A stretch of DNA of 64,000 bases, from NCBI GenBank assembly GCA_937873445.1, contig CALMWF010000016.1, forward strand, positions 1 to 64,000, written 5' to 3'. The notes under the pieces are model-generated. The model saw only the letters and a list, made by a program, of their open reading frames with translations, did not search any database and had not been told where the DNA came from. The position numbers were made by a program, and so were the translations under genes. The number at the start of each line of letters is the position of its first letter. Position 1 is the first letter of the stretch. Shown here piece by piece: positions 1-64,000 of the stretch. This DNA comes from an uncultured Alphaproteobacteria bacterium (lineage in GTDB: Bacteria > Pseudomonadota > Alphaproteobacteria > Rhizobiales > Aestuariivirgaceae).

Positions 1-20
1 TTCGGGGTGAGCTTTATTGC

Positions 21-65
21 GCATCACCTGATCCGAAAACCGCTGCGCACTTTTCGGGGTGATGC
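21..65. repeat. dispersed palindromic repeat, copy 1
   Basis: A 45-bp imperfect palindrome. Outer arms are GCATCACC (21-28) and GGTGATGC (58-65); inner arms are CCGAAAA (33-39) and TTTTCGG (51-57); TGAT (29-32) bulges on the left and the loop is 11 nt. It ends one base before the ptsH stop codon (67-69), so it forms the 3' end of the chvI-ptsH transcript. Two other full copies lie at 3857-3901 and 53521-53566. Bases 1-12 (TTCGGGGTGAGC) look like the right arm of a further copy starting outside the window. From memory it resembles the extragenic palindromes common in Rhizobiales. A role as terminator or mRNA 3' stabiliser is inference. Confidence 0.85.
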
Positions 66-66
66 G

Positions 67-342
67 TCAGTCATCCTCGTCAAATTTGGCGGCGAGCAGG
101 GCCTGAAGCGCATCCAGCGCCTTTTCGGCTTCGGGGCCCGCCGCCTCCACCGTAATGGTCGAGCCGATGGCGGCGGCCAGCATCATCAGACCCATGATGG
201 ACGTGGCAGGAACGGTCTCGCCGCCATGGGTCACGGTGATGTCGGCGTTGAAGGCTTCGGCGCATTTCACAAACTTGGCCGAGGCGCGGGCATGCAGGCC
301 GCGCTGGTTTTCGATCAGCATGTCACGGGCAATCGCCGGCAT
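67..342 (-). CDS. ptsH: HPr phosphocarrier protein (regulatory PTS)
   Basis: Small phosphocarrier, 91 aa, usual HPr length. The active-site motif G-L-H-A-R-A is present with His17 as the site phosphorylated by enzyme I. Ser48 in the T-S-I-M-G-L motif matches the regulatory serine phosphorylated by HprK. It is the last gene of the chvI-chvG-hprK-EIIA-ptsH unit and acts with the EIIA just upstream; no sugar permease is nearby, so a regulatory role is likely. The ATG at 342 shares its A with the EIIA stop (TGATG) and follows a GGGGGA ribosome site. A GTG at 345 would add one residue but leaves no spacing. A palindromic repeat abuts the stop codon. Confidence 0.93.
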   Translation of the reverse strand: MPAIARDMLIENQRGLHARASAKFVKCAEAFNADITVTHGGETVPATSIMGLMMLAAAIGSTITVEAAGPEAEKALDALQALLAAKFDEDD

Positions 343-740
343 CACTCCCCCAGGATCTGACTGGCGATGTTGATATATTTGCGGCCCGCGTCCTGGGCGG
401 CGGCAGCGGCCTTGGCCAGCGAGGTATCCTTGCGGATGCGGGCCAGCTTCACCAGCATGGGCAGGTTCAGCCCCGCCACCACCTCAACCCGGCCCTCCTC
501 CAAGAGCGAGATGGCCAGATTGGACGGCGTGCCGCCGAACATGTCGGTGAGAATAATGATACCGGCACCGGCATCAACCCGGTTCACCGCCGCCACAATA
601 TCGTCGCGGCGGTTTTCCATGCGGTCCTCGGGCGCAATGCAGATGGGCTCGATGTGGGTCTGCGGTCCCACCACATGCTGCAACGCATGGATGAATTCAT
701 CGGCAAGCCGCCCGTGGGTCACCAGAACCAGACCAATCAT
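342..740 (-). CDS. PTS EIIA component, mannose (ManX) family
   Basis: Single-domain EIIA-Man-type protein of 132 aa. The N-terminal strand ends in V-T-H-G with His9 as the expected phosphorylation site, and the family motif D-M-F-G-G-T-P-S-N follows mid-protein. No IIB, IIC or IID gene is near, so it probably receives phosphate from HPr for signalling and not transport, as known for the rhizobial regulatory PTS. It follows hprK by 87 bp, a spacer holding a small hairpin (CCGCATCATGCGG, 755-767), and is coupled to ptsH downstream. In S. meliloti the orthologue is called ManX (EIIA-Man). Confidence 0.92.
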   Translation of the reverse strand: MIGLVLVTHGRLADEFIHALQHVVGPQTHIEPICIAPEDRMENRRDDIVAAVNRVDAGAGIIILTDMFGGTPSNLAISLLEEGRVEVVAGLNLPMLVKLARIRKDTSLAKAAAAAQDAGRKYINIASQILGE

Positions 741-827
741 CCTGTCGTCACTTGCCGCATCATGCGGTCTCTCCCCGTGGGGCAGGATTTATGCCTGTGT
801 TTGAAAGCTCCGGCAACCGGCAAGTTT

Positions 828-1298
828 TCAGGGGCGGAGCGACAGGGCGGCGCGGATTTTTGCCGGCGCCGAGGCGGTGAAGGGATCAAGGGCAAGGCGC
901 GGCAGGCTGACCCCCAGAAGGCTGGTGTGGCTGGCGGCGTCATCGGGCAGGCGCTCCACCGCCGCGCCCGCCACCAGATCAACCACCAGCGCCAGCGCCA
1001 CCGGCTCTGCCGCCTTCACCTCAACAATGCCCAGGCCGCGGATTTCCATGCGGTTCATGATGCTGGCCGGGCACGACGCCATCAGCGTCTCTCCCACCCG
1101 CTCCACCATCACCTGATCATCGGCCACCAGTTCAGCCCGCAGCGGCGCAGCACCCAGGCCATAGCCCTCGGCGTCCATGAGGCGGAGCGCCAGATCGGAC
1201 TTGCCCGACCCCGAAGCCCCGCGCAGCAGCACGCCCCGGCCTGCAAGGGCAACGCAGGTGGCATGCACCGTCTGCCGCAGCGGCGGCCTGCCGGTCAT
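828..1298 (-). CDS. hprK: HPr kinase/phosphorylase, short alphaproteobacterial form
   Basis: ATP-dependent kinase and phosphorylase acting on the regulatory serine of HPr. It is 156 aa, about half the Firmicutes enzyme, and carries only the catalytic domain. The Walker A motif G-A-S-G-S-G-K-S spans residues 27-34, and a glycine-rich H-P-r kinase signature region follows (I-R-G-L-G-I-V-E-V). The N-terminal domain is absent, as known for rhizobial HprK, so this is not a truncation by mutation. The start overlaps the chvG stop by 4 bp (ATGA), linking envelope sensing to the PTS branch. Confidence 0.92.
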   Translation of the reverse strand: MTGRPPLRQTVHATCVALAGRGVLLRGASGSGKSDLALRLMDAEGYGLGAAPLRAELVADDQVMVERVGETLMASCPASIMNRMEIRGLGIVEVKAAEPVALALVVDLVAGAAVERLPDDAASHTSLLGVSLPRLALDPFTASAPAKIRAALSLRP

Positions 1299-3070
1299 GG
1301 CCGGCGGTCCGGTGAAAGGGCAGGCAGGCTCACCACAAAACGCGCCCCCAGCACCGGGCGGTGGCCCTGCGCGTCAGCCTTGCCCTGGCGGTTCTCGGCC
1401 CAGATGCGGCCCTTGTGGGCATCGACAATCTGGCGCGAGATGGACAGGCCGAGGCCCGAGTTCTTGCCGAAGGAGGCCTCCGGCCGGTCGGTGTAGAAGC
1501 GCTCGAAAATGCGTTCGAGATTTTCCGGCGGAATGCCCGGCCCCTGATCCTCCACCCGCACCTCGACATTTCGACCCTGGCGGCGCAGCCGGACATGAAT
1601 CTGGCTGTCCCTCGGGGCAAAGGAGCGGGCATTGTCGATGAGATTGCGGAACACCTGGCCAAGACGTGAGTCATGGCCTGCCACCTGCCAGTCCCTGTCC
1701 GGGTCACGGCCCGGCTGGGTCACCAGCACAATGGCGGCCTCGCCGTCCTTCTTCATTTCATTGGCCAGTGCGGTGATGGCGGTGAGCAGTTTCAGCACAT
1801 CAACCGGCGCGGCTTCGGCGCGCGCCAGTTCGGCATCAAGGCGCGAGGCATCGGATATGTCGGTGATCAGCCGATCAAGCCGCTTCACATCATCCTTGAC
1901 CACGGCGATGAGCCGGGCGCGCTGATCATCGGTCTTCACCACACCCAGGGTTTCCACCGCACTTCTGAGCGAGGTCAGCGGGTTCTTCAGCTCGTGGCTG
2001 ACATCAGCAGCGAAGGCCTCAATGGCGTCAATGCGGTTGTAAAGGGCGTTGGTCATGTCGCGCAGCGCCGCCGAGAGATGGCCGATCTCGTCGCGACGGC
2101 CGGAGAAATCGGGGATCTCGACGCGCTTGTTGATGCCCCGGCGCACCCGGTCGGCGGCATCGGCCAGTCGCCGGATGGGATTGGCGATGGTGTAGGCAAT
2201 GAGCAGTGACAGCAGCAGTGTGACCAGCGACACCAGCCCATAGGTCATCAGGGCGACGCGGCGTTCGGCGCGCAGCACATTGTCAATCTCGCCGCCCTTG
2301 GTGGACAGCACCAGCGCCCCCAGCACGGCGCGGAAGCGCTGCACCGGCACGGCCACCAGCACGATGATCTCATTCTGGACGTTGAGCCTCACGATGGACA
2401 CGCTGGCGCCGTTCAGGGCGGCCGACACTTCCGGAAAGTCACGGCCATTGTCGAGGCCATATTCCTTCTGCACCGGATAATCGGAGGCGAAGATCCAGTC
2501 GAGCACCCTCGTCCACCAGTCCGGCTGGCGGTCTTCGGCGGCGGGCAGATCGCTCTGGGAAATGTCGGAGCCGCCATAGAGGAAGCGCGAATCCACCACC
2601 AGATTGCCGCCGGTGTCGATGACCCGGGCGCGCACCGTGGTGTTGGCGAGAAGGCGGCGCAGCACGGGGCCGGCCTTTTCCGGGTCGATGGGAAAATCCA
2701 GGCTCGACTGCGGATCGGCATCGGCGGCGGTGTCACCGGCATCATTGAGCGAGTCGGGGTTGATGACGATGGATCCCGTATCGGCCGAGGCCGACCCGGC
2801 AATGGCGGCGGCGATGATCTGGGCCTGGGTGGTGAGGCTTTGCACGCGCGCGTCAATGAGGCCCTGACGCAGCTTGTTGAAATAGAGAATGCCGCCCATG
2901 AGGATCATCAGGCCGGCGAGATTGAGCAGCACGATGCGGCGGGTGAGCGAACCCAGCGCCCAGCCGCGCAGACGGCCGCGGCGCGAGCGCCGCTCCTCCG
3001 GTTCGGCTTCAGCACCGGTGCCGTCATCGGCTTCCGCGGCTTCCGCCTCGTGCGGCTTGTCCATCATCAT
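1295..3070 (-). CDS. chvG: ChvG/ExoS sensor histidine kinase
   Basis: Membrane sensor kinase of 591 aa for ChvI. In order: charged cytoplasmic N-terminus with an Arg-rich stretch (about 28-35), TM1 (about 46-63), a periplasmic sensor domain of about 210 residues, TM2 (about 276-296), HAMP, DHp with the H-box V-S-H-E-L-K-N-P-L (phospho-acceptor His359), and a HATPase domain with N-L-I-D-N-A, D-Q-G-P-G-I and G-L-G-L-S motifs. In rhizobia and Brucella the ortholog responds to acid or envelope stress, and the periplasmic ExoR protein restrains it; exoR is not in this window. It follows chvI by 15 bp and overlaps hprK. Three tandem ATGs open the gene, so the exact start is uncertain by two residues. 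Confidence 0.95.
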   Translation of the reverse strand: MMMDKPHEAEAAEADDGTGAEAEPEERRSRRGRLRGWALGSLTRRIVLLNLAGLMILMGGILYFNKLRQGLIDARVQSLTTQAQIIAAAIAGSASADTGSIVINPDSLNDAGDTAADADPQSSLDFPIDPEKAGPVLRRLLANTTVRARVIDTGGNLVVDSRFLYGGSDISQSDLPAAEDRQPDWWTRVLDWIFASDYPVQKEYGLDNGRDFPEVSAALNGASVSIVRLNVQNEIIVLVAVPVQRFRAVLGALVLSTKGGEIDNVLRAERRVALMTYGLVSLVTLLLSLLIAYTIANPIRRLADAADRVRRGINKRVEIPDFSGRRDEIGHLSAALRDMTNALYNRIDAIEAFAADVSHELKNPLTSLRSAVETLGVVKTDDQRARLIAVVKDDVKRLDRLITDISDASRLDAELARAEAAPVDVLKLLTAITALANEMKKDGEAAIVLVTQPGRDPDRDWQVAGHDSRLGQVFRNLIDNARSFAPRDSQIHVRLRRQGRNVEVRVEDQGPGIPPENLERIFERFYTDRPEASFGKNSGLGLSISRQIVDAHKGRIWAENRQGKADAQGHRPVLGARFVVSLPALSPDRRP

Positions 3071-3085
3071 GCGCCGGACGCTGGC

Positions 3086-3796
3086 CTATTGCTCCTTGAA
3101 GCGGTAGCCCACGCCATAGAGGGTCTCGATGGCGTCGAAGGCCTCATCCACCTGATTGAATTTCTTGCGCAGGCGCTTGATGTGGCTGTCAATGGTGCGG
3201 TCATCGACATAGACCTGGTCATCATAGGCCGCATCCATCAGTGCATCGCGGCTTTTGACAATGCCGGGGCGCTGGGCCAGCGACTGGAGGATGAGGAATT
3301 CGGTGACGGTCAGCGTCACGGGCTTGCCGTCCCAGCTGCAGGAATGGCGGTCGGGATCCATGGCGAGCTTGCCGCGCTCGATGACCTTGGGGGCCTCCTG
3401 GGGGGTGGCAACCGTGTCGCGTGCGCCGGAGCGGCGCAGCACCGCCTTCACCCGCTCGACCAGCAGGCGCTGCGAGAAGGGCTTCTTGATGAAGTCGTCA
3501 GCACCCATCTTCAGGCCGAACAGCTCGTCGATCTCGTCATCCTTGGAGGTGAGGAAAATGACAGGCAGGTCGGTTTTCTGGCGGATGCGGCGCAACAGTT
3601 CCATGCCGTCCATGCGCGGCATCTTGATGTCGAAGATGGCCATGTCGGGCGGATTGTCCTGCAGGCCCTGCAGGGCGGCCTGGCCGTCATTGTATTTCTG
3701 CACGACATAGCCTTCGGCTTCCAGGGTCATGCCAACGGAGGTGAGAATATTGCGGTCGTCGTCAACCAGGGCAACGGTGGGCATTTTCTTGTTCAT
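3086..3796 (-). CDS. chvI: ChvI response regulator (OmpR/PhoB family)
   Basis: DNA-binding response regulator of 236 aa paired with ChvG. The receiver domain (about 6-120) has the acidic pocket D-D-D (12-14), phospho-acceptor Asp56 in F-D-I-K-M-P, and the conserved Lys in K-K-P-F. The C-terminal winged-helix domain (about 145-234) ends in the typical G-V-G-Y-R-F. The ATG at 3796 was chosen because AAGGA sits nine bases upstream; an in-frame ATG at 3835 would add 13 unconserved residues. It heads the operon and is divergent from the gene at 3969, with a palindromic repeat between them. In many rhizobia pckA is the divergent neighbour; here it is not. Confidence 0.95.
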
Positions 3797-3856
3797 CCCG
3801 TATTTTTCCTTACAGAGCGCCGCCTCGACAGCCACCGGCCAGCGGTGGATTGTTAC

Positions 3857-3901
3857 GCATCATCTGATCCGCAAGCCGGACGCCCCTTTGCGGGATGATG
3901 C
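3857..3901. repeat. dispersed palindromic repeat, copy 2
   Basis: Same 45-bp architecture as copy 1: outer arms GCATCATC (3857-3864) and GATGATGC (3894-3901), TGAT bulge (3865-3868), inner arms CCGCAAG (3869-3875) and TTTGCGG (3887-3893). Relative to copy 1 both arms have changed together (CACC/GGTG to CATC/GATG, and GAAAA/TTTTC to GCAA/TTGC), which keeps the pairing. It lies between the divergent chvI (3796) and the gene at 3969, so here it cannot simply be a terminator of a convergent pair. Confidence 0.8.
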
Positions 3902-3968
3902 TCTAGGTAGGAAACCGGAACAAATTGTGGCAGAACTTTAGGCTCTGGAAAAGCAAAAGGCGAGCGTG

Positions 3969-4442
3969 ATGACAGATCAGAAGGCTTCTCACACAGCCAT
4001 GTTTGAACTGCTGTGCCGGGCCAAAACCGGAACACTGGCCAGCCGGAACGCCGATGATGGCGCGCCCTATGCCTCGCTGGTCAATGTGGCCCAGGACGCG
4101 GACGGCTTTCCGCTGTTCCTGTTTTCCACCCTGGCCTGGCACATGAAGAACCTGGCGCAGGAGCCGCGCTGTGCGCTGCTGGTGGCGGAACTGCCGGATG
4201 CGGGCGACGCGCTGACGGGATCGCGGATCACCATCATGGGACGGCTGGAGCAGGTCGCCGCGGAGGCAGCACGCGCCCGCTATCTCGCCCGCCACCCCGA
4301 GGCCGAGGGTTATATTGGTTTTGCCGATTTCGGCCTTTTCCGGCTGGTGCCGGAACGGGTTCATGCCGTGGCCGGGTTCGGGCGCATTGAGACGCGGGAT
4401 GCCGCCGCGGTTTTCCCCAGCCTTGCCAAGCGCTGCGGCTGA
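3969..4442 (+). CDS. HugZ-like pyridoxamine 5'-phosphate oxidase-fold flavoprotein
   Basis: A 157-aa split-barrel protein of the pyridoxamine-phosphate-oxidase-related family. Features seen: A-K-T-G-T-L-A-S opening strand, Y-A-S-L-V-N-V, and the A-W-H-M-K-N-L stretch typical of HugZ-like proteins. It has only the barrel and lacks the C-terminal DUF2470 domain of true heme-degrading HugZ. Flavin or heme binding is therefore inferred from the fold, and the substrate is unknown. The ATG at 3969 has AAGG eight bases upstream; a GTG directly before it would add one residue. It starts 17 bp before tsaB-rimI ends its spacer, so it probably leads that operon. Confidence 0.8.
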   Translation: MTDQKASHTAMFELLCRAKTGTLASRNADDGAPYASLVNVAQDADGFPLFLFSTLAWHMKNLAQEPRCALLVAELPDAGDALTGSRITIMGRLEQVAAEAARARYLARHPEAEGYIGFADFGLFRLVPERVHAVAGFGRIETRDAAAVFPSLAKRCG

Positions 4443-4458
4443 GACTATCCGCCCTGCC

Positions 4459-5571
4459 ATGCTGCTTGCCCTTGATACCGCCATGGCCTGCTGTTCGGCG
4501 GCACTTTATGACCCCGGCCAAAACCGTGTGGTGGCGGCGGAAGCGCTGGCCATGGAGCGCGGCCATGCCGAGGTGCTGGCCCCCATGGTGGGCCGCGTGC
4601 TGGCAACGGCTGGAATCGGCATGGCCGATCTCTCCCGCCTTGCCGTCACCACGGGGCCCGGCACCTTCACCGGCCTGCGTATTGCGCTGGCCTTCGCGCA
4701 GGGCCTGGGTGTGGCGCGGGCTCTGCCGGTGACCGGGGTGAACAGCCTTCTGGCACTGGCCGCACCGCTGTTGGGAGAGCACCCGGTGCTGGTGGCGAGC
4801 GACGCCCGGCTGGGTCAGTGCTATGGCGCTCTCTATGACGGCACGGGCACAGCCCTCATGGAACCGGGGCTGTTCCGGCTTGAGGAACTGGCGGCGCAGC
4901 TTCCGGCTGGGCCGTTGCAGGTGACGGGTAGTGCCGCCGAGGCGGTGCTGGCGGTGGCGCCACGTTCCGATCTGGTCCGCGCCCCCGGCCCCGATCATCC
5001 GGTGGCGGCGGGCTTTGCCGCCCTGGCCGCCCGGCTGCCGGTCACGCCCGGCCTGCCCCGTCCGCTCTATCTCAAAGCTGCCGATGCCCGGCCGCAGGCG
5101 CGGGCGCTGCGGCCGCTTTCCGGCCTTGCCGTCATGGCCGTGGGCACGGAGCAGGCCGCTGTGCTGGCGGCCCTGCATGGTGACTGTTTTGCGGGGGGCT
5201 GGACGGCTCACGACCTTGCCAATCTTCTCGGCCTGCCCGGCAGCCTGGCGCTGATGGTGCTCGACCATGACGAGCCGGTGGGCTTCGTGCTCACCCAGCA
5301 GGCGGCGGATGAGGCCGAGATCATCACCATCTGCACGCGGCCCTCTCACCAGCGGCGCGGTGGGGCCCATGCCCTCATGCACCATCTGGTGGAGCGGCTG
5401 GCGGGCCAGGGGGTGCGCCAGCTGTTCCTCGATGTGGCGGCCGACAATGCCGCCGCCCGCGCCCTCTATCAGACCCATGGCTTTGTGCAGGTGGGCATGC
5501 GGCCGCGCTATTACAGCAGCGGGCGCGAAACGCCGGTGGATGCATTGCTGCTCCGGCGCGCCCTGCCATGA
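4459..5571 (+). CDS. tsaB-rimI: TsaB-RimI fusion: t6A complex subunit plus GNAT acetyltransferase
   Basis: One 370-aa reading frame joins two proteins normally encoded separately. Residues 1 to about 215 are TsaB (M-L-L-A-L-D-T start, T-T-G-P-G-T-F-T-G-L-R-I motif), the dimerisation partner of TsaD in making tRNA t6A37. Residues about 230-370 are a GNAT domain like RimI, the ribosomal protein S18 N-acetyltransferase, with the acetyl-CoA loop R-R-G-G-A-H-A and the N-A-A-A-R-A-L-Y motif. The ATG at 4459 was chosen because TsaB homology starts exactly there. It ends in a 4-bp overlap with plsC. In most relatives tsaB and rimI are adjacent genes, so a stop-codon loss is the simple origin. The RimI substrate is inferred. 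Confidence 0.92.
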   Translation: MLLALDTAMACCSAALYDPGQNRVVAAEALAMERGHAEVLAPMVGRVLATAGIGMADLSRLAVTTGPGTFTGLRIALAFAQGLGVARALPVTGVNSLLALAAPLLGEHPVLVASDARLGQCYGALYDGTGTALMEPGLFRLEELAAQLPAGPLQVTGSAAEAVLAVAPRSDLVRAPGPDHPVAAGFAALAARLPVTPGLPRPLYLKAADARPQARALRPLSGLAVMAVGTEQAAVLAALHGDCFAGGWTAHDLANLLGLPGSLALMVLDHDEPVGFVLTQQAADEAEIITICTRPSHQRRGGAHALMHHLVERLAGQGVRQLFLDVAADNAAARALYQTHGFVQVGMRPRYYSSGRETPVDALLLRRALP

Positions 5572-6335
5572 CCCGCGCCATGGCCGTGCTGCGGATTGCG
5601 GCGCTGCTGCTGGTGGGCCTGCCGGTCATCGGCTTCACGGCGCTGCGGCGGTTTGTTGCGGGCAAGCGGGCAGCGGGCTTTCCTGTGTGGTTTGCCCGGC
5701 TGGTCTGCCGTATCATCGGGGTCCGTCTGGTGATTGAGGGCCGCGCGCCTGCCCGCGGGCCTGCCCTCATTGCTGCCAATCATCTGTCGTGGCTTGACAT
5801 TCCGGTTCTGGCGGCGGCAACGCCTCTGGCCTTTGTGGGCAAGCGGGACGTGGCGGACTGGCCGCTGTTTGGCGTCATGGCGCGCCTGCACGGCAGTGTT
5901 TTCGTCAACCGCGAGCGCCGCCACAGCACCGGCCCGTCGCATGACGAATTGCAGGAGCGGTTCATGACGGGCGATGTCATGGTGCTGTTTCCGGAGGGCA
6001 CCTCGAGCGACGGCACCGGGGTTCTGCCCTTCAAGTCATCGTTCTTTGCCGCCGCCGAACGCCAGGGGGTGTCGGTCTATCCGGTCACCATCGCCCATGT
6101 GAAACTGGAGGGCCTGCCACTTGGCCCGCGCCAGCGCCCGCTCTTTGCCTGGTATGGCGACATGGCAATGGTGCCGCATCTCTGGGGGGTGTTGCAGTCC
6201 GGCCCGCTCAGCGTGCGCCTGCGCTTTCATGACCCGCTGCATCCTGCTGATTTTTCCAGCCGCAAGGTGCTGAGCCAGCATGTGGAAGAACTGATCCGGG
6301 AGGATCTGGCGCTGGTGCTGGCCGGGCGGCGGTGA
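5568..6335 (+). CDS. plsC: lysophospholipid acyltransferase (PlsC/OlsA family)
   Basis: Membrane acyltransferase of 255 aa that transfers an acyl chain to a lyso-lipid. The N-terminus has a hydrophobic segment (about 6-26). The catalytic H-X4-D box appears as N-H-L-S-W-L-D, and the acceptor-binding block as F-P-E-G-T-S-S-D-G. Both 1-acyl-glycerol-3-phosphate acyltransferase (PlsC) and lyso-ornithine-lipid acyltransferase (OlsA) share these motifs; an OlsB-like gene at 53614 makes the OlsA role possible, but it is 47 kb away and not linked. The start overlaps the previous gene by ATGA. Confidence 0.85.
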
Positions 6336-6378
6336 ATTTGCCCTTTTCGCGCCGCCGCCCCATGCGCTAGAGGAAAGC

Positions 6379-7770
6379 ATGTCCAGACCCCCGGCAAAGA
6401 CGGTCCATATCAAGACCTATGGCTGCCAGATGAACGCCTATGACTCGACCCGCATGGCCGAGCTGCTGGCGGGGCTTGGCTATGCCGAAAGCCCGGCGGC
6501 CGAAGATGCCGATCTTGTCATTCTCAACACCTGCCACATCCGCGAGAAGGCGGCGGAAAAGGTCTATTCGGAACTGGGCACGCTGCGCCGCCTGAAACAG
6601 GGGCGGCAGCGCCAGGGCGCGAATATGGTGATTGCCGTGGCGGGCTGCGTGGCCCAGGCCGAGGGCGAGGAACTGGTGAGGCGCGCGCCAACCGTAGATT
6701 TGGTGTTCGGGCCGCAGACCTGGCAGCGCCTGCCGGAGCTGCTGGCCCGCCAGCAGGCGCACGGGGCCGCCGTGGTGGAGACGGCCTTTCCGGCGGCGGA
6801 AAAATTTCAAGCCCTCAGCCAGAGAAAGCCTTCGCCGCGCACCGTGTCGGCCTTCCTCACCGTGCAGGAGGGCTGCGACAAGTTCTGTTCCTTCTGCGTG
6901 GTGCCCTATACGCGCGGGGCCGAAGTGTCGCGCGCCCCTGCCGACATTCTGGCCGAAGCGGAAGCCCTGGCCCGGCGCGGGGTGCGCGAGGTCACGCTGC
7001 TCGGCCAGAATGTGAATGCCTATCACGGCGGCGGCCTGTCGCTCGCCGGTCTCATTGACCGGCTGTCGGGGATCGAAGGCCTTGACCGCATCCGCTACAC
7101 CACCAGCCATCCGCGCGACATGGCCGATGACCTGGTTGCCGCCCATGGCACCAATGACAGGCTCATGCCCTATCTGCATCTGCCGGTGCAGTCCGGTTCC
7201 GACCGCATTCTCAAGGCCATGAACCGCGGCCACACGGTGGACCACTATCTCCGGCTTATCGAACGGGTGCGCCAGGTGCGGCCCGACATGGCCATTTCCG
7301 GTGATTTCATTGTCGGCTTTCCGGGCGAGACGGAGGCCGATTTCGCGGCCACGCTGGCACTGGTGCGCGCGGTTTCCTACGCCTCGGCCTTCACTTTCAA
7401 ATATTCCGCCCGGCCCGGCACGCCTGCCGCCACGCGCGAGGATCAGGTGGCGGATGATGTGGCGCTGGCCCGCCTGCATCAGCTGCAGGCGCTCATCACC
7501 CGGCAGATGCAGGCTTTCAACCGGGCACAGATCGGCAAGACCCTGATGGTGCTGATGGAAAAGCCGGGGCGCAAGCCGGGCCAGATTCTGGGCCGCTCGC
7601 CCTATCTTCAGGGGGTTCATATGGAAGCGCCGGAGAGCCTGATCGGCCAGATTGTCCCCGTCACCATCAAGGCCATTGGAACCAACAGTCTTTCGGGCCA
7701 TTATGCTCCACGGGCGCGGACCGATTCCGTTCTGGCCTTCCCCGCGCCCCACGGAGAGACGACCCTTTGA
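6379..7770 (+). CDS. miaB: tRNA-2-methylthio-N6-dimethylallyladenosine synthase
   Basis: Radical-SAM methylthiotransferase, 463 aa, that adds the 2-methylthio group to i6A37 in tRNA. The N-terminal cluster ligands are Cys16 (T-Y-G-C-Q-M-N), Cys52 (N-T-C-H-I-R) and Cys90 (A-G-C-V-A-Q). The radical-SAM cluster ligands are Cys166, Cys170 and Cys173 (C-D-K-F-C-S-F-C). A C-terminal TRAM-type region closes the protein. H-I-R-E-K-A favours MiaB over RimO. It is followed without gap by phoH, the usual miaB-phoH-ybeY-corC order; fur, often placed before miaB in rhizobia, is absent. Confidence 0.96.
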
Positions 7771-8774
7771 GCCCCCTGTCTGCCGCGGCCCAGGCCGCCG
7801 CCACCCGCTCCGGCCCCGCCGGGGATGAAACGGCGCTCACCCTCGCCTTTGACGACAATCGCCTGCTGCCGCTGATCTTCGGCGAGCATGATGAACATCT
7901 GGCGCTGATCGAGCACAAGCTGCATGTGGCGCTGACGCCGCGCGGCAACCGCATCGCGGTGCGCGGCGAAGCCCCCGACATTGCCCGCGCCCGCATGGTG
8001 CTGATCGATCTGCACGCGCGGGCCAGAAAGGGTCTGGAAATCACCCGCGGCGAGGTGGAAGGCGCGATCCGCATGAGCCGCGAAACCGCCGAGGAGGCCG
8101 ATGGCGGGGCCATCCGCACCCGGCGCAAGCTGGTCACCGCCCGCACCCCCACCCAGCGCAGCTACATGGATGCCATCCGTGCCCATGAGCTGGTGTTCGG
8201 CATTGGTCCCGCCGGTACGGGCAAAACCTATATTGCCGTGGCCGCCGCCGCCCAGGCGCTGATGAACGGCGAGGTGGACCGCATCATCCTGTCGCGGCCC
8301 GCCGTGGAGGCGGGCGAGCGGCTGGGCTTTCTGCCCGGCGACATGAAGGAGAAGGTCGACCCCTATCTGCGGCCGCTTTATGACGCGCTCTATGACATGA
8401 TGCCGGCCTCGCTGGTGGCCAAGGGCCTGGCCGAAAACCAGATCGAGATTGCCCCGCTGGCCTTCATGCGCGGGCGCACCCTCTCTTCGGCCTTCATCAT
8501 TCTCGACGAGGCGCAGAACACCACGCCGCCGCAGATGAAGATGTTTCTCACCCGGCTGGGCGAAGGCAGCCGCATGGTGGTGACGGGCGATCCCTCACAG
8601 GTGGACCTGCCGCAGGGCGCCACCTCGGGCCTTGCCGATGCGCTCACTGTGCTGAAGGGGGTGAAGGGTGTGGGCCGCATCACCTTCACGGCGGCCGACA
8701 TTGTGCGCCATGCGCTGGTGGGGCGGATTGTTGCCGCCTATGACAAGGACGGCCCAAAGCCGAAGAAGCGCTGA
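7767..8774 (+). CDS. phoH: PhoH-family ATPase
   Basis: PhoH/YbeZ-type P-loop ATPase, 335 aa, linked in other bacteria to RNA handling together with YbeY. An N-terminal KH-like region is followed by Walker A G-P-A-G-T-G-K-T (147-154) and Walker B-like I-I-L-D-E-A-Q-N. The start is an unusual TTG at 7767 overlapping the miaB stop (TTGA); it has GGAGAG about nine bases upstream, and no in-frame ATG occurs until the middle of the KH region, so TTG is well supported. Two bases separate it from ybeY. Confidence 0.94.
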
Positions 8775-8776
8775 GC

Positions 8777-9232
8777 ATGACCCTTGACGTGGTGGTGGAG
8801 GATGCGGGCTGGCACGCCCTGGTGCCGGAACTGGACCGGCTGGTGGCCGATGCGGCCCGCCTGGTGCTGCCCCCTGACAAGGCCGGCCACAGCGTCAACC
8901 TGCTGTTTGCCGATGACGCCACGCTGCACCAGCTGAACCGTGACTTCCGCCATCAGGACAAGCCCACCAATGTGCTGTCCTTTCCCGGCGGGCCCATGCC
9001 AGACGGCGAGCGCCCGCATCTCGGTGACATTGCCTTTGCCCGCGAAACCATCACCCGAGAGGCGGCCCTTCAGGGCAAGACACCGGCCGCCCACACCAGC
9101 CATCTCATTATTCACGGCCTGCTCCATCTGCTGGGCTTCGATCATGAGACGGAGGCCGAAGCCGACATCATGGAGGCCCGCGAAATTGCGCTTCTGGCGC
9201 AATTGGGCTATGCCAACCCCTATCAATCATGA
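8777..9232 (+). CDS. ybeY: endoribonuclease YbeY
   Basis: Zinc-dependent single-strand endoribonuclease for 16S rRNA 3' processing and ribosome quality control, 151 aa. The metal site is complete: His113, His117 and His123 in H-G-L-L-H-L-L-G-F-D-H. The T-N-V-L-S-F-P motif near residue 64-70 is also typical. It directly follows phoH and overlaps corC by 4 bp (ATGA), so all three are coupled. Confidence 0.96.
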   Translation: MTLDVVVEDAGWHALVPELDRLVADAARLVLPPDKAGHSVNLLFADDATLHQLNRDFRHQDKPTNVLSFPGGPMPDGERPHLGDIAFARETITREAALQGKTPAAHTSHLIIHGLLHLLGFDHETEAEADIMEAREIALLAQLGYANPYQS

Positions 9233-10176
9233 GCCACGACACATCTTCCGATCCCCGGACCCCCAGCCTGCTTGCCCGGCTTAAGCGTGCCTTCTCCGGG
9301 CAGAGCGGCACCTGGCGCGAGAGCCTTGCGGACGTCATCGAAACCCACGATGCCGGAAACGGTGCCGACGCGCTCTCCGCCGACCAGCGTTCCATGCTGC
9401 GCAATCTCATCGCCTTCGATGATCTGCGGGTCGATGACGCCATGGTGCCGCGCGCCGACATCATGGCGCTGGAGGACACCGTCACCATGCGCAGCGTGCT
9501 GGAGGCCTTTACCCAGGCCAATCACTCGCGCATGCCGGTCTATCACGAAACCCTCGATAACATCACCGGCATGGTGCATGTGAAGGACTTCCTGCGCTGG
9601 CTGGAGGTCAAGGGGTCGAAGCGCAAGGGCAAGGGAGTTTCCGGCCTGTCGCTGCCGGCGGCGGATCTTTCTTCCACCATCAAGTCACACGGCAGCCTGA
9701 TCCGCGATGTGCTGTTTGTGCCGCCGTCCATGCCGGCGGCCGACCTGCTGCTCAAGATGAAGTCGAGCCATGTTCATCTTGCCATCGTCATCGACGAATA
9801 TGGCGGCACTGACGGGCTTCTCTCCATCGAGGATCTGGTGGAACTCATCGTCGGCGACATTTCCGACGAACATGACACCGATGAAAATCCACAGATCAGC
9901 AAGGTGGACGACCTTACCCATGTGGCTGATGCGCGTGTGCCCATTGCCACGCTGGATGCCCTGTTCGGTGTTGACCTGCTGCCCGACGAGGAGGAGGACG
10001 AGGCCGACACGCTGGCCGGTCTCATCTATGAAATGGTGGGCCATGTGCCGACGCGGGGCGAAATCATTCGCCATGACAGCGGCATTGAATTCGAGATTCT
10101 CGAAACCGACCGGCGCCGGGTGAAGAAGGTGCGCATTCACCTGCCGCCGCCGCCACCGCCGTCCGAACCGGCCTGA
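9229..10176 (+). CDS. corC: CorC/HlyC-type CBS-domain protein
   Basis: A 315-aa cytosolic protein with two CBS domains (about 65-205; motifs V-P-R-A-D-I and Y-G-G-T-D-G-L) and a C-terminal CorC/HlyC transporter-associated domain. It lacks the DUF21 membrane domain, matching CorC (YbeX), linked to Mg/Co efflux and ribosome maturation. The C-terminus is a proline run. In many relatives lnt (apolipoprotein N-acyltransferase) follows; here a convergent tRNA follows instead. Confidence 0.92.
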   Translation: MSHDTSSDPRTPSLLARLKRAFSGQSGTWRESLADVIETHDAGNGADALSADQRSMLRNLIAFDDLRVDDAMVPRADIMALEDTVTMRSVLEAFTQANHSRMPVYHETLDNITGMVHVKDFLRWLEVKGSKRKGKGVSGLSLPAADLSSTIKSHGSLIRDVLFVPPSMPAADLLLKMKSSHVHLAIVIDEYGGTDGLLSIEDLVELIVGDISDEHDTDENPQISKVDDLTHVADARVPIATLDALFGVDLLPDEEEDEADTLAGLIYEMVGHVPTRGEIIRHDSGIEFEILETDRRRVKKVRIHLPPPPPPSEPA

Positions 10177-10249
10177 GGGGCTGGATCATTCAGGGCTGAA
10201 GAGACCACCCGCCTGAGCGGCGTTCCTGCCTGTCTGCCGGAAGGGGAGA

Positions 10250-10325
<76 letters not shown>

Positions 10326-10460
10326 ACGTCACGTCCAACCCCTGAGGGGTATTGGGATGGTTCCGAAGAGGCTGGCCTCCGCGGAAGCGGGCGGAACCTA
10401 GTGCCGCCGCGCTGAACAATCAAGCAAAACTTTGTCCGCTGAAATCAGGACCGGACAGAG

Positions 10461-10484
10461 GTGGAAAAACTCAGTTTTCCTCCT
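10461..10484 (-). terminator. possible hairpin at end of the acidic zinc-ribbon gene
   Basis: On the minus strand GGAAAAC and GTTTTTCC pair around the stop codon TGA, giving an AT-rich stem followed by a short T-containing stretch. It sits exactly at the 3' end of the gene at 10471-10896. The stem is weak. Confidence 0.35.
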
Positions 10485-10896
10485 CACCTTCCTTGCCGCC
10501 GGAGCCGCCGTCGATGAGGCCGGACATGTTGTCGCCCTCCTCCTCCTCTTCCACCAGGAAGGTGTCGTCGTCCTCTTCGGCGCCGTCGCCGCCTTCGATT
10601 TCCACGTCCTCGATGCCGGCGGTCTCGTCGTCATCGTCCTTGCCGTCCTCCTCGACATCCTCGAGGCTGACCAGCTCGACATCACCCATATCGGCCTCGT
10701 CGGTCTCCTCGACCACGCGCGGCTTGGGCGCCGGAGCGGGGGCAGCCCCCGGATAATCGCCCTTGGAGGGCAGAATGGAAACAGCCGCAAAGCTCACGCC
10801 GCATTTGGGGCAGGTGATGGGATTCTTGAGCAGGTCATAGAAGCGCGCCGCACAGGAGGGGCAGGTGCGCTTGGTTCCGAGTTCAGCCTTGACCAC
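10471..10896 (-). CDS. TIGR02300-family acidic zinc-ribbon protein
   Basis: A 141-aa protein of a small alphaproteobacterial family (FYDLN-acid). The first 40 residues form a zinc ribbon with C-P-S-C and C-P-K-C pairs and the F-Y-D-L motif between them. The remaining two thirds are very acidic, with runs of Asp and Glu. Function is unknown; the ribbon suggests nucleic-acid or protein contact. A GTG start at 10896 was chosen because AGGA lies about seven bases upstream and family homology starts there; upstream in-frame sequence is unlike the family. It is divergent from aroA, the common arrangement in this class. Confidence 0.85.
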   Translation of the reverse strand: MVKAELGTKRTCPSCAARFYDLLKNPITCPKCGVSFAAVSILPSKGDYPGAAPAPAPKPRVVEETDEADMGDVELVSLEDVEEDGKDDDDETAGIEDVEIEGGDGAEEDDDTFLVEEEEEGDNMSGLIDGGSGGKEGEEEN

Positions 10897-10944
10897 GGGA
10901 CGTCCTTTCGAGGCATGGTTTGATTGGGCGCTGCCATGCCATGA

Positions 10945-13022
<2,078 letters not shown>

Positions 13023-13272
13023 GGGTGGACTCGGCGGCATGCTTGGGCTATAGCGGCCCGGCTTTGAGGACGGGGGCAGCCCCGTTGAACCGGAGGCGTT
13101 GCCCTCCAGACAGTCCGGCCCTCCCCCGCCCCCCCTCAAAGCGCGGGACCCGCGAGCGGCCAGACGCCCCCAACCCCGGTCAGACGAGGGCCTTGGCCCT
13201 GCTGACAGCACCGGCACCTTCTGCGGAACCAGAGTTTCGCCCCGCCGGCCCAACCCCCTAAGGAATTTGTCC
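13023..13272 (+). promoter_or_regulatory. rpsA leader region
   Basis: The longest gene-free stretch of the window, 250 bp, between cmk and rpsA. It holds a GCTATA-like -10 candidate (13048-13053) without a convincing -35, C-rich tracts, and an inverted repeat AGGGCCTTGGCCCT near 13187-13200. S1 is known to autoregulate through its own leader in E. coli, so a structured leader is expected, but nothing specific can be assigned. Confidence 0.35.
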
Positions 13273-14985
<1,713 letters not shown>

Positions 14986-14997
14986 CACCTGGGAAAC

Positions 14998-15025
14998 GGG
15001 CCGGGATTTTCCCGGCCCGCTTTCC
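14998..15025 (+). terminator. hairpin terminator after rpsA
   Basis: Perfect 8-bp GC stem GGGCCGGG (14998-15005) and CCCGGCCC (15011-15018) with an ATTTT loop, 13 bases past the rpsA stop, followed by GCTTTCC. The T-tract is short, so some read-through to sppA is possible. Confidence 0.7.
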
Positions 15026-15048
15026 GTGACCGGCAACAGGGGCAGGCC

Positions 15049-15981
15049 ATGGCCGCAGCTGATGTGGAAGACATTGTCGAACGCCGGCGCCTCAGGCGCC
15101 GTTTGTCTTTGTGGCGGGGGCTGTTCGTGCTGGCGGCGGCTCTGGCCCTCATGGCGCTGTTCTGGCAGGGCGGCAATTTTGAACAATACCGGCCCCATGT
15201 GGCGCGGCTTGCCATCTCCGGCCTGATCACCGGCGACCAGAAAACCCTCGATCTTCTGGATGAGATCAAGGACGCCAAGACCGTCGAAGCCCTGCTGCTG
15301 CGCATCGACAGCCCCGGCGGCACCACGTCAGGCTCGGAGGCGCTTTACCTGAAGCTCCGCGAAGTGGCGGAAAAGAAGCCGGTCGTGGCGGTCATGGACA
15401 CGGTGGCGGCCTCGGGCGGCTATATCACCGCCCTTGCCGCCGACCACATTGTGGCGCGCGGCAACACCATCACCGGTTCCATCGGCGTCATCTTCTCCTA
15501 CCCGGAATTCTCCGACCTCATGGGCAAGGTGGGGGTGAAGATGGAGGAGATCAAATCAGCCCCGCTCAAGGCCGAGCCCACCCCCTACAAGCCGCTGACG
15601 CCGGAGGTGCGGGCCGCCACCGACCTTCTGGTGAAGGACAGCTTTGCCTGGTTCAAGGGGCTGGTGACGGAGCGGCGCAAGCTGGACGCGGCCACGGTGG
15701 ACCGGCTGGCCGACGGCCGGGTCTATACCGGGCGGCAGGCGGTGACCGAGAAGCTGATTGACGCGGTGGGCGGCGAGGCGGAAGCCCGCGCCTGGCTGGA
15801 AACGGAAAAGAAGGTGGCCAAATCCCTGCCCGCCGCTGACTGGCAGGTGGCCCCGGCCGATGCCACGGGTCTGGGCTTTTCGCTGGCCAACGGGGCGGTG
15901 AAGGCTTTGGGGTTCGAAGGCTGGGCCGATGCGGCCCGCCGGGTTCAGCTTGACGGGCTTCTGGTAGTTTGGCACCCTTGA
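15049..15981 (+). CDS. sppA: signal peptide peptidase SppA (short form)
   Basis: Membrane-anchored serine protease that degrades released signal peptides; 310 aa. One N-terminal TM segment (about 22-39) follows an Arg-rich stretch, so the catalytic part faces the periplasm. The nucleophile Ser122 lies in A-A-S-G-G-Y and Lys174 in S-A-P-L-K matches the general base. It is the short single-domain form, S49 family. It lies between rpsA and ihfB. Confidence 0.93.
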   Translation: MAAADVEDIVERRRLRRRLSLWRGLFVLAAALALMALFWQGGNFEQYRPHVARLAISGLITGDQKTLDLLDEIKDAKTVEALLLRIDSPGGTTSGSEALYLKLREVAEKKPVVAVMDTVAASGGYITALAADHIVARGNTITGSIGVIFSYPEFSDLMGKVGVKMEEIKSAPLKAEPTPYKPLTPEVRAATDLLVKDSFAWFKGLVTERRKLDAATVDRLADGRVYTGRQAVTEKLIDAVGGEAEARAWLETEKKVAKSLPAADWQVAPADATGLGFSLANGAVKALGFEGWADAARRVQLDGLLVVWHP

Positions 15982-16012
15982 GCAAATGGCCATCACGGCC
16001 TGAGGACGCATC

Positions 16013-16297
16013 ATGATCAAATCCGAACTGGTGCAGAAAATCGCCGACAAAAACCCGCACCTCTATCACCGCGATGTGGAGCGCATCGTCAACCGCATCC
16101 TCGATGCCGTAACACTGGCGCTGAAGGACGGTGACCGGGTGGAACTGCGCGGCTTCGGTGCCTTCTCGGTGAAGGAACGCGAGGCCCGGCTGGGCCGCAA
16201 CCCGCGCACCGGCGATGCGGTTGATGTGACGCCGAAACGCGTGCCCTTCTTCAAGACGGGCAAGGAACTGCGCGCCCGCCTGAACAACGGGGCGTGA
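16013..16297 (+). CDS. ihfB: integration host factor subunit beta
   Basis: DNA-bending nucleoid protein, 94 aa, pairing with IhfA (not in window). The DNA-intercalating arm has G-R-N-P-R-T-G, and the opening [10 protein letters not shown] and P-F-F-K-T-G-K-E-L end are typical of the beta subunit and not HU. It overlaps the next gene by GTGA. Confidence 0.96.
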
Positions 16298-16653
16298 TCG
16301 TGCAGCGGTTCATGCGCTGGCTTGTGGGCGTGCCGCTGGCTGTCATCGGCATTGCCTTTGCGGTGGCCAACCGGCGCTGGACCACCTTGTCCTTTGATCC
16401 CTTCTCTCAGGACGCACCCTCGGCTGCTCTCGACATGCCGCTCTGGCTGCTCATGTTTCTGGGCATGTTTCTGGGCATGCTCATGGGTGGCTTCGTGGCC
16501 TGGTGGGGCCAGGGCAAATGGCGCAAGCTTGCCCGCGATTCGCGCAGCGAAATTGCCCGGTTGCAGGATGAGCTGACGCTGCTTCGCCATGAGGCCAAGG
16601 CCCAGGGCAGCGACAATCGCACCATCGTCAGCTTCGGAGACGATGCGGCGTGA
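16294..16653 (+). CDS. lapA: LapA/DUF1049 inner-membrane protein
   Basis: A 119-aa membrane protein with two hydrophobic segments (about 9-24 and 49-72) and a C-terminal coiled-coil region (about 78-100). This matches the LapA domain; in E. coli LapA works with LapB in LPS assembly control. No lapB is seen next to it. A GTG start overlaps the ihfB stop, and its own stop overlaps the next start. Confidence 0.8.
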
Positions 16654-17573
16654 AGATTTTTTCCGCTGCCGATGTGGGCCGACTTGCGCCCTATGACGGC
16701 CTGGTGGAAGCCCTGCGCGAAGGTTTCCGCAGCCGGGTGACGGTGCCGCTGCGTCACCACCATCAAACCTCGGATACCTCCACCCTGCTTCTCATGCCGG
16801 CCTGGACCGACAAATGGCTCGGCCTCAAGACGCTCACCCTCAATGCCGCCAATGGCGCGCGCGGCCTGCCCACGGTCATTGCCTCCTATCTCCTGATCGA
16901 CAATGACACGGGCGTTCCCGCCGCCATCATGGACGGCACGGAACTGACGGGACGGCGCACTGCCTGCGCCTCGGCACTGGCGGCGGATTATCTGGCGCGG
17001 GCCGATGCCTCCTCACTGCTGCTGATCGGGGCGGGGTCTTTGGCGCCGCATTTTGCCCGGGCCATGGCGGCGGTGCGGCCGATCCGCACCATCCGCATTT
17101 ACAACCGCACCCGCGCCAAGGCCGAAGCGCTGGCCGCTGCACTGGCTGCCGAGGGCTTTGACGCCGCCGCCACCGATGATCTTGCGGGGGCCTGCGGCGA
17201 GGCCGACATCATTTCCTGCATCACCAGCGGCCATGCCATTGTGCTGCATGGGGCGTGGCTGAAACCGGGCACCCATGTGGATCTGGTGGGGGCCTACCGG
17301 CCCGACATGCGCGAGGCCGATGCCGAGGTGGTGGCGCGGGCCGACTGCTGGGTTGATGTGCATGAGACGGCGGCTCACGAAGCGGGCGATCTTTTGCAGG
17401 CCGCCGCCGAAGGCCGCTATGACATGGGCGCCATCAGGGGCGACCTCTCGCAACTGGTGACGGGGGCGGTGGCGGGCCGCAGCGCCGCCGAACAGATCAC
17501 CCTGTTCAAGTCGTGCGGGGCGGCGCTGGAGGACCTTGCCGCCGCCGTCATGGTGCATTTGCGCGGGGGCTGA
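16650..17573 (+). CDS. ornithine cyclodeaminase / mu-crystallin family protein
   Basis: NAD(P)-binding enzyme of 307 aa. Seen: Lys in L-K-T-L-T-L-N and the Rossmann motif I-G-A-G-S-L-A, with H-V-D-L-V-G-A near the active site. The family includes ornithine cyclodeaminase, alanine dehydrogenase and pyrroline-2-carboxylate or ketimine reductases; the sequence does not fix which. GTG start overlapping lapA. It and pyrF appear inserted between ihfB-lapA and trpF, which are close together in many rhizobia. Confidence 0.85.
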   Translation: MKIFSAADVGRLAPYDGLVEALREGFRSRVTVPLRHHHQTSDTSTLLLMPAWTDKWLGLKTLTLNAANGARGLPTVIASYLLIDNDTGVPAAIMDGTELTGRRTACASALAADYLARADASSLLLIGAGSLAPHFARAMAAVRPIRTIRIYNRTRAKAEALAAALAAEGFDAAATDDLAGACGEADIISCITSGHAIVLHGAWLKPGTHVDLVGAYRPDMREADAEVVARADCWVDVHETAAHEAGDLLQAAAEGRYDMGAIRGDLSQLVTGAVAGRSAAEQITLFKSCGAALEDLAAAVMVHLRGG

Positions 17574-17594
17574 TTTGGGTCTATCCCACGGCCC

Positions 17595-18290
17595 ATGACC
17601 AAGCCCTCAAACCCCCTCTGTGTGGCCCTCGACACGCCCGACGTGGCCCGCGCCAGAAGCCTTGCCCGTGTGCTCAAGCCGCATGTGGGTTTCATGAAGC
17701 TGGGCATGGAGTTTTTCTATGCCGCCGGGGTGGCGGGCTATGAGGCGGTGGCGGCGGAGGGCATGCCGATCTTCCTCGATCTCAAGCTCCATGACATTCC
17801 CAACACAGTAAAACAGGGCCTCACCTCGCTGATGCGGTTCAGGCCCGCCATTCTCAATGTCCATGCCCAGGGGGGGCTGGCCATGATGCAGGCGGCGCGC
17901 GCGGCGGTGACGGGTGAAACCAAACTCATCGCCGTCACCCTGCTCACCAGCCTTGGCGATGACGACATCTGGGCTACGGGCCTTGACCGGGCGCGCGGCA
18001 CCGCCGCCCATGCCCAGGCGCTGGCGCAACTGGCGCGGCAGGCGGGGCTTGATGGGGTGGTGTGCAGCCCCCCTGACCTGCATGGCATCCGCGCCGTGTG
18101 CGGGCCGGATTTCCTCACCGTGGTGCCGGGCATCCGGCCGGACCAGACAGACGCCCACGACCAGAAGCGCATTGCCAGTCCGCAGGCGGCGCGGGCCGCC
18201 GGGGCCGACATTCTGGTGATCGGCCGGGCCATCACCGGGGCGGCCGACCCCGCCCGGGCGGCGGCCGACATTCTGGCGGGGCTGTCATGA
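17595..18290 (+). CDS. pyrF: orotidine 5'-phosphate decarboxylase
   Basis: Final step of UMP synthesis; 231 aa TIM barrel. The catalytic D-L-K-L-H-D motif gives Asp62, Lys64 and Asp67, and the phosphate-binding V-V-P-G-I-R loop is near residue 175. Its stop overlaps the trpF start (ATGA), so the two are co-translated. Confidence 0.96.
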   Translation: MTKPSNPLCVALDTPDVARARSLARVLKPHVGFMKLGMEFFYAAGVAGYEAVAAEGMPIFLDLKLHDIPNTVKQGLTSLMRFRPAILNVHAQGGLAMMQAARAAVTGETKLIAVTLLTSLGDDDIWATGLDRARGTAAHAQALAQLARQAGLDGVVCSPPDLHGIRAVCGPDFLTVVPGIRPDQTDAHDQKRIASPQAARAAGADILVIGRAITGAADPARAAADILAGLS

Positions 18291-18934
18291 CGGCGGTCAA
18301 GATCTGCGGCCTTTCAACCCCTGAAACCATGGCGGCGGCGCTGGACGCCGGGGCCGACATGGTGGGGCTGGTGTTCTATGCCAGAAGCCCGCGCCATGTG
18401 AGCCTGGAACAGGCCGCAGGGCTGGCCGCGCAGGCCAGGGGGCGGGCGGCCATTGTGGCGCTGACGGTCGATGCCAGCGACGCCGAACTGGCGGCCATTG
18501 TGCAGGGGGTGGAACCCGATTTTGTGCAGGCCCACGGGGCGGAAACGCCGGAGCGGATTGCGGCAATCCACGCGCTGACCGGGCTTCCCGTCATCAAGGC
18601 CATCAAGGTGAGGGATGCGGGCGATGTGGCGGCGGCAGCGGCCTTCAGCGAGGCGGCCTTCCTCATCCTCTATGATGCCAAGGCCCCGGAGGCGCTGACC
18701 GGCGCCCTGCCCGGCGGCAATGGTCTGGCCTTTGACTGGAACCTGCTGGGCCATGGCCATTCCATGCGCCGCTTCATGCTCTCGGGCGGGCTCAACCCTG
18801 ATAATGTGGCGCGCGCCATCACCGTTACCGAGGCGCCCATTGTCGATGTCTCCTCCGGGGTGGAAAGGGCCCCCGGCGTCAAGGACGAAGCCCTGATCCG
18901 GAAATTCATTGAGCAGGCCAAGCGCCACGGCTAA
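18287..18934 (+). CDS. trpF: phosphoribosylanthranilate isomerase
   Basis: Third step of tryptophan synthesis, 215 aa TIM barrel. The catalytic Cys7 lies in V-K-I-C-G-L, with the general acid in the A-F-D-W-N region and S-G-G-L-N-P-D-N phosphate loop. The ATG at 18287 overlaps pyrF. trpB follows after 30 bp; trpC and trpD are not here, the usual split of trp genes in alphaproteobacteria. Confidence 0.95.
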   Translation: MTAVKICGLSTPETMAAALDAGADMVGLVFYARSPRHVSLEQAAGLAAQARGRAAIVALTVDASDAELAAIVQGVEPDFVQAHGAETPERIAAIHALTGLPVIKAIKVRDAGDVAAAAAFSEAAFLILYDAKAPEALTGALPGGNGLAFDWNLLGHGHSMRRFMLSGGLNPDNVARAITVTEAPIVDVSSGVERAPGVKDEALIRKFIEQAKRHG

Positions 18935-18964
18935 AACCCGGGGCTTACACAGATCAGGGAAGCC

Positions 18965-20185
18965 ATGAGCGACAGTCTGCCCAATTCCTATCGCACCGGC
19001 CCCAACGAGAGGGGTCTTTTCGGCATTTACGGTGGCCGCTTCGTGGCCGAGACCCTGATGCCGCTCATCCTTGAGCTGGAACAGGCCTATCGCGCCGCCA
19101 AGGCCGACCCCGCCTTCCAGGCCGAGATGGACGGTTTTCTCGAACATTATGTGGGCCGTCCGTCGCCCCTCTATTATGCCGAGCGCCTGACCCAGCATCT
19201 GGGCGGGGCCAGGATCTATCTCAAGCGCGAAGACCTGAACCACACCGGCGCCCACAAGATCAACAATGTCATGGGCCAGATTCTGCTGGCCCGGCGCATG
19301 GGCAAGACCCGCATCATCGCCGAAACGGGGGCGGGCCAGCATGGCGTGGCCACCGCCACGGCCTGTGCCCGCTTCGGCCTCAAATGCGTGGTCTATATGG
19401 GCGAGGTGGATATCGAGCGCCAGAAGCCCAATGTGTTCCGCATGAAGCTTCTGGGGGCCGAGGTCGTGCCCGCCAAGTCCGGCTCGCGTACCCTGAAGGA
19501 TGCGCTGAACGAGGCGCTGCGCGACTGGGTGTCCAATGTCGAGGACACCTTCTATTGCATCGGCACGGTGGCCGGTCCTGCCCCCTATCCTGAAATGGTG
19601 CGCGACTTCCAGTGCATCATCGGCAACGAGACGCGCCGCCAGATGCTGAAGCAGGAGGGCCGGTTGCCTGACTCGCTGGTGGCTGCCATTGGCGGCGGTT
19701 CCAATGCCATCGGCCTGTTTCATCCCTTCCTTGATGACAAGGGCGTGGAAATCTATGGCGTGGAGGCCGCGGGCCTCGGCCTTAAAACCAAAACCAAGCA
19801 TGCCGCCTCCATCACCGGCGGCAAGCCCGGCGTGCTGCATGGCAACCGCACCTATCTGCTCATGGATGATGACGGCCAGATCATCGAGGGCCATTCCATC
19901 TCGGCGGGTCTCGACTATCCCGGCATCGGGCCGGAACATGCCTGGCTCAATGACATCGGCCGGGTAAACTATGTTTCCGCCACCGACAGGGAGGCACTCA
20001 AGGCCTTTGAGCTGCTGTGCCGGCTGGAGGGCATTATTCCCGCCCTCGAACCATCGCATGCGCTGGCCCATGCCATGAAGATTGCGCCGAAGAAGCCCAA
20101 AGATCACCTCATGGTGGTCAATCTCTCGGGCCGGGGCGACAAGGACATTTTCACCGTGGCCGACATTCTGGGGGTGAAGCTGTGA
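18965..20185 (+). CDS. trpB: tryptophan synthase beta chain
   Basis: PLP enzyme joining indole and serine; 406 aa. The PLP lysine is Lys98 in H-T-G-A-H-K-I-N, and the phosphate cup is G-G-G-S-N-A. It has an AGGGA ribosome site. The stop overlaps the GTG start of trpA, giving coupled synthesis of the two subunits. Confidence 0.97.
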
Positions 20186-21006
20186 GCCGCATTGATGCCC
20201 GTTTTGCCGCGCTGAAGGCTGAGGGCCGGGCGGCCCTTGTCACCTTCATCACCGCCGGTGACCCCGATCCCGCCACTTCGCTCAAGGTGCTGCAGGGTCT
20301 GCCCGGGGCCGGAGCCGATGTCATCGAAATCGGCATGCCCTTCACCGATCCCATGGCCGATGGCCCGGCCATTCAGGCGGCGGGATTGCGCGCCCTTCAG
20401 GGCGGCCAGACCATGAAGAAGACACTGACGCTGATCCGCACCTTCCGGCGCGGCGACAAGACCACCCCCATTGTGCTCATGGGCTATTACAACCCCATCT
20501 ATGTCTATGGCGTGGAAAAATTTCTCAAGGACGCCAGGGCGGCGGGCGTGGACGGCCTCATCGTGGTGGACTTGCCGCCCGAGGAAGATGACGAGTTGTG
20601 CCTGCCTGCCCTGGCGGCGGGCATCAACTTCATCCGTCTGGCCACGCCTACCACCGACGAAAAGCGTGCTGCCGCCGTGTTCCGCAACACTTCGGGCTTC
20701 GTCTATTACGTTTCGGTGCTGGGGGTGACCGGCAGCAAGGTGCCTGACCTGAAGAGCGTGGCCGCCAATGTGCGCCGCCTCAAGGGCCATACCGATCTTC
20801 CCATTGCGGTGGGCTTTGGCGTCAAGTCGGCGGAACAGGCGCGGGCCATTGCCCGCGTGGCCGATGGCGTGGTGGTGGGATCAGCGCTGGTGACGGCGCT
20901 GGCCGAAAGCCTGACGAAGCAGGGCAAGGCCACGGCGAAAACGCCGGGCATGGTGCATCGGGTGGTGGCTGACATCGCCCGCGGTGTAAGGAGTGTGAAG
21001 GCGTGA
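20182..21006 (+). CDS. trpA: tryptophan synthase alpha chain
   Basis: Cleaves indole-3-glycerol phosphate; 274 aa. Catalytic Glu and Asp sit in E-I-G-M-P-F-T-D-P and the P-P-E-E region, and G-V-T-G follows. The GTG at 20182 overlaps the trpB stop; longer in-frame starts would lie inside trpB. Overlaps accD by GTGA. Confidence 0.96.
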
Positions 21007-21902
21007 ACTGGCTCAAGAATTTCGTCCGTCCCAAGATCAAGGCCATTCTCGGCACGGTGAAGCGCGACACGCCGGAGAACATGTGGATCAAGGATCCCGA
21101 CTCCGGCCAGATGGTGTTCTACCGCGATCTTGAGGCCAATCAGTTTGTCTTCCCCGGTTCCGGCCATCATCACCGCATGCCGCCCAAGGAGCGGCTGGCC
21201 AGCATGTTCGACGGCGGCCACCATGAACCCATCAGCTTTCCGCAGGTGGCGGCCGATCCGCTGAAGTTCCGTGACGAGCGCAAATATGCCGACCGCCTGA
21301 AGGAGGCGCGCAGCAAGACCGGTGTGGATGATTGCGTGCAGGCCGGTGTGGGCACGGTGGATGGCACCAAGATGGTCATTGCCGTGCAGGACATGGGCTT
21401 CATTGCCGGATCGCTGGGCACGGCGGCGGGCGAGGCCATCATCACCGCCATGCGCACCGCCGTAACCCACCGCTGCCCCTTCGTCATCTTCGTGGCCTCG
21501 GGCGGGGCGCGCATGCAGGAGGGCATTCTCTCCCTCATGCAGATGCCGCGCACCACAGTCATGGTGCAGGAGCTTCGCGCCCACAAGCTGCCCTATATTG
21601 TGGTGCTCACCAATCCCACCACCGGCGGGGTCACCGCCTCCTATGCCATGCTGGGCGATGTGCACATTGCCGAACCCAAGGCCATCATCGGCTTTGCCGG
21701 GGCGCGGGTCATTGAACAGACCATCCGCGAAAAGCTGCCGCCCGGTTTCCAGCGGTCGGAATTCCTGCAGGATCACGGCATGGTGGATCTGGTGGTGGCC
21801 CGCAAGGACATGAAGGAAACCGTGGGCCGCATTGCCCGCCTGTTGCTGAAGGCGCCGGTGCGCAGCGCCGGCCAGGCCCTCATTCCGGCTGCCAGCGTGT
21901 GA
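21003..21902 (+). CDS. accD: acetyl-CoA carboxylase carboxyltransferase subunit beta, zinc ribbon lost
   Basis: Beta subunit of the carboxyltransferase that makes malonyl-CoA; 299 aa. The crotonase-like core is complete ([17 protein letters not shown]). The N-terminal zinc ribbon is changed: positions matching E. coli Cys27, Cys30, Cys46 and Cys49 are Asp31, Ser34, Phe50 and Ser53, with spacing kept. From memory, rhizobial AccD has already lost most of these cysteines. The trpFBA-accD-folC order is conserved in the class. GTG start. Confidence 0.94.
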
Positions 21903-21906
21903 CGGC

Positions 21907-23235
21907 ATGGCGCGGAGCGACGCCATTCTGACGCGGCTTCTGTCGCTCCATCCCAAGATCATTGATCTGAGCCTTGGCCGCATGGAGCGGCTGCTAGCGA
22001 AACTCGGCCATCCTGAACGCCGTCTGCCGCCGGTCATTCATGTGGCCGGCACCAATGGCAAGGGTTCCACCGTCACCATGCTGCGCACCATCATGGAACA
22101 GGCGGGGCAAGCGGTTCATGTCTATACCTCGCCCCACCTCGTCCGCTTCCATGAGCGCATCCGCGTGGCGGGTGAACTGATCACCGATGACGCGCTGGTC
22201 GAACTGCTGGAGGAATGCGAGCGCGCCAATGACGGCGAGCCCATGACCTTCTTCGAGATCACCACGGCGGCGGCCTTTCTGGCCTTTGCCCGCACACCAG
22301 CCGACTATGTGATCCTGGAAGTGGGACTGGGGGGCAGGCTGGATGCCACCAATGTCATTGCCCGCCCGGCGGTGAGCGTCATCACCACCATAGACTATGA
22401 CCACCAGCACTATCTGGGCACCACGCTTGCCGCCATAGCGGGCGAGAAGGCGGGCATTCTGAAGCGGGGCACACCGGCCGTCATCGGCGTGCAGCCGGAT
22501 GAGGCGCGCGCCACCATCGAAGAGGTTGCCGCCCGGCTTGGCGTCACCCTCGCCATCGCCCAGCAGGACTGGCAGGCCTATGAGCAGCACGGGCGGCTGG
22601 TATTTCAGGACGGCCATGGCCTGCTCGACCTGCCGCTGCCCGCCTTGCGCGGCCGCCACCAGATTGACAATGCCGGCAATGCCCTGGCAACGCTCCGGGT
22701 GCTGAACGATCCGCGCATCACCGAGGCGGCCATGGCGGCCGGCCTCAAGGCCGTGCGCTGGCCCGCCCGCATGGAACGTCTGGCCGCAGGCCCGCTCACC
22801 GCCCTGCTGCCGGAGGGGTCTGAGCTGTGGCTTGACGGCGGCCACAACCCGCAGGCCGGGCGCATATTGGCGCGGGCCTTTGCCGAGTTGAATGACCGGC
22901 ATTCAAAGCCGCTTGTGCTCATCTGGGGCATGCTCAACAGCAAGGATGCGGGCAATTTTCTCGAACCCTTCCGCGATCTCGCCCGGCGGGTCATCTGCCT
23001 CACCATTCCCGATGAGGCCAATGCTCTTCCGGCCCAGCAGCTGGCCTCACTGGCGCGCGACCGCGGCCTTGCGGCGGATACGGCGCCATCACTGGAATCG
23101 GCGTTGCAGCAGGCGGGCCGCAGCACAGCGGCGCCGCGGGTCCTGATCTGCGGCTCGCTTTATCTGGCGGGCCATGTTCTGGCGGCCCAGACGGGCGAGG
23201 CCATGTCGGCAGTCTCGGGGGCGGCCAAAAGATAA
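21907..23235 (+). CDS. folC: dihydrofolate/folylpolyglutamate synthase
   Basis: Adds glutamate to folates; 442 aa of the Mur ligase family. P-loop G-T-N-G-K-G-S-T (about 49-56), the Y-T-S-P-H-L motif, and L-D-G-G-H-N-P in the C-terminal domain. Four bases after accD. It is the last gene of the plus-strand block and converges on trxA. Confidence 0.95.
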   Translation: MARSDAILTRLLSLHPKIIDLSLGRMERLLAKLGHPERRLPPVIHVAGTNGKGSTVTMLRTIMEQAGQAVHVYTSPHLVRFHERIRVAGELITDDALVELLEECERANDGEPMTFFEITTAAAFLAFARTPADYVILEVGLGGRLDATNVIARPAVSVITTIDYDHQHYLGTTLAAIAGEKAGILKRGTPAVIGVQPDEARATIEEVAARLGVTLAIAQQDWQAYEQHGRLVFQDGHGLLDLPLPALRGRHQIDNAGNALATLRVLNDPRITEAAMAAGLKAVRWPARMERLAAGPLTALLPEGSELWLDGGHNPQAGRILARAFAELNDRHSKPLVLIWGMLNSKDAGNFLEPFRDLARRVICLTIPDEANALPAQQLASLARDRGLAADTAPSLESALQQAGRSTAAPRVLICGSLYLAGHVLAAQTGEAMSAVSGAAKR

Positions 23236-23258
23236 CCGCCGGAGCAAGGCCCCGGCGG
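23236..23258. terminator. hairpin between convergent folC and trxA
   Basis: Stem CCGCCGG (23236-23242) and CCGGCGG (23252-23258), 9-nt loop, starting directly at the folC stop codon in a 45-bp convergent gap. No T-tract on either side. Confidence 0.55.
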
Positions 23259-23280
23259 CTTGCAATCAATCGCTGCCGGA

Positions 23281-23604
23281 TCAGGCGATGGCGCTGTCGA
23301 TCCAGGCCTGCAGCTGGCCCTTGGGGGCGGCCCCCACCTTGGTGTCCACCACCTTGCCGCCCTTGAACACCATCAGGGTGGGGATGCCGCGCACGCCATA
23401 GCGCGACGGCGTGCCGGGGTTTTCATCAATGTTGACCTTGACGACCTTGGCCTTGGGTCCAAGACCCGCAGCGATCTCCTCCAGGGCCGGGGCAATCATC
23501 TTGCAGGGGCCGCACCACTCAGCCCAGAAGTCAACGATCACCGGAACATCGGCCTTCAGAACATCAGCCTCGAAGGAGGCGTCGGACACCTTGTGAGTCT
23601 TCAT
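23281..23604 (-). CDS. trxA: thioredoxin
   Basis: Redox protein, 107 aa, with active site W-C-G-P-C (Cys31, Cys34) and the cis-Pro motif G-I-P-T-L. The ATG at 23604 has GGAG nine bases upstream and matches family length; an earlier in-frame start at 23676 would run into the addA end. It lies downstream of addA in the usual alphaproteobacterial order. Confidence 0.97.
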
Positions 23605-23672
23605 GGGGAGACACTCCAAATCAGTCGGGAAAGCATGAGAAGTAGGAAGCCCGGCCCGCCAGGTCAAGGGTT

Positions 23673-26600
23673 TCACCCGGCCTGTGACATTTCCGACAGG
23701 GCTGTGGCCAGGCTGGCAGGATCAAGCCATTGCGCCCGGCCGGTGGCCGTCCACAGCAGGCAGGCGGAAACGGGCCGCCCCGGCCAGATCAGGCTGAGGC
23801 TCCGGGCATAGAGCGCCATCTGGCGCAGATAGGGATGGTCTGAACCAAGGCCTTCCGGCGGGCGGGCATCGGTCTTGTAGTCGAGGATGAGGATTGCCTC
23901 GGGCGTCACCACCAGCCGGTCGATCTGGCCCAGCAGGGTGCCGCCGTCCGGCTGGTCGGCGCGGAAGGACACTTCCGACTGGGCCGTGCCGCCGGTGAAG
24001 AAGGGGGCGAGATCCGGCCGGTCCATGAGGGCGAGGAGTCCCGTCACATCCGCCTCGGTCAGACCGAGGCGGGCGGCCTTGCGCCGGGCATAGGGCAGAC
24101 GCGCCGCCACCGGCAGGTCGGGCAGTTCCTGAAGCAGAAGATGGATGGCGCTGCCCCGTTTCAGCGCCCGCTGCACGGCGGCAAGATCGGCCGGTGACCC
24201 GCCCCTGGCCAGGCCGGTGACAGTGGCGCGGGCGGGCCGCCCCTCTGCCGGGGCGGGTGCTGTGGCCCAGTCGGGAACAGGACGATGGGCGGGGAGTGCG
24301 GGCGGGGCGGCGGCGGGCGGGCCATAGACCGGGTCTGGTCCATGCCGCCAGACCACACCCTCGCCATCGAAGGCGGGAACCTCGCGCAGCAGGCTCTGGC
24401 CCGGCCCGGTCAGAAAGACCTCGCTCAGCCGCTGATACCAGCAGTCATCAGCCAGGCCTTTGTCGGCAACGGCACCGCCAACATAGAGTTCATCCCTGGC
24501 TCTGGTCATGGCGACATAGAGCAGGCGGTTGCGCTCGCGCAGGGCAAGGTGACGGGCGGCCTCCTTCCAGCGGTCAATGGCGGGAGAGAGGATGAGATGC
24601 GAAAGAACCCATAACGGCAGGCCCGCCCCCGGCTCACCATCGGGTATGGCGACCAGGCCGTTGCCGCCCCGCTCGCCCGGCAGGGTGGCGGCATCGGGCA
24701 GGATGACAATGTTGGCTTCAAGACCCTTGGCGCCGTGCACCGTCATCAGCCGCACTTCACCCGACCCCTTGTCCATCTCGCGGCGGATTTCGGTGGCGGT
24801 GGCAGTGAACCAGTTGAGGAAGCCGGCCAGCGACGCTCCATGCTCCTCCTCATAGGCAAGGGCCTGGTCGAGAAGGGCATCGGTGGCATCGAGCGCCTCG
24901 CTGCCGAGACGGGCGAGAATGGCCCGCCGCCGCGCGGTGAGCACGCCGGCAAGAAAGTCATAGGGGCGGGCGGCTGGTCCGGTGTCGTGCCAGGTAGCCA
25001 GTACGGCGGCATTGGCGCGGGCCTTGTCGTCATCGGCTGCCAGCAGGCGCTGCCACAGGCTCAGCGCCCCGCGCTCGGCCGCCAGCGCCACCAGGTCCTC
25101 ATCAGACAGGGCCTGCGGCACCAGCGGACTTTTCAGCACGCAGGCCAGGCTGTGGTCATCGTCCGGCAGCAGCAGCCACTGCATCAGGGCCAGCAGGTCC
25201 TGAACCGCGATATTGTCCATGAGACGAAGGCGGTCGGCACCGGCCACCGGCACACCGGCCCGACGCAGTTCCGCCACCAGCGCCGAAAACAGCACACCGC
25301 GCTTCTGCAGCAGTATGAGAATGTCGCCGGGCCTGACGGCCCGCTGTTCTGCGGCGATGATGCGTCCGCGCCGCAGCCAGTCGGCAATCATGGCAGCAAT
25401 GCGCCGGGCGAGACGGCGGCGCGGCGACTGCGGTGGTTCGCGGTCCACCGGCACGGTCCATGGCGTAGGTTCCGCATCATCCAGGGGCTCAACCAGAGGC
25501 CACAGTTCAAACACACCCGGCACGCCGAGCCGTTCAGACTGATGCTGGATGTTGGGCAGGTCGTGGCGCTCCAGTCCCGCCACTGCGGCTGAGCCCGCCG
25601 CAAAGGTGTGATCCACCACAGTGAGCAGGGCGGGCACGGTGCGATAGGAAATGGTGAGGTCAATGACCGCCATCTCGGTGCCGCCACGGCCCACCACGGC
25701 GGCAAAATCGGCGCGCGCCCGGTCGAAGGCCGCCACATCGGCACCCTGGAAACTGTAGATGGACTGCTTGTGGTCGCCGACCACGAACACCGTGCGGAGC
25801 CTGGTCTGCGGCCTGCCTGCACCGGAGAAAAATTCGCTGATCAGGGCGGCAACGATCTGCCATTGCGGGTGTGAGGTGTCCTGGGCCTCGTCGACGAGAA
25901 TGTGTTCCAGTCCGGCATCGAGCTTGTAGAGCACCCAGTCGGCAAGGTGCTGTTCGGTAAGCAGAGCGCGGGTACGGGCGATGAGGTCGTCGAAATCATA
26001 GCGGGCATGGGCCTGCTTCAACTGATCGATGCGGGCCAGCAGACCCTGCGCCAGGGCATAGAGTGCTTCAGTGGCTTCAACCATGAGCAGTTCATCATGG
26101 CGGATCATCTGTGCGGTGAGGGTGGCCTGCTGGTCGGTCAGCCACTGTGCCAGAGCAGGATCAGTGGCAACGAGGTCCTTGGTGGCGATGGATTTTGCCA
26201 GTGGACGAAGCTTGGTGGTGAAGAACAGTGCCCTCAGCGCCGCGAGGCGCTCATCATCATCGCTGGCCAGAAGAAGGGTGCGGATTTTCTGTCCGGCCTT
26301 CTGCAGGGTTGACTGGCTGTGGGCTTCAAGACGGTCTGCGGCCTCCTGCCATGGCGTGCGGGCCAGTGTGGTGATGGTGGCCGCCAGATGACCGCTGCTT
26401 TCCGCCGCGCCCAGGCCCAGGGCGTTGCGCAGCACCAGTGCGATGGCGGCAAGCCCATCGGCGCGGCGCAGTTCACGCGCCAGGCCGCCATTGCCCTTCA
26501 GGGCATCGGCCATCAGGCGGGAAAAGCTCTTCGCCGTCACCCGGTCCATGACGGTGGCATAGGCGCGGGCAAGTGCCGTGTCCGGCGTGGTGCGGGCTTC

Positions 26601-27092
26601 CTGCAGCACAGTCGTCTGGGCGGTGCTGCGCAGTTCTTCCGCCTCGCGCTCATCCATGACGCGAAAGCCGGGTGACAGGCCTGCCTCCACCGGAAAGAGT
26701 TGCAGCAGGCGTTCGCCAAAGGCGTGAATGGTCTGGATTTTGAGGCCGCCCGGGGTTTCCAGCGCGCGGGTGAAGAGCTGGCGGGCGCGGGCGAACAGGG
26801 ACGGGTCGCTCACATCCTCGCCCAGCGCGGCCAGGTGAAGGGCCAGTTCCTCATCCGACAGCGCAGCCCACAGACCGAGCCGCTCGTGCAGACGGCTGGC
26901 CATTTCTGCTGCCGCCGCCTTGGTGTAGGTGAGGCAGAGAATGGCTGCGGGATTGGCACCCGCCAGCAGCAGGCGGATCAGGCGATAGACCAGAACCTGG
27001 GTCTTGCCGGAACCGGCATTGGCGGCCACCCACACCGAATGGCCGGGGGCGGCGGCGCGCTTCTGCTCGGGCGTGGGGGTGAAGACTGTCAT
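23673..27092 (-). CDS. addA: double-strand break repair helicase AddA
   Basis: UvrD-type helicase plus nuclease subunit of AddAB; 1139 aa. Walker A A-N-A-G-S-G-K-T ends near residue 31, helicase motif V-D-E-A-Q-D-T-S, a V-H-G-A-K-G-L-E motif V, and a C-terminal RecB-type nuclease domain with I-L-D-Y-K-T-D. The ATG at 27092 overlaps the addB stop by 4 bp, and homology begins there. It replaces RecBCD, as in most Rhizobiales. Confidence 0.96.
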
Positions 27093-30000
27093 GTGCTGCC
27101 TGTTCCTGCCAGCCGCCATTCGCCAAAGCGTGACAGATGGTCGAAGTCCGAGGGGTCTTCCTCCCTGACCATGCGGTAGCGCGGCAGATAGGGCGTGGCA
27201 AGGGCGCGATAGCCGCTGAGCAGATCCACCAGAGCGGCGAAATGCCGGGCCGCCAGGGCGGCGGGCGTGGCGGTGCTTCTGGCCAGTGGATCGGTGATCT
27301 TGCCCGGCGGCCGGCCGCCGCCCGCCTGCACATAAAGGAGGCTGCTGGCCTCGCCTCTGACATCAGCAAATGCGCCGTGGGCCAGCAGGGCGGCCTCGAG
27401 GGGCAATTGCGGCGCCAGGCCGGTTTCAACCTGTGCCCCGGTGGGCACAGAGCCGGTCTTGTAGTCGATGATCCGGTAACGGCCATTGTGGAGATGATCG
27501 ATGCGGTCGGCCCGGGCGCTCAGGGAATGCTCCACCCCCGCCACCAGGAAGCGGCTCTCGCCCCTGATTTCGGCATGGATTTCCGCCAGCCCGGCGCGCA
27601 GGTCCGGTTCCATCTCGGCCAGCCAGCGGGCGGCGCGGCAGAAGCGCGGCCACCAGAAATGCATGACTTCCGGATCATGGGCGAAGGGTCTGAACAGATG
27701 CTCTCCCCGCTCGAGCAGGGCCTGTTCGGGGTCGGCAGGCAGGGCGTGGGGAAAATCGCGGTTGAAGCGCTTGATGATGTCATGAAACAGCTGGCCGCGC
27801 AGGGCTGCATCGGCGGGCTTGCCCAGCGGGTCAAGCGGCTCAAGCTTCAGCACCCTGCGGGCAAAAACGGCATAGGGATCGCGGATCAGGGTTTCGATGT
27901 CGCTGACGCTGAAGTGGCGCGGCCTGAGGTGAACCGGCGGCTGCGGCGCGGGCCGGGCGAGAGGCGCCATGACCGGGGCCTGGTCCAGTGCGGCCGCCCA
28001 GGCGGCCAGCGTGTCATCGCGCAGGGTGGCTGCTTCCACACCGGCAGCCGCCAGCACGGCCTGAAGCCGGAGCAGCCAGCGCGAGGGACCGGATGGAGCA
28101 TCGCCGATCCGTTCGGCGTGGCTTAGATAAACCTCGCCCGCGGCCATGGCCTGCACCAGATCATGGGCGGTCTGGCCGATGGCCCGTTCCGGCTGGCCCA
28201 GGGCCATGCGGTCGCGCATGGGCCGGTTGAGCCAGGGACCGCCATCGGGCTGGGCGGGCCATTTGCCCTCGTTCAAACCACCGAGCACAGCGACGTCGGG
28301 GCGCATCAGGCGCGCTTCCAGCAGACCCATGACGGAAAGCCGGGGGTGGGCTTCGGCCCTGGGGTGATGCAGGGCCCGCGTCAGACGATCGGCAATGGCC
28401 CGGGCCGCCCTGGCGAAGGGGCCCGGCGGAAAGAAATCGGCGGCGGCGGCCAGTTCATCAAGGATGAGGGCCAGCGCCACATGCTCAGGCTCCGTCCAGT
28501 CAAGGCCGGGAGCCAGGGCCGCAAGCGCCTGGCGCAGGCGGGCAAGGTGGCCGGCAAAACTGTCTTCGCCCGCCGCGGTGAGGGGCTGCAGCACTGCCGC
28601 CAGCGTCTGCCAGAAGCGGTCCAGCGCCTGCCAGTCTGCTTCGTTCATGGTGCGGATGAACCGGCTGCGCAATTCCTGACCCGCCGCCAGCAGGCGGGCG
28701 CGGGTCACGGCCCGGCTGATGCCGTCAATCCCGTCATCGGCGCCCACCGGGCGGAGCACCGCCCGTTCAAGACGGCGCGCCTCTGTCAGAAACGCCTCAC
28801 GCCCGAGGCCGAGGTCGGCAAGGGGGTGGTGCATGAGGGCCACCAGGTCGGCTGCTGTCACACCTGCGGTCACCAGGCGCATGAGCAGGGCGAGAAGGTG
28901 AGCGGCGCCGAAACGGATGAGCGGCTCACCCGCCGTGTCATCCAGGGTGATGTGCCAGCGCTTCATTTCCTCCTTCACCCGGCGGGCAAGATCGCGGTCG
29001 GGGGTGATGAGGGCGGCGGTGCGGCCCGGTTCGTTGACCGCCCGGCGCAGAATGAGAGCAATGGTGCGGGCTTCGCGGTGGCGGTCGCGGGTGGTGACAA
29101 GGCGCATGCCCCGCACTGCTTCGCCCAGCACGGGCCCTGATCCAGCCAGTGCGGCACGCCAGCGGTCGGCGGTTTCGGGCGAGCGCATGAGTTCGCTTGT
29201 CAGGCGGGCGCGCGGGCCCTGCTCCGGCCCCAGGCGCTGCACATCGGCGCGCGAAAGACCGAGGAAACTCACCAGATTGCTGAGGGCGAATTGCGGGTGC
29301 TGCGGCCCCACCACCTGCCAGCTTTCGTCATCGAGACCCTGATCGAGGCCGGGCAGCACCACCGCGCCCTGCGGCAGACCGGCAATGGCCCTGAGCAGAT
29401 CCCGGGTTGAGGCAAAGGTGCCGGTGGAACCGGCAGCAATGACCGGCCCGGCGGGCGGGCTTTTGGTCAGGCGCTCGGCCTCCAGCCGGATCAGCGCATT
29501 GCGGCGCTGGCGCGCCGACATGACGCCGAGCTTCAGCATTTCAGCAGGCAGATCGCGGCGGATCAGGTCAATGAGACCGAGGCTTGCCAGACGGTGGCCG
29601 GACAGGTCGGCATCATAGAATTCATCGAGGCGGCTGAGGTCGGCGCCATCCTCTTCGGCCTGGTCGAAGAGGTCGGCCAGCGACTGGGCCAGCGCCAGGG
29701 ACTGGCCGCCGTCGGCGCCAAGGTCGCGGGCAATGGCATGATGGGCATTGTCTGCCGCCCAGCGCGCAATGATGCGCATGAGCAGAAACAGGCGGGCCGT
29801 GTCGGACAGGGCGGGCGGCAGGTCGCCCGGCTCCGTGGCCGTCACCATGTCCTCGTCAATGTCGCCGATGGGGCGGATGCGCGGCAGGAACAGCAGCCCG
29901 CCGGCACCGGCCGCACGGGCAGCGGCATAGATGAGATCACCGAGACGGCGCGCCGAACGCCGGTTGGGCACCAGAATGGTGGTGCCGGCCAAGCGCTCCG

Positions 30001-30115
30001 GCGCGGGGGGCGTGGGGCCGGGAAAGCCGTTCAGCACAGCCTGGGCCAGAACCGACAGGAAATCCTGATCGGCAGCGATGGTGAAGACGCGGGGCAGGCC
30101 GGTTGGCGCGGCCAT
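27089..30115 (-). CDS. addB: double-strand break repair protein AddB
   Basis: Second AddAB subunit, 1008 aa: inactivated helicase-like N-terminal part and a C-terminal nuclease domain with I-I-D-Y-K-T-G. The iron-sulfur cysteines of Bacillus AddB are not obvious, as in other alphaproteobacteria. It starts three bases after murU ends, so recombination genes are co-transcribed with cell-wall recycling and tsaE. Confidence 0.93.
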   Translation of the reverse strand: MAAPTGLPRVFTIAADQDFLSVLAQAVLNGFPGPTPPAPERLAGTTILVPNRRSARRLGDLIYAAARAAGAGGLLFLPRIRPIGDIDEDMVTATEPGDLPPALSDTARLFLLMRIIARWAADNAHHAIARDLGADGGQSLALAQSLADLFDQAEEDGADLSRLDEFYDADLSGHRLASLGLIDLIRRDLPAEMLKLGVMSARQRRNALIRLEAERLTKSPPAGPVIAAGSTGTFASTRDLLRAIAGLPQGAVVLPGLDQGLDDESWQVVGPQHPQFALSNLVSFLGLSRADVQRLGPEQGPRARLTSELMRSPETADRWRAALAGSGPVLGEAVRGMRLVTTRDRHREARTIALILRRAVNEPGRTAALITPDRDLARRVKEEMKRWHITLDDTAGEPLIRFGAAHLLALLMRLVTAGVTAADLVALMHHPLADLGLGREAFLTEARRLERAVLRPVGADDGIDGISRAVTRARLLAAGQELRSRFIRTMNEADWQALDRFWQTLAAVLQPLTAAGEDSFAGHLARLRQALAALAPGLDWTEPEHVALALILDELAAAADFFPPGPFARAARAIADRLTRALHHPRAEAHPRLSVMGLLEARLMRPDVAVLGGLNEGKWPAQPDGGPWLNRPMRDRMALGQPERAIGQTAHDLVQAMAAGEVYLSHAERIGDAPSGPSRWLLRLQAVLAAAGVEAATLRDDTLAAWAAALDQAPVMAPLARPAPQPPVHLRPRHFSVSDIETLIRDPYAVFARRVLKLEPLDPLGKPADAALRGQLFHDIIKRFNRDFPHALPADPEQALLERGEHLFRPFAHDPEVMHFWWPRFCRAARWLAEMEPDLRAGLAEIHAEIRGESRFLVAGVEHSLSARADRIDHLHNGRYRIIDYKTGSVPTGAQVETGLAPQLPLEAALLAHGAFADVRGEASSLLYVQAGGGRPPGKITDPLARSTATPAALAARHFAALVDLLSGYRALATPYLPRYRMVREEDPSDFDHLSRFGEWRLAGTGST

Positions 30116-30118
30116 GAC

Positions 30119-30829
30119 TCATTTTTCCTTCAGCGCTTGCTCTGCCAAGCCCATCGCTTCCGGCGTGCCGACGTGAAGCCATTTTCCATGGTGATCGAGG
30201 CCGAAGAGACGGCCCCCTGCCATGGCGCGGTCCCACAGCAGGTTCATGGAAAAGGCGCCCGCGGGGGCATGGGCAAAGAGGCGTGGGTGAACCAGATAAC
30301 CGCCGATGAAGGCGAGCGCGCCCGGTCCCCGGCCCCGGCTCAGGCGGCCATCCGGGCCGAGGCGGAAATCACCGGCGCCGTCATAGCCTGTGGTGCGCGC
30401 CGGGTCGCAGAGCAGCAGCAGGCAGTCCATGTCGGCGTCGGCCCAGTGGTGGCGCAGGCGCGCCAGGGCGGGTTTGCCCTCATCAAGCCAGAAGCTGTCG
30501 GCGTTGAGCACGAAGAAGGGGTCTGATCCCAGAAGCGGCAGGGCGCGGACAATGCCGCCGCCGGTGTCGAGAATGGCATCGCGCTCGTCCGACAGGGTGA
30601 TGGGGGGTGAGGCCACCGTTCTGGCCCAGTCTTCAATCTGGCCAGCCAGATAATGCATGTTGACCACGGCGCGTTTGACCACGGCGGCACGCAGCCGGTC
30701 GAAGGCGTAATCGATGAGGCGCTGGCCCGCCACCCTAATGAGCGGCTTGGGTGTGGCCAGCGTCAGGGGCTGCATGCGCGTGCCGAACCCTGCCGCCAGC
30801 ACCATGGCGCTGTGGCCCAGCTCACTCAT
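30119..30829 (-). CDS. murU: MurU-type nucleotidyltransferase (N-acetylmuramate-1-phosphate uridylyltransferase)
   Basis: A 236-aa nucleotidyltransferase with the L-A-A-G-F-G-T-R-M signature (11-19), L-N-A-D-S metal site and H-V-G-T-P near the end. In Pseudomonas MurU converts MurNAc-1-phosphate to UDP-MurNAc after AmgK phosphorylates the sugar. The overlapping upstream gene encodes an AmgK-like domain, which supports this role over a general sugar-phosphate transferase. It overlaps that gene by 8 bp. Confidence 0.88.
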   Translation of the reverse strand: MSELGHSAMVLAAGFGTRMQPLTLATPKPLIRVAGQRLIDYAFDRLRAAVVKRAVVNMHYLAGQIEDWARTVASPPITLSDERDAILDTGGGIVRALPLLGSDPFFVLNADSFWLDEGKPALARLRHHWADADMDCLLLLCDPARTTGYDGAGDFRLGPDGRLSRGRGPGALAFIGGYLVHPRLFAHAPAGAFSMNLLWDRAMAGGRLFGLDHHGKWLHVGTPEAMGLAEQALKEK

Positions 30830-32336
30830 GGCCCGCCTCCATCACCTCTGGCAGATGGCGGGCATAGAAATCGCGGATGGGGGCCAGCACCGGATGGCTG
30901 AGATTGTGCCGGAGGTAACGGGCCACACGCGGCAGATGGCGGAGATAGCCATGCTTGCCGTCGCGCTGCGACAGGCGGGCGAAGATGCCGAGAATCTTGG
31001 TGGCGCGCTGGGCGCCGAGCACGGCATAGGCGCGGCCAAAGGCTTCGGCGTCAAAACCCGGCGTGGTCCGGCGCAAGGCCAGATAGTGCTCATAGAGGGC
31101 CTGCTGCTCGGCTTCGGGAATGTCGATGCGCGCATCCTGCAGCAGCGAGGCAAGATCATAGGCCGGGTGGCCCAGCACCGCGTCCTGCGTGTCAATGAGG
31201 CCGACCTGTTTGTGACCCTGGCGCTGCGGCAGCCAGAGCAGATTGGGCGAATGATAGTCGCGCAGCACCCAGACCGGCCGGGGGGTACCGGCATGGGCCA
31301 GAACGGCACGCCACAGGCCGGCAAAGTCATCATGCACGGCGGCGGGCGCAGGCCCGCCCTTCAGGCGCGGCCAGTACCAGGCGATGAGAAGATCGGCTTC
31401 GATGAGCAGGGCCTCTTCATCATAGGCTGACAGGCCATGCTGCACCCCATCCGCGGCGGCGGTGGTGGGCCAGGCTTCATCCGCTATGTGGGCCAGCACC
31501 GCCACGGCAGCGCGCATGGGGGCGGCCATGTCGGCCCCTGCCGCGCGCATCCGGCCATAGACGGCGCCGTCGAGATATTCGATGAGGGCCAGACCCTGGC
31601 CGTCATCGTGGGCGAGGATGCGCGGAGCGCCAAGCCCGCGCCGCACCAGTTCGCCATTGATGGCGATGACGGCGGTTATGTCCTCGGCGAGATGGGCAAT
31701 GGCGCTGTAGGGCTTGCCATCCTTGACCGGCGGACCATCGGGGCGGCGCGGCATGTCCATGAGCAGCAGGCGGGAAGCCCCCTCGCCCAGCACCTCATAA
31801 CGCCGGGCCGAGGCATCGCCCTCAAAGAAGCGGCGCTCGTCAGCCGCCCGGCCGTGACGGGCGAGAAAGGCACTGATCGTGTCATTGCGGGAAAGCAGCT
31901 GCTGCCACTGGCCGGTGGCCTTCATCTCCACGGTGCGGCTGCCGCCACGGCCGGTGAAGGCGAGGGTGAGACTGTGCTCGAAGGTGCCAGCCTCCAGCCG
32001 GTCGGGCCATTCCACCAGCACCACATGGTCGCGGGCAAGATCGGCAAGACCCAGTTCTTCCACCTCGCCCACAGTCTTCAGCCGGTAGAGATCGGCATGG
32101 GCCACGGGAAGCCGCGTCTGGTCATAGGTCTGGATGAGCGAAAAGGTGGGGCTTGGCACATCAAAGGTGTCATCACCGCCCGCCAGGGCGCGGATGAAGG
32201 CGCGGGCAAAGGTGGACTTGCCCGCCCCCACCGCACCTGCGAGCAGGATGACCAGACCGGGCCTGGCCCACAATGCCAGCTCGCGGGCCAGAGCCGCCGT
32301 GGCACCGGCACTGGCCAGATCGAGGCTGCGGCTCAT
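30822..32336 (-). CDS. tsaE-amgK: TsaE-AmgK fusion: t6A ATPase plus anomeric sugar kinase
   Basis: A 504-aa bifunctional protein. Residues 1 to about 150 are TsaE, the ATPase of the t6A complex, with Walker A G-A-V-G-A-G-K-S-T (Lys40) and V-E-W-P-D-R-L. Residues about 160-504 form an APH-type kinase with catalytic L-R-D-Y-H-S-P-N and the I-D-T-Q-D-A metal motif, matching AmgK, which phosphorylates MurNAc and GlcNAc. With MurU downstream it gives a fosfomycin-bypassing recycling route known in Pseudomonas. This fusion is known from other alphaproteobacteria. It overlaps divL by 4 bp. Confidence 0.92.
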   Translation of the reverse strand: MSRSLDLASAGATAALARELALWARPGLVILLAGAVGAGKSTFARAFIRALAGGDDTFDVPSPTFSLIQTYDQTRLPVAHADLYRLKTVGEVEELGLADLARDHVVLVEWPDRLEAGTFEHSLTLAFTGRGGSRTVEMKATGQWQQLLSRNDTISAFLARHGRAADERRFFEGDASARRYEVLGEGASRLLLMDMPRRPDGPPVKDGKPYSAIAHLAEDITAVIAINGELVRRGLGAPRILAHDDGQGLALIEYLDGAVYGRMRAAGADMAAPMRAAVAVLAHIADEAWPTTAAADGVQHGLSAYDEEALLIEADLLIAWYWPRLKGGPAPAAVHDDFAGLWRAVLAHAGTPRPVWVLRDYHSPNLLWLPQRQGHKQVGLIDTQDAVLGHPAYDLASLLQDARIDIPEAEQQALYEHYLALRRTTPGFDAEAFGRAYAVLGAQRATKILGIFARLSQRDGKHGYLRHLPRVARYLRHNLSHPVLAPIRDFYARHLPEVMEAGHE

Positions 32337-34795
32337 GCCGCCTGCCGCGTCGTGCCGGGCGGGGGCGCGCGCTTTGGTCCCTGGGCCGGCAGATTGCAGA
32401 CCACGGTGGTGCCCTGATTGAGCTTGGAGACGAGAGAGACCTTGCCGCCGTGCAGTTCGGTGAAGCTCTTGACCAGCGCCAGGCCCAGGCCCGGCCCATG
32501 GTGGCTGCCCGGCAGCGGCTTGGCCTGAAAGCGCTCAAAGGCGCGCTTCTGGAATTCGGCGTCCATGCCGCGGCCCCGGTCGGCCACCCAGATCTGCACC
32601 ACATCGCCCGAGCGCCTGGCACCCAGACGCACGGCCGTGCCCGGGTCGGAAAAGCCTATGGCATTGGTAAGGAGGTGGCCCAGCATCTGTTCAAGCCGCA
32701 CACCATCGGCCACCAGCGGCGAGGTGCCGGGCGCCACCTCGACCAGCAGCGCCACGCCGCGCCGTTCGGCCAGGGCCTGATGGCGCTGGGCCACGGCATT
32801 GAGGCGGGCTTCCACATCCTGCGGTTCGAGGTGCAGTTCCATGGCCCCGGCGTCGATGGCGGAAAGATCGATGATGGCGTCGATGATGCGCTTCAGGTCT
32901 TCCGACGACCGCCGGATGTCGAGAACATATTCGCGCTGCTTGACGGTCAGATCGCCCACCATGCCGATGTCGAGGGCTTCGGCAAAGCCGACGATGGAGG
33001 TGAGCGGCGTCCGCACCTCGTAGGAGACATTGGCAAGAAAGGTGTTCTTCAGCCGGTCGGCGGCTTCCAGCGCCTCGGCGCGGTCGCGCAGGGCCTGCTC
33101 CATCTTGGCGGGATCGGAAATGTCGGTGAAGGACAACAGCATGTTGCCATCCGCCAGGGGGGCTGCGGCATAATTGAGAATGCGCTCGCCCTGGGCGATG
33201 CGGCCCGTCATGGGCTTGCGGTTGGCCTCAAGCCCGGTGATGGCATAGCGGATGTCCTGCCACAGGGCCTGGGCTTCGCCTTCGAGCTTGGGATGGCGCG
33301 TCACCTCGTCGACGTGGGGATCGCGGGCCAGGGCGTCGGGATCAAATTTCCAGAAGGTGGCAAAGGCCGGGTTGAACAGTTTCAGCCGGCCATCGCTGCC
33401 GAACAGGGCAATGGCCTCGCCCAGATTGTCCAGGGTTTCGCGCTGGACGTTGATGAGTTCGTTGTAACGGCTTTCGAGCTGGATTTCCTTGGTGAGGTTT
33501 TCATAGAGATAGGTGACGCCGCCGAAGGGGTGCTGTTCGCAGATGACATGGAGCGAGCGGCCATCGGGCAGATACCAGTAGTTCTCGCGCATCTCGAGGG
33601 TGGTGTAGGAGGAGAGCTGGCGGGTGCGCCATTCCAGATAGTTGGCCTGTTCCGGCAATTGCCGGGTGGCGCGCAGGCGGTCGAGGATCTCGCCGTCACG
33701 CGGTTTTGACTCCAGCCACTTTTCATCCAGGCCCCACAGCCTGGCATAGGCGGCGTTGAAAAAGCGCAGGCGCTGATCGGCACCGAAAATGGCGATGGCG
33801 GTATCGAGCTTGTTCAGCGTGGAGCCATGGGCCTTGATGTGGCGCTCCAGCTCCTTTTCCGCCTCCTCCAGCGGTGTCACGTCCACGGCATAGCCCGCCT
33901 GGCCGCCGCTCACCGGCACTTCGTGGATGTTGAGCGCCTTCATGCTGCCGGCCAGCACGGTGTGGGCGCGGCCCAGAAGGTGGGCCTCCGGGTTGGCGCG
34001 GGTGAAATCGATGCGCTGGGTGGGGGCCAGGTCAAAGCCCGCCTTCAGCACCTGTTCGCTGTCGGACATTTCGGCGGCGGCAACATAGGCGCGGTTCACC
34101 CAGGTGAGCTTGCCTTCCTCGTCCTTGATCCAGACCGGAAAGGGGGCGGCATCGAGCACCGCCGACAGGCGCTCCACCTGACGGGTGAGCTTGCGGGCAT
34201 CATGGGCCAGTTCCATGGATTGCTGGCGTTCACCGGCGAGCGACCGGAAGCTCAGCGTGGCCAGGCCGCCGGCCGCCCGGCCGGCCGCCTCCAGCAGGGT
34301 GCCGGAAAGGCTGCGCACCGCCACAGTGAAGGGACGGCCGGACTGGCGCAGTTCAGCCACCGCCTGTTTCAGGGCGGCGGCCGAATCGGCATCGAGCCAG
34401 TTCCGGTACTGGATCAGGTTTTCCGGCTCATCGGGAATGGTCAGTTCGTTCCTGAGGGTGTTGACCAGCCGTTCCGGCACCTCTTCACGACCCCGCCAGA
34501 CCAGCATGGCATGGCGCTCGGCGGCGAGTGCGGTTTCGGTTTCGTTGCGGCGGCCCTCCAGTTCGGCAATGTGTTGGCGCAGCGCCTGACCGCCCAGGCG
34601 CAGCCGGCGCAGCGCAAAGAAGGCGAAAACCGACACGGTGGCCGCGGCAATGGCGGTGAGCGGGACCATAAGCCCGTCACCGGCAGACAGCGGGGCGGCG
34701 AGCGCCGATGGCGCGGTGAACGCCCACAGGGCCGGTGCCAGGCACAAGCCTGCCCGGCACTTTCCTGCGCCCCTCGTTTCACCCTTGGCCTGCAC
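32333..34795 (-). CDS. divL: DivL-like PAS histidine-kinase homologue with Tyr at the phospho-acceptor
   Basis: An 820-aa membrane protein: a cleavable-looking hydrophobic N-terminus (about 20-34) and a TM segment (about 43-62), coiled coil, at least three PAS-like domains (about 208-315, 330-440, 455-560), DHp and a HATPase domain with L-L-T-N-A-I, D-R-G-R-G-M and G-L-G-L-A. The H-box reads N-V-S-Y-E-V-R-T-P-L; the codon 33022-33020 is TAC, so Tyr592 replaces His. This is the hallmark of DivL, which in Caulobacter signals to CckA and so controls CtrA. Position next to ahcY and before tsaE agrees with rhizobial divL. A strong hairpin separates it from ahcY. Confidence 0.9.
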   Translation of the reverse strand: MQAKGETRGAGKCRAGLCLAPALWAFTAPSALAAPLSAGDGLMVPLTAIAAATVSVFAFFALRRLRLGGQALRQHIAELEGRRNETETALAAERHAMLVWRGREEVPERLVNTLRNELTIPDEPENLIQYRNWLDADSAAALKQAVAELRQSGRPFTVAVRSLSGTLLEAAGRAAGGLATLSFRSLAGERQQSMELAHDARKLTRQVERLSAVLDAAPFPVWIKDEEGKLTWVNRAYVAAAEMSDSEQVLKAGFDLAPTQRIDFTRANPEAHLLGRAHTVLAGSMKALNIHEVPVSGGQAGYAVDVTPLEEAEKELERHIKAHGSTLNKLDTAIAIFGADQRLRFFNAAYARLWGLDEKWLESKPRDGEILDRLRATRQLPEQANYLEWRTRQLSSYTTLEMRENYWYLPDGRSLHVICEQHPFGGVTYLYENLTKEIQLESRYNELINVQRETLDNLGEAIALFGSDGRLKLFNPAFATFWKFDPDALARDPHVDEVTRHPKLEGEAQALWQDIRYAITGLEANRKPMTGRIAQGERILNYAAAPLADGNMLLSFTDISDPAKMEQALRDRAEALEAADRLKNTFLANVSYEVRTPLTSIVGFAEALDIGMVGDLTVKQREYVLDIRRSSEDLKRIIDAIIDLSAIDAGAMELHLEPQDVEARLNAVAQRHQALAERRGVALLVEVAPGTSPLVADGVRLEQMLGHLLTNAIGFSDPGTAVRLGARRSGDVVQIWVADRGRGMDAEFQKRAFERFQAKPLPGSHHGPGLGLALVKSFTELHGGKVSLVSKLNQGTTVVCNLPAQGPKRAPPPGTTRQAA

Positions 34796-34870
34796 GATCT
34801 CTGGCTCCGCCCGATGAGGCCCCGCCGAATCAGCGATGCTTCTGCCCCGGCCCGGTATAACCAGAAACGA

Positions 34871-34912
34871 CAGCCCCCGGAATCCCGCTTCATGGCCGGG
34901 TTCCGGGGGCTG
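34871..34912. terminator. strong hairpin between ahcY and divL
   Basis: Perfect 12-bp stem, CAGCCCCCGGAA (34871-34882) and TTCCGGGGGCTG (34901-34912), extended by an inner CCCG/CGGG pair. It lies 32 bp past the ahcY stop. The strand read by ahcY continues TCGTTTCTGG, a modest T-rich tail. Likely ends ahcY transcription before divL. Confidence 0.75.
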
Positions 34913-34944
34913 AGACGAAATGACTTGTGACCGGCGGGGCCGGA

Positions 34945-36351
34945 TCAGTAGCGGTAATAGTCGGGCTTGAAGGGGCCCTTGGGATCAACCCCGATATAGG
35001 CCGCCTGTTCCGGCTTCAGGGTGGTGAGCCTGACGCCGAGCTTGTCGAGATGGAGACGGGCCACCTTCTCATCGAGATGCTTGGGCAGCACATAGACCTT
35101 GTTCTCATATTTGCCGGTCTTGGCGTTGGTGAACAGTTCCATCTGGGCCAGGGTCTGGTTGGTGAAGGAGGCCGACATGACGAAGCTCGGGTGGCCGGTG
35201 GCGTTGCCGAGGTTGACGAGCCTGCCCTCCGACAGCAGGATGATGCGGTTGCCACCGGGGAACTGGATCATGTCCACCTGGGGCTTGATGTTGGTCCATT
35301 TGTGATTGCGCAGGCCCGCCACATCGATCTCATTGTCGAAGTGGCCGATGTTGCAGACGATGGCCATGTCCTTCATCTTCTTCATGTCATCGGCGGTGAT
35401 GACATCCTTGTTGCCGGTGGCGGTGACGAAGATGTCGGCGCTGGGCAGGGCATCGTGCAGGGTGTGCACGGCAAAGCCGTCCATGGCGGCCTGCAGGGCG
35501 CAGATGGGATCAATCTCGGTGACGATGACGCGCGCGCCCGAGCCGCGCAGCGACAGGGCCGAGCCCTTGCCCACGTCACCATAGCCGCAGACCACGGCAA
35601 CCTTGCCCGCCATCATCACATCGGTGCCGCGGCGAATGGCGTCCACCAGCGATTCCCGGCAGCCGTATTTGTTGTCGAACTTGGACTTGGTGACGGAGTC
35701 GTTCACGTTGATGGCGGGGAAGGGCAGCTCACCCTTGGCCTGCAGCTCATAGAGGCGGTGCACGCCGGTGGTGGTTTCCTCGGAAACACCGATGAGCGCC
35801 GCACGCTGGCGGGCAAACCAGCCGGGTGAGGCCTTGATGCGGCGGGCGATCTCGGCATAGAGGCATTCCTCCTCCTCGTTCTTGGGCGCGGCAATGAGGG
35901 CGGGATCCTTCTCCGCCTTGGCGCCGAGGAGAATGTAGAGGGTGGCATCGCCGCCATCATCAAGGATGAGGTTGGAGGGCTTGCCATCCGGCCAGTCGAA
36001 AATGCGCGCCGTGAAGGCCCAGTATTCCTTCAGGCTCTCGCCCTTGAAGGCGAAGACCGGGGTGCCGCCCGCGGCAATGGCGGCGGCGGCATGGTCCTGG
36101 GTGGAGAAGATGTTGCAGGAGGCCCAGCGCACATCAGCACCCAAGGCCTTCAGCGTTTCAATCAGCACCGCCGTCTGGATGGTCATGTGGAGCGAGCCGG
36201 AAATGCGCGCGCCCTTGAGCGGCTGGGCCTTGGCATATTCGGCGCGGGTGGCCATCAGGCCGGGCATTTCCACCTCGGCCATGTCAATCTCCTTGCGGCC
36301 CCAGGCGGCGAGATTGATGTCGGCAACGTGATAATCAGAAAAGACGGCCAT
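34945..36351 (-). CDS. ahcY: adenosylhomocysteinase
   Basis: Hydrolyses S-adenosylhomocysteine to adenosine and homocysteine; 468 aa with bound NAD. Seen: H-M-T-I-Q-T-A-V-L substrate region, [11 protein letters not shown], the NAD loop G-Y-G-D-V-G-K-G, and the C-terminal K-P-D-Y-Y-R-Y tail that reaches the neighbouring subunit. AAGGAG lies just upstream of the start. The leader contains a small hairpin. It stands apart from the genes on both sides by terminator-like hairpins. Confidence 0.97.
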
Positions 36352-36380
36352 GGAACGCTCCTTGCAGGCAGGTCGGGTTG

Positions 36381-36402
36381 CCGCCGCCTATAGCAGCGGC
36401 GG
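36381..36402 (-). promoter_or_regulatory. ahcY leader hairpin
   Basis: Stem CCGCCGC (36381-36387) and GCGGCGG (36396-36402) with an 8-nt loop, 30 bp before the ahcY start. Its sequence does not match the S-adenosylhomocysteine riboswitch as far as I can judge by eye. Role unknown. Confidence 0.4.
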
Positions 36403-36420
36403 GGGCTGCCGTCCACAAGG

Positions 36421-36440
36421 ACATAAAGAAATCCTTATGT
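36421..36440 (-). terminator. possible terminator after moeB
   Basis: On the minus strand ACATAAGG and CTTTATGT (one G-T wobble) pair across an ATTT loop, starting inside the moeB stop codon. AT-rich stem without a T-tract; it would separate the coaBC-dut-moeB unit from ahcY. Confidence 0.35.
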
Positions 36441-37244
36441 GTAATTCCGGGCGTCCAGGCCGGTGATGCCGGGGCTGCGCCCGGTCAGCGGATTATCCGG
36501 GTTCCAGGCCAGGGCCACGGTGAAGAAGCGGGCCAGCAGCGCATCATACATGAGCACCCTGCCCGCCAGGCCTTCGCCGATGCCGAGCAGTTCCTTGAGC
36601 GCCTCCATGGCCTGCATGGAGCCGATAATGCCCGGCAGGGCACCGAGAATGCCCATTTCCTCGCAGCTGGGAAAGCTCGCCCGTTCCGGCAGGTCGCCGA
36701 TGAAGCAGCGGTAGCTGGGAAGGGGGGTTCCGTCCGGCCCGGTGAGGTAGGGCTTGAAGGTGGAGATCTGGCCATCAAACTGGCCGACCGCCGCCGAGAC
36801 CAGCGGCCTTCTGGCGAAGTAGCAGGCGTCACTCAGCAGAAAGCGGGTGGGGAAATTATCGCAGGCGTCGACCACCAGATCATAGCCTGTGATGAGGCTT
36901 GACGCATTTGCAACCGAAAGCCTGGTGCGGTGCTGTTCCACCGCCACATGGGGGTTGAGGGCGGCGATGGCGCGGGCGGCACTTTCGGTTTTCGGTGTGC
37001 CCACATCCTCGGTGCGGTGGATGATCTGGCGCTGGAGGTTGGACAGGCTCACCCCGTCGTCATCGACAATGCCGAGGGTGCCCACCCCGGCGGCGGCGAG
37101 ATAGAGCAGCACGGGCGAGCCGAGGCCGCCCGCCCCCACCACCAGCACGCGCGCCTGTTTGAGTTTTGCCTGACCGGCACCGCCCATGTCCGCCAGCACA
37201 ATGTGACGGGCGTAGCGTTCAAGCTCCTCCGGCAACAAGGCCAT
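36435..37244 (-). CDS. moeB: MoeB/HesA/ThiF-family adenylyltransferase without zinc site
   Basis: E1-like enzyme of 269 aa that adenylates the C-terminus of a sulfur carrier such as MoaD. Seen: nucleotide loop V-G-A-G-G-L-G-S-P (36-44), the D-D-D-G-V-S-L-S-N-L-Q-R-Q block, C-D-N-F-P-T-R, and Cys194 in P-S-C-E-E-M-G. The E. coli zinc ligands are missing: the first C-x2-C is Ser177-x2-Cys180, and the second is Asn251-P-L-Thr254. The ATG at 37244 is favoured over a GTG at 37247 because GGAGG is five bases upstream of the ATG. It shares one base with the dut stop. Confidence 0.88.
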   Translation of the reverse strand: MALLPEELERYARHIVLADMGGAGQAKLKQARVLVVGAGGLGSPVLLYLAAAGVGTLGIVDDDGVSLSNLQRQIIHRTEDVGTPKTESAARAIAALNPHVAVEQHRTRLSVANASSLITGYDLVVDACDNFPTRFLLSDACYFARRPLVSAAVGQFDGQISTFKPYLTGPDGTPLPSYRCFIGDLPERASFPSCEEMGILGALPGIIGSMQAMEALKELLGIGEGLAGRVLMYDALLARFFTVALAWNPDNPLTGRSPGITGLDARNYT

Positions 37245-37690
37245 CACGACCTCCCGGAGGAACCGAAGCCGCCCGTGCCGCGCGCCGTGGCGGGCAGGCT
37301 TGCCGCCTCGGCCAGCACCGCCTGCACCACCGGGGCAATGACCAGCTGGGCGATGCGCTCACCACGGGCGATGGCCACCGGCGCGTGGCCGAGATTGATG
37401 AGCGGCACCTTGATCTCGCCGCGATAGTCGCAATCGATGGTGCCCGGCGCATTGAGCACGGTGAGACCGTGTTTCACCGCCAGGCCGGAGCGCGGCCTGA
37501 CCTGACCCTCGAAGCCTTCCGGAATGGCCATGGCAAGGCCGGTGGGCATGAGGCAGCGTTCACCGGGGGGCACTGTGACGGCCTCGGCGGCGCGCAGGTC
37601 AAGCCCCGCCGCCCCCGCCGTTTCATAGGCCGGAAGCGGCAGGTCGGCGCCATGGGGCAGGCGCTGAACGGCGATGCGGGGCGGCGTCAT
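37244..37690 (-). CDS. dut: deoxyuridine triphosphatase (dUTPase)
   Basis: Hydrolyses dUTP; 148 aa, trimeric type. Five motifs are visible: [31 protein letters not shown], and the flexible G-T-G-G-F-G-S-S-G tail. The ATG at 37690 overlaps the coaBC stop by 4 bp. The coaBC-dut pairing is common in bacteria. Confidence 0.97.
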
Positions 37691-38931
37691 GCCGTTTCCG
37701 CCAGCGTGCCCGCAAGCCGGTCCATGAGGCGGCGGGCCACCTCGGCCTTGCTCAGGTTGGGCCAATCCTCCACACCGGCTTTGGACACGAGGTGCACGGT
37801 GTTGCGGTCACCGCCGAACACGCCGCCTTCCGGGCTCACATCATTGGCGATGATGAGGTCGGCCCCCTTGCGGGTGAGTTTTTCCTGGGCATGGGCCACC
37901 ACCCGTTCGGTTTCGGCGGCAAAGCCCACCACCAGTTTCGGGCGGCCCGATTTCAGTGTGGCCACGGTTTTCAGAATGTCGGGGTTTTCGGCCAGGGTCA
38001 GGGTGGGCGGCGCCTTGCCCCCCTTCTTGATTTTCTCGTCCGCCCTTTGCGCCACCCGCCAGTCGGCCACGGCGGCGGTGAAGATGGCGATGTCGGCGGG
38101 CAGTTCACGCGAGACGGCGGCCATCATCTGGGCGGCACTTTCCACTGGCACCATCTGCGCGCCGGGCGGAATGGGCAGCGAAACCGGACCGGACACCAGT
38201 ACCACCTCTGCCCCCAGCGCCACGGCGGCGGCGGCCAGCGCATAGCCCTGCTTGCCGGAGGAGTGGTTTGAAATGTAGCGCACCGGGTCAATGGCCTCAC
38301 GCGTCGGCCCGGCGGTGATGAGAACCTTCCGCCCCCTCAGCGGCCGGGGCGCATCGCCGGTCAGAAGCTTCATGCCCTCGGCGGGGGCCAATGCCTCGTC
38401 AATGGCGACGGCGATGGCGGCGGGCTCGGCCATGCGGCCCGGGCCGAATTCGCCACAGGCCATGTCGCCCTCATCGGGGCCGATGACGCGCACCCCATCG
38501 GCCAGAAGCCGGGCGAGATTGCGCTGGGTGGCGGGGTGAAGCCACATGCGCACATTCATGGCGGGCGCAATGAGCACCGGCTTGTCGGTGGCAAGGAGGG
38601 CGGTGGCGGCAAGATCATTGGCAAGACCCTGGGCCATGCGGGCCATGAGATCGGCGGTGGCGGGGGCCACCACCACCAGATCAGCCGCGCGCGACAGTTC
38701 GATGTGGCCCATCTCGGCCTCGTCGGTGAGGCTGAAGAGATCGCTGTAGACCTTCTCGCCGGTGAGGGCGGCCACCGACAGCGGGGTGACGAACTGCTCG
38801 CCGGCACGGGTGAGGATGGCGCGCACGCCGATGCCCCGGCCCTTGAGCAGGCGGATCAGCTCCAGCGTCTTGTAGGCGGCGATGCCGCCGCCGATCACCA
38901 GCAGCACCGAGCGGGCGGAAGTCTTGGTCAT
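37687..38931 (-). CDS. coaBC: bifunctional phosphopantothenoylcysteine decarboxylase/synthetase
   Basis: Two steps of coenzyme A synthesis in one 414-aa protein. The N-terminal flavin CoaC domain has the active-site His in [16 protein letters not shown], and Cys in D-M-A-C-G-E-F-G. The C-terminal CoaB domain follows a [13 protein letters not shown] linker. The ATG at 38931 has AGGAG six bases upstream. It lies 32 bp after ubiB. Confidence 0.96.
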
Positions 38932-38963
38932 GGCCGTCTCCTGTGGCGCCCCAGATGGTGGTT

Positions 38964-40535
38964 TCACCATAGCACGGCAAGGGCGAGCGCGACGAGCGCC
39001 AGTCCGCCGGCAATGATGGCCGCGTCACGCCAGCGGCTGTGGCGGCGCTGTTCGCGGGCCAGCGCCATGGCGGTTTCCTCATCAAGCCTGAGGCCACCGG
39101 ATTTTGCCATGGCGGACAGCATTTCCGAAGCCCGGCGCGCCTCATCAAGAATATCAGGCAGGGCAAGGGCGGCCTTGCCCAAAGCCAGCGCCGACTGCGC
39201 CCCCTGCTTCAGCGTGCCGAGCGGCCCCAGCGTTTCGGCTATCCAGCCCGAGACCACGGTTTCACCCGCCTTCCACATGTTGAAATGGGGGTTCAGGGTG
39301 CGGGCCACGCCCTCCACCACCACCATGGTCTTCTGCAGCAGCAACAGTTGCGGCTGGGTGGTCATGTTGAATTGGGCGGTGGTGTCGAAGAGCTGGGTCA
39401 GAAGGCGCGACATGGACACGTCTTCCGCCGCCAGGCCCATGATGGGCTCGCCGATGGCGCGCAGCGCCTGGGCGAAGATCGCCGGGTCCTCGCTGCGCGG
39501 CACATAGCCCGCATCAAAATGGACCTGGGCCACGCGCTCATAGTCACGCACGATGAAACCGTGCAGGATCTCGGCCAGGAACAGGCGCTCCCTGGGAATG
39601 AGCCTGCCCATGATGCCATAGTCGAGCGGCACAATCTGACCCGCCCGGTCCACCATCAGATTGCCCTGATGCATGTCGGCGTGGAAGAAGCCGTCGCGGA
39701 TGGCATGGCGGAGGAAGCTCTGGACCAGCGTGTCTGCCAGTTTCACAAGATCATGACCGCTGGCCTTGAGGGCCGCGACATCGGCCATGGGGGTGGCGTC
39801 AATCCATTCGGTGGTGAGGACGCGCCGGGCGGTGAGGTTCCAGTGGATGGCGGGGAAGCGGAGCCCCGCATCGTCCTTGCTGTTCTCGGCCATTTCCGAC
39901 AGGGCGGCCGCCTCCATGCGGAGATCAAGCTCCAGATCCATGGACTGTCTCAGCATGGCCACCGCATCGATGGGGCGAAGCCTGCGGCCCTCGGCCGACA
40001 GGCGCTCCATGAGGGATGCGGCAAAGGTGAAGCTTTCCATGTCCGCCGCAAAGCGTTTCTCCACATCGGGGCGGAGAATTTTCACCGCCACGGCGCGGCC
40101 ATCCCGGAGGCGCGCCTTGTGCACCTGGGCAATGGAGGCCGCCGCCACGGCGGGGCCGAATTCGGCAAACAGGGCGGCCACCGGCTGGCCCAGTTCGCGC
40201 GCCACCGTGTCTTCCGCCTCCGGCTGGGGAAAGGGCGGCAGGCGGTCCTGCAGGGTCTTCAGTTCAAAGGCGCGTTTGCCGCCGATGATGTCGGGGCGGG
40301 TGGACAGAAACTGGCCGAGCTTGATGTAGCTCGGGCCCAGTTCGGTCAGGGCATCGGCAAGGCGACCCTGCTCACTCTCGACCGGATGGGCCGGGGCGCC
40401 AAGACGCAGCACCGCCATGCCCGCCCGGGCCGGGGCGGGAAGGACCGCCAGATATTCCGGCAGCAGCAGCGCGTCATGGCGGGCAAAGACGCGGGCCGCC
40501 TTCAACAACCGCCAGACATTGGCAACTGTGGACAT
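38964..40535 (-). CDS. ubiB: ubiquinone biosynthesis kinase-like protein UbiB
   Basis: ABC1/ADCK-family atypical kinase-like protein of 523 aa needed for ubiquinone synthesis. The family K-x-G-Q motif is in Y-I-K-L-G-Q-F-L-S-T-R-P-D, and H-A-D-M-H-Q-G-N and L-D-Y-G give the kinase-like core. A C-terminal TM helix (about 503-522) anchors it. Its start overlaps the ubiE stop by one base, so both ubiquinone genes are coupled. Confidence 0.95.
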   Translation of the reverse strand: MSTVANVWRLLKAARVFARHDALLLPEYLAVLPAPARAGMAVLRLGAPAHPVESEQGRLADALTELGPSYIKLGQFLSTRPDIIGGKRAFELKTLQDRLPPFPQPEAEDTVARELGQPVAALFAEFGPAVAAASIAQVHKARLRDGRAVAVKILRPDVEKRFAADMESFTFAASLMERLSAEGRRLRPIDAVAMLRQSMDLELDLRMEAAALSEMAENSKDDAGLRFPAIHWNLTARRVLTTEWIDATPMADVAALKASGHDLVKLADTLVQSFLRHAIRDGFFHADMHQGNLMVDRAGQIVPLDYGIMGRLIPRERLFLAEILHGFIVRDYERVAQVHFDAGYVPRSEDPAIFAQALRAIGEPIMGLAAEDVSMSRLLTQLFDTTAQFNMTTQPQLLLLQKTMVVVEGVARTLNPHFNMWKAGETVVSGWIAETLGPLGTLKQGAQSALALGKAALALPDILDEARRASEMLSAMAKSGGLRLDEETAMALAREQRRHSRWRDAAIIAGGLALVALALAVLW

Positions 40536-41323
40536 CAGATGCGCCAGCCCGAATGAATGGCCACCACTCCGCCGGTGAGATTGCGGTAGGAAACGCGGCT
40601 GAAGCCCGCCTCTTCGATCAGGCTCTTGAATTTTTCCTGATCGGGGAAGGTGCGGATCGATTCCACCAGATAGCGGTAGGGCTGGCCGTCGCCCATCACC
40701 ACCTTGCCCACGGCGGGAATGACGGTGAAGGAATAGGCGTCATAGATCTTGTCCATGCCCGGCACATCAACATGGGAAAATTCCAGACAGAGTAAGCGCC
40801 CGCCGGGTTTGAGCACGCGCCAGGCCTCGGCCAGGGCGCGGTCGATGTGGGTGACATTGCGGATGCCGAAGGCAATGGTGTAGGCATCGAAGCTCCGGTC
40901 GGGGAAGGCCAATTGCTCGGCGTTGCCGACGGTGAAATCACACTTGTCGAGACGGCCTTCAGCGGCGGCGCGCTTCCTGCCCTCCGCCACCATTTCCGGG
41001 GAAATGTCGGCGATGGTGACATGGGTGCCCCTGCCGCCCCTTTCAGCGATGCGGAAGGCGATGTCGCCGGTGCCGCCCGCCACATCGAGCACCCGGAAGG
41101 GCCGGTCGCTCACCGGCGGGTTCAGCATGGTGACGAAGTCATCCTTCCACAGCCGGTGCAGGCCGCCCGACATGAGGTCGTTCATCTGGTCATAGCGGGC
41201 GGCGGATTTGGAGAAGACCTCATTCACCAGGCCCTGCTTGTCGTCCTCAGCCACCTTGCGGAAGCCGAAATCCACTTCGGCTGCCGGGGCTTCGCTGGCT
41301 TTCTTCGGGTTCTTCCTGCTCAT
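40535..41323 (-). CDS. ubiE: demethylmenaquinone/2-methoxy-6-polyprenyl-1,4-benzoquinol methyltransferase
   Basis: SAM-dependent C-methyltransferase of the ubiquinone pathway; 262 aa. SAM motif [11 protein letters not shown]-x-M-N-D-L-M-S, and the signature F-G-I-R-N-V-T follow in order. It heads the ubiE-ubiB-coaBC-dut-moeB unit. Divergent from mutM across 78 bp, the classic rhizobial arrangement. Confidence 0.96.
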
Positions 41324-41401
41324 GGGAAGGGCTTATACCGCAGGGCGCAAAAACGCGCCATGATATTGCCTTGCGGCGCGCGCCAGGGTTAACAGCAGAT
41401 C

Positions 41402-42286
41402 ATGCCGGAACTGCCAGAAGTCGAAACGGTCATGCGGGGGCTTGCAGCTGTGCTGGTGGGCCAGCGCATTGCCGCGGTGCGCCTGCGCCGCGGGGGCTTG
41501 CGCTTTCCCTTTCCGCAGGGCTTTGCCGAGCGCCTGACGGGAGCCAGGGTGGAAGGCCTGTCGCGCCGGGCCAAATACATTCTGGTCCGTCTCGACAACG
41601 GCCATACCCTTATTGTCCATCTTGGCATGACCGGGCGCTTCTCGGTCATCCCGGCGGCGGCATCGGCCAGCAGTCTGGGCGTCTTCTATTTCGAGGAGGA
41701 GGTGGCGACCGGCGAGGGCCCGCACGACCATGTGGTGCTGACCCTGGAGGGGGGCAGCCGCATTGTCTTCACCGATCCCCGGCGGTTTGGCCTCATGGAT
41801 CTGGCGGAGACGGCCTGCTGTGCCGAACACGTGCGGCTGAGGGGCCTCGGTCTGGAACCCCTGTCCAATGACTTCAACGCCGAAGCCCTGGCGCAGCGGT
41901 TTGCCGGCAGAAAGGCGCCTCTGAAGGCGGCCCTGCTGGAACAGCGCCTCATTGCCGGGCTGGGCAATATCTATGTCTGCGAGGCCCTGTTCCGGGCCGG
42001 GCTTTCGCCCAGCCGCAGGGCGGGGACGCTGGTCAAACGCGGGCGGCCCGACCCCCGCCTTGAGGAACTGGTGCGCCATATCCGGGCGGTGCTGACGGAG
42101 GCCATTGCGGCGGGTGGCTCCACCATCCGCGACTATGCCGGGGCCGACGGGCAGGAAGGCGCCTTCCAGCAGCGCTTTCATGTCTATGACCGCGAAGGCG
42201 AAGCCTGCCCGCGCTGCGGGGCCGCCATCAGGCGCGTGGTGCAGTCCGGCCGCTCCACCTTCTTCTGCGGCCGCTGCCAGAAATAG
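41402..42286 (+). CDS. mutM: formamidopyrimidine-DNA glycosylase
   Basis: Removes 8-oxoguanine and ring-opened purines; 294 aa. The N-terminal P-E-L-P-E-V-E-T carries the catalytic proline and glutamate. L-I-A-G-L-G-N-I-Y is the helix-two-turn-helix and the C-terminal zinc finger has C-P-R-C and C-G-R-C. A single GGTTAAC lies 14 bp upstream of the start. It is the only plus-strand gene in a long minus-strand region. Confidence 0.97.
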   Translation: MPELPEVETVMRGLAAVLVGQRIAAVRLRRGGLRFPFPQGFAERLTGARVEGLSRRAKYILVRLDNGHTLIVHLGMTGRFSVIPAAASASSLGVFYFEEEVATGEGPHDHVVLTLEGGSRIVFTDPRRFGLMDLAETACCAEHVRLRGLGLEPLSNDFNAEALAQRFAGRKAPLKAALLEQRLIAGLGNIYVCEALFRAGLSPSRRAGTLVKRGRPDPRLEELVRHIRAVLTEAIAAGGSTIRDYAGADGQEGAFQQRFHVYDREGEACPRCGAAIRRVVQSGRSTFFCGRCQK

Positions 42287-42291
42287 GGCGG

Positions 42292-42312
42292 CGGTCTGAC
42301 CGGGTCAGACCG
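42292..42312. terminator. bidirectional hairpin between mutM and the Nfu gene
   Basis: Perfect 9-bp inverted repeat CGGTCTGAC (42292-42300) and GTCAGACCG (42304-42312) with a 3-nt CGG gap, in the 18-bp convergent spacer and overlapping the Nfu stop codon. No T-tract. Confidence 0.6.
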
Positions 42313-42874
42313 GGCGCACTTCCGACACTTCCGGCACGAAGTGGCGGAGCAGGTTTTCAATGCCGTGCTTCAGCGTGGCGGTGGATGACGGGCAGCCCGC
42401 GCAGGAACCGCGCATGTTGAGATAGACCACCCCTTCCTTGAAACCGTGGAAGGTGATGTCGCCGCCGTCCTGGGCCACGGCGGGGCGGACGCGCGTGTCG
42501 AGCAGATCCTTGATGGTGGCCACCACCTCCTTGTCCTTCTCGTCGAAGAACTCCTCGCCCTCGGCATGGCCCGCATGCTGGGCCTTGGCCCCCTTGGCGA
42601 TGACCGGTGCGCCGGTGAGATAATGGTCCATGATGAGGCCGAGAATGGCGGGCTTCAGATGCTGCCATTCGCCTGCCGCCTTGGACACGGTGATGAAGTC
42701 ATGGCCGAGGAACACGCCAGACACCCCGTCTATGCCGAAGAGGGCGGTGGCAAGCGGCGATTCCGTGGCCTCGGCGGCGGTGCGGTAGTCACGGGTGGAA
42801 CCGGGCAATACCGGCTTGCCGGGCAGGAATTTCAGCGTGGCCGGATTGGGCGTGGCTTCGGTCTGGATGAACAT
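42305..42874 (-). CDS. NifU-like iron-sulfur scaffold/carrier (Nfu family)
   Basis: A 189-aa Fe-S carrier with two domains: an N-terminal Nfu-N domain (about 1-90, P-N-P-A-T-L-K-F) and a C-terminal NifU domain (about 110-189) with the cluster motif Cys158-A-G-Cys161. A His/Glu-rich linker joins them. It delivers 4Fe-4S clusters to targets by family knowledge; in rhizobia and mitochondria (NFU1) this architecture is standard. Confidence 0.92.
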   Translation of the reverse strand: MFIQTEATPNPATLKFLPGKPVLPGSTRDYRTAAEATESPLATALFGIDGVSGVFLGHDFITVSKAAGEWQHLKPAILGLIMDHYLTGAPVIAKGAKAQHAGHAEGEEFFDEKDKEVVATIKDLLDTRVRPAVAQDGGDITFHGFKEGVVYLNMRGSCAGCPSSTATLKHGIENLLRHFVPEVSEVRPV

Positions 42875-42957
42875 GTCCGATTTCCTTTCTCGGGAATTAT
42901 ATAGGCGCGACGGAAGCGGCTGGGAAGTCCGGATTATGACCCCTCACACCAATGCGA

Positions 42958-43995
42958 TCAGGAGACGAGGAACCCCACCACCTCGCGGGCCTGGCGCACG
43001 ATGGGGCTGGCTATGGCCCGCGCCCGGGCCGCGCCATCGGCCAGAACGCCCATGATGTGGTGCGGGTCGGCCTTCAGCCGCTTGATCTCGTCGCCGATGG
43101 GGCCAAGGCGGGCCACCGCCAGATCGGCCAGCGCATTCTTGAACGCGGAGAACTGTCCGCCGCCATACTGGGCCAGAACCTGTTCCGCCGTCATGCCCGA
43201 AAGGGCGGCATAGATGCCCACCAGATTGTCGGCCTCGGGGCGGTCCTTCAGGCCCGCCTTTTCCGACGGCAGCGGTTCCGGATCGGTCTTGGCCTTGCGC
43301 ACCTTGCGGGCAATGGTGTCGGCATCGTCGGTCAGGTTGAGGCGGGAGAGATCGGAGGGGTCGGACTTCGACATCTTCTTGGTGCCGTCGCGCAGGCTCA
43401 TGACGCGGGTGGCGGGACCGGTGATGAAGGGTTCGGGCGGCACCAGGAATTCGGCGGCATAGCCCCTGTCCGCAATGGCGTCCCGGTAGTCGTTGTTGAA
43501 CTTGATGGCGATGTCGCGGGCCAGCTCCAGATGCTGCTTCTGGTCCTCGCCCACCGGCACATGGGTGGCGCGATAGGCCAGAATGTCGGCGGCCATGAGC
43601 ACCGGATAGATGAACAGGCCCACCGCCGCTGCCTCCTTGTCCTTGCCGGCCTTGTCCTTGAACTGGGTCATGCGGTTGAGCCAGCCCATGCGCCCGACAC
43701 AGGAGAGGATCCACTGCAGTTCCGCGTGTTCCGGAACCTGCGACTGGTTGAAGATGATGGATTTCTTCGGATCAAGCCCGCAGGCGAGATAGGCCGCCGT
43801 CACATCGAGAATGGCCTGATGCAGTTCCTTCGGTTCCTGCCACAGGGTGATGGCGTGCATGTCGACCACGCAATAGATGCATTCATGGGTGTCCTGCATC
43901 TTCACCCAGTTCAGCATGGCGCCGAGGTAATTGCCGAGGTGCAGATTTCCGGTGGGCTGCATGCCGGAGAAGACGCGGAGTGGACGGCTGGTCAT
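42958..43995 (-). CDS. trpS: tryptophanyl-tRNA synthetase
   Basis: Class I aminoacyl-tRNA synthetase, 345 aa. The HIGH-type signature is P-T-G-N-L-H-L-G-N and the second is K-M-S-K-S. The ATG at 43995 is preferred because AGGA lies nine bases upstream; the ATG at 44004 would sit directly on that AGGA. It follows murJ by 53 bp in the mutS-glnD-murJ-trpS unit. Confidence 0.96.
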
Positions 43996-44048
43996 GACAC
44001 TCATTCCTGTGATCGGGGATGGACTTATGCCCAAATTCAAAAGTCCGT

Positions 44049-45605
44049 TCAACGCTTGATAAGGCGCTTCAACTCACGGCTGGAAATGGCCCCGGAAAGC
44101 AGGGCGGCGAGGAAATAGGCGGCCAATCCCGCGGGCACCAGAATGACCAGACCCATGACCGCCTGCCGGGTGCCGGCACCCGGCGCATAGAAGCCCGACA
44201 GCACCCAGGCCAGACCCCACAGCACCGCCGCCATGACAAGGGCAGCGAGCACGATGCGCGGCAGGCGGGCGCGAAAGCGCGGGTCGGTCTTGAACAGACC
44301 GCGCCGGGACAGGGTGGCCCCCAGCAGCACCGCATTGGTCCAGGCGGCAAGGGCGGTGGCCGCGGCAATGCCGACATGGCCGAAGACGCGCGACAGGAGG
44401 AGGCTGCCGGCAATGTTGACCACCACCGAGACGATGGCAAAGCGCATGGGGGTTTTGGTGTCCTCGCGGGCATAAAAGCCGGGCTGGAACACCTTGGTCA
44501 TGGCGAAGGCCGGAAGGGCCGCGGCGAAGGCAATGAGGGCGGGCACCACCATCATGGTGTCGTCATGGCTGAAGCGGCCATGCTCATAAACCGTCTGCAG
44601 AATGGGCCGGGCAATGACGATGAGCGCCACCGCCGCCGGAATGGTGAGAAAGAGCGACAGTTCAAGCGCCCGGTTCTGGGCATCGGCCGCACCGCCCTCA
44701 TCCCCGGCGCGAAGCTTGCGCGACAGGGCAGGCAGCAGCACCACGCCAATGGCCACGCCGATGACACCAAGCGGCAGCTGATAAAGCCGGTCGGCGTAAT
44801 AGAGATAGGCCACGGCACGGTCGAGGGTCGAGGCAATGATGGTGGCGATGACCAGATTGATCTGCATGATGCCGGCCGAGATGATGCCGGGCACCGACAG
44901 GCGCGCCACCGTCTTCACCTCCGGCGTCAGTTTTGGCCAGCGCGGCAGAATGGCCATGTTGGCCCGGCGGCAGGCCAGGGCGAGCAGCAGAAACTGCACC
45001 AGACCGGCCACCGCCATGCCCCAGGCAAAGATATAGCCGGTGGTGGCGGAATTGCCGGTGCCGAAATACCAGGCCACCACATTGGCGCCGATCAGGGTGA
45101 GATTGAGAAAGATGGGGGCCGCCGCTGCCGCCGTGAAGCGGCCGAGACTGTTCAACACACCGCCCATGAGGGCAATGAGCGACATGAAGGTGAGATAGGG
45201 AAAGGTGATGCGGGTGAGATCGATGGCGAGAGTGAACTTGCCCGGATCAGCCCTGAAGCCGGGGGCTATGACATGCATGAGCAGTGGCATGGCCAGCATG
45301 GCAAGGGCGGAGAAGACAATGAGCCAGGCGCCCAGAACCGAAAACATGTCACGCGAGAAGCCGTGGGCGGCCTCCCTGCCCTCACCCTCGATCTTCTTGG
45401 CGAATTGCGGCACGAAGGCCGCATTGAAGGCACCTTCGGCGAACATGGCGCGGAACAGGTTGGGGAAGCGCTGGGCGACAAAGAAGGCCTCGGCCACAGG
45501 CCCCGTGCCCAGGGTGAAGGCGATGAGCTGATCGCGCACGAAGCCGAGGATGCGGCTTACCATGGTGAGGCCGCCCACGGTGGCGGCGGATCTGATCAGC
45601 GACAT
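44049..45605 (-). CDS. murJ: lipid II flippase MurJ
   Basis: Inner-membrane MOP-superfamily protein of 518 aa with about 14 hydrophobic segments, which moves lipid II across the membrane. The N-terminal S-R-I-L-G-F-V-R-D and the F-N-A-A-F-V-P-Q-F motif are typical for MurJ/MviN. The gene order glnD-murJ is conserved in rhizobia. Confidence 0.95.
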
Positions 45606-45618
45606 GGGCGCTCCCCGA

Positions 45619-48390
45619 TCATGCGGCCACAGCCTGGGGCGCCAGCACCTGCATCAGCGCCTGTTCGATCTGCTTGTGGCGGGCGGGACTGACAATCTTG
45701 GCGCCGGTCAGGTCGGTGACATAGAACACGTCCACCGCCTTTTCGCCGAAGGTGGTGATGTGGGCCGAGGCGATGTTCAGATTGATGCGGAACAGGCAAT
45801 CGGTCAGTCCGTGCAAGAGGCCGATGCGGTCAAGGCCGTTGATTTCAATGACCGTGTAGCGGTTCGATGATTCATTGTCGATGATGACCCTGGGTTCCAC
45901 GGTGAAGGCCATGACCCTGGCCTTGGGAGCGGGCAGGCGCTTCAGCGCATCGCGCAACTGGATTTCGCCGCGCAGCACCTTCTCGATGGTCTGGGCCACG
46001 CGCTCGATGCGGCGCTGCTCGTCTGCCTCGACGGCAAATTCGCGCTGCAGCAGAATGGTGTCGAGGGCCATGCCGTCGGCGGTGGTGAAGATCTGGGCGC
46101 CCATGATGGAGGCCCCCGCCGCCGCGCAGGCCCCGGTGATGAGGGCAAGAAGGCGCGGATGGTCGGGGGCATAGAGCGTCACCTCACTGATGGCCGTGAA
46201 GGCATCGGTGAAGGTGGCGGTCACCACATCGCGGGGCTTGGCCTGTTCCATCAGCCGCTCATGGCGCAACTGCTTTTCTACCGGCACATTGAGCCAGTAG
46301 GCATCATAGTGACGGGCAGCCACGGCGCGCTTCTGGTCCTCGCTCCAGGCGGGGAAGTGCCGGAAGAAGTCGGCCTGGGCCGCATCCACCCGCTCCTTGC
46401 GCGATACGCCGGTGTGGCCGCCGGTCAGCACCGGCTCGGCCTCGCTGTAGAGGGTGCGCAGCAACTGGCCCTTCCAGCCGTTCCACACGCCGGGCCCGAC
46501 GGCGCGGATATCGACCACGGTGAGAATGAGCAACAGCTTCAGCCGCTCCGGGCTTTGCACCAGCTGGGAAAAGTCCAGAATGGTCTTGAAGTCGTTGAGG
46601 TCGCGCATCTGCGAGGTTTCGCTCATCACCAGATGCTGGCGGATGAGCCAGGCCACGGTGTCGGTCTCGGAGGCGGTGAGGCCGAGGCGCGGCCCCAGTT
46701 GCCGGGCGATGGTCTCCCCCGCCAGCGAATGATGTTCCGGCCGGCCCTTGGCAATGTCGTGCAGCAGGGTGGCGACATAGAGGGTGCGCCGGGCCGAGGC
46801 CGAAAGGGTGGGAAAAAGCTGGGCCGACAGCGGATGGTCGTCGGACAGCTTGCCCTTCTCGATCCTTGAAAGAATGCCCACGGCGCGCAGCAGGTGCTCA
46901 TCCACGGTGAAGTGGTGATACATGTTGAACTGCATCATGGCGACGATCTTGCCGAAGTCGGGAATGAAACGGCCAAGCACCCCCGCCTCGTTCATCATGC
47001 GCAGCAGGGTTTCGGGCGCCTCGCTGGTGGTGAGGATTTCCATGAACAGGCGGTTGGCGGTCTTGTCCTCGGTGACCGCGCGGGTGATGAGAGAGAGCGA
47101 CTTCCGCACCTGCTTCAGGGCATCGGGGTGGATTTCGGCACCCTCCTCGCCCGCCACCCGGAACAGGCGGATGAGATTGACCGGGTCACGCTGAAAGGCA
47201 TCCCGGTGGGCCAGGGCAATGCGGCCGCCGTCATAGCGGAAGTCCTTCACGCCGCGGATGGCGCCCGAGGCCCTGGGCATGATGCGGCCGATGACCCGGA
47301 CGAGCCGCGGCACATCCTTCATCTGGCGCTGCTCCAGGCTGGCGCAGAAGATGCGGGTGAGATCGCCCACCTCCTTGGCGATGAGAAAGTAGTGCTTCAT
47401 GAAGCGCTCGACGTTGCGCAGGGCCGCCCCCGAGCGATAGCCGAGTCGGCCGGCCAGTTCCTCCTGCCGGTCGAAGGACAGTTTGTCCTCGCCGCGCCGG
47501 GCAATGAAGTGAAGGTGGCAGCGCACCGCCCACAGGAAGTCCTCGCATTTCTGGAACCTGGCCAGTTCGCTGCGGGTGAAGGCGCCCTTTTCGGCCAGCT
47601 CGGCCGGAGAATTGGCATCAAAGACAAACTTGGCGATCCAGAAGAGGGTATTGAGATCGCGCAGCCCGCCCTTGCCGTCCTTGACATCGGGCTCCACGGC
47701 ATAGCGGCTGGCCTGGGTCTTGGCCAGGCGCTGGTCGCGCTCGGCCAGCTTGTCGGCCACGAATTGCCGGGCGCCGCCCTGCACGATGTCCTGGCGGAAG
47801 CGGCGCACCAGTTCTGCCGCCAGCGCCTCGGAGCCGCAGATGTAACGGGCTTCGAGAATGGCGGTGAGAATGGTGTTGTCACCGCGGGCAAGCTTCAGGC
47901 AGTCCTCAATGCTGCGGGTGGCGTGGCCCACCTTCTGGCGCGCGTCCCACAGGGTGTAGAGCATGAACTCCACCACCTTGGACATGCGCGCGCTCTGCCT
48001 GCCGGTGATGAGAAACAGAAGGTCAATGTCGGAACCGGGGGCGAGGGTGGCGCGGCCATAGCCACCCACGGCAATGATCGCCATGGCCTCGGCCTGGGGT
48101 TCGCCATGGGCCAGCGGAAACACGCTGCTGCGGGCAAAGTCATAGATGGCGCGGATCAGCATGTCCTCGGCATAGGCCAAAGCTTCGGCGCAGGCGGTGC
48201 CGCGGCCATCGGCCATGAGGCGGGCTTCCGCTTCGGCGCGGGCACGCTCGAGGGTGGCCTTCACCAGCTGGGTCAGGGCGTTGCGGGTTTTCAGCGGATC
48301 GCCAGCGCCCTGCGCGCGCACGGCGCCCAGGCCCTCGGCAAAGGCGCGTTCGTCGAACAGGCGGTCGGGCTGGGGTGGTATCCGGTTCAT
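45619..48390 (-). CDS. glnD: bifunctional uridylyltransferase/uridylyl-removing enzyme GlnD
   Basis: Senses glutamine and modifies PII proteins; 923 aa. The nucleotidyltransferase domain has G-S-D-I-D-L-L (about 107-113). The central HD domain has L-L-H-D-I-A-K-G. Two ACT domains occupy the C-terminal 200 residues. It overlaps mutS by ATGA and sits 13 bp before murJ. Confidence 0.97.
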   Translation of the reverse strand: MNRIPPQPDRLFDERAFAEGLGAVRAQGAGDPLKTRNALTQLVKATLERARAEAEARLMADGRGTACAEALAYAEDMLIRAIYDFARSSVFPLAHGEPQAEAMAIIAVGGYGRATLAPGSDIDLLFLITGRQSARMSKVVEFMLYTLWDARQKVGHATRSIEDCLKLARGDNTILTAILEARYICGSEALAAELVRRFRQDIVQGGARQFVADKLAERDQRLAKTQASRYAVEPDVKDGKGGLRDLNTLFWIAKFVFDANSPAELAEKGAFTRSELARFQKCEDFLWAVRCHLHFIARRGEDKLSFDRQEELAGRLGYRSGAALRNVERFMKHYFLIAKEVGDLTRIFCASLEQRQMKDVPRLVRVIGRIMPRASGAIRGVKDFRYDGGRIALAHRDAFQRDPVNLIRLFRVAGEEGAEIHPDALKQVRKSLSLITRAVTEDKTANRLFMEILTTSEAPETLLRMMNEAGVLGRFIPDFGKIVAMMQFNMYHHFTVDEHLLRAVGILSRIEKGKLSDDHPLSAQLFPTLSASARRTLYVATLLHDIAKGRPEHHSLAGETIARQLGPRLGLTASETDTVAWLIRQHLVMSETSQMRDLNDFKTILDFSQLVQSPERLKLLLILTVVDIRAVGPGVWNGWKGQLLRTLYSEAEPVLTGGHTGVSRKERVDAAQADFFRHFPAWSEDQKRAVAARHYDAYWLNVPVEKQLRHERLMEQAKPRDVVTATFTDAFTAISEVTLYAPDHPRLLALITGACAAAGASIMGAQIFTTADGMALDTILLQREFAVEADEQRRIERVAQTIEKVLRGEIQLRDALKRLPAPKARVMAFTVEPRVIIDNESSNRYTVIEINGLDRIGLLHGLTDCLFRINLNIASAHITTFGEKAVDVFYVTDLTGAKIVSPARHKQIEQALMQVLAPQAVAA

Positions 48391-51116
48391 GGCTCACCGT
48401 CACGGGCAAGGGCGATCAGATCATAGACCAGCGCCAGGGCATCACGGGGGCTCAGCTCATCGGCGGCAATGCGGGCCAGGCGCTGGCGCAGGTGGTCAAC
48501 GGGAGGGGTGCGTCTTTCAGCGGGATGATGGAGCGGCAGTGCATCAATGGTAGCACTCTCACCCTCGCGGTCGCGCCGGGCTTCAAGCTGGTTGAGCACT
48601 TCGGCGGCGCGCGCAATGACGGCGGCCGGAAGGCCCGCTAGTTTTGCCACCTGAATGCCGTAGGACCGGTCGGCCACGCCCGGCACCACCTCATGCAGGA
48701 AGATGACCTCACCCTTCCATTCGCGCACCTTGACGGTGACGTTGGCGAGATGGGCCAGACGCTGCGCCAGGGCCGTGAGTTCATGATAGTGGGTGGCAAA
48801 CAGGGCGCGCGACCGGTTCATTTCATGCAGGTGCTCCACCGCCGCCCAGGCAATGGCAAGTCCGTCATAGGTGGCGGTGCCGCGGCCGATCTCATCAAGA
48901 ATGACCAGCGAACGTTCGGTGGCAAGGTTCAGGATGGTGGCAGTCTCCACCATTTCCACCATGAAGGTGGAGCGGCCGCGGGCCAGATCATCAGCCGCAC
49001 CGACGCGCGAGAACAGCCGGTCCACCAGACCGATGTGGGCTTCCGCCGCCGGCACGAAGGACCCCATCTGGGCCATGAGGGCAATGAGCGCGTTCTGGCG
49101 GAGGAAGGTGGATTTGCCCGCCATGTTGGGACCGGTCACCAGCCACAGGCGCTTGTCCTGGCCATCGAGCAGACAGTCATTGGCGGTGAAGCGCTGGGCC
49201 CCTTGCGCCTCGAGCATGGCCTCGACCACGGGATGACGCCCTGCCCTGACGGCAAAGCGGGTGGAATGATCCACCACCGGGCGGACATAGCGGCGCTCAC
49301 GCGCCAGGGTGGCCAGCCCGGCCAGCACATCCAGCTCGGCCAGCGCCAGACCGAGGCTGGACAGGGTGTCGCGCGCGGCCATCACATCAGCCACGAAACG
49401 CTGGAACAGATCGTGCTCGATGGCCAGGGCCCGCGATGAGGCCATGGCAATCTTCTGTTCGAGATCGGCCAGTTCCGTGGTGGTGAAGCGGATGGCCGAG
49501 GCAATGGACTGGCGGTGAATGAAGCGGGCGGCGTGTTCCGGCGTCTGCAGCAGCGGCGCATGCTGGGGCGACACTTCGATGAAGTAGCCCAGTATGTTGT
49601 TGTGCTTGATGCGCAGGGTGCGCAGTCCCGTTTCCTGGGCATAGCGCGCCTGCAGGGCGGCAATCACCTGGCGGGTGTCGTCGCGCAGTGCCCGGTTGTC
49701 GTCGAGGGCCGGATCAAAGCCCGGCCGGATGAAGCCGCCGTCACGGGCAAAGAGCGGCAGTTCATCGGCAAGGGCGGCTGAAAGCCGGTCTGCCATGGCA
49801 TGGGGGGCTGCCGCCAGTGTGGCGGCCAGCGCCGCCAGCCGGTCGGGCAGGCCTAGGGCCGCATCGCGGTGAAGCAGCCCGGCGAGGTCGCGGGCCGCCG
49901 CCAGCCCCGCCGCCATGGCCGCAAGGTCACGCGGGCCGCCGCGCTGGCCGGTGAGGCGGGCCAGCGCCCGCTCCAGATCGGGCAGGCCGGATAGAGCGCA
50001 ACGCAGTGCCTGATGGCCCTGCTCATGGGCGAGGAAGTGGGCAATGGCGTCAAGTCGGTGATTGATGGCGGCGGGATCACCCAGCGGATGGGTGAGAAAA
50101 TCCGCCAGAAGACGCGCCCCCGCCGCCGTGACAGTACGGGTCATGACCGAAAGCAGGCTGCCCTGCCTTTCACCGCCAAGGGTGCGCGTCAGTTCCAGGT
50201 TGGCGCGGGTGGCAGCATCCATGATGAGGCCACCGCCCACCTGGCGGCGCTGCGGAAAGCGCAAATGCGGAATGCGCCCCGCCTGGGTCACCTGAAGATA
50301 ATCCAGAAGCCCGCCAAGGGCGGAGAGTTCGGCCCGGGTGAAATCACCAAAGGCATCGAGGGCGGCAACCCCGAAATGGCTCTTCAGGCGGGCCTCGCCG
50401 GCGGCACTGTCAAAGCGGCTTTGCGGCAGCGGGCTAATGGGAGCGCCCGCCTCCTTCAGAATGCGGCCAATATCGGCCTCCTGCAGAAGCGCGTCCATGA
50501 CCAGAATTTCACGGGGGGCAAGGGCGGCAAGGTCGGCGGCAAGCCCGGCCATGCCGGTCTGGCCCACGGCAAGATCACCCGATGAAATATCGGCCACCGC
50601 CAGCGCCATCTCGCCCGTGCCGCGGAGCCGGATGAGGCTGGCCAGATAGTTGCGGGCCTCGGCATCAAGCAGGGTTTCCTCGGTGAGCGTGCCGGGGGTG
50701 ACAAGGCGGATCACTTCGCGGTTGACCACGGCGCGGGAGCCGCGTTTGCGCGCCTCGGCGGGATCTTCCATCTGCTCGCACACCGCCACCTTCAGATCGG
50801 CGCGGATCAGCTTTTGCAGATAGTGATCGGCGGCATGGACCGGCACGCCGCACATGGGAATGTCCTCGCCCAGATGCTTGCCGCGCTTGGTCAGGGCAAT
50901 GCCCAGAACCCTGGCGGCAACGGCGGCATCCTCGAAGAACAGTTCGTAGAAATCGCCCATGCGGTAGAACAGCAGGCAGTCGGGATGGGCCTGTTTCAGC
51001 GCCAGATACTGGGCCATGACCGGGGTGGGGCCATCCTTTGCCGCTGCCGCCTGGGACGGGCTGACCGGCCAGTCCGGGTCCAGTTCCGGCATGTCGGGGG
51101 TTAAGGTGGCACTCAT
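48387..51116 (-). CDS. mutS: DNA mismatch repair protein MutS
   Basis: Mismatch sensor ATPase, 909 aa. The mismatch-reading F-Y-E motif is in M-G-D-F-Y-E-L-F; the P-loop is G-P-N-M-A-G-K-S-T, followed by D-E-I-G-R-G-T and the C-terminal helix-turn-helix. mutL is not in the window. It starts 120 bp from the divergent maeB. Confidence 0.97.
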   Translation of the reverse strand: MSATLTPDMPELDPDWPVSPSQAAAAKDGPTPVMAQYLALKQAHPDCLLFYRMGDFYELFFEDAAVAARVLGIALTKRGKHLGEDIPMCGVPVHAADHYLQKLIRADLKVAVCEQMEDPAEARKRGSRAVVNREVIRLVTPGTLTEETLLDAEARNYLASLIRLRGTGEMALAVADISSGDLAVGQTGMAGLAADLAALAPREILVMDALLQEADIGRILKEAGAPISPLPQSRFDSAAGEARLKSHFGVAALDAFGDFTRAELSALGGLLDYLQVTQAGRIPHLRFPQRRQVGGGLIMDAATRANLELTRTLGGERQGSLLSVMTRTVTAAGARLLADFLTHPLGDPAAINHRLDAIAHFLAHEQGHQALRCALSGLPDLERALARLTGQRGGPRDLAAMAAGLAAARDLAGLLHRDAALGLPDRLAALAATLAAAPHAMADRLSAALADELPLFARDGGFIRPGFDPALDDNRALRDDTRQVIAALQARYAQETGLRTLRIKHNNILGYFIEVSPQHAPLLQTPEHAARFIHRQSIASAIRFTTTELADLEQKIAMASSRALAIEHDLFQRFVADVMAARDTLSSLGLALAELDVLAGLATLARERRYVRPVVDHSTRFAVRAGRHPVVEAMLEAQGAQRFTANDCLLDGQDKRLWLVTGPNMAGKSTFLRQNALIALMAQMGSFVPAAEAHIGLVDRLFSRVGAADDLARGRSTFMVEMVETATILNLATERSLVILDEIGRGTATYDGLAIAWAAVEHLHEMNRSRALFATHYHELTALAQRLAHLANVTVKVREWKGEVIFLHEVVPGVADRSYGIQVAKLAGLPAAVIARAAEVLNQLEARRDREGESATIDALPLHHPAERRTPPVDHLRQRLARIAADELSPRDALALVYDLIALARDGEP

Positions 51117-51236
51117 GGCCCCGTCATATCCGACATTGGCAGGGGGCTGTCACCCCTCTTTTTCCGGCCTTAAGGCTTGAAGCGCGGGGGGCAGCAGACT
51201 AGTTTCGCCCCCTCGACACCCGCATACGGATTTTTC
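51117..51236. promoter_or_regulatory. mutS-maeB divergent promoter region
   Basis: A 120-bp divergent spacer. It contains a perfect 10-bp palindrome GCCTTAAGGC (51167-51176) and, on the plus strand, a small stem AGGGG/CCCCT (51141-51157) followed by five T. Clear -35/-10 boxes are not recognisable. Confidence 0.4.
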
Positions 51237-53519
51237 ATGACCAGCGACAGCCGCAAGGGCGCCAGGCGCCCCTCCATCACCGATGCCGAGGCGCTTGCCT
51301 TCCACCAGCAGGGCAAGGCCGGCAAGCTGGAGATCACGCCGACCAAGCCCATGGCCACCCAGCGCGACCTGTCACTGGCCTACAGCCCGGGTGTGGCGGT
51401 GCCGGTGCGCGCCATCGCCGAAACCCCGGATGCCGCCTATGACTATACCGCCAAGGGCAATCTGGTGGCGGTCATTTCCAATGGCACGGCCATTCTCGGC
51501 CTCGGAGACCTGGGGGCGCTGGCCTCCAAGCCGGTCATGGAGGGCAAGGCCGTCCTGTTCAAGCGCTTCGCCGATGTCGATTCCATCGACCTTGAGGTGG
51601 ACACCAGGGATGTTGACCAGTTCATCGGCGCAGTGCGCTATCTCGGCCCCTCCTTCGGCGGCATCAACCTTGAGGACATCAAGGCGCCGGAGTGCTTCAT
51701 CATCGAACAGCGGCTGCGCGAGATCATGGACATTCCGGTGTTCCATGACGACCAGCACGGCACCGCCATCATTTCAACCGCCGCCCTCATCAATGCGCTT
51801 TATCTCACCAAGCGCTCGCTCAAGGACATCAAGCTGGTGTGCAACGGGGCCGGGGCGGCGGCCATTGCCTGTGTCGAGCTGGTGAAGTCGCTCGGGGTGC
51901 CCAACGAGAACGTGACGCTGTGCGATTCCAAGGGCGTGGTCTATCAGGGCCGCAGCGAGGGCATGAACCAGTGGAAGTCGGCCCATGCGGTGGCCACCAA
52001 GGACCGCACGCTGGCCGATGCCATGAAGGGGGCCGATGTGTTCTTCGGCCTGTCGGCGGCCGGCGCGCTCACCCCCGACATGGTGAAGTCCATGGCGCCC
52101 AACCCGATCATTTTCGCCATGGCCAACCCCGACCCGGAAATCACGCCCGAGGAAGTGGCCAAGGTGCGTTCCGACGCCATCATGGCCACAGGCCGGTCGG
52201 ACTATCCCAATCAGGTCAACAATGTGCTGGGCTTTCCCTATATCTTCCGGGGTGCGCTGGATGTGCGCGCCCGCACCATCAACGAGGACATGAAGATTGC
52301 CGCGGCCCGGGCGCTGGCTGATCTGGCGCGCCAGGATGTGCCGGACGAGGTGGGCGCGGCCTATCACGGTTCGCGCCTCACCTTCGGGCCGCACTATCTC
52401 ATTCCGGTGCCGTTTGATCCGCGTCTCATCTCCACCATTCCGGTGGCGGTGGCCAAGGCTGCCATGGAAACGGGAGTGGCCCGCCGCCACATCGCCGACC
52501 TTGACCGCTATGCCCATGAACTGTCAGCCCGGCTCAACCCCATCGCCGGCACGCTGCAGGCGGTCTATGGCCATGTGCGCACCTCGCCCAAGCGGGTGGT
52601 GTTTACCGAGGGCGAGGAAGACCGGATGATCCGGGCGGCCAACAACTTTGCCCAGCTCGGTCTCGGCCAGGCCATTCTCATCGGCCGCGAAGACGAGATT
52701 GCAAGGGCGGTGGAACTGGCCGGCATTGAGCTGCACGAGAATGTGCAGATTCACAATGCCAAGCTGACGACGCGCAATGTCGACTATGCCAATTACCTCT
52801 ATGAGCGCCTGCAGCGGTCGGGCTTCCTGTTCCGCGACTGCCTGCGCATGGCCAATCAGGACCGCAACGTGTTTTCGGCCTGCATGGTGGCGCTGGGCGA
52901 TGCCGATGCGCTGGTGACGGGGCTGACGCGCAATTTCTCGGTGGCGCTGGACAGCGTGCGCCGGGCCATTGACGTGAAGGCCGCCCACCGCGCCATTGGC
53001 GTGTCCATGGCGCTGGTGCAGGGCCGCACCGTGTTCATTGCCGACACCTCCATTGCCGAACTGCCAACCTCTGAGGAACTGGCCAATATTGCGGTTGAGG
53101 CGGCGGGCGTGGCGCGGCGTTTCGGCTATGAGCCGCGGGTTGCCTTCCTGTCCTATTCCACCTTCGGCTATCCGCGCGGCGAGCGCGCCGAAATGGTGCG
53201 CAATGCGGTGCGGGCGCTGGACCAGCGCCATGTGGACTTCGAGTATGACGGCGAGATGACCGCCGATGTGGCCCTGTCGAAGGAGGCCATGGCGCTCTAT
53301 CCCTTCTGCCGGCTTTCGGGCCCGGCCAATGTGCTGGTGATGCCGGCGGCCCACGCCGCCTCCATTTCCACCAAGATGCTGCAGCAGCTGGCGGGGATTG
53401 TGGTGGTGGGACCGCTGATGGCGGGTCTGTCAAAACCGGTTCAGATCGCCTCCATGTCGGCCACCACGGCGGACATCACCAATCTGGCCGCCATCGCCGC
53501 GTTTGATATCAATCGCTGA
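51237..53519 (+). CDS. maeB: NADP-dependent malic enzyme with phosphotransacetylase-like C-terminal domain
   Basis: Converts malate to pyruvate and CO2; 760 aa. The malic-enzyme half (about 1-430) has [16 protein letters not shown] and the nucleotide loop C-N-G-A-G-A-A-A. The C-terminal half (about 440-760) resembles phosphotransacetylase, thought to be regulatory. This matches rhizobial Dme/Tme; cofactor choice between NAD and NADP is not certain. The ATG at 51237 is preferred to an earlier in-frame start because homology starts there. A palindromic repeat follows. Confidence 0.93.
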
Positions 53520-53520
53520 C

Positions 53521-53566
53521 CCATCACCCCGAAAAGTGCGGCAGCGGTTTTCGGACCAGGTGATGC
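53521..53566. repeat. dispersed palindromic repeat, copy 3 (inverted)
   Basis: Reverse-oriented copy of the 45-bp element, 46 bp here because the loop is 12 nt. Read on the minus strand it has GCATCACC, the bulge TGGT, CCGAAAA, then TTTTCGG and GGTGATG. It starts two bases after the maeB stop, between convergent maeB and olsB. A second partial match, CCATCACCCC, follows at 53574-53583, so a degenerate tandem copy may be present. Confidence 0.85.
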
Positions 53567-53613
53567 GCACAGTCCATCACCCCCGGCGCTGGCGCACCTG
53601 ACGGTATGGCGCT

Positions 53614-54450
53614 CTAGGGGGGTGGGGTGGGCGCGCCGAAGTGGGCGAAGTAGCGCGGGTCAATGCGCGTCACCGGCAGAATGATGAGCACATCCACCGT
53701 GTTGAACTGGTGGTCGATGACCGCGCCGTCGCCGATGTAGCAGCCAAGCCTGAGATAGGCCTTGATGAGGGGGGGCAGCTTTTTCAGCGCCGTCTTGAGG
53801 TCGGGGTTAAGGTCTGGGGCGCGGTCCATGGCGTTGTAGCGGGCCGGCAGGGCCCGGGCCTGCCATGCGGCGGGCGGGGCGGCATGGCGGGCCAGAAAGG
53901 TCAGGGTTTCGGCATGGGCGTCGGGATCGGTGCCGTCAAAGCTGGCGCAGCCCAGCATCACATCCATGCCATGGGCCCGCACATAATCCCAGATGCCCTG
54001 CCAGAGCAGCTCCATGACGGGCTTTGAGCGATAGTTGCGCAACACGCAGGAGCGGCCCAGTTCGAGGAAGCGCAGGCCGGGGTGGCGGGCCATGAGGGGG
54101 GTGATGTCATATTCGCCTGCTGTGTAGAAGCCGCCATTTTCCTCGGCCACTTCATGGCGCAACAGGCGATAGGTGCCGACCACCGCACCACCCGGCACCT
54201 GAAGGTCCGGGGCATGATGGTTCGGGTCAAGCACCAGCAGATGATCGCAGATGGCGTCGAAGCGATCGGCGTCACGGCCGGTGGCGCGCGTGGCCGCGTC
54301 GGCCACGGCACCGCATTCATCATAGAAGACATGGTGGCGCAAGCGCTGGGCCACCGCGACTTCATCAGCGTTCCGGGCCAGGCGAATGGCAAGGGCGGGA
54401 CGCAGAGAGACGGGCGGGGAAAGAAGCGTCACGGGTCGGGCTCCTGTCAT
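53614..54450 (-). CDS. olsB: OlsB-like L-ornithine N-acyltransferase (GNAT, hemolysin-like)
   Basis: A 278-aa GNAT-fold acyltransferase expected to add 3-hydroxy-acyl from ACP to ornithine in the first step of ornithine-lipid synthesis. Family motifs: R-H-H-V-F-Y-D-E-C, L-E-L-G-R-S-C-V, and the C-terminal L-P-P-L-I-K-A-Y-L-R-L-G with I-G-D-G-A-V-I-D. Ornithine lipid is inferred. The second step would need OlsA, possibly the acyltransferase at 5568. It lies 47 bp after the hybrid kinase and converges on maeB. Confidence 0.87.
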   Translation of the reverse strand: MTGARPVTLLSPPVSLRPALAIRLARNADEVAVAQRLRHHVFYDECGAVADAATRATGRDADRFDAICDHLLVLDPNHHAPDLQVPGGAVVGTYRLLRHEVAEENGGFYTAGEYDITPLMARHPGLRFLELGRSCVLRNYRSKPVMELLWQGIWDYVRAHGMDVMLGCASFDGTDPDAHAETLTFLARHAAPPAAWQARALPARYNAMDRAPDLNPDLKTALKKLPPLIKAYLRLGCYIGDGAVIDHQFNTVDVLIILPVTRIDPRYFAHFGAPTPPP

Positions 54451-54497
54451 GGCGACAGACTGCCATATCGGTCACTGGTTTGAAAGTTGTGTGACGG

Positions 54498-56333
54498 TCA
54501 GGCCGCCGCGCGCGGGCGCAGAACGGCCACCAGCGCATCCGCCAGGTCTTCGCGGTCGAAGGGCTTGGCGAGGTGGCGGTTCATGCCTGCCGCCAGACAT
54601 TCCTCGGCGTCTTCGCGGCGGGCATTGGCGGTGAGGGCAATGATGGGCAGGGCCGCCGTGCCGCCGGGCATGTTGTCGCCACTGCGAATGCGGCGCGCGG
54701 TTTCAAGCCCGTTCATTTCCGGCATTTCGACATCGAGCAGCACGACATCAAACCGGTCTTCCTGCGCCAGGGTTTGCAGCACCTCACGGCCATTGCCCAC
54801 ATGGGTGACATGATGACCCATTTTTTCCAGCATGGTGCGGGCCAGCAGAGCGTTGATGCGGTTGTCCTCGGCCAGCAGCACACGGAGCGGCCTCACGGCC
54901 TCGCTTTTCTGGGCGAGGCGGCGCAGATCGGAAATGGCACTGTCGATGCGCGAGGCGGGAAGCTGGGTGAAATGCCGCACCAGGCTGGTGCGGCGCAGGG
55001 GCCGGAGCAGATAGCCCGCAAATGGCCGCGCCAGCAGATCACGGAGCGCCCGGCGATCTTCCGCGGCAATCAGCACCCAGACCTCGGCCACGGGGCCGGC
55101 GCGACGCTTCGTCTTGCGCACCCATTTGCGCAGGGAATCGGCATGGGCGGTGGTGGCGATGATGGCAAGGCCGGGCCTTGCCTGATCGAGCGTGGTTTCC
55201 AGGGCGGCAGCACCGGACAGTGTTTCGACTTGGGCGCCCAGATCCTCGAGCATGGCGACGAGATGGCGGGCGGCAAAGTCTTCGCCGACGGTGACGGCAA
55301 AGTGCCGCCCGGCCAGCGGCGTGGCCCGGTCGCGTGTGGGCACGGCGTCGGCGGGCAGGCTGATGTCGAAGCGGCTGCCCGCCCCCGGCGCGCTGGCAAG
55401 AGCAATGGTGCCGCCCATGGTGACAACAAGATTTTTTGCAATGGCAAGGCCGAGACCCGTGCCGCCGAAACGAACCCGCGTCTGGTCATTGGCCTGGACA
55501 TATTCATCGAAGACCCGGGCGGCCTCGTCGGGCGTCATGCCGATGCCGGTGTCGGCGATGGTGATGGCAAGGCGGCCCTCCGCCATCATGCGCATGGTGA
55601 TGCCAACCCCGCCCTTCTCGGTGAACTTGATGGCATTGCCTGCCACATTGAAGAGGATCTGCCGGAGGCGCACTTCATCGCCGATAATCCGGTCGGGCAC
55701 TTCCGGACCGACATAGGCCGACATGGCGATGCCCTTGGCGTGGGCGCGCGGAGCCAGCAGTTCGGTCACATTCTCCACCATGGCCGTGAGGTCGAAGGGT
55801 TTCAGGGACAGTTCAACCTGGCCCTGTTCAACCTTGGAGGAATCGAGGATTTCATCGATGATGGACAACAGCGTCCGGCCGGAGGCATCGGCGGCCTGGA
55901 TATAGGCGCGCTGCTCTTCGGTCAGCGGCGTTTCCATGAGCAGCCCCAGCATGCCGATGACGCCGTTCATGGGGGTGCGGATTTCATGGCTCATGGTGGC
56001 GAGAAACCGGCTCTTGGCGCGGTTGGCGGTTTCGGCCTGGCGGCGGGCGGTTTCGGCCTCGGCCATGGTGGCGGCGATGAGGCGCAAGCGGCGGCGGGCC
56101 ATGAACTGGAAGAGCTGAACACCGAAGATGGCCAGAAGCCCAAGGCCGGAAGGCAGGAACAGCAGGGCTGCCTTGTGGGCGTTGCTGGCGTAAAGGGCCT
56201 GGGTGCCGGCCCCCAGGCCAGCGCCAAGCACGGCCATGAATGCGGTCAGCGCCAGTGCCTGCCAGAGCGACAGGGCATGGGCTGGCAGCTGGCGTGTCCA
56301 GGGCCCGGTGATCCGCGCGTTGCTGTTGTTCAT
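54498..56333 (-). CDS. hybrid sensor histidine kinase with C-terminal receiver
   Basis: A 611-aa membrane hybrid kinase without a clear extracytoplasmic sensor: two adjacent TM helices (about 27-45 and 55-75), a short coiled coil, DHp with [10 protein letters not shown] (His116), HATPase (D-T-G-I-G-M, G-T-G-L-G-L-A), a degenerate receiver (about 345-465) and a true receiver with Asp534 in L-L-D-V-E-M-P. It could feed a separate phosphotransfer protein or act as a cytosolic sensor; partner unknown. Two GGTTAA sites lie upstream. Confidence 0.88.
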
Positions 56334-56535
56334 CCCGACTTCCCGCTGCCGGCCCTAGGCCATGCCGTCCGCATCATCACGCCGCCATGAATGAGGGTGG
56401 GGCGCTGTGTGGAGGGGTCACCTTGGCAGCTTTCCTTTGCCAAAGGCTTACGGGTGCAAAACAAGGTTAATTGTGGAAAACGCCGGGTTAAACTGCCAAT
56501 TCTTGAGCGGTTTCAGAACTTTGGCCGAGGCGCCT
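56334..56535 (-). promoter_or_regulatory. promoter region of the hybrid kinase with paired TTAACC half-sites
   Basis: A 202-bp AT-richer spacer between the comM-like gene and the kinase. Two TTAACC motifs on the minus strand (GGTTAA at 56465-56470 and 56486-56491) are 21 bp apart, two helical turns. They match a CtrA half-site core, but the full TTAA-N7-TTAA consensus is not met. Confidence 0.4.
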
Positions 56536-58068
56536 TCAGGCGGCTGAACGGAAGGCTGCGGGCTTCTGGCGGTAGGACAGGGCCTCGGCCAGATGGGGAC
56601 GCAAAACCCGCTCGGCCCCTTCAAGATCGGCCAGCGTGCGGGCCACGCGCAACACCCGGTGATAGCCGCGCGCCGACAGGCCCATGGTTTCGGCGGCAGC
56701 GCGGATCATGGCCAGCCCCGCCGCATCGGGTTTGGCAATCTCTTCCAGCACCGTGCCGTCGGCTTCGGCATTGGTGCGCAGATGGGGAAGGCCCAGGGCG
56801 GTGAAGCGCTCCTGCTGGCGGGCGCGGGCACGGGCCACGCGGGCGGCCACGTCGGCACTTCTCTCCTTGGGCGGCGGCAGGGTGAGGTCCGAGGCCTTGA
56901 CCGCCGCCAGCTCGATCTGGATGTCCATGCGGTCGAGCAGCGGACCGGAAATGCGCTGCTGATAATCGGCCGCACAGCGCGGACCCGCCCGGCAGACATG
57001 GCCCGGCTCACCGGCCAGCCCGCATTTGCACGGGTTCATGGCGGCAATGAGCTGGAAGCGGGCCGGATAGGTGATGTGATAATTGGCCCGGGCCACCACC
57101 GTCTCGCCCGTCTCCATGGGCTGGCGGAGTGCTTCCAGCACGCGCGGCTGAAACTCCGGCAATTCATCGAGGAAGAGCACACCGAGATGGGCGAGCGCCA
57201 TCTCCCCCGGCCTGGCGCGCAGGCCGCCGCCCACCAGGGCCGGCATGGAGGCGGAATGGTGCGGCGCGCGGAAGGGGCGCTGGCGCGACAATTGCCCGTC
57301 GCGCAGTTCGCCGCCGAGCGAGGCAATCATGCTGGCCTCCAGCATGTCGCGGGCCGACATGGGCGGCAGGATGGAGGGCAGGCGCTGGGCCAGCATGGAT
57401 TTGCCCGCCCCCGGCGGCCCCACCATGAGCAGGTGATGACCACCCGCCGCCGCCACTTCCAGGGCGCGTTTGGCCGCCTCCTGACCCTTGATGTCAGCAA
57501 GATCGGCAAGGGCCGCCGCCGGGGGGGCAAGGTGAGGCTGGGGCCGGGTGAGAACCTGACTGCCCTTCACATGGTTGATGAGCTGGATGAGATTGGCGGG
57601 GGCGAGAATGTCCACCTCCTCGCCGGCCCAGGCAGCCTCGGGGCCGGAGGCCCGGGGGCAGATGAGGCCGAGGCCACGGCCATGGGCGGCCATGGCGGCG
57701 GGCAGCGCGCCGGAGACGGGAAGCAGGCTGCCGTCCAGCGCCAGTTCGCCCATCACCATGTAGCGGTCGAGGAAGTCACCGGGCAGAACGGCCAGCGCCT
57801 GCAGCACGGCAAGGGCAATGGGGAGATCATAGTGGCTCCCCTCCTTGGGCAGGTCGGCGGGGGAGAGATTGACCACCAGCCGCTTGCCCGGCAGGGCAAG
57901 ACCGATGGCGTGCAGGGCAGCGCGGACCCGCTCACGGCTTTCGGCCACGGCCTTGTCGGCCAGGCCCACGACATGGAACTGCACCTGGCCCGACAGGAAC
58001 TGGGCCTGCACGGTGACAGGCTGGGCGGCTATGCCCTGAAAGGCCAGTGTGTGTGCCCGTGCCGTCAT
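56536..58068 (-). CDS. comM: YifB/ComM-family Mg-chelatase-like AAA ATPase
   Basis: A 510-aa protein with an N-terminal Lon-like fold (about 1-165), the P-loop G-P-P-G-A-G-K-S (about 217-224) and a Mg-chelatase-like C-terminal part. Zinc-like cysteines C-K-C and C-R-A-G-P-R-C occur in the central insert. ComM helps branch migration in natural transformation in some Proteobacteria; here no competence genes are near, so function is inferred. Confidence 0.92.
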   Translation of the reverse strand: MTARAHTLAFQGIAAQPVTVQAQFLSGQVQFHVVGLADKAVAESRERVRAALHAIGLALPGKRLVVNLSPADLPKEGSHYDLPIALAVLQALAVLPGDFLDRYMVMGELALDGSLLPVSGALPAAMAAHGRGLGLICPRASGPEAAWAGEEVDILAPANLIQLINHVKGSQVLTRPQPHLAPPAAALADLADIKGQEAAKRALEVAAAGGHHLLMVGPPGAGKSMLAQRLPSILPPMSARDMLEASMIASLGGELRDGQLSRQRPFRAPHHSASMPALVGGGLRARPGEMALAHLGVLFLDELPEFQPRVLEALRQPMETGETVVARANYHITYPARFQLIAAMNPCKCGLAGEPGHVCRAGPRCAADYQQRISGPLLDRMDIQIELAAVKASDLTLPPPKERSADVAARVARARARQQERFTALGLPHLRTNAEADGTVLEEIAKPDAAGLAMIRAAAETMGLSARGYHRVLRVARTLADLEGAERVLRPHLAEALSYRQKPAAFRSAA

Positions 58069-58128
58069 TTACGCCATCCCCTGATCGGATGGACCCTAAC
58101 GGGATTCACACGCAGGCGCAAGAACAAA

Positions 58129-58833
58129 TTAAGAACGATTGAAGCCCGCGACAAGGTCCGGCAATTCCGCCAGCCGGACGATTTCATGGAAGCGCGGATG
58201 CTGGGCCGGTTTTTCCTCATGCTCCAGAACCCAGGTCAGCGCGTGGGGGACGTGGACGGCAAAGGCCCCGGCGGCAAGGGCTGGCACAATGTCGGACTTC
58301 ATGGAATTGCCCACCATGACGGCGCGCTCCGGCCCCTCGCCATGGCGGCGGAAGATCCGGCCATAGGTTGCCGCATCCTTGCCCGAGACGATTTCAACGC
58401 CATGAAACAGATCGCCGAGACCCGACTGGGCGAGTTTGCGCTCCTGATCGAAGAGATCGCCCTTGGTGATGAGGAGAAGGCGGTAATGCGGGGCAAGGGT
58501 GGCAAGTGTTTCCGCCACATCGGGCAGAAGCTCCACCGGGTGGTGCAGCATCTCGCGGCCATTGTCGAGAATGGCCTTGATGACGGCCGGTGAGACGGTG
58601 CCCGCCGTCACCTCAAGGGCGGTTTCGATCATCGACAGGGTGAAGCCCTTGATGCCGAAGCCGTAGAAATTGAGATTGCGGCGCTCAGCCGCCAGCAGCC
58701 GGGCGGAGATCACCTCATGGCTGCCGTGTTCGGCCAGAAGGTCGGTGAAGCGCTGCTCGGTGAAGCGGTAGAACTGTTCGTTCTGCCACAGCGTGTCATC
58801 GGCATCGAAGCCGATGGTGGTGATCCGGCTCAT
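58129..58833 (-). CDS. HAD-family hydrolase
   Basis: A 234-aa phosphatase of the haloacid dehalogenase family. The nucleophile motif F-D-A-D-D-T-L-W gives Asp10 and Asp12, the second motif is L-I-T-K-G-D, and V-G-N-S-M-K-S-D closes the site. Substrate unknown. It overlaps gshB by 4 bp, so it is co-translated with glutathione synthesis. Confidence 0.88.
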
Positions 58834-59783
58834 GCGCGTCTGTCTTCAATGGCGTCCCAGATCAGGGCGGCAATGTCAGCACCGCCGAAGCGCTTCACCT
58901 CGCGGATGCCGGTGGGCGAGGTGACGTTGATTTCGGTGAGCCAGTCGCCGATCACATCAATGCCGACGAAGATGAGGCCGCGCTTTTTCAGGTCGGGGCC
59001 GATGGCTTCACAGATTTCATGCTCGCGTCGGGTGAGGGTTGAGGGTTCGGCACGGCCGCCCACATGCATGTTGGAGCGGTGGTCGTGGGGCGCGGGCACC
59101 CGGTTGATGGCGCCGGCCGGCTTGCCATCCACCAGAATGATGCGCTTGTCGCCCTGCCGCACCTCCGGCAGGTAGCGCTGGGCGATGAAAGGTTCGCGGA
59201 AGTTCTGGCTGAACAGTTCGAGAAGCGAGGCGAAGTTCTGGTCGTCGGAGGAGAGCTTGAACACGCCCGCCCCGCCATTGCCGTAGAGCGGCTTCAGGAT
59301 GATGTCGCCATGGCTGCGGCGGAACTGGTCGAGGGCCTCGACATCGCGGGTGATGAGGGTGGGGGGCGTGAGATCGGGATAGTTCAGGACAAAGAGTTTT
59401 TCCGGCGCGTTTCGCACCGCCACCGGATCATTCACCACCAGGGTTTTGGGGTGGATGTGTTCAAGCAGGTGGGTGGCGGTGATATAGGCCATGTCGAAGG
59501 GCGGGTCCTGGCGCATGAGCACCACGTCCTGAGCGCCCAGATCGATTTCCGCCATTTCCGCCAGCCGGGCGTGCTGGCCCTGCTCATCCTTCACCTGCAC
59601 GCGCTGGCCGCGGGCCATGAGCGCGCCATTGTTGAGGGCGAGCGTCTGGGGCCGATAATAGGTGAGGGTGTGGCCGCGCGCCTGCGCCTCCAGCATCAGG
59701 GCAAAGGTGGAATCACCCCGGATGGTGATGGCGTCGATGGGATCCATCTGCACCGCAACCTTGAGGGGCTTGTGGGTGGCCAT
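58830..59783 (-). CDS. gshB: glutathione synthetase
   Basis: ATP-grasp enzyme of 317 aa joining gamma-glutamylcysteine and glycine. M-R-Q-D-P-P-F-D near the middle, [10 protein letters not shown] and the metal-binding E-I-N-V-T-S-P-T-G are present. The ATG at 59783 lies one base after the yraN stop, has GGAG about nine bases upstream, and matches the family start; longer in-frame starts run into yraN. gshA is not in the window. Confidence 0.96.
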
Positions 59784-59784
59784 G

Positions 59785-60150
59785 TCAGCGGTCTCCGTCA
59801 AAGGCATTGGGAAGGTGGCGCGGCCACAGGTAGGGGGAGACGGTGACGATGTCAAACCGGCAGAAGCCCCGGGCGGCGTGGGGGTCGCGCCCCATCCAGC
59901 TGGCCGCCGCGCTGGCGATGCGTCTGGCCTGATGGTTGGTGACGGCCACAACACCCGCATCATGGCTCATACGCTGCTTCACCTCGATGAAGGCGGTGGT
60001 CGTGCCCTTGCGCATGATGAGATCAACCTCACCCGTGGGCGCCCGGAAGCGGCGGGCGAGCAGCCGGTAGCCCTTGAGCCGGAGCAGCAGCAGAGCGACC
60101 CCTTCCGCCGCGCGGCCCCGGCGCTCGGCCCCGGCGCGGTCAGGGCGCAT
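59785..60150 (-). CDS. yraN: YraN/UPF0102 nuclease-fold protein
   Basis: A 121-aa PD-(D/E)XK-fold protein of UPF0102. The core G-E-V-D-L-I and F-I-E-V-K are visible. Function is not firmly known. The rsmI-yraN pair with an LpoA-like gene next to it mirrors the E. coli rsmI-lpoA-yraN cluster. It overlaps rsmI by 11 bp. Confidence 0.92.
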
Positions 60151-61045
60151 GGTCCCGTCGTTTCAGAATGCGCTGGTAGACATCATCGCGCGCCAGGCCC
60201 AATTCCCTGGCCACCTGGGCTGCCACCTTTGCCGGCGGGGCATTTTTGAGGGCCGCCGTGATCGCCTGCTCGATCAGTTCCTCCGTGGGCGGATCAGTTT
60301 CGTCTGGAGGAGCGATGACCAGCACAATCTCGCCCTTCACCGCCGGGCGAGCGGCAAAATCGGCGTGCAGGGTGGTTGCGGTGCCGCGCGCCAGTTCCTC
60401 ATGAAGCTTGGTCAGTTCGCGCGCCACCACCATGGGCCGTTCCGCCAGCACGGCGGCAATGTCGGCCAGTGCATCGAGAAGCCGGTGCGGGCTTTCAAAG
60501 GCAATGAGGGTGGCGGGCAGGTTCTGCCAGTCCCTGAGCAGGCGCTGACGCTCGCCCTGCCTGTGGGGCAGAAAGCCCAGAAAGCAGAACCGGTCGGTGG
60601 CAAGCCCCGACAGGGCCAGTGCGGTGGTGACGGCGGAAGCGCCGGGGCAGGCGGAAACGGCAATGCCCTCGCTCACACAGGCCGCGACCAGACGGAAACC
60701 GGGGTCGGAAACGAGCGGCATGCCGGCATCCGAAATCAGGGCCAATGCCTCGCCGCGCTTCAGCCGGGCGATGATCTCGCCCTGCATCTTCTGGGCATTG
60801 TGGTCGTGATAGGCAATGAGCGGCACACGGATGCCATAGCGTTCCAGCAACTTGCCGGAGACGCGTGTGTCCTCGCACAGCAGCGCATCGGCCCCGGCCA
60901 GGGCCTCAAGCCCGCGCAGCGTCATGTCGCCCAGATTGCCGATGGGGGTGGCCACCAGCATCAGGCCCGGTATCAATTTCGGGGCTGTGAATTGAACACC
61001 GCCAAGGCTGTAGCGGCGGGGCGAAACTGCTATATCCTGCGCCAT
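60140..61045 (-). CDS. rsmI: 16S rRNA (cytidine1402-2'-O)-methyltransferase
   Basis: SAM-dependent methyltransferase of 301 aa, tetrapyrrole-methylase fold. Opening L-M-L-V-A-T-P-I-G-N-L-G-D-M, E-D-T-R-V-S, S-D-A-G-M-P-L-V-S-D-P-G and P-G-A-S-A-V are all diagnostic. The ATG at 61045 was chosen; a TTG at 61087 would add 14 residues but overlap the divergent LpoA-like gene. It is the first gene of the rsmI-yraN-gshB-HAD unit. Confidence 0.95.
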   Translation of the reverse strand: MAQDIAVSPRRYSLGGVQFTAPKLIPGLMLVATPIGNLGDMTLRGLEALAGADALLCEDTRVSGKLLERYGIRVPLIAYHDHNAQKMQGEIIARLKRGEALALISDAGMPLVSDPGFRLVAACVSEGIAVSACPGASAVTTALALSGLATDRFCFLGFLPHRQGERQRLLRDWQNLPATLIAFESPHRLLDALADIAAVLAERPMVVARELTKLHEELARGTATTLHADFAARPAVKGEIVLVIAPPDETDPPTEELIEQAITAALKNAPPAKVAAQVARELGLARDDVYQRILKRRDHAP

Positions 61046-61075
61046 GGTGATGAGCGTGATTCCGGGGGACGTGTT

Positions 61076-62284
61076 TTGATCCGACAATCCATAGCGCAGG
61101 CCAGGCGCTTTCGGGAGTGGGCTTCTGTGGCCCTGCTGCTGGCGGGGCTTGTGCTGCCGGGGTGCAGCAGCATGTCGCGCATGGGCGATCTGTTGAGCGA
61201 CAACAAATCCGCCGACGCCACGGTTGCCGCACCGGCCCAGCCCGGTTTGGCCACGCCGCCTGCCGCCATGCCAGCAATGCCGCAGGCACCGGGCAAGCGC
61301 ATTGCGCTGCTGCTGCCCCTGTCAGCGGCGGGCGACCACAAGAGCCTCGCCAATAATCTGGAAAAATCGGCCCGCCTGGCACTGGCGGAGGGCGGCTCGG
61401 CCGACCTCATTGTGAAGGACACCGGCGGCACGGCAGACCAGGCGCGGAGTGCTGCGGAAGATGCGCTGAACGAGGGCGCCGGCATTATTCTCGGGCCCAT
61501 CGGGGTGGCCGAGGTGCAGGCAGCGGCCAGTGCGGCGGCGGCGCGCGGGGTCAATGTGGTGAGTTTTGCCAGCCAGCCGGCCGCAGCCTCGGCCAACAGC
61601 TTCACCATGGGCTTTTCGCCCGAGGCGGAGGTGCGCGCGGTGCTGCGCCATGCCGCCGATCAGGGCAAGCACCCGGTGGCGCTGCTGCAACCGCAATCGG
61701 CCTATGGGGAACTGGCGGCCCAGGCCTTTGCCCAGGCGGGCGGCGGCGGGCTGGTCAAAACCTATGCACGGGTGCCCACCGCCGTGACGGCCCCTGCTGC
61801 GGCCATGGCCAAGGTGGTCAAGGCGCCCGCCGGGCAGGCACTGCTTCTGCCCGATGGCGGCCAGATGCTGCGCTCGGTGTCGCTGGCGCTGACCCGAAAC
61901 GGGGTTGACCCGAAGAAGGTGAAAATCCTCGGCACCAGCCTGTGGGACGACGCGCTGACCCGCTCAACGCCCATTGCCCAGGGCGGCTGGTTTGCCAGCG
62001 TGTCGCCCGAACTGGTGGAAGGATTTTTCCAGAAGTTCGAGCGTGCCCACAAATACCGGCCGCAACGCAGCGCCAGCCTTGGTTATGACGCGGTGAAGCT
62101 GGCCCTGCAACTGCAGGCACGCGGCGATTTTTCCAGTGCAGCGCTGACGGCGGCGCCGGGCTTCAGCGGCACAAACGGGGCCTATCGCTTCCAGAGCGAT
62201 GGCCGGGTGGAGCGGCAACTGGCGATCATGGAAATGACGGCGGCGGGGCCGAAGGTGATCGCTCCGGCCAAGCCGTCCTTCTAG
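61076..62284 (+). CDS. LpoA-like penicillin-binding protein activator lipoprotein
   Basis: A 402-aa predicted outer-membrane lipoprotein. The N-terminus R-R-F-R-E then a hydrophobic stretch ends in L-V-L-P-G-C (Cys30), a lipobox with unusual Pro at -2. The rest is a type 1 periplasmic-binding-protein fold (R-I-A-L-L-L-P-L start), as in the C-terminal domain of E. coli LpoA that activates PBP1A; the LpoA N-terminal repeat domain is missing. The start is TTG at 61076 with GGGGGA upstream; no ATG precedes the signal peptide in frame. Confidence 0.85.
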   Translation: MIRQSIAQARRFREWASVALLLAGLVLPGCSSMSRMGDLLSDNKSADATVAAPAQPGLATPPAAMPAMPQAPGKRIALLLPLSAAGDHKSLANNLEKSARLALAEGGSADLIVKDTGGTADQARSAAEDALNEGAGIILGPIGVAEVQAAASAAAARGVNVVSFASQPAAASANSFTMGFSPEAEVRAVLRHAADQGKHPVALLQPQSAYGELAAQAFAQAGGGGLVKTYARVPTAVTAPAAAMAKVVKAPAGQALLLPDGGQMLRSVSLALTRNGVDPKKVKILGTSLWDDALTRSTPIAQGGWFASVSPELVEGFFQKFERAHKYRPQRSASLGYDAVKLALQLQARGDFSSAALTAAPGFSGTNGAYRFQSDGRVERQLAIMEMTAAGPKVIAPAKPSF

Positions 62285-62287
62285 CAA

Positions 62288-63427
62288 TCAGGTCATCAGT
62301 TCACGGATGATGCCGTTGAGGACGTGGCGGCCCCGGGGTGTGGCGGCAAGGCGGTGACGGGTAACCGTGATGAGGCCCAGGCCCTGCAGGCCCGCCAGCT
62401 TCACCGGATCAAGGCTGCGGCCTGAAAGTGTCTCGTACCGTTCCACATCAATGCCTGCGGCGAGGCGAAGCCCCATGAGCAGATATTCCGTGGCCTGTTC
62501 GGCGGGAGGAACCGGCTGGTCCTCCACCACCGTCTGACCATCCCGTTCCACCCGCGCCAGCCAGGTTTCGGGGTGGCGCTCCATGGCCACGGCGCGGCGG
62601 TTGTTGCCCGCTTCAAGGCGGCTGTGGGCACCCGCCCCCGCCCCGGCATAGGGTTCATAACACCAATAGGTGAGGTTATGCCGGCATTCATGGCCCTCAC
62701 CTGCATGGTTGGAAATCTCATAGGCGGGAATGCCGGCCTGTTCTGTCAGTTCCTGGGTCACGGCGTAGAGGGCAGCGGCGCGGTCATCGTCGGGGATCAG
62801 CAGTTTGCCCTGCCGCTCCAGATCGAAGTAGCGCGTGCCTTCTTCTATGGTGAGCTGATAGAGCGACATGTGGCCCTGCTGCTCGGCCAGGGCCTCCGCC
62901 AGTTCGGCGCGCCAGTCCGCCACGGTCTGGCCGGGGCGGGCATAGATGAGATCGAAGGAGACGCGCGGGAAAACTTTGGCGGCCAGCCGAAAAGCGGCCA
63001 GCGCCTCCTGCGGGCTGTGCTGGCGGCCCAGCGCCTTCAGATCATCTTCGCGCAGCGACTGCACCCCTACCGACACGCGGTTGATGCCGGCGGTGCGGTA
63101 GCCGCGGAAGTGTTCGGCCTCGACGCTGGTGGGGTTGGCCTCCAGCGTCACCTCGCAGGATGAGGCCACGGGCCAGAGATTGGCCACACCGTCGAGAACA
63201 TGGGCCACGGCGGCGGGCGGCATGAGGGAGGGCGTGCCGCCGCCAAAGAAAATGGAGGTGACTTCGCGGCGCGGCGCCTGGCTCGCCAGCCAGGACAATT
63301 CCGTGGCCAGCGCACGGGCAAAGCGCAGGGCGTCCACCGGCGTCTGGCGGACATGGCTGTTGAAGTCGCAATAGGGGCATTTGGCCTTGCAGAAGGGCCA
63401 ATGGATATAGACGCCGAAGCCCGCCAT
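62288..63427 (-). CDS. hemW: HemW-type radical SAM protein (heme chaperone)
   Basis: A 379-aa radical-SAM protein of the HemN-like group. The cluster motif is Cys13-K-A-K-Cys17-P-Y-Cys20, preceded by V-Y-I-H-W-P-F, which is typical of HemW rather than true coproporphyrinogen dehydrogenase. F-F-G-G-G-T-P-S-L follows. It sits five bases after rdgB, the usual rdgB-hemW order. Confidence 0.94.
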   Translation of the reverse strand: MAGFGVYIHWPFCKAKCPYCDFNSHVRQTPVDALRFARALATELSWLASQAPRREVTSIFFGGGTPSLMPPAAVAHVLDGVANLWPVASSCEVTLEANPTSVEAEHFRGYRTAGINRVSVGVQSLREDDLKALGRQHSPQEALAAFRLAAKVFPRVSFDLIYARPGQTVADWRAELAEALAEQQGHMSLYQLTIEEGTRYFDLERQGKLLIPDDDRAAALYAVTQELTEQAGIPAYEISNHAGEGHECRHNLTYWCYEPYAGAGAGAHSRLEAGNNRRAVAMERHPETWLARVERDGQTVVEDQPVPPAEQATEYLLMGLRLAAGIDVERYETLSGRSLDPVKLAGLQGLGLITVTRHRLAATPRGRHVLNGIIRELMT

Positions 63428-63432
63428 GGCCT

Positions 63433-64000
63433 TCAGAACAGATCGGCCATCAGCGCCGCCAGCGCCCGGCTGCGGTGGGAGACGGCATTTTTCTGGTCTG
63501 CCGCCATTTCACCGAAAGTGAGAGAGGCCCCTTCCGGCACAAACACCGGGTCATAGCCATGGCCCATCACCCCGCGCGGCGGCCAGGTGAGGTGACCGGG
63601 CGAGCGGCCCTCATAAAAGCGGATCTCGCCATCGGGCCAGGCCACACAGAGGGTGCACAGAAAGGCCGCCCGGCACTGGTCCGGCGTGAGCGCGCCCTTC
63701 TCGGTCAGCAGGTCATTCACTTTGGTCATGGCGAGAAGCCAGTCGCGCCCCGGCCCCGCCCAGTCGGCGGTGTAGACTCCGGGGGCGCCACCCAGCGCCT
63801 CGACACTGAGGCCGGAATCATCGGCAATGGCCACCAGACCCGAGCCCTTGAGCGCCGACAGCGCCTTGATTTCAGCATTGCCGCGAAAGGTCGTCTCGGT
63901 CTCCTCCGGCTCCGGCAGGCCGAGTTCACCCGCCGAGGTGACGGCAATGCCGTGGGGAGCGAGAAGCTGGCGGAATTCCGCCAGCTTGCCGCGGTTGTGG
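63433..64000 (-). CDS. rdgB: non-canonical purine NTP pyrophosphatase RdgB (5' end outside window)
   Basis: HAM1-family pyrophosphatase that clears dITP and XTP. The frame is open from the window edge, giving H-N-R-G-K-L-A-E-F, then D-D-S-G-L-S-V-E-A-L-G-G and S-H-R-S-R-A-L near the end. About 189 residues are present, so only roughly 10-25 residues of the N-terminus are missing. Part of the rph-rdgB-hemW arrangement seen in relatives. Confidence 0.93.
   Translation of the reverse strand, partial: HNRGKLAEFRQLLAPHGIAVTSAGELGLPEPEETETTFRGNAEIKALSALKGSGLVAIADDSGLSVEALGGAPGVYTADWAGPGRDWLLAMTKVNDLLTEKGALTPDQCRAAFLCTLCVAWPDGEIRFYEGRSPGHLTWPPRGVMGHGYDPVFVPEGASLTFGEMAADQKNAVSHRSRALAALMADLF

Follow-up and report, generated by a model that had tools for sequence, protein, structure and literature searches.

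A DivL ortholog with tyrosine at the phospho-acceptor position in an Aestuariivirga-type alphaproteobacterium, and relatives of it that carry histidine

Caulobacter DivL is reported to bind DivK~P and to show neither kinase nor phosphatase activity (PMC4211667). The same paper describes Tyr550 as shared by DivL homologs at large, Magnetospirillum magneticum with Ala being the exception, and reports growth defects of the Y550H mutant. Since Caulobacter DivL lacked both activities in that account, it should be called a pseudokinase and DivK~P sensor; an earlier note on this DNA had called it a non-canonical kinase, and that term was dropped. Two further papers describe the short DivL of Rhodobacterales as a member of the same family without the kinase-like domain, along with loss of DivK (PMC2877005, PMC9430884), and the first of them links the missing kinase domain of DivL with the loss of DivK. 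Caulobacter amgK and murU have been described as CCNA_03649-03650 (PMC13046382).

In this study, we analysed a divL gene within the window, that is, the whole stretch of 64,000 nucleotides. The window's genome, of 2.58 Mb in 47 contigs, belongs to an Aestuariivirga-type genus, since 5313 bp of G017, another genome of that genus, match contig NZ_QKVK01000005.1 of Aestuariivirga litoralis KCTC 52945 without a difference. The gene occupies 32333..34795 on the minus strand, begins with GTG and encodes 820 aa plus a stop, as supported by the ORF, the PDB match and the tree. Pfam placed an N-terminal PAS domain at residues 208-315 (33851..34174, minus strand; PAS_8/PAS_4 matches) and a PAS_7 domain adjoining the kinase core at residues 455-566 (33098..33433, minus strand), and it also counted a second PAS_7 stretch. 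The HisKA (DHp) domain covers residues 583-650 (32846..33049, minus strand) and bears the tyrosine, and the HATPase_c domain covers residues 697-805 (32381..32707, minus strand). PAS domains followed by DHp and then CA is the domain order of DivL. Tyr592 is encoded by TAC at 33020..33022 on the minus strand, lies within LANVSYEVRTPLTS, and aligned with Tyr550 of Caulobacter DivL (numbering as in PMC4211667). It stands in place of the phospho-acceptor His of an active HisKA kinase in an otherwise normal H-box, NVSYEVRTPL. The N, G1, F and G2 boxes were intact, with N711, D739, G741, G743, F756, G767, G769 and G771 present in the alignment. The earlier note had the coordinates, codon, residue number and H-box motif exactly right, and its statement that the ATP-binding motifs are intact was borne out. 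A hydrophobic N-terminal stretch probably anchors the protein in the membrane.

Comparison with all PDB chains gave Caulobacter DivL 4Q20 as the best match (E 5.8e-46), aligned over the kinase core only (residues 565-806). The next-best match, another histidine kinase, reached E 1.3e-25, about 20 orders of magnitude behind. In the 4Q20 alignment, R553 and T557, which PMC4211667 gives as DivK docking residues, correspond to R595 and T599, and two other Caulobacter docking residues are altered (Y562 to F604 and H579 to Y623). No DivL model was present among the matches listed for the protein by NCBIfam (25 of 74). An ordinary named kinase family was rejected, as NCBIfam gave other kinases far below their cut-offs (best PnpS, 168.7 against 400 bits). 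At E <= 1e-60, the protein had a single match in its own genome. In a 69-row tree, which included 8 of 23 rows of family f53, a branch with support of 99 divided the DivL rows from three further kinases encoded in the window's genome. With seven outgroup kinases in a 126-row tree, the same split had support of only 65, with long outgroup branches; both were quick trees with SH-aLRT support only and many open forks. Clustering with ordinary His-containing PAS kinases, which the earlier note had named as evidence against its claim, was not seen in them. Sequence, tree, partners and neighbours show that the gene in the window encodes an ordinary DivL, which bears out the DivL-like label of the earlier note. 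We put at about 0.9 the probability that this Aestuariivirga-type alphaproteobacterium (Hyphomicrobiales) has here its divL ortholog, coding for a pseudokinase that docks DivK~P and signals to CckA.

By analogy with Caulobacter, the protein would sense DivK~P on behalf of CckA and have no kinase activity of its own. Its histidine-kinase core would no longer phosphorylate anything, DivK~P would dock on the DHp helices, and the DivK~P state would be relayed to the hybrid kinase CckA and then to ChpT and CtrA. We searched the window's genome for these partners, which the earlier note had listed as cckA, divK, chpT and ctrA. ChpT and CtrA scored above the NCBIfam cut-offs, on the same contig stretch. 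CckA was the best-match name at 932 bits, below its cut-off of 1000. PleD was above its cut-off and is overlapped by a single-receiver ORF like DivK, which received no NCBIfam name at the 1e-50 limit; its assignment as DivK is based on this overlap and on similar DivK-PleD pairs in relatives. The genome has ChpT and CtrA, a CckA and a DivK-like ORF. Matches to the DivK-like ORF, 60-80% identical, adjoined PleD in 10 of 14 other genomes searched. Among the 15 genomes searched, PleD over the cut-off was not found in G008, G087, G178 and G461, and ChpT over the cut-off was found in 14, missing in G087. Toward DivJ/PleC, only a PdhS-like C-terminal match far below the NCBIfam cut-off was seen in the window's genome.

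The genes downstream of divL follow closely on the same strand. The TsaE-AmgK fusion ORF (30822..32336, minus strand, 504 aa) shares 4 bp with the end of divL, and murU (30119..30829, minus strand) overlaps tsaE-amgK by 8 bp. A 3-bp gap separates murU from addB (27089..30115, minus strand), which overlaps addA (23673..27119, minus strand) by 31 bp. The run of same-strand genes ends with trxA (23281..23676, minus strand), which overlaps addA by 4 bp and is convergent with folC (21907-23235, plus strand). Upstream, a 149-bp gap separates divL from ahcY (34945..36351, minus strand), a frequent upstream neighbour of divL. This gap holds an RNA hairpin (34871..34912, minus strand; fold of 34850-34920 at -38.6 kcal/mol, z -4.28). 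This hairpin is absent from the terminators listed by the scan, and neither a promoter nor a T-tailed terminator between the two genes was found in 34700-35100. The strong hairpin is at most a candidate for the place where ahcY transcription ends.

We next consider how far the tyrosine is conserved. A DivL match was present in 37 of 37 genomes of the window's genus, and of 33 H-boxes read, 32 had Tyr and one, in G008, had His. At E <= 1e-100, 204 of 387 genomes of the class had a match; a survey of 80 loci from 79 of these 204 genomes, mostly one per family, gave 72 Tyr, 3 His, 3 Phe, 1 Val and 1 stop codon at the position. Among named loci (best 80 of 499 confirmed), 78 had Tyr and 2 Phe. The tally over 238 loci, which includes repeats of the same genes such as three copies of G008, was 225 Tyr, 6 His, 5 Phe, 1 Val and 1 stop. 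TAC differs from CAC by one base and the ATP boxes are intact, so that the gene could be read as an ordinary PAS histidine kinase whose His was lately lost through mutation or sequencing error. The near-uniform Tyr in the genus and the class survey and the conserved divL place of the window gene leave this reading a negligible probability. Since 32 of the 33 genus members read share it, the tyrosine is no lone sequencing accident, and on grounds of conservation a mutated or misread codon was rejected. As the tyrosine is already a DivL hallmark in PMC4211667, it is not new in the window either: the family and its hallmark are both known. The intact ATP boxes, together with Glu593 next to Tyr592, would also fit an active tyrosine autokinase acting through Tyr592, as the term non-canonical kinase might imply. 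This is very improbable, because purified Caulobacter DivL had neither kinase nor phosphatase activity in PMC4211667, and five relatives have Phe and one has Val at this place, neither of which is able to accept phosphate.

The gene order is also shared widely. In the best 80 of the 499 named loci, TsaE-AmgK lay downstream of divL on the same strand in 75 (within 3 kb in 68, counted from where the divL match begins), murU in 74, addB in 68, addA in 62 and trxA in 51, and ahcY lay upstream on that strand in 55. TsaE-AmgK, murU, addB and addA were all downstream in 61 of these 80, some of those without the full order ending at contig edges. In the class survey, where about 1.7 kb or less downstream of divL was fetched, TsaE-AmgK matched in 43 of 80 loci and was absent in 37. 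From the 43 survey loci and the 75 named loci, the cluster is old and common, yet not obligatory. The linkage of divL to TsaE, AmgK, MurU and AddAB is thus an ordinary old order, widespread in the class, and not the special coupling of this genome that had been proposed. The overlaps make it plausible that divL and the genes downstream are translationally coupled or on one transcript. The overlaps, and retention of the order over long distances, would also fit a functional linkage in which CtrA-pathway output is co-regulated with wall recycling or repair by way of a single divL transcript. The 37 survey loci without tsaE-amgK nearby speak against this, and in several named loci (among the best 80 of 499) tsaE-amgK first appeared 3 to 9 kb beyond divL; tight linkage is therefore dispensable. 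We also counted against it the position of Caulobacter divL, which we take to be apart from amgK and murU (CCNA_03649-03650). We consider a functional linkage unlikely.

The most unusual feature is found outside the window, in DivL orthologs that carry histidine. By profile, the proteins of family f53, genera g99 and g172 and G008 are the same gene as the window divL, but they have His in place of Tyr. G008 belongs to the window's own genus and has the codon CAT, intact ATP boxes and the full gene order around divL; since it is one assembly with 82% completeness, the evidence for its His comes from just one record. The His of f53 and g172 is free of this weakness. In f53, 25 genomes were searched and 23 had a DivL match, all 23 with His and intact ATP boxes. 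TsaE-AmgK and MurU were directly downstream in the 4 of these 23 genomes that were examined; G439 and G193 had the order ahcY-divL-tsaE-amgK-murU-addB-addA, and G404 and G342 had tsaE-amgK and murU downstream of divL. In family f97, all 18 genomes had a DivL match, of which 6 had Tyr, 2 (genus g99) had His, and 10 (genus g172) had His. The ATP boxes were intact in both g99 proteins, and the conserved divL neighbours were not found in either of the two g99 genomes. In g172, His was read in 10 of 10, with degenerate ATP boxes; in the 3 of 10 proteins whose kinase cores were read, the N, G1 and G2 boxes were gone. Such a DivL is the mirror image of the normal one, with His present and the ATP boxes destroyed. 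All 3 of the 10 g172 genomes examined retained the order from ahcY through divL, tsaE-amgK, murU and addB to addA. One Tyr row of f97, G460, had changed residues in the F column and in the first column of G2. A DivK-like ORF adjoined PleD in all three genomes checked from f53, in all three checked from g172, and in the g99 genome G130. The link to DivK loss in PMC2877005 was therefore rejected as an explanation of g172.

On the best 69-row tree, the His rows lie among Tyr rows and at least four Tyr/His changes are needed within DivL; the tree is a quick one, and its best-supported branches alone force fewer than four. This arrangement suggests a repeated return of His, with His regained separately in G008, f53, g99 and g172; the change counts alone cannot separate gain from loss, and the direction relies on the outgroup. 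The His lineages suggest that Tyr is not the sole means of keeping DivL inactive, and DivL may be kept signalling-dead through either half of the kinase core. In some His lineages, DivL may have been re-armed as a kinase stimulated by DivK~P. Taken together, the picture of DivL as a family that is not a Tyr pseudokinase throughout, with His repeatedly regained, either half of the core open to silencing and some lineages perhaps re-armed, is a tentative one, to which we give slightly less than even odds. A description of these lineages was not found in the literature searched, outside which most subscription journals fall. They contrast with the statement in PMC4211667 that DivL homologs share the tyrosine, a single Ala case apart, and they bear on the growth defect of Caulobacter Y550H given there. 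With one of them having a dead ATP domain, they amount to natural experiments on the reason for the pseudokinase state of DivL. For the window itself, the annotation is settled: the gene encodes a conserved CtrA-pathway regulator and not an odd mutant kinase. If true, the point about the His lineages is weightier than this annotation.

Compared with known systems, the window DivL is like that of Caulobacter crescentus (4Q20; PMC4211667) in its PAS, HisKA and HATPase_c domains and in having Tyr where an active kinase has its phospho-acceptor. Both have intact ATP boxes, and the CckA-ChpT-CtrA pathway and DivK are present. The neighbour genes of Caulobacter divL are presumably unlike those of the window. 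Other Hyphomicrobiales (Aestuariivirga litoralis, Roseibium, Mesorhizobium, Bradyrhizobium and Brucella tritici) share with the window both the Tyr and TsaE-AmgK and MurU downstream, while their DivL proteins are about 35-60% identical to it and the Bradyrhizobium loci differ in having no ahcY match alongside. Unlike the short DivL of Rhodobacterales, as described in PMC2877005 and PMC9430884, the window DivL has the kinase-like domain and is accompanied by a DivK-like ORF in its genome.

In the window, TsaE and AmgK are encoded by one ORF of 504 aa (30822-32336), next to divL (32333-34795, minus strand). In contrast, they were found as two separate matching pieces in those loci of family f53 and genus g172 whose wider gene order was examined. 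The interval between ahcY and divL contained a strong hairpin at 34871-34912 (z -4.28), which was absent from the terminator scan output.

Two relatives carried an in-frame stop in divL. In G312 (L244/L351), a TAG codon was located precisely at the position of the DivL Tyr, and the adjoining ahcY and tsaE-amgK matches were free of in-frame stops. This TAG may reflect an assembly error, decay or something else. A TAA was also observed in frame within the N-terminal PAS part of divL in G013 (L032/L171, the stretch also covered by L077). Separately, one genome (G004:C14, L172) had an additional Tyr-bearing DivL-like gene with 37% identity; according to PMC8116508, many genomes of Rhizobiales contain two homologs of divL.

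The Tyr was replaced by Phe at five loci (L105, L141, L273, L286 and L287) and by Val at one (L240), and the ATP boxes of L105 and L287 were damaged as well. His (codon CAT) was found in the ortholog of G008, from the window's own genus (L031/L170/L190; one assembly, 82% complete), with intact ATP boxes and within the full conserved gene order. All 23 f53 orthologs read (L298-L320) likewise had His and intact ATP boxes. His was also present in 10/10 orthologs of g172 (L329-L338), but the profile alignment showed that most residues of the N, G1, F and G2 boxes are gone from these proteins. The g172 form is the mirror image of normal DivL.
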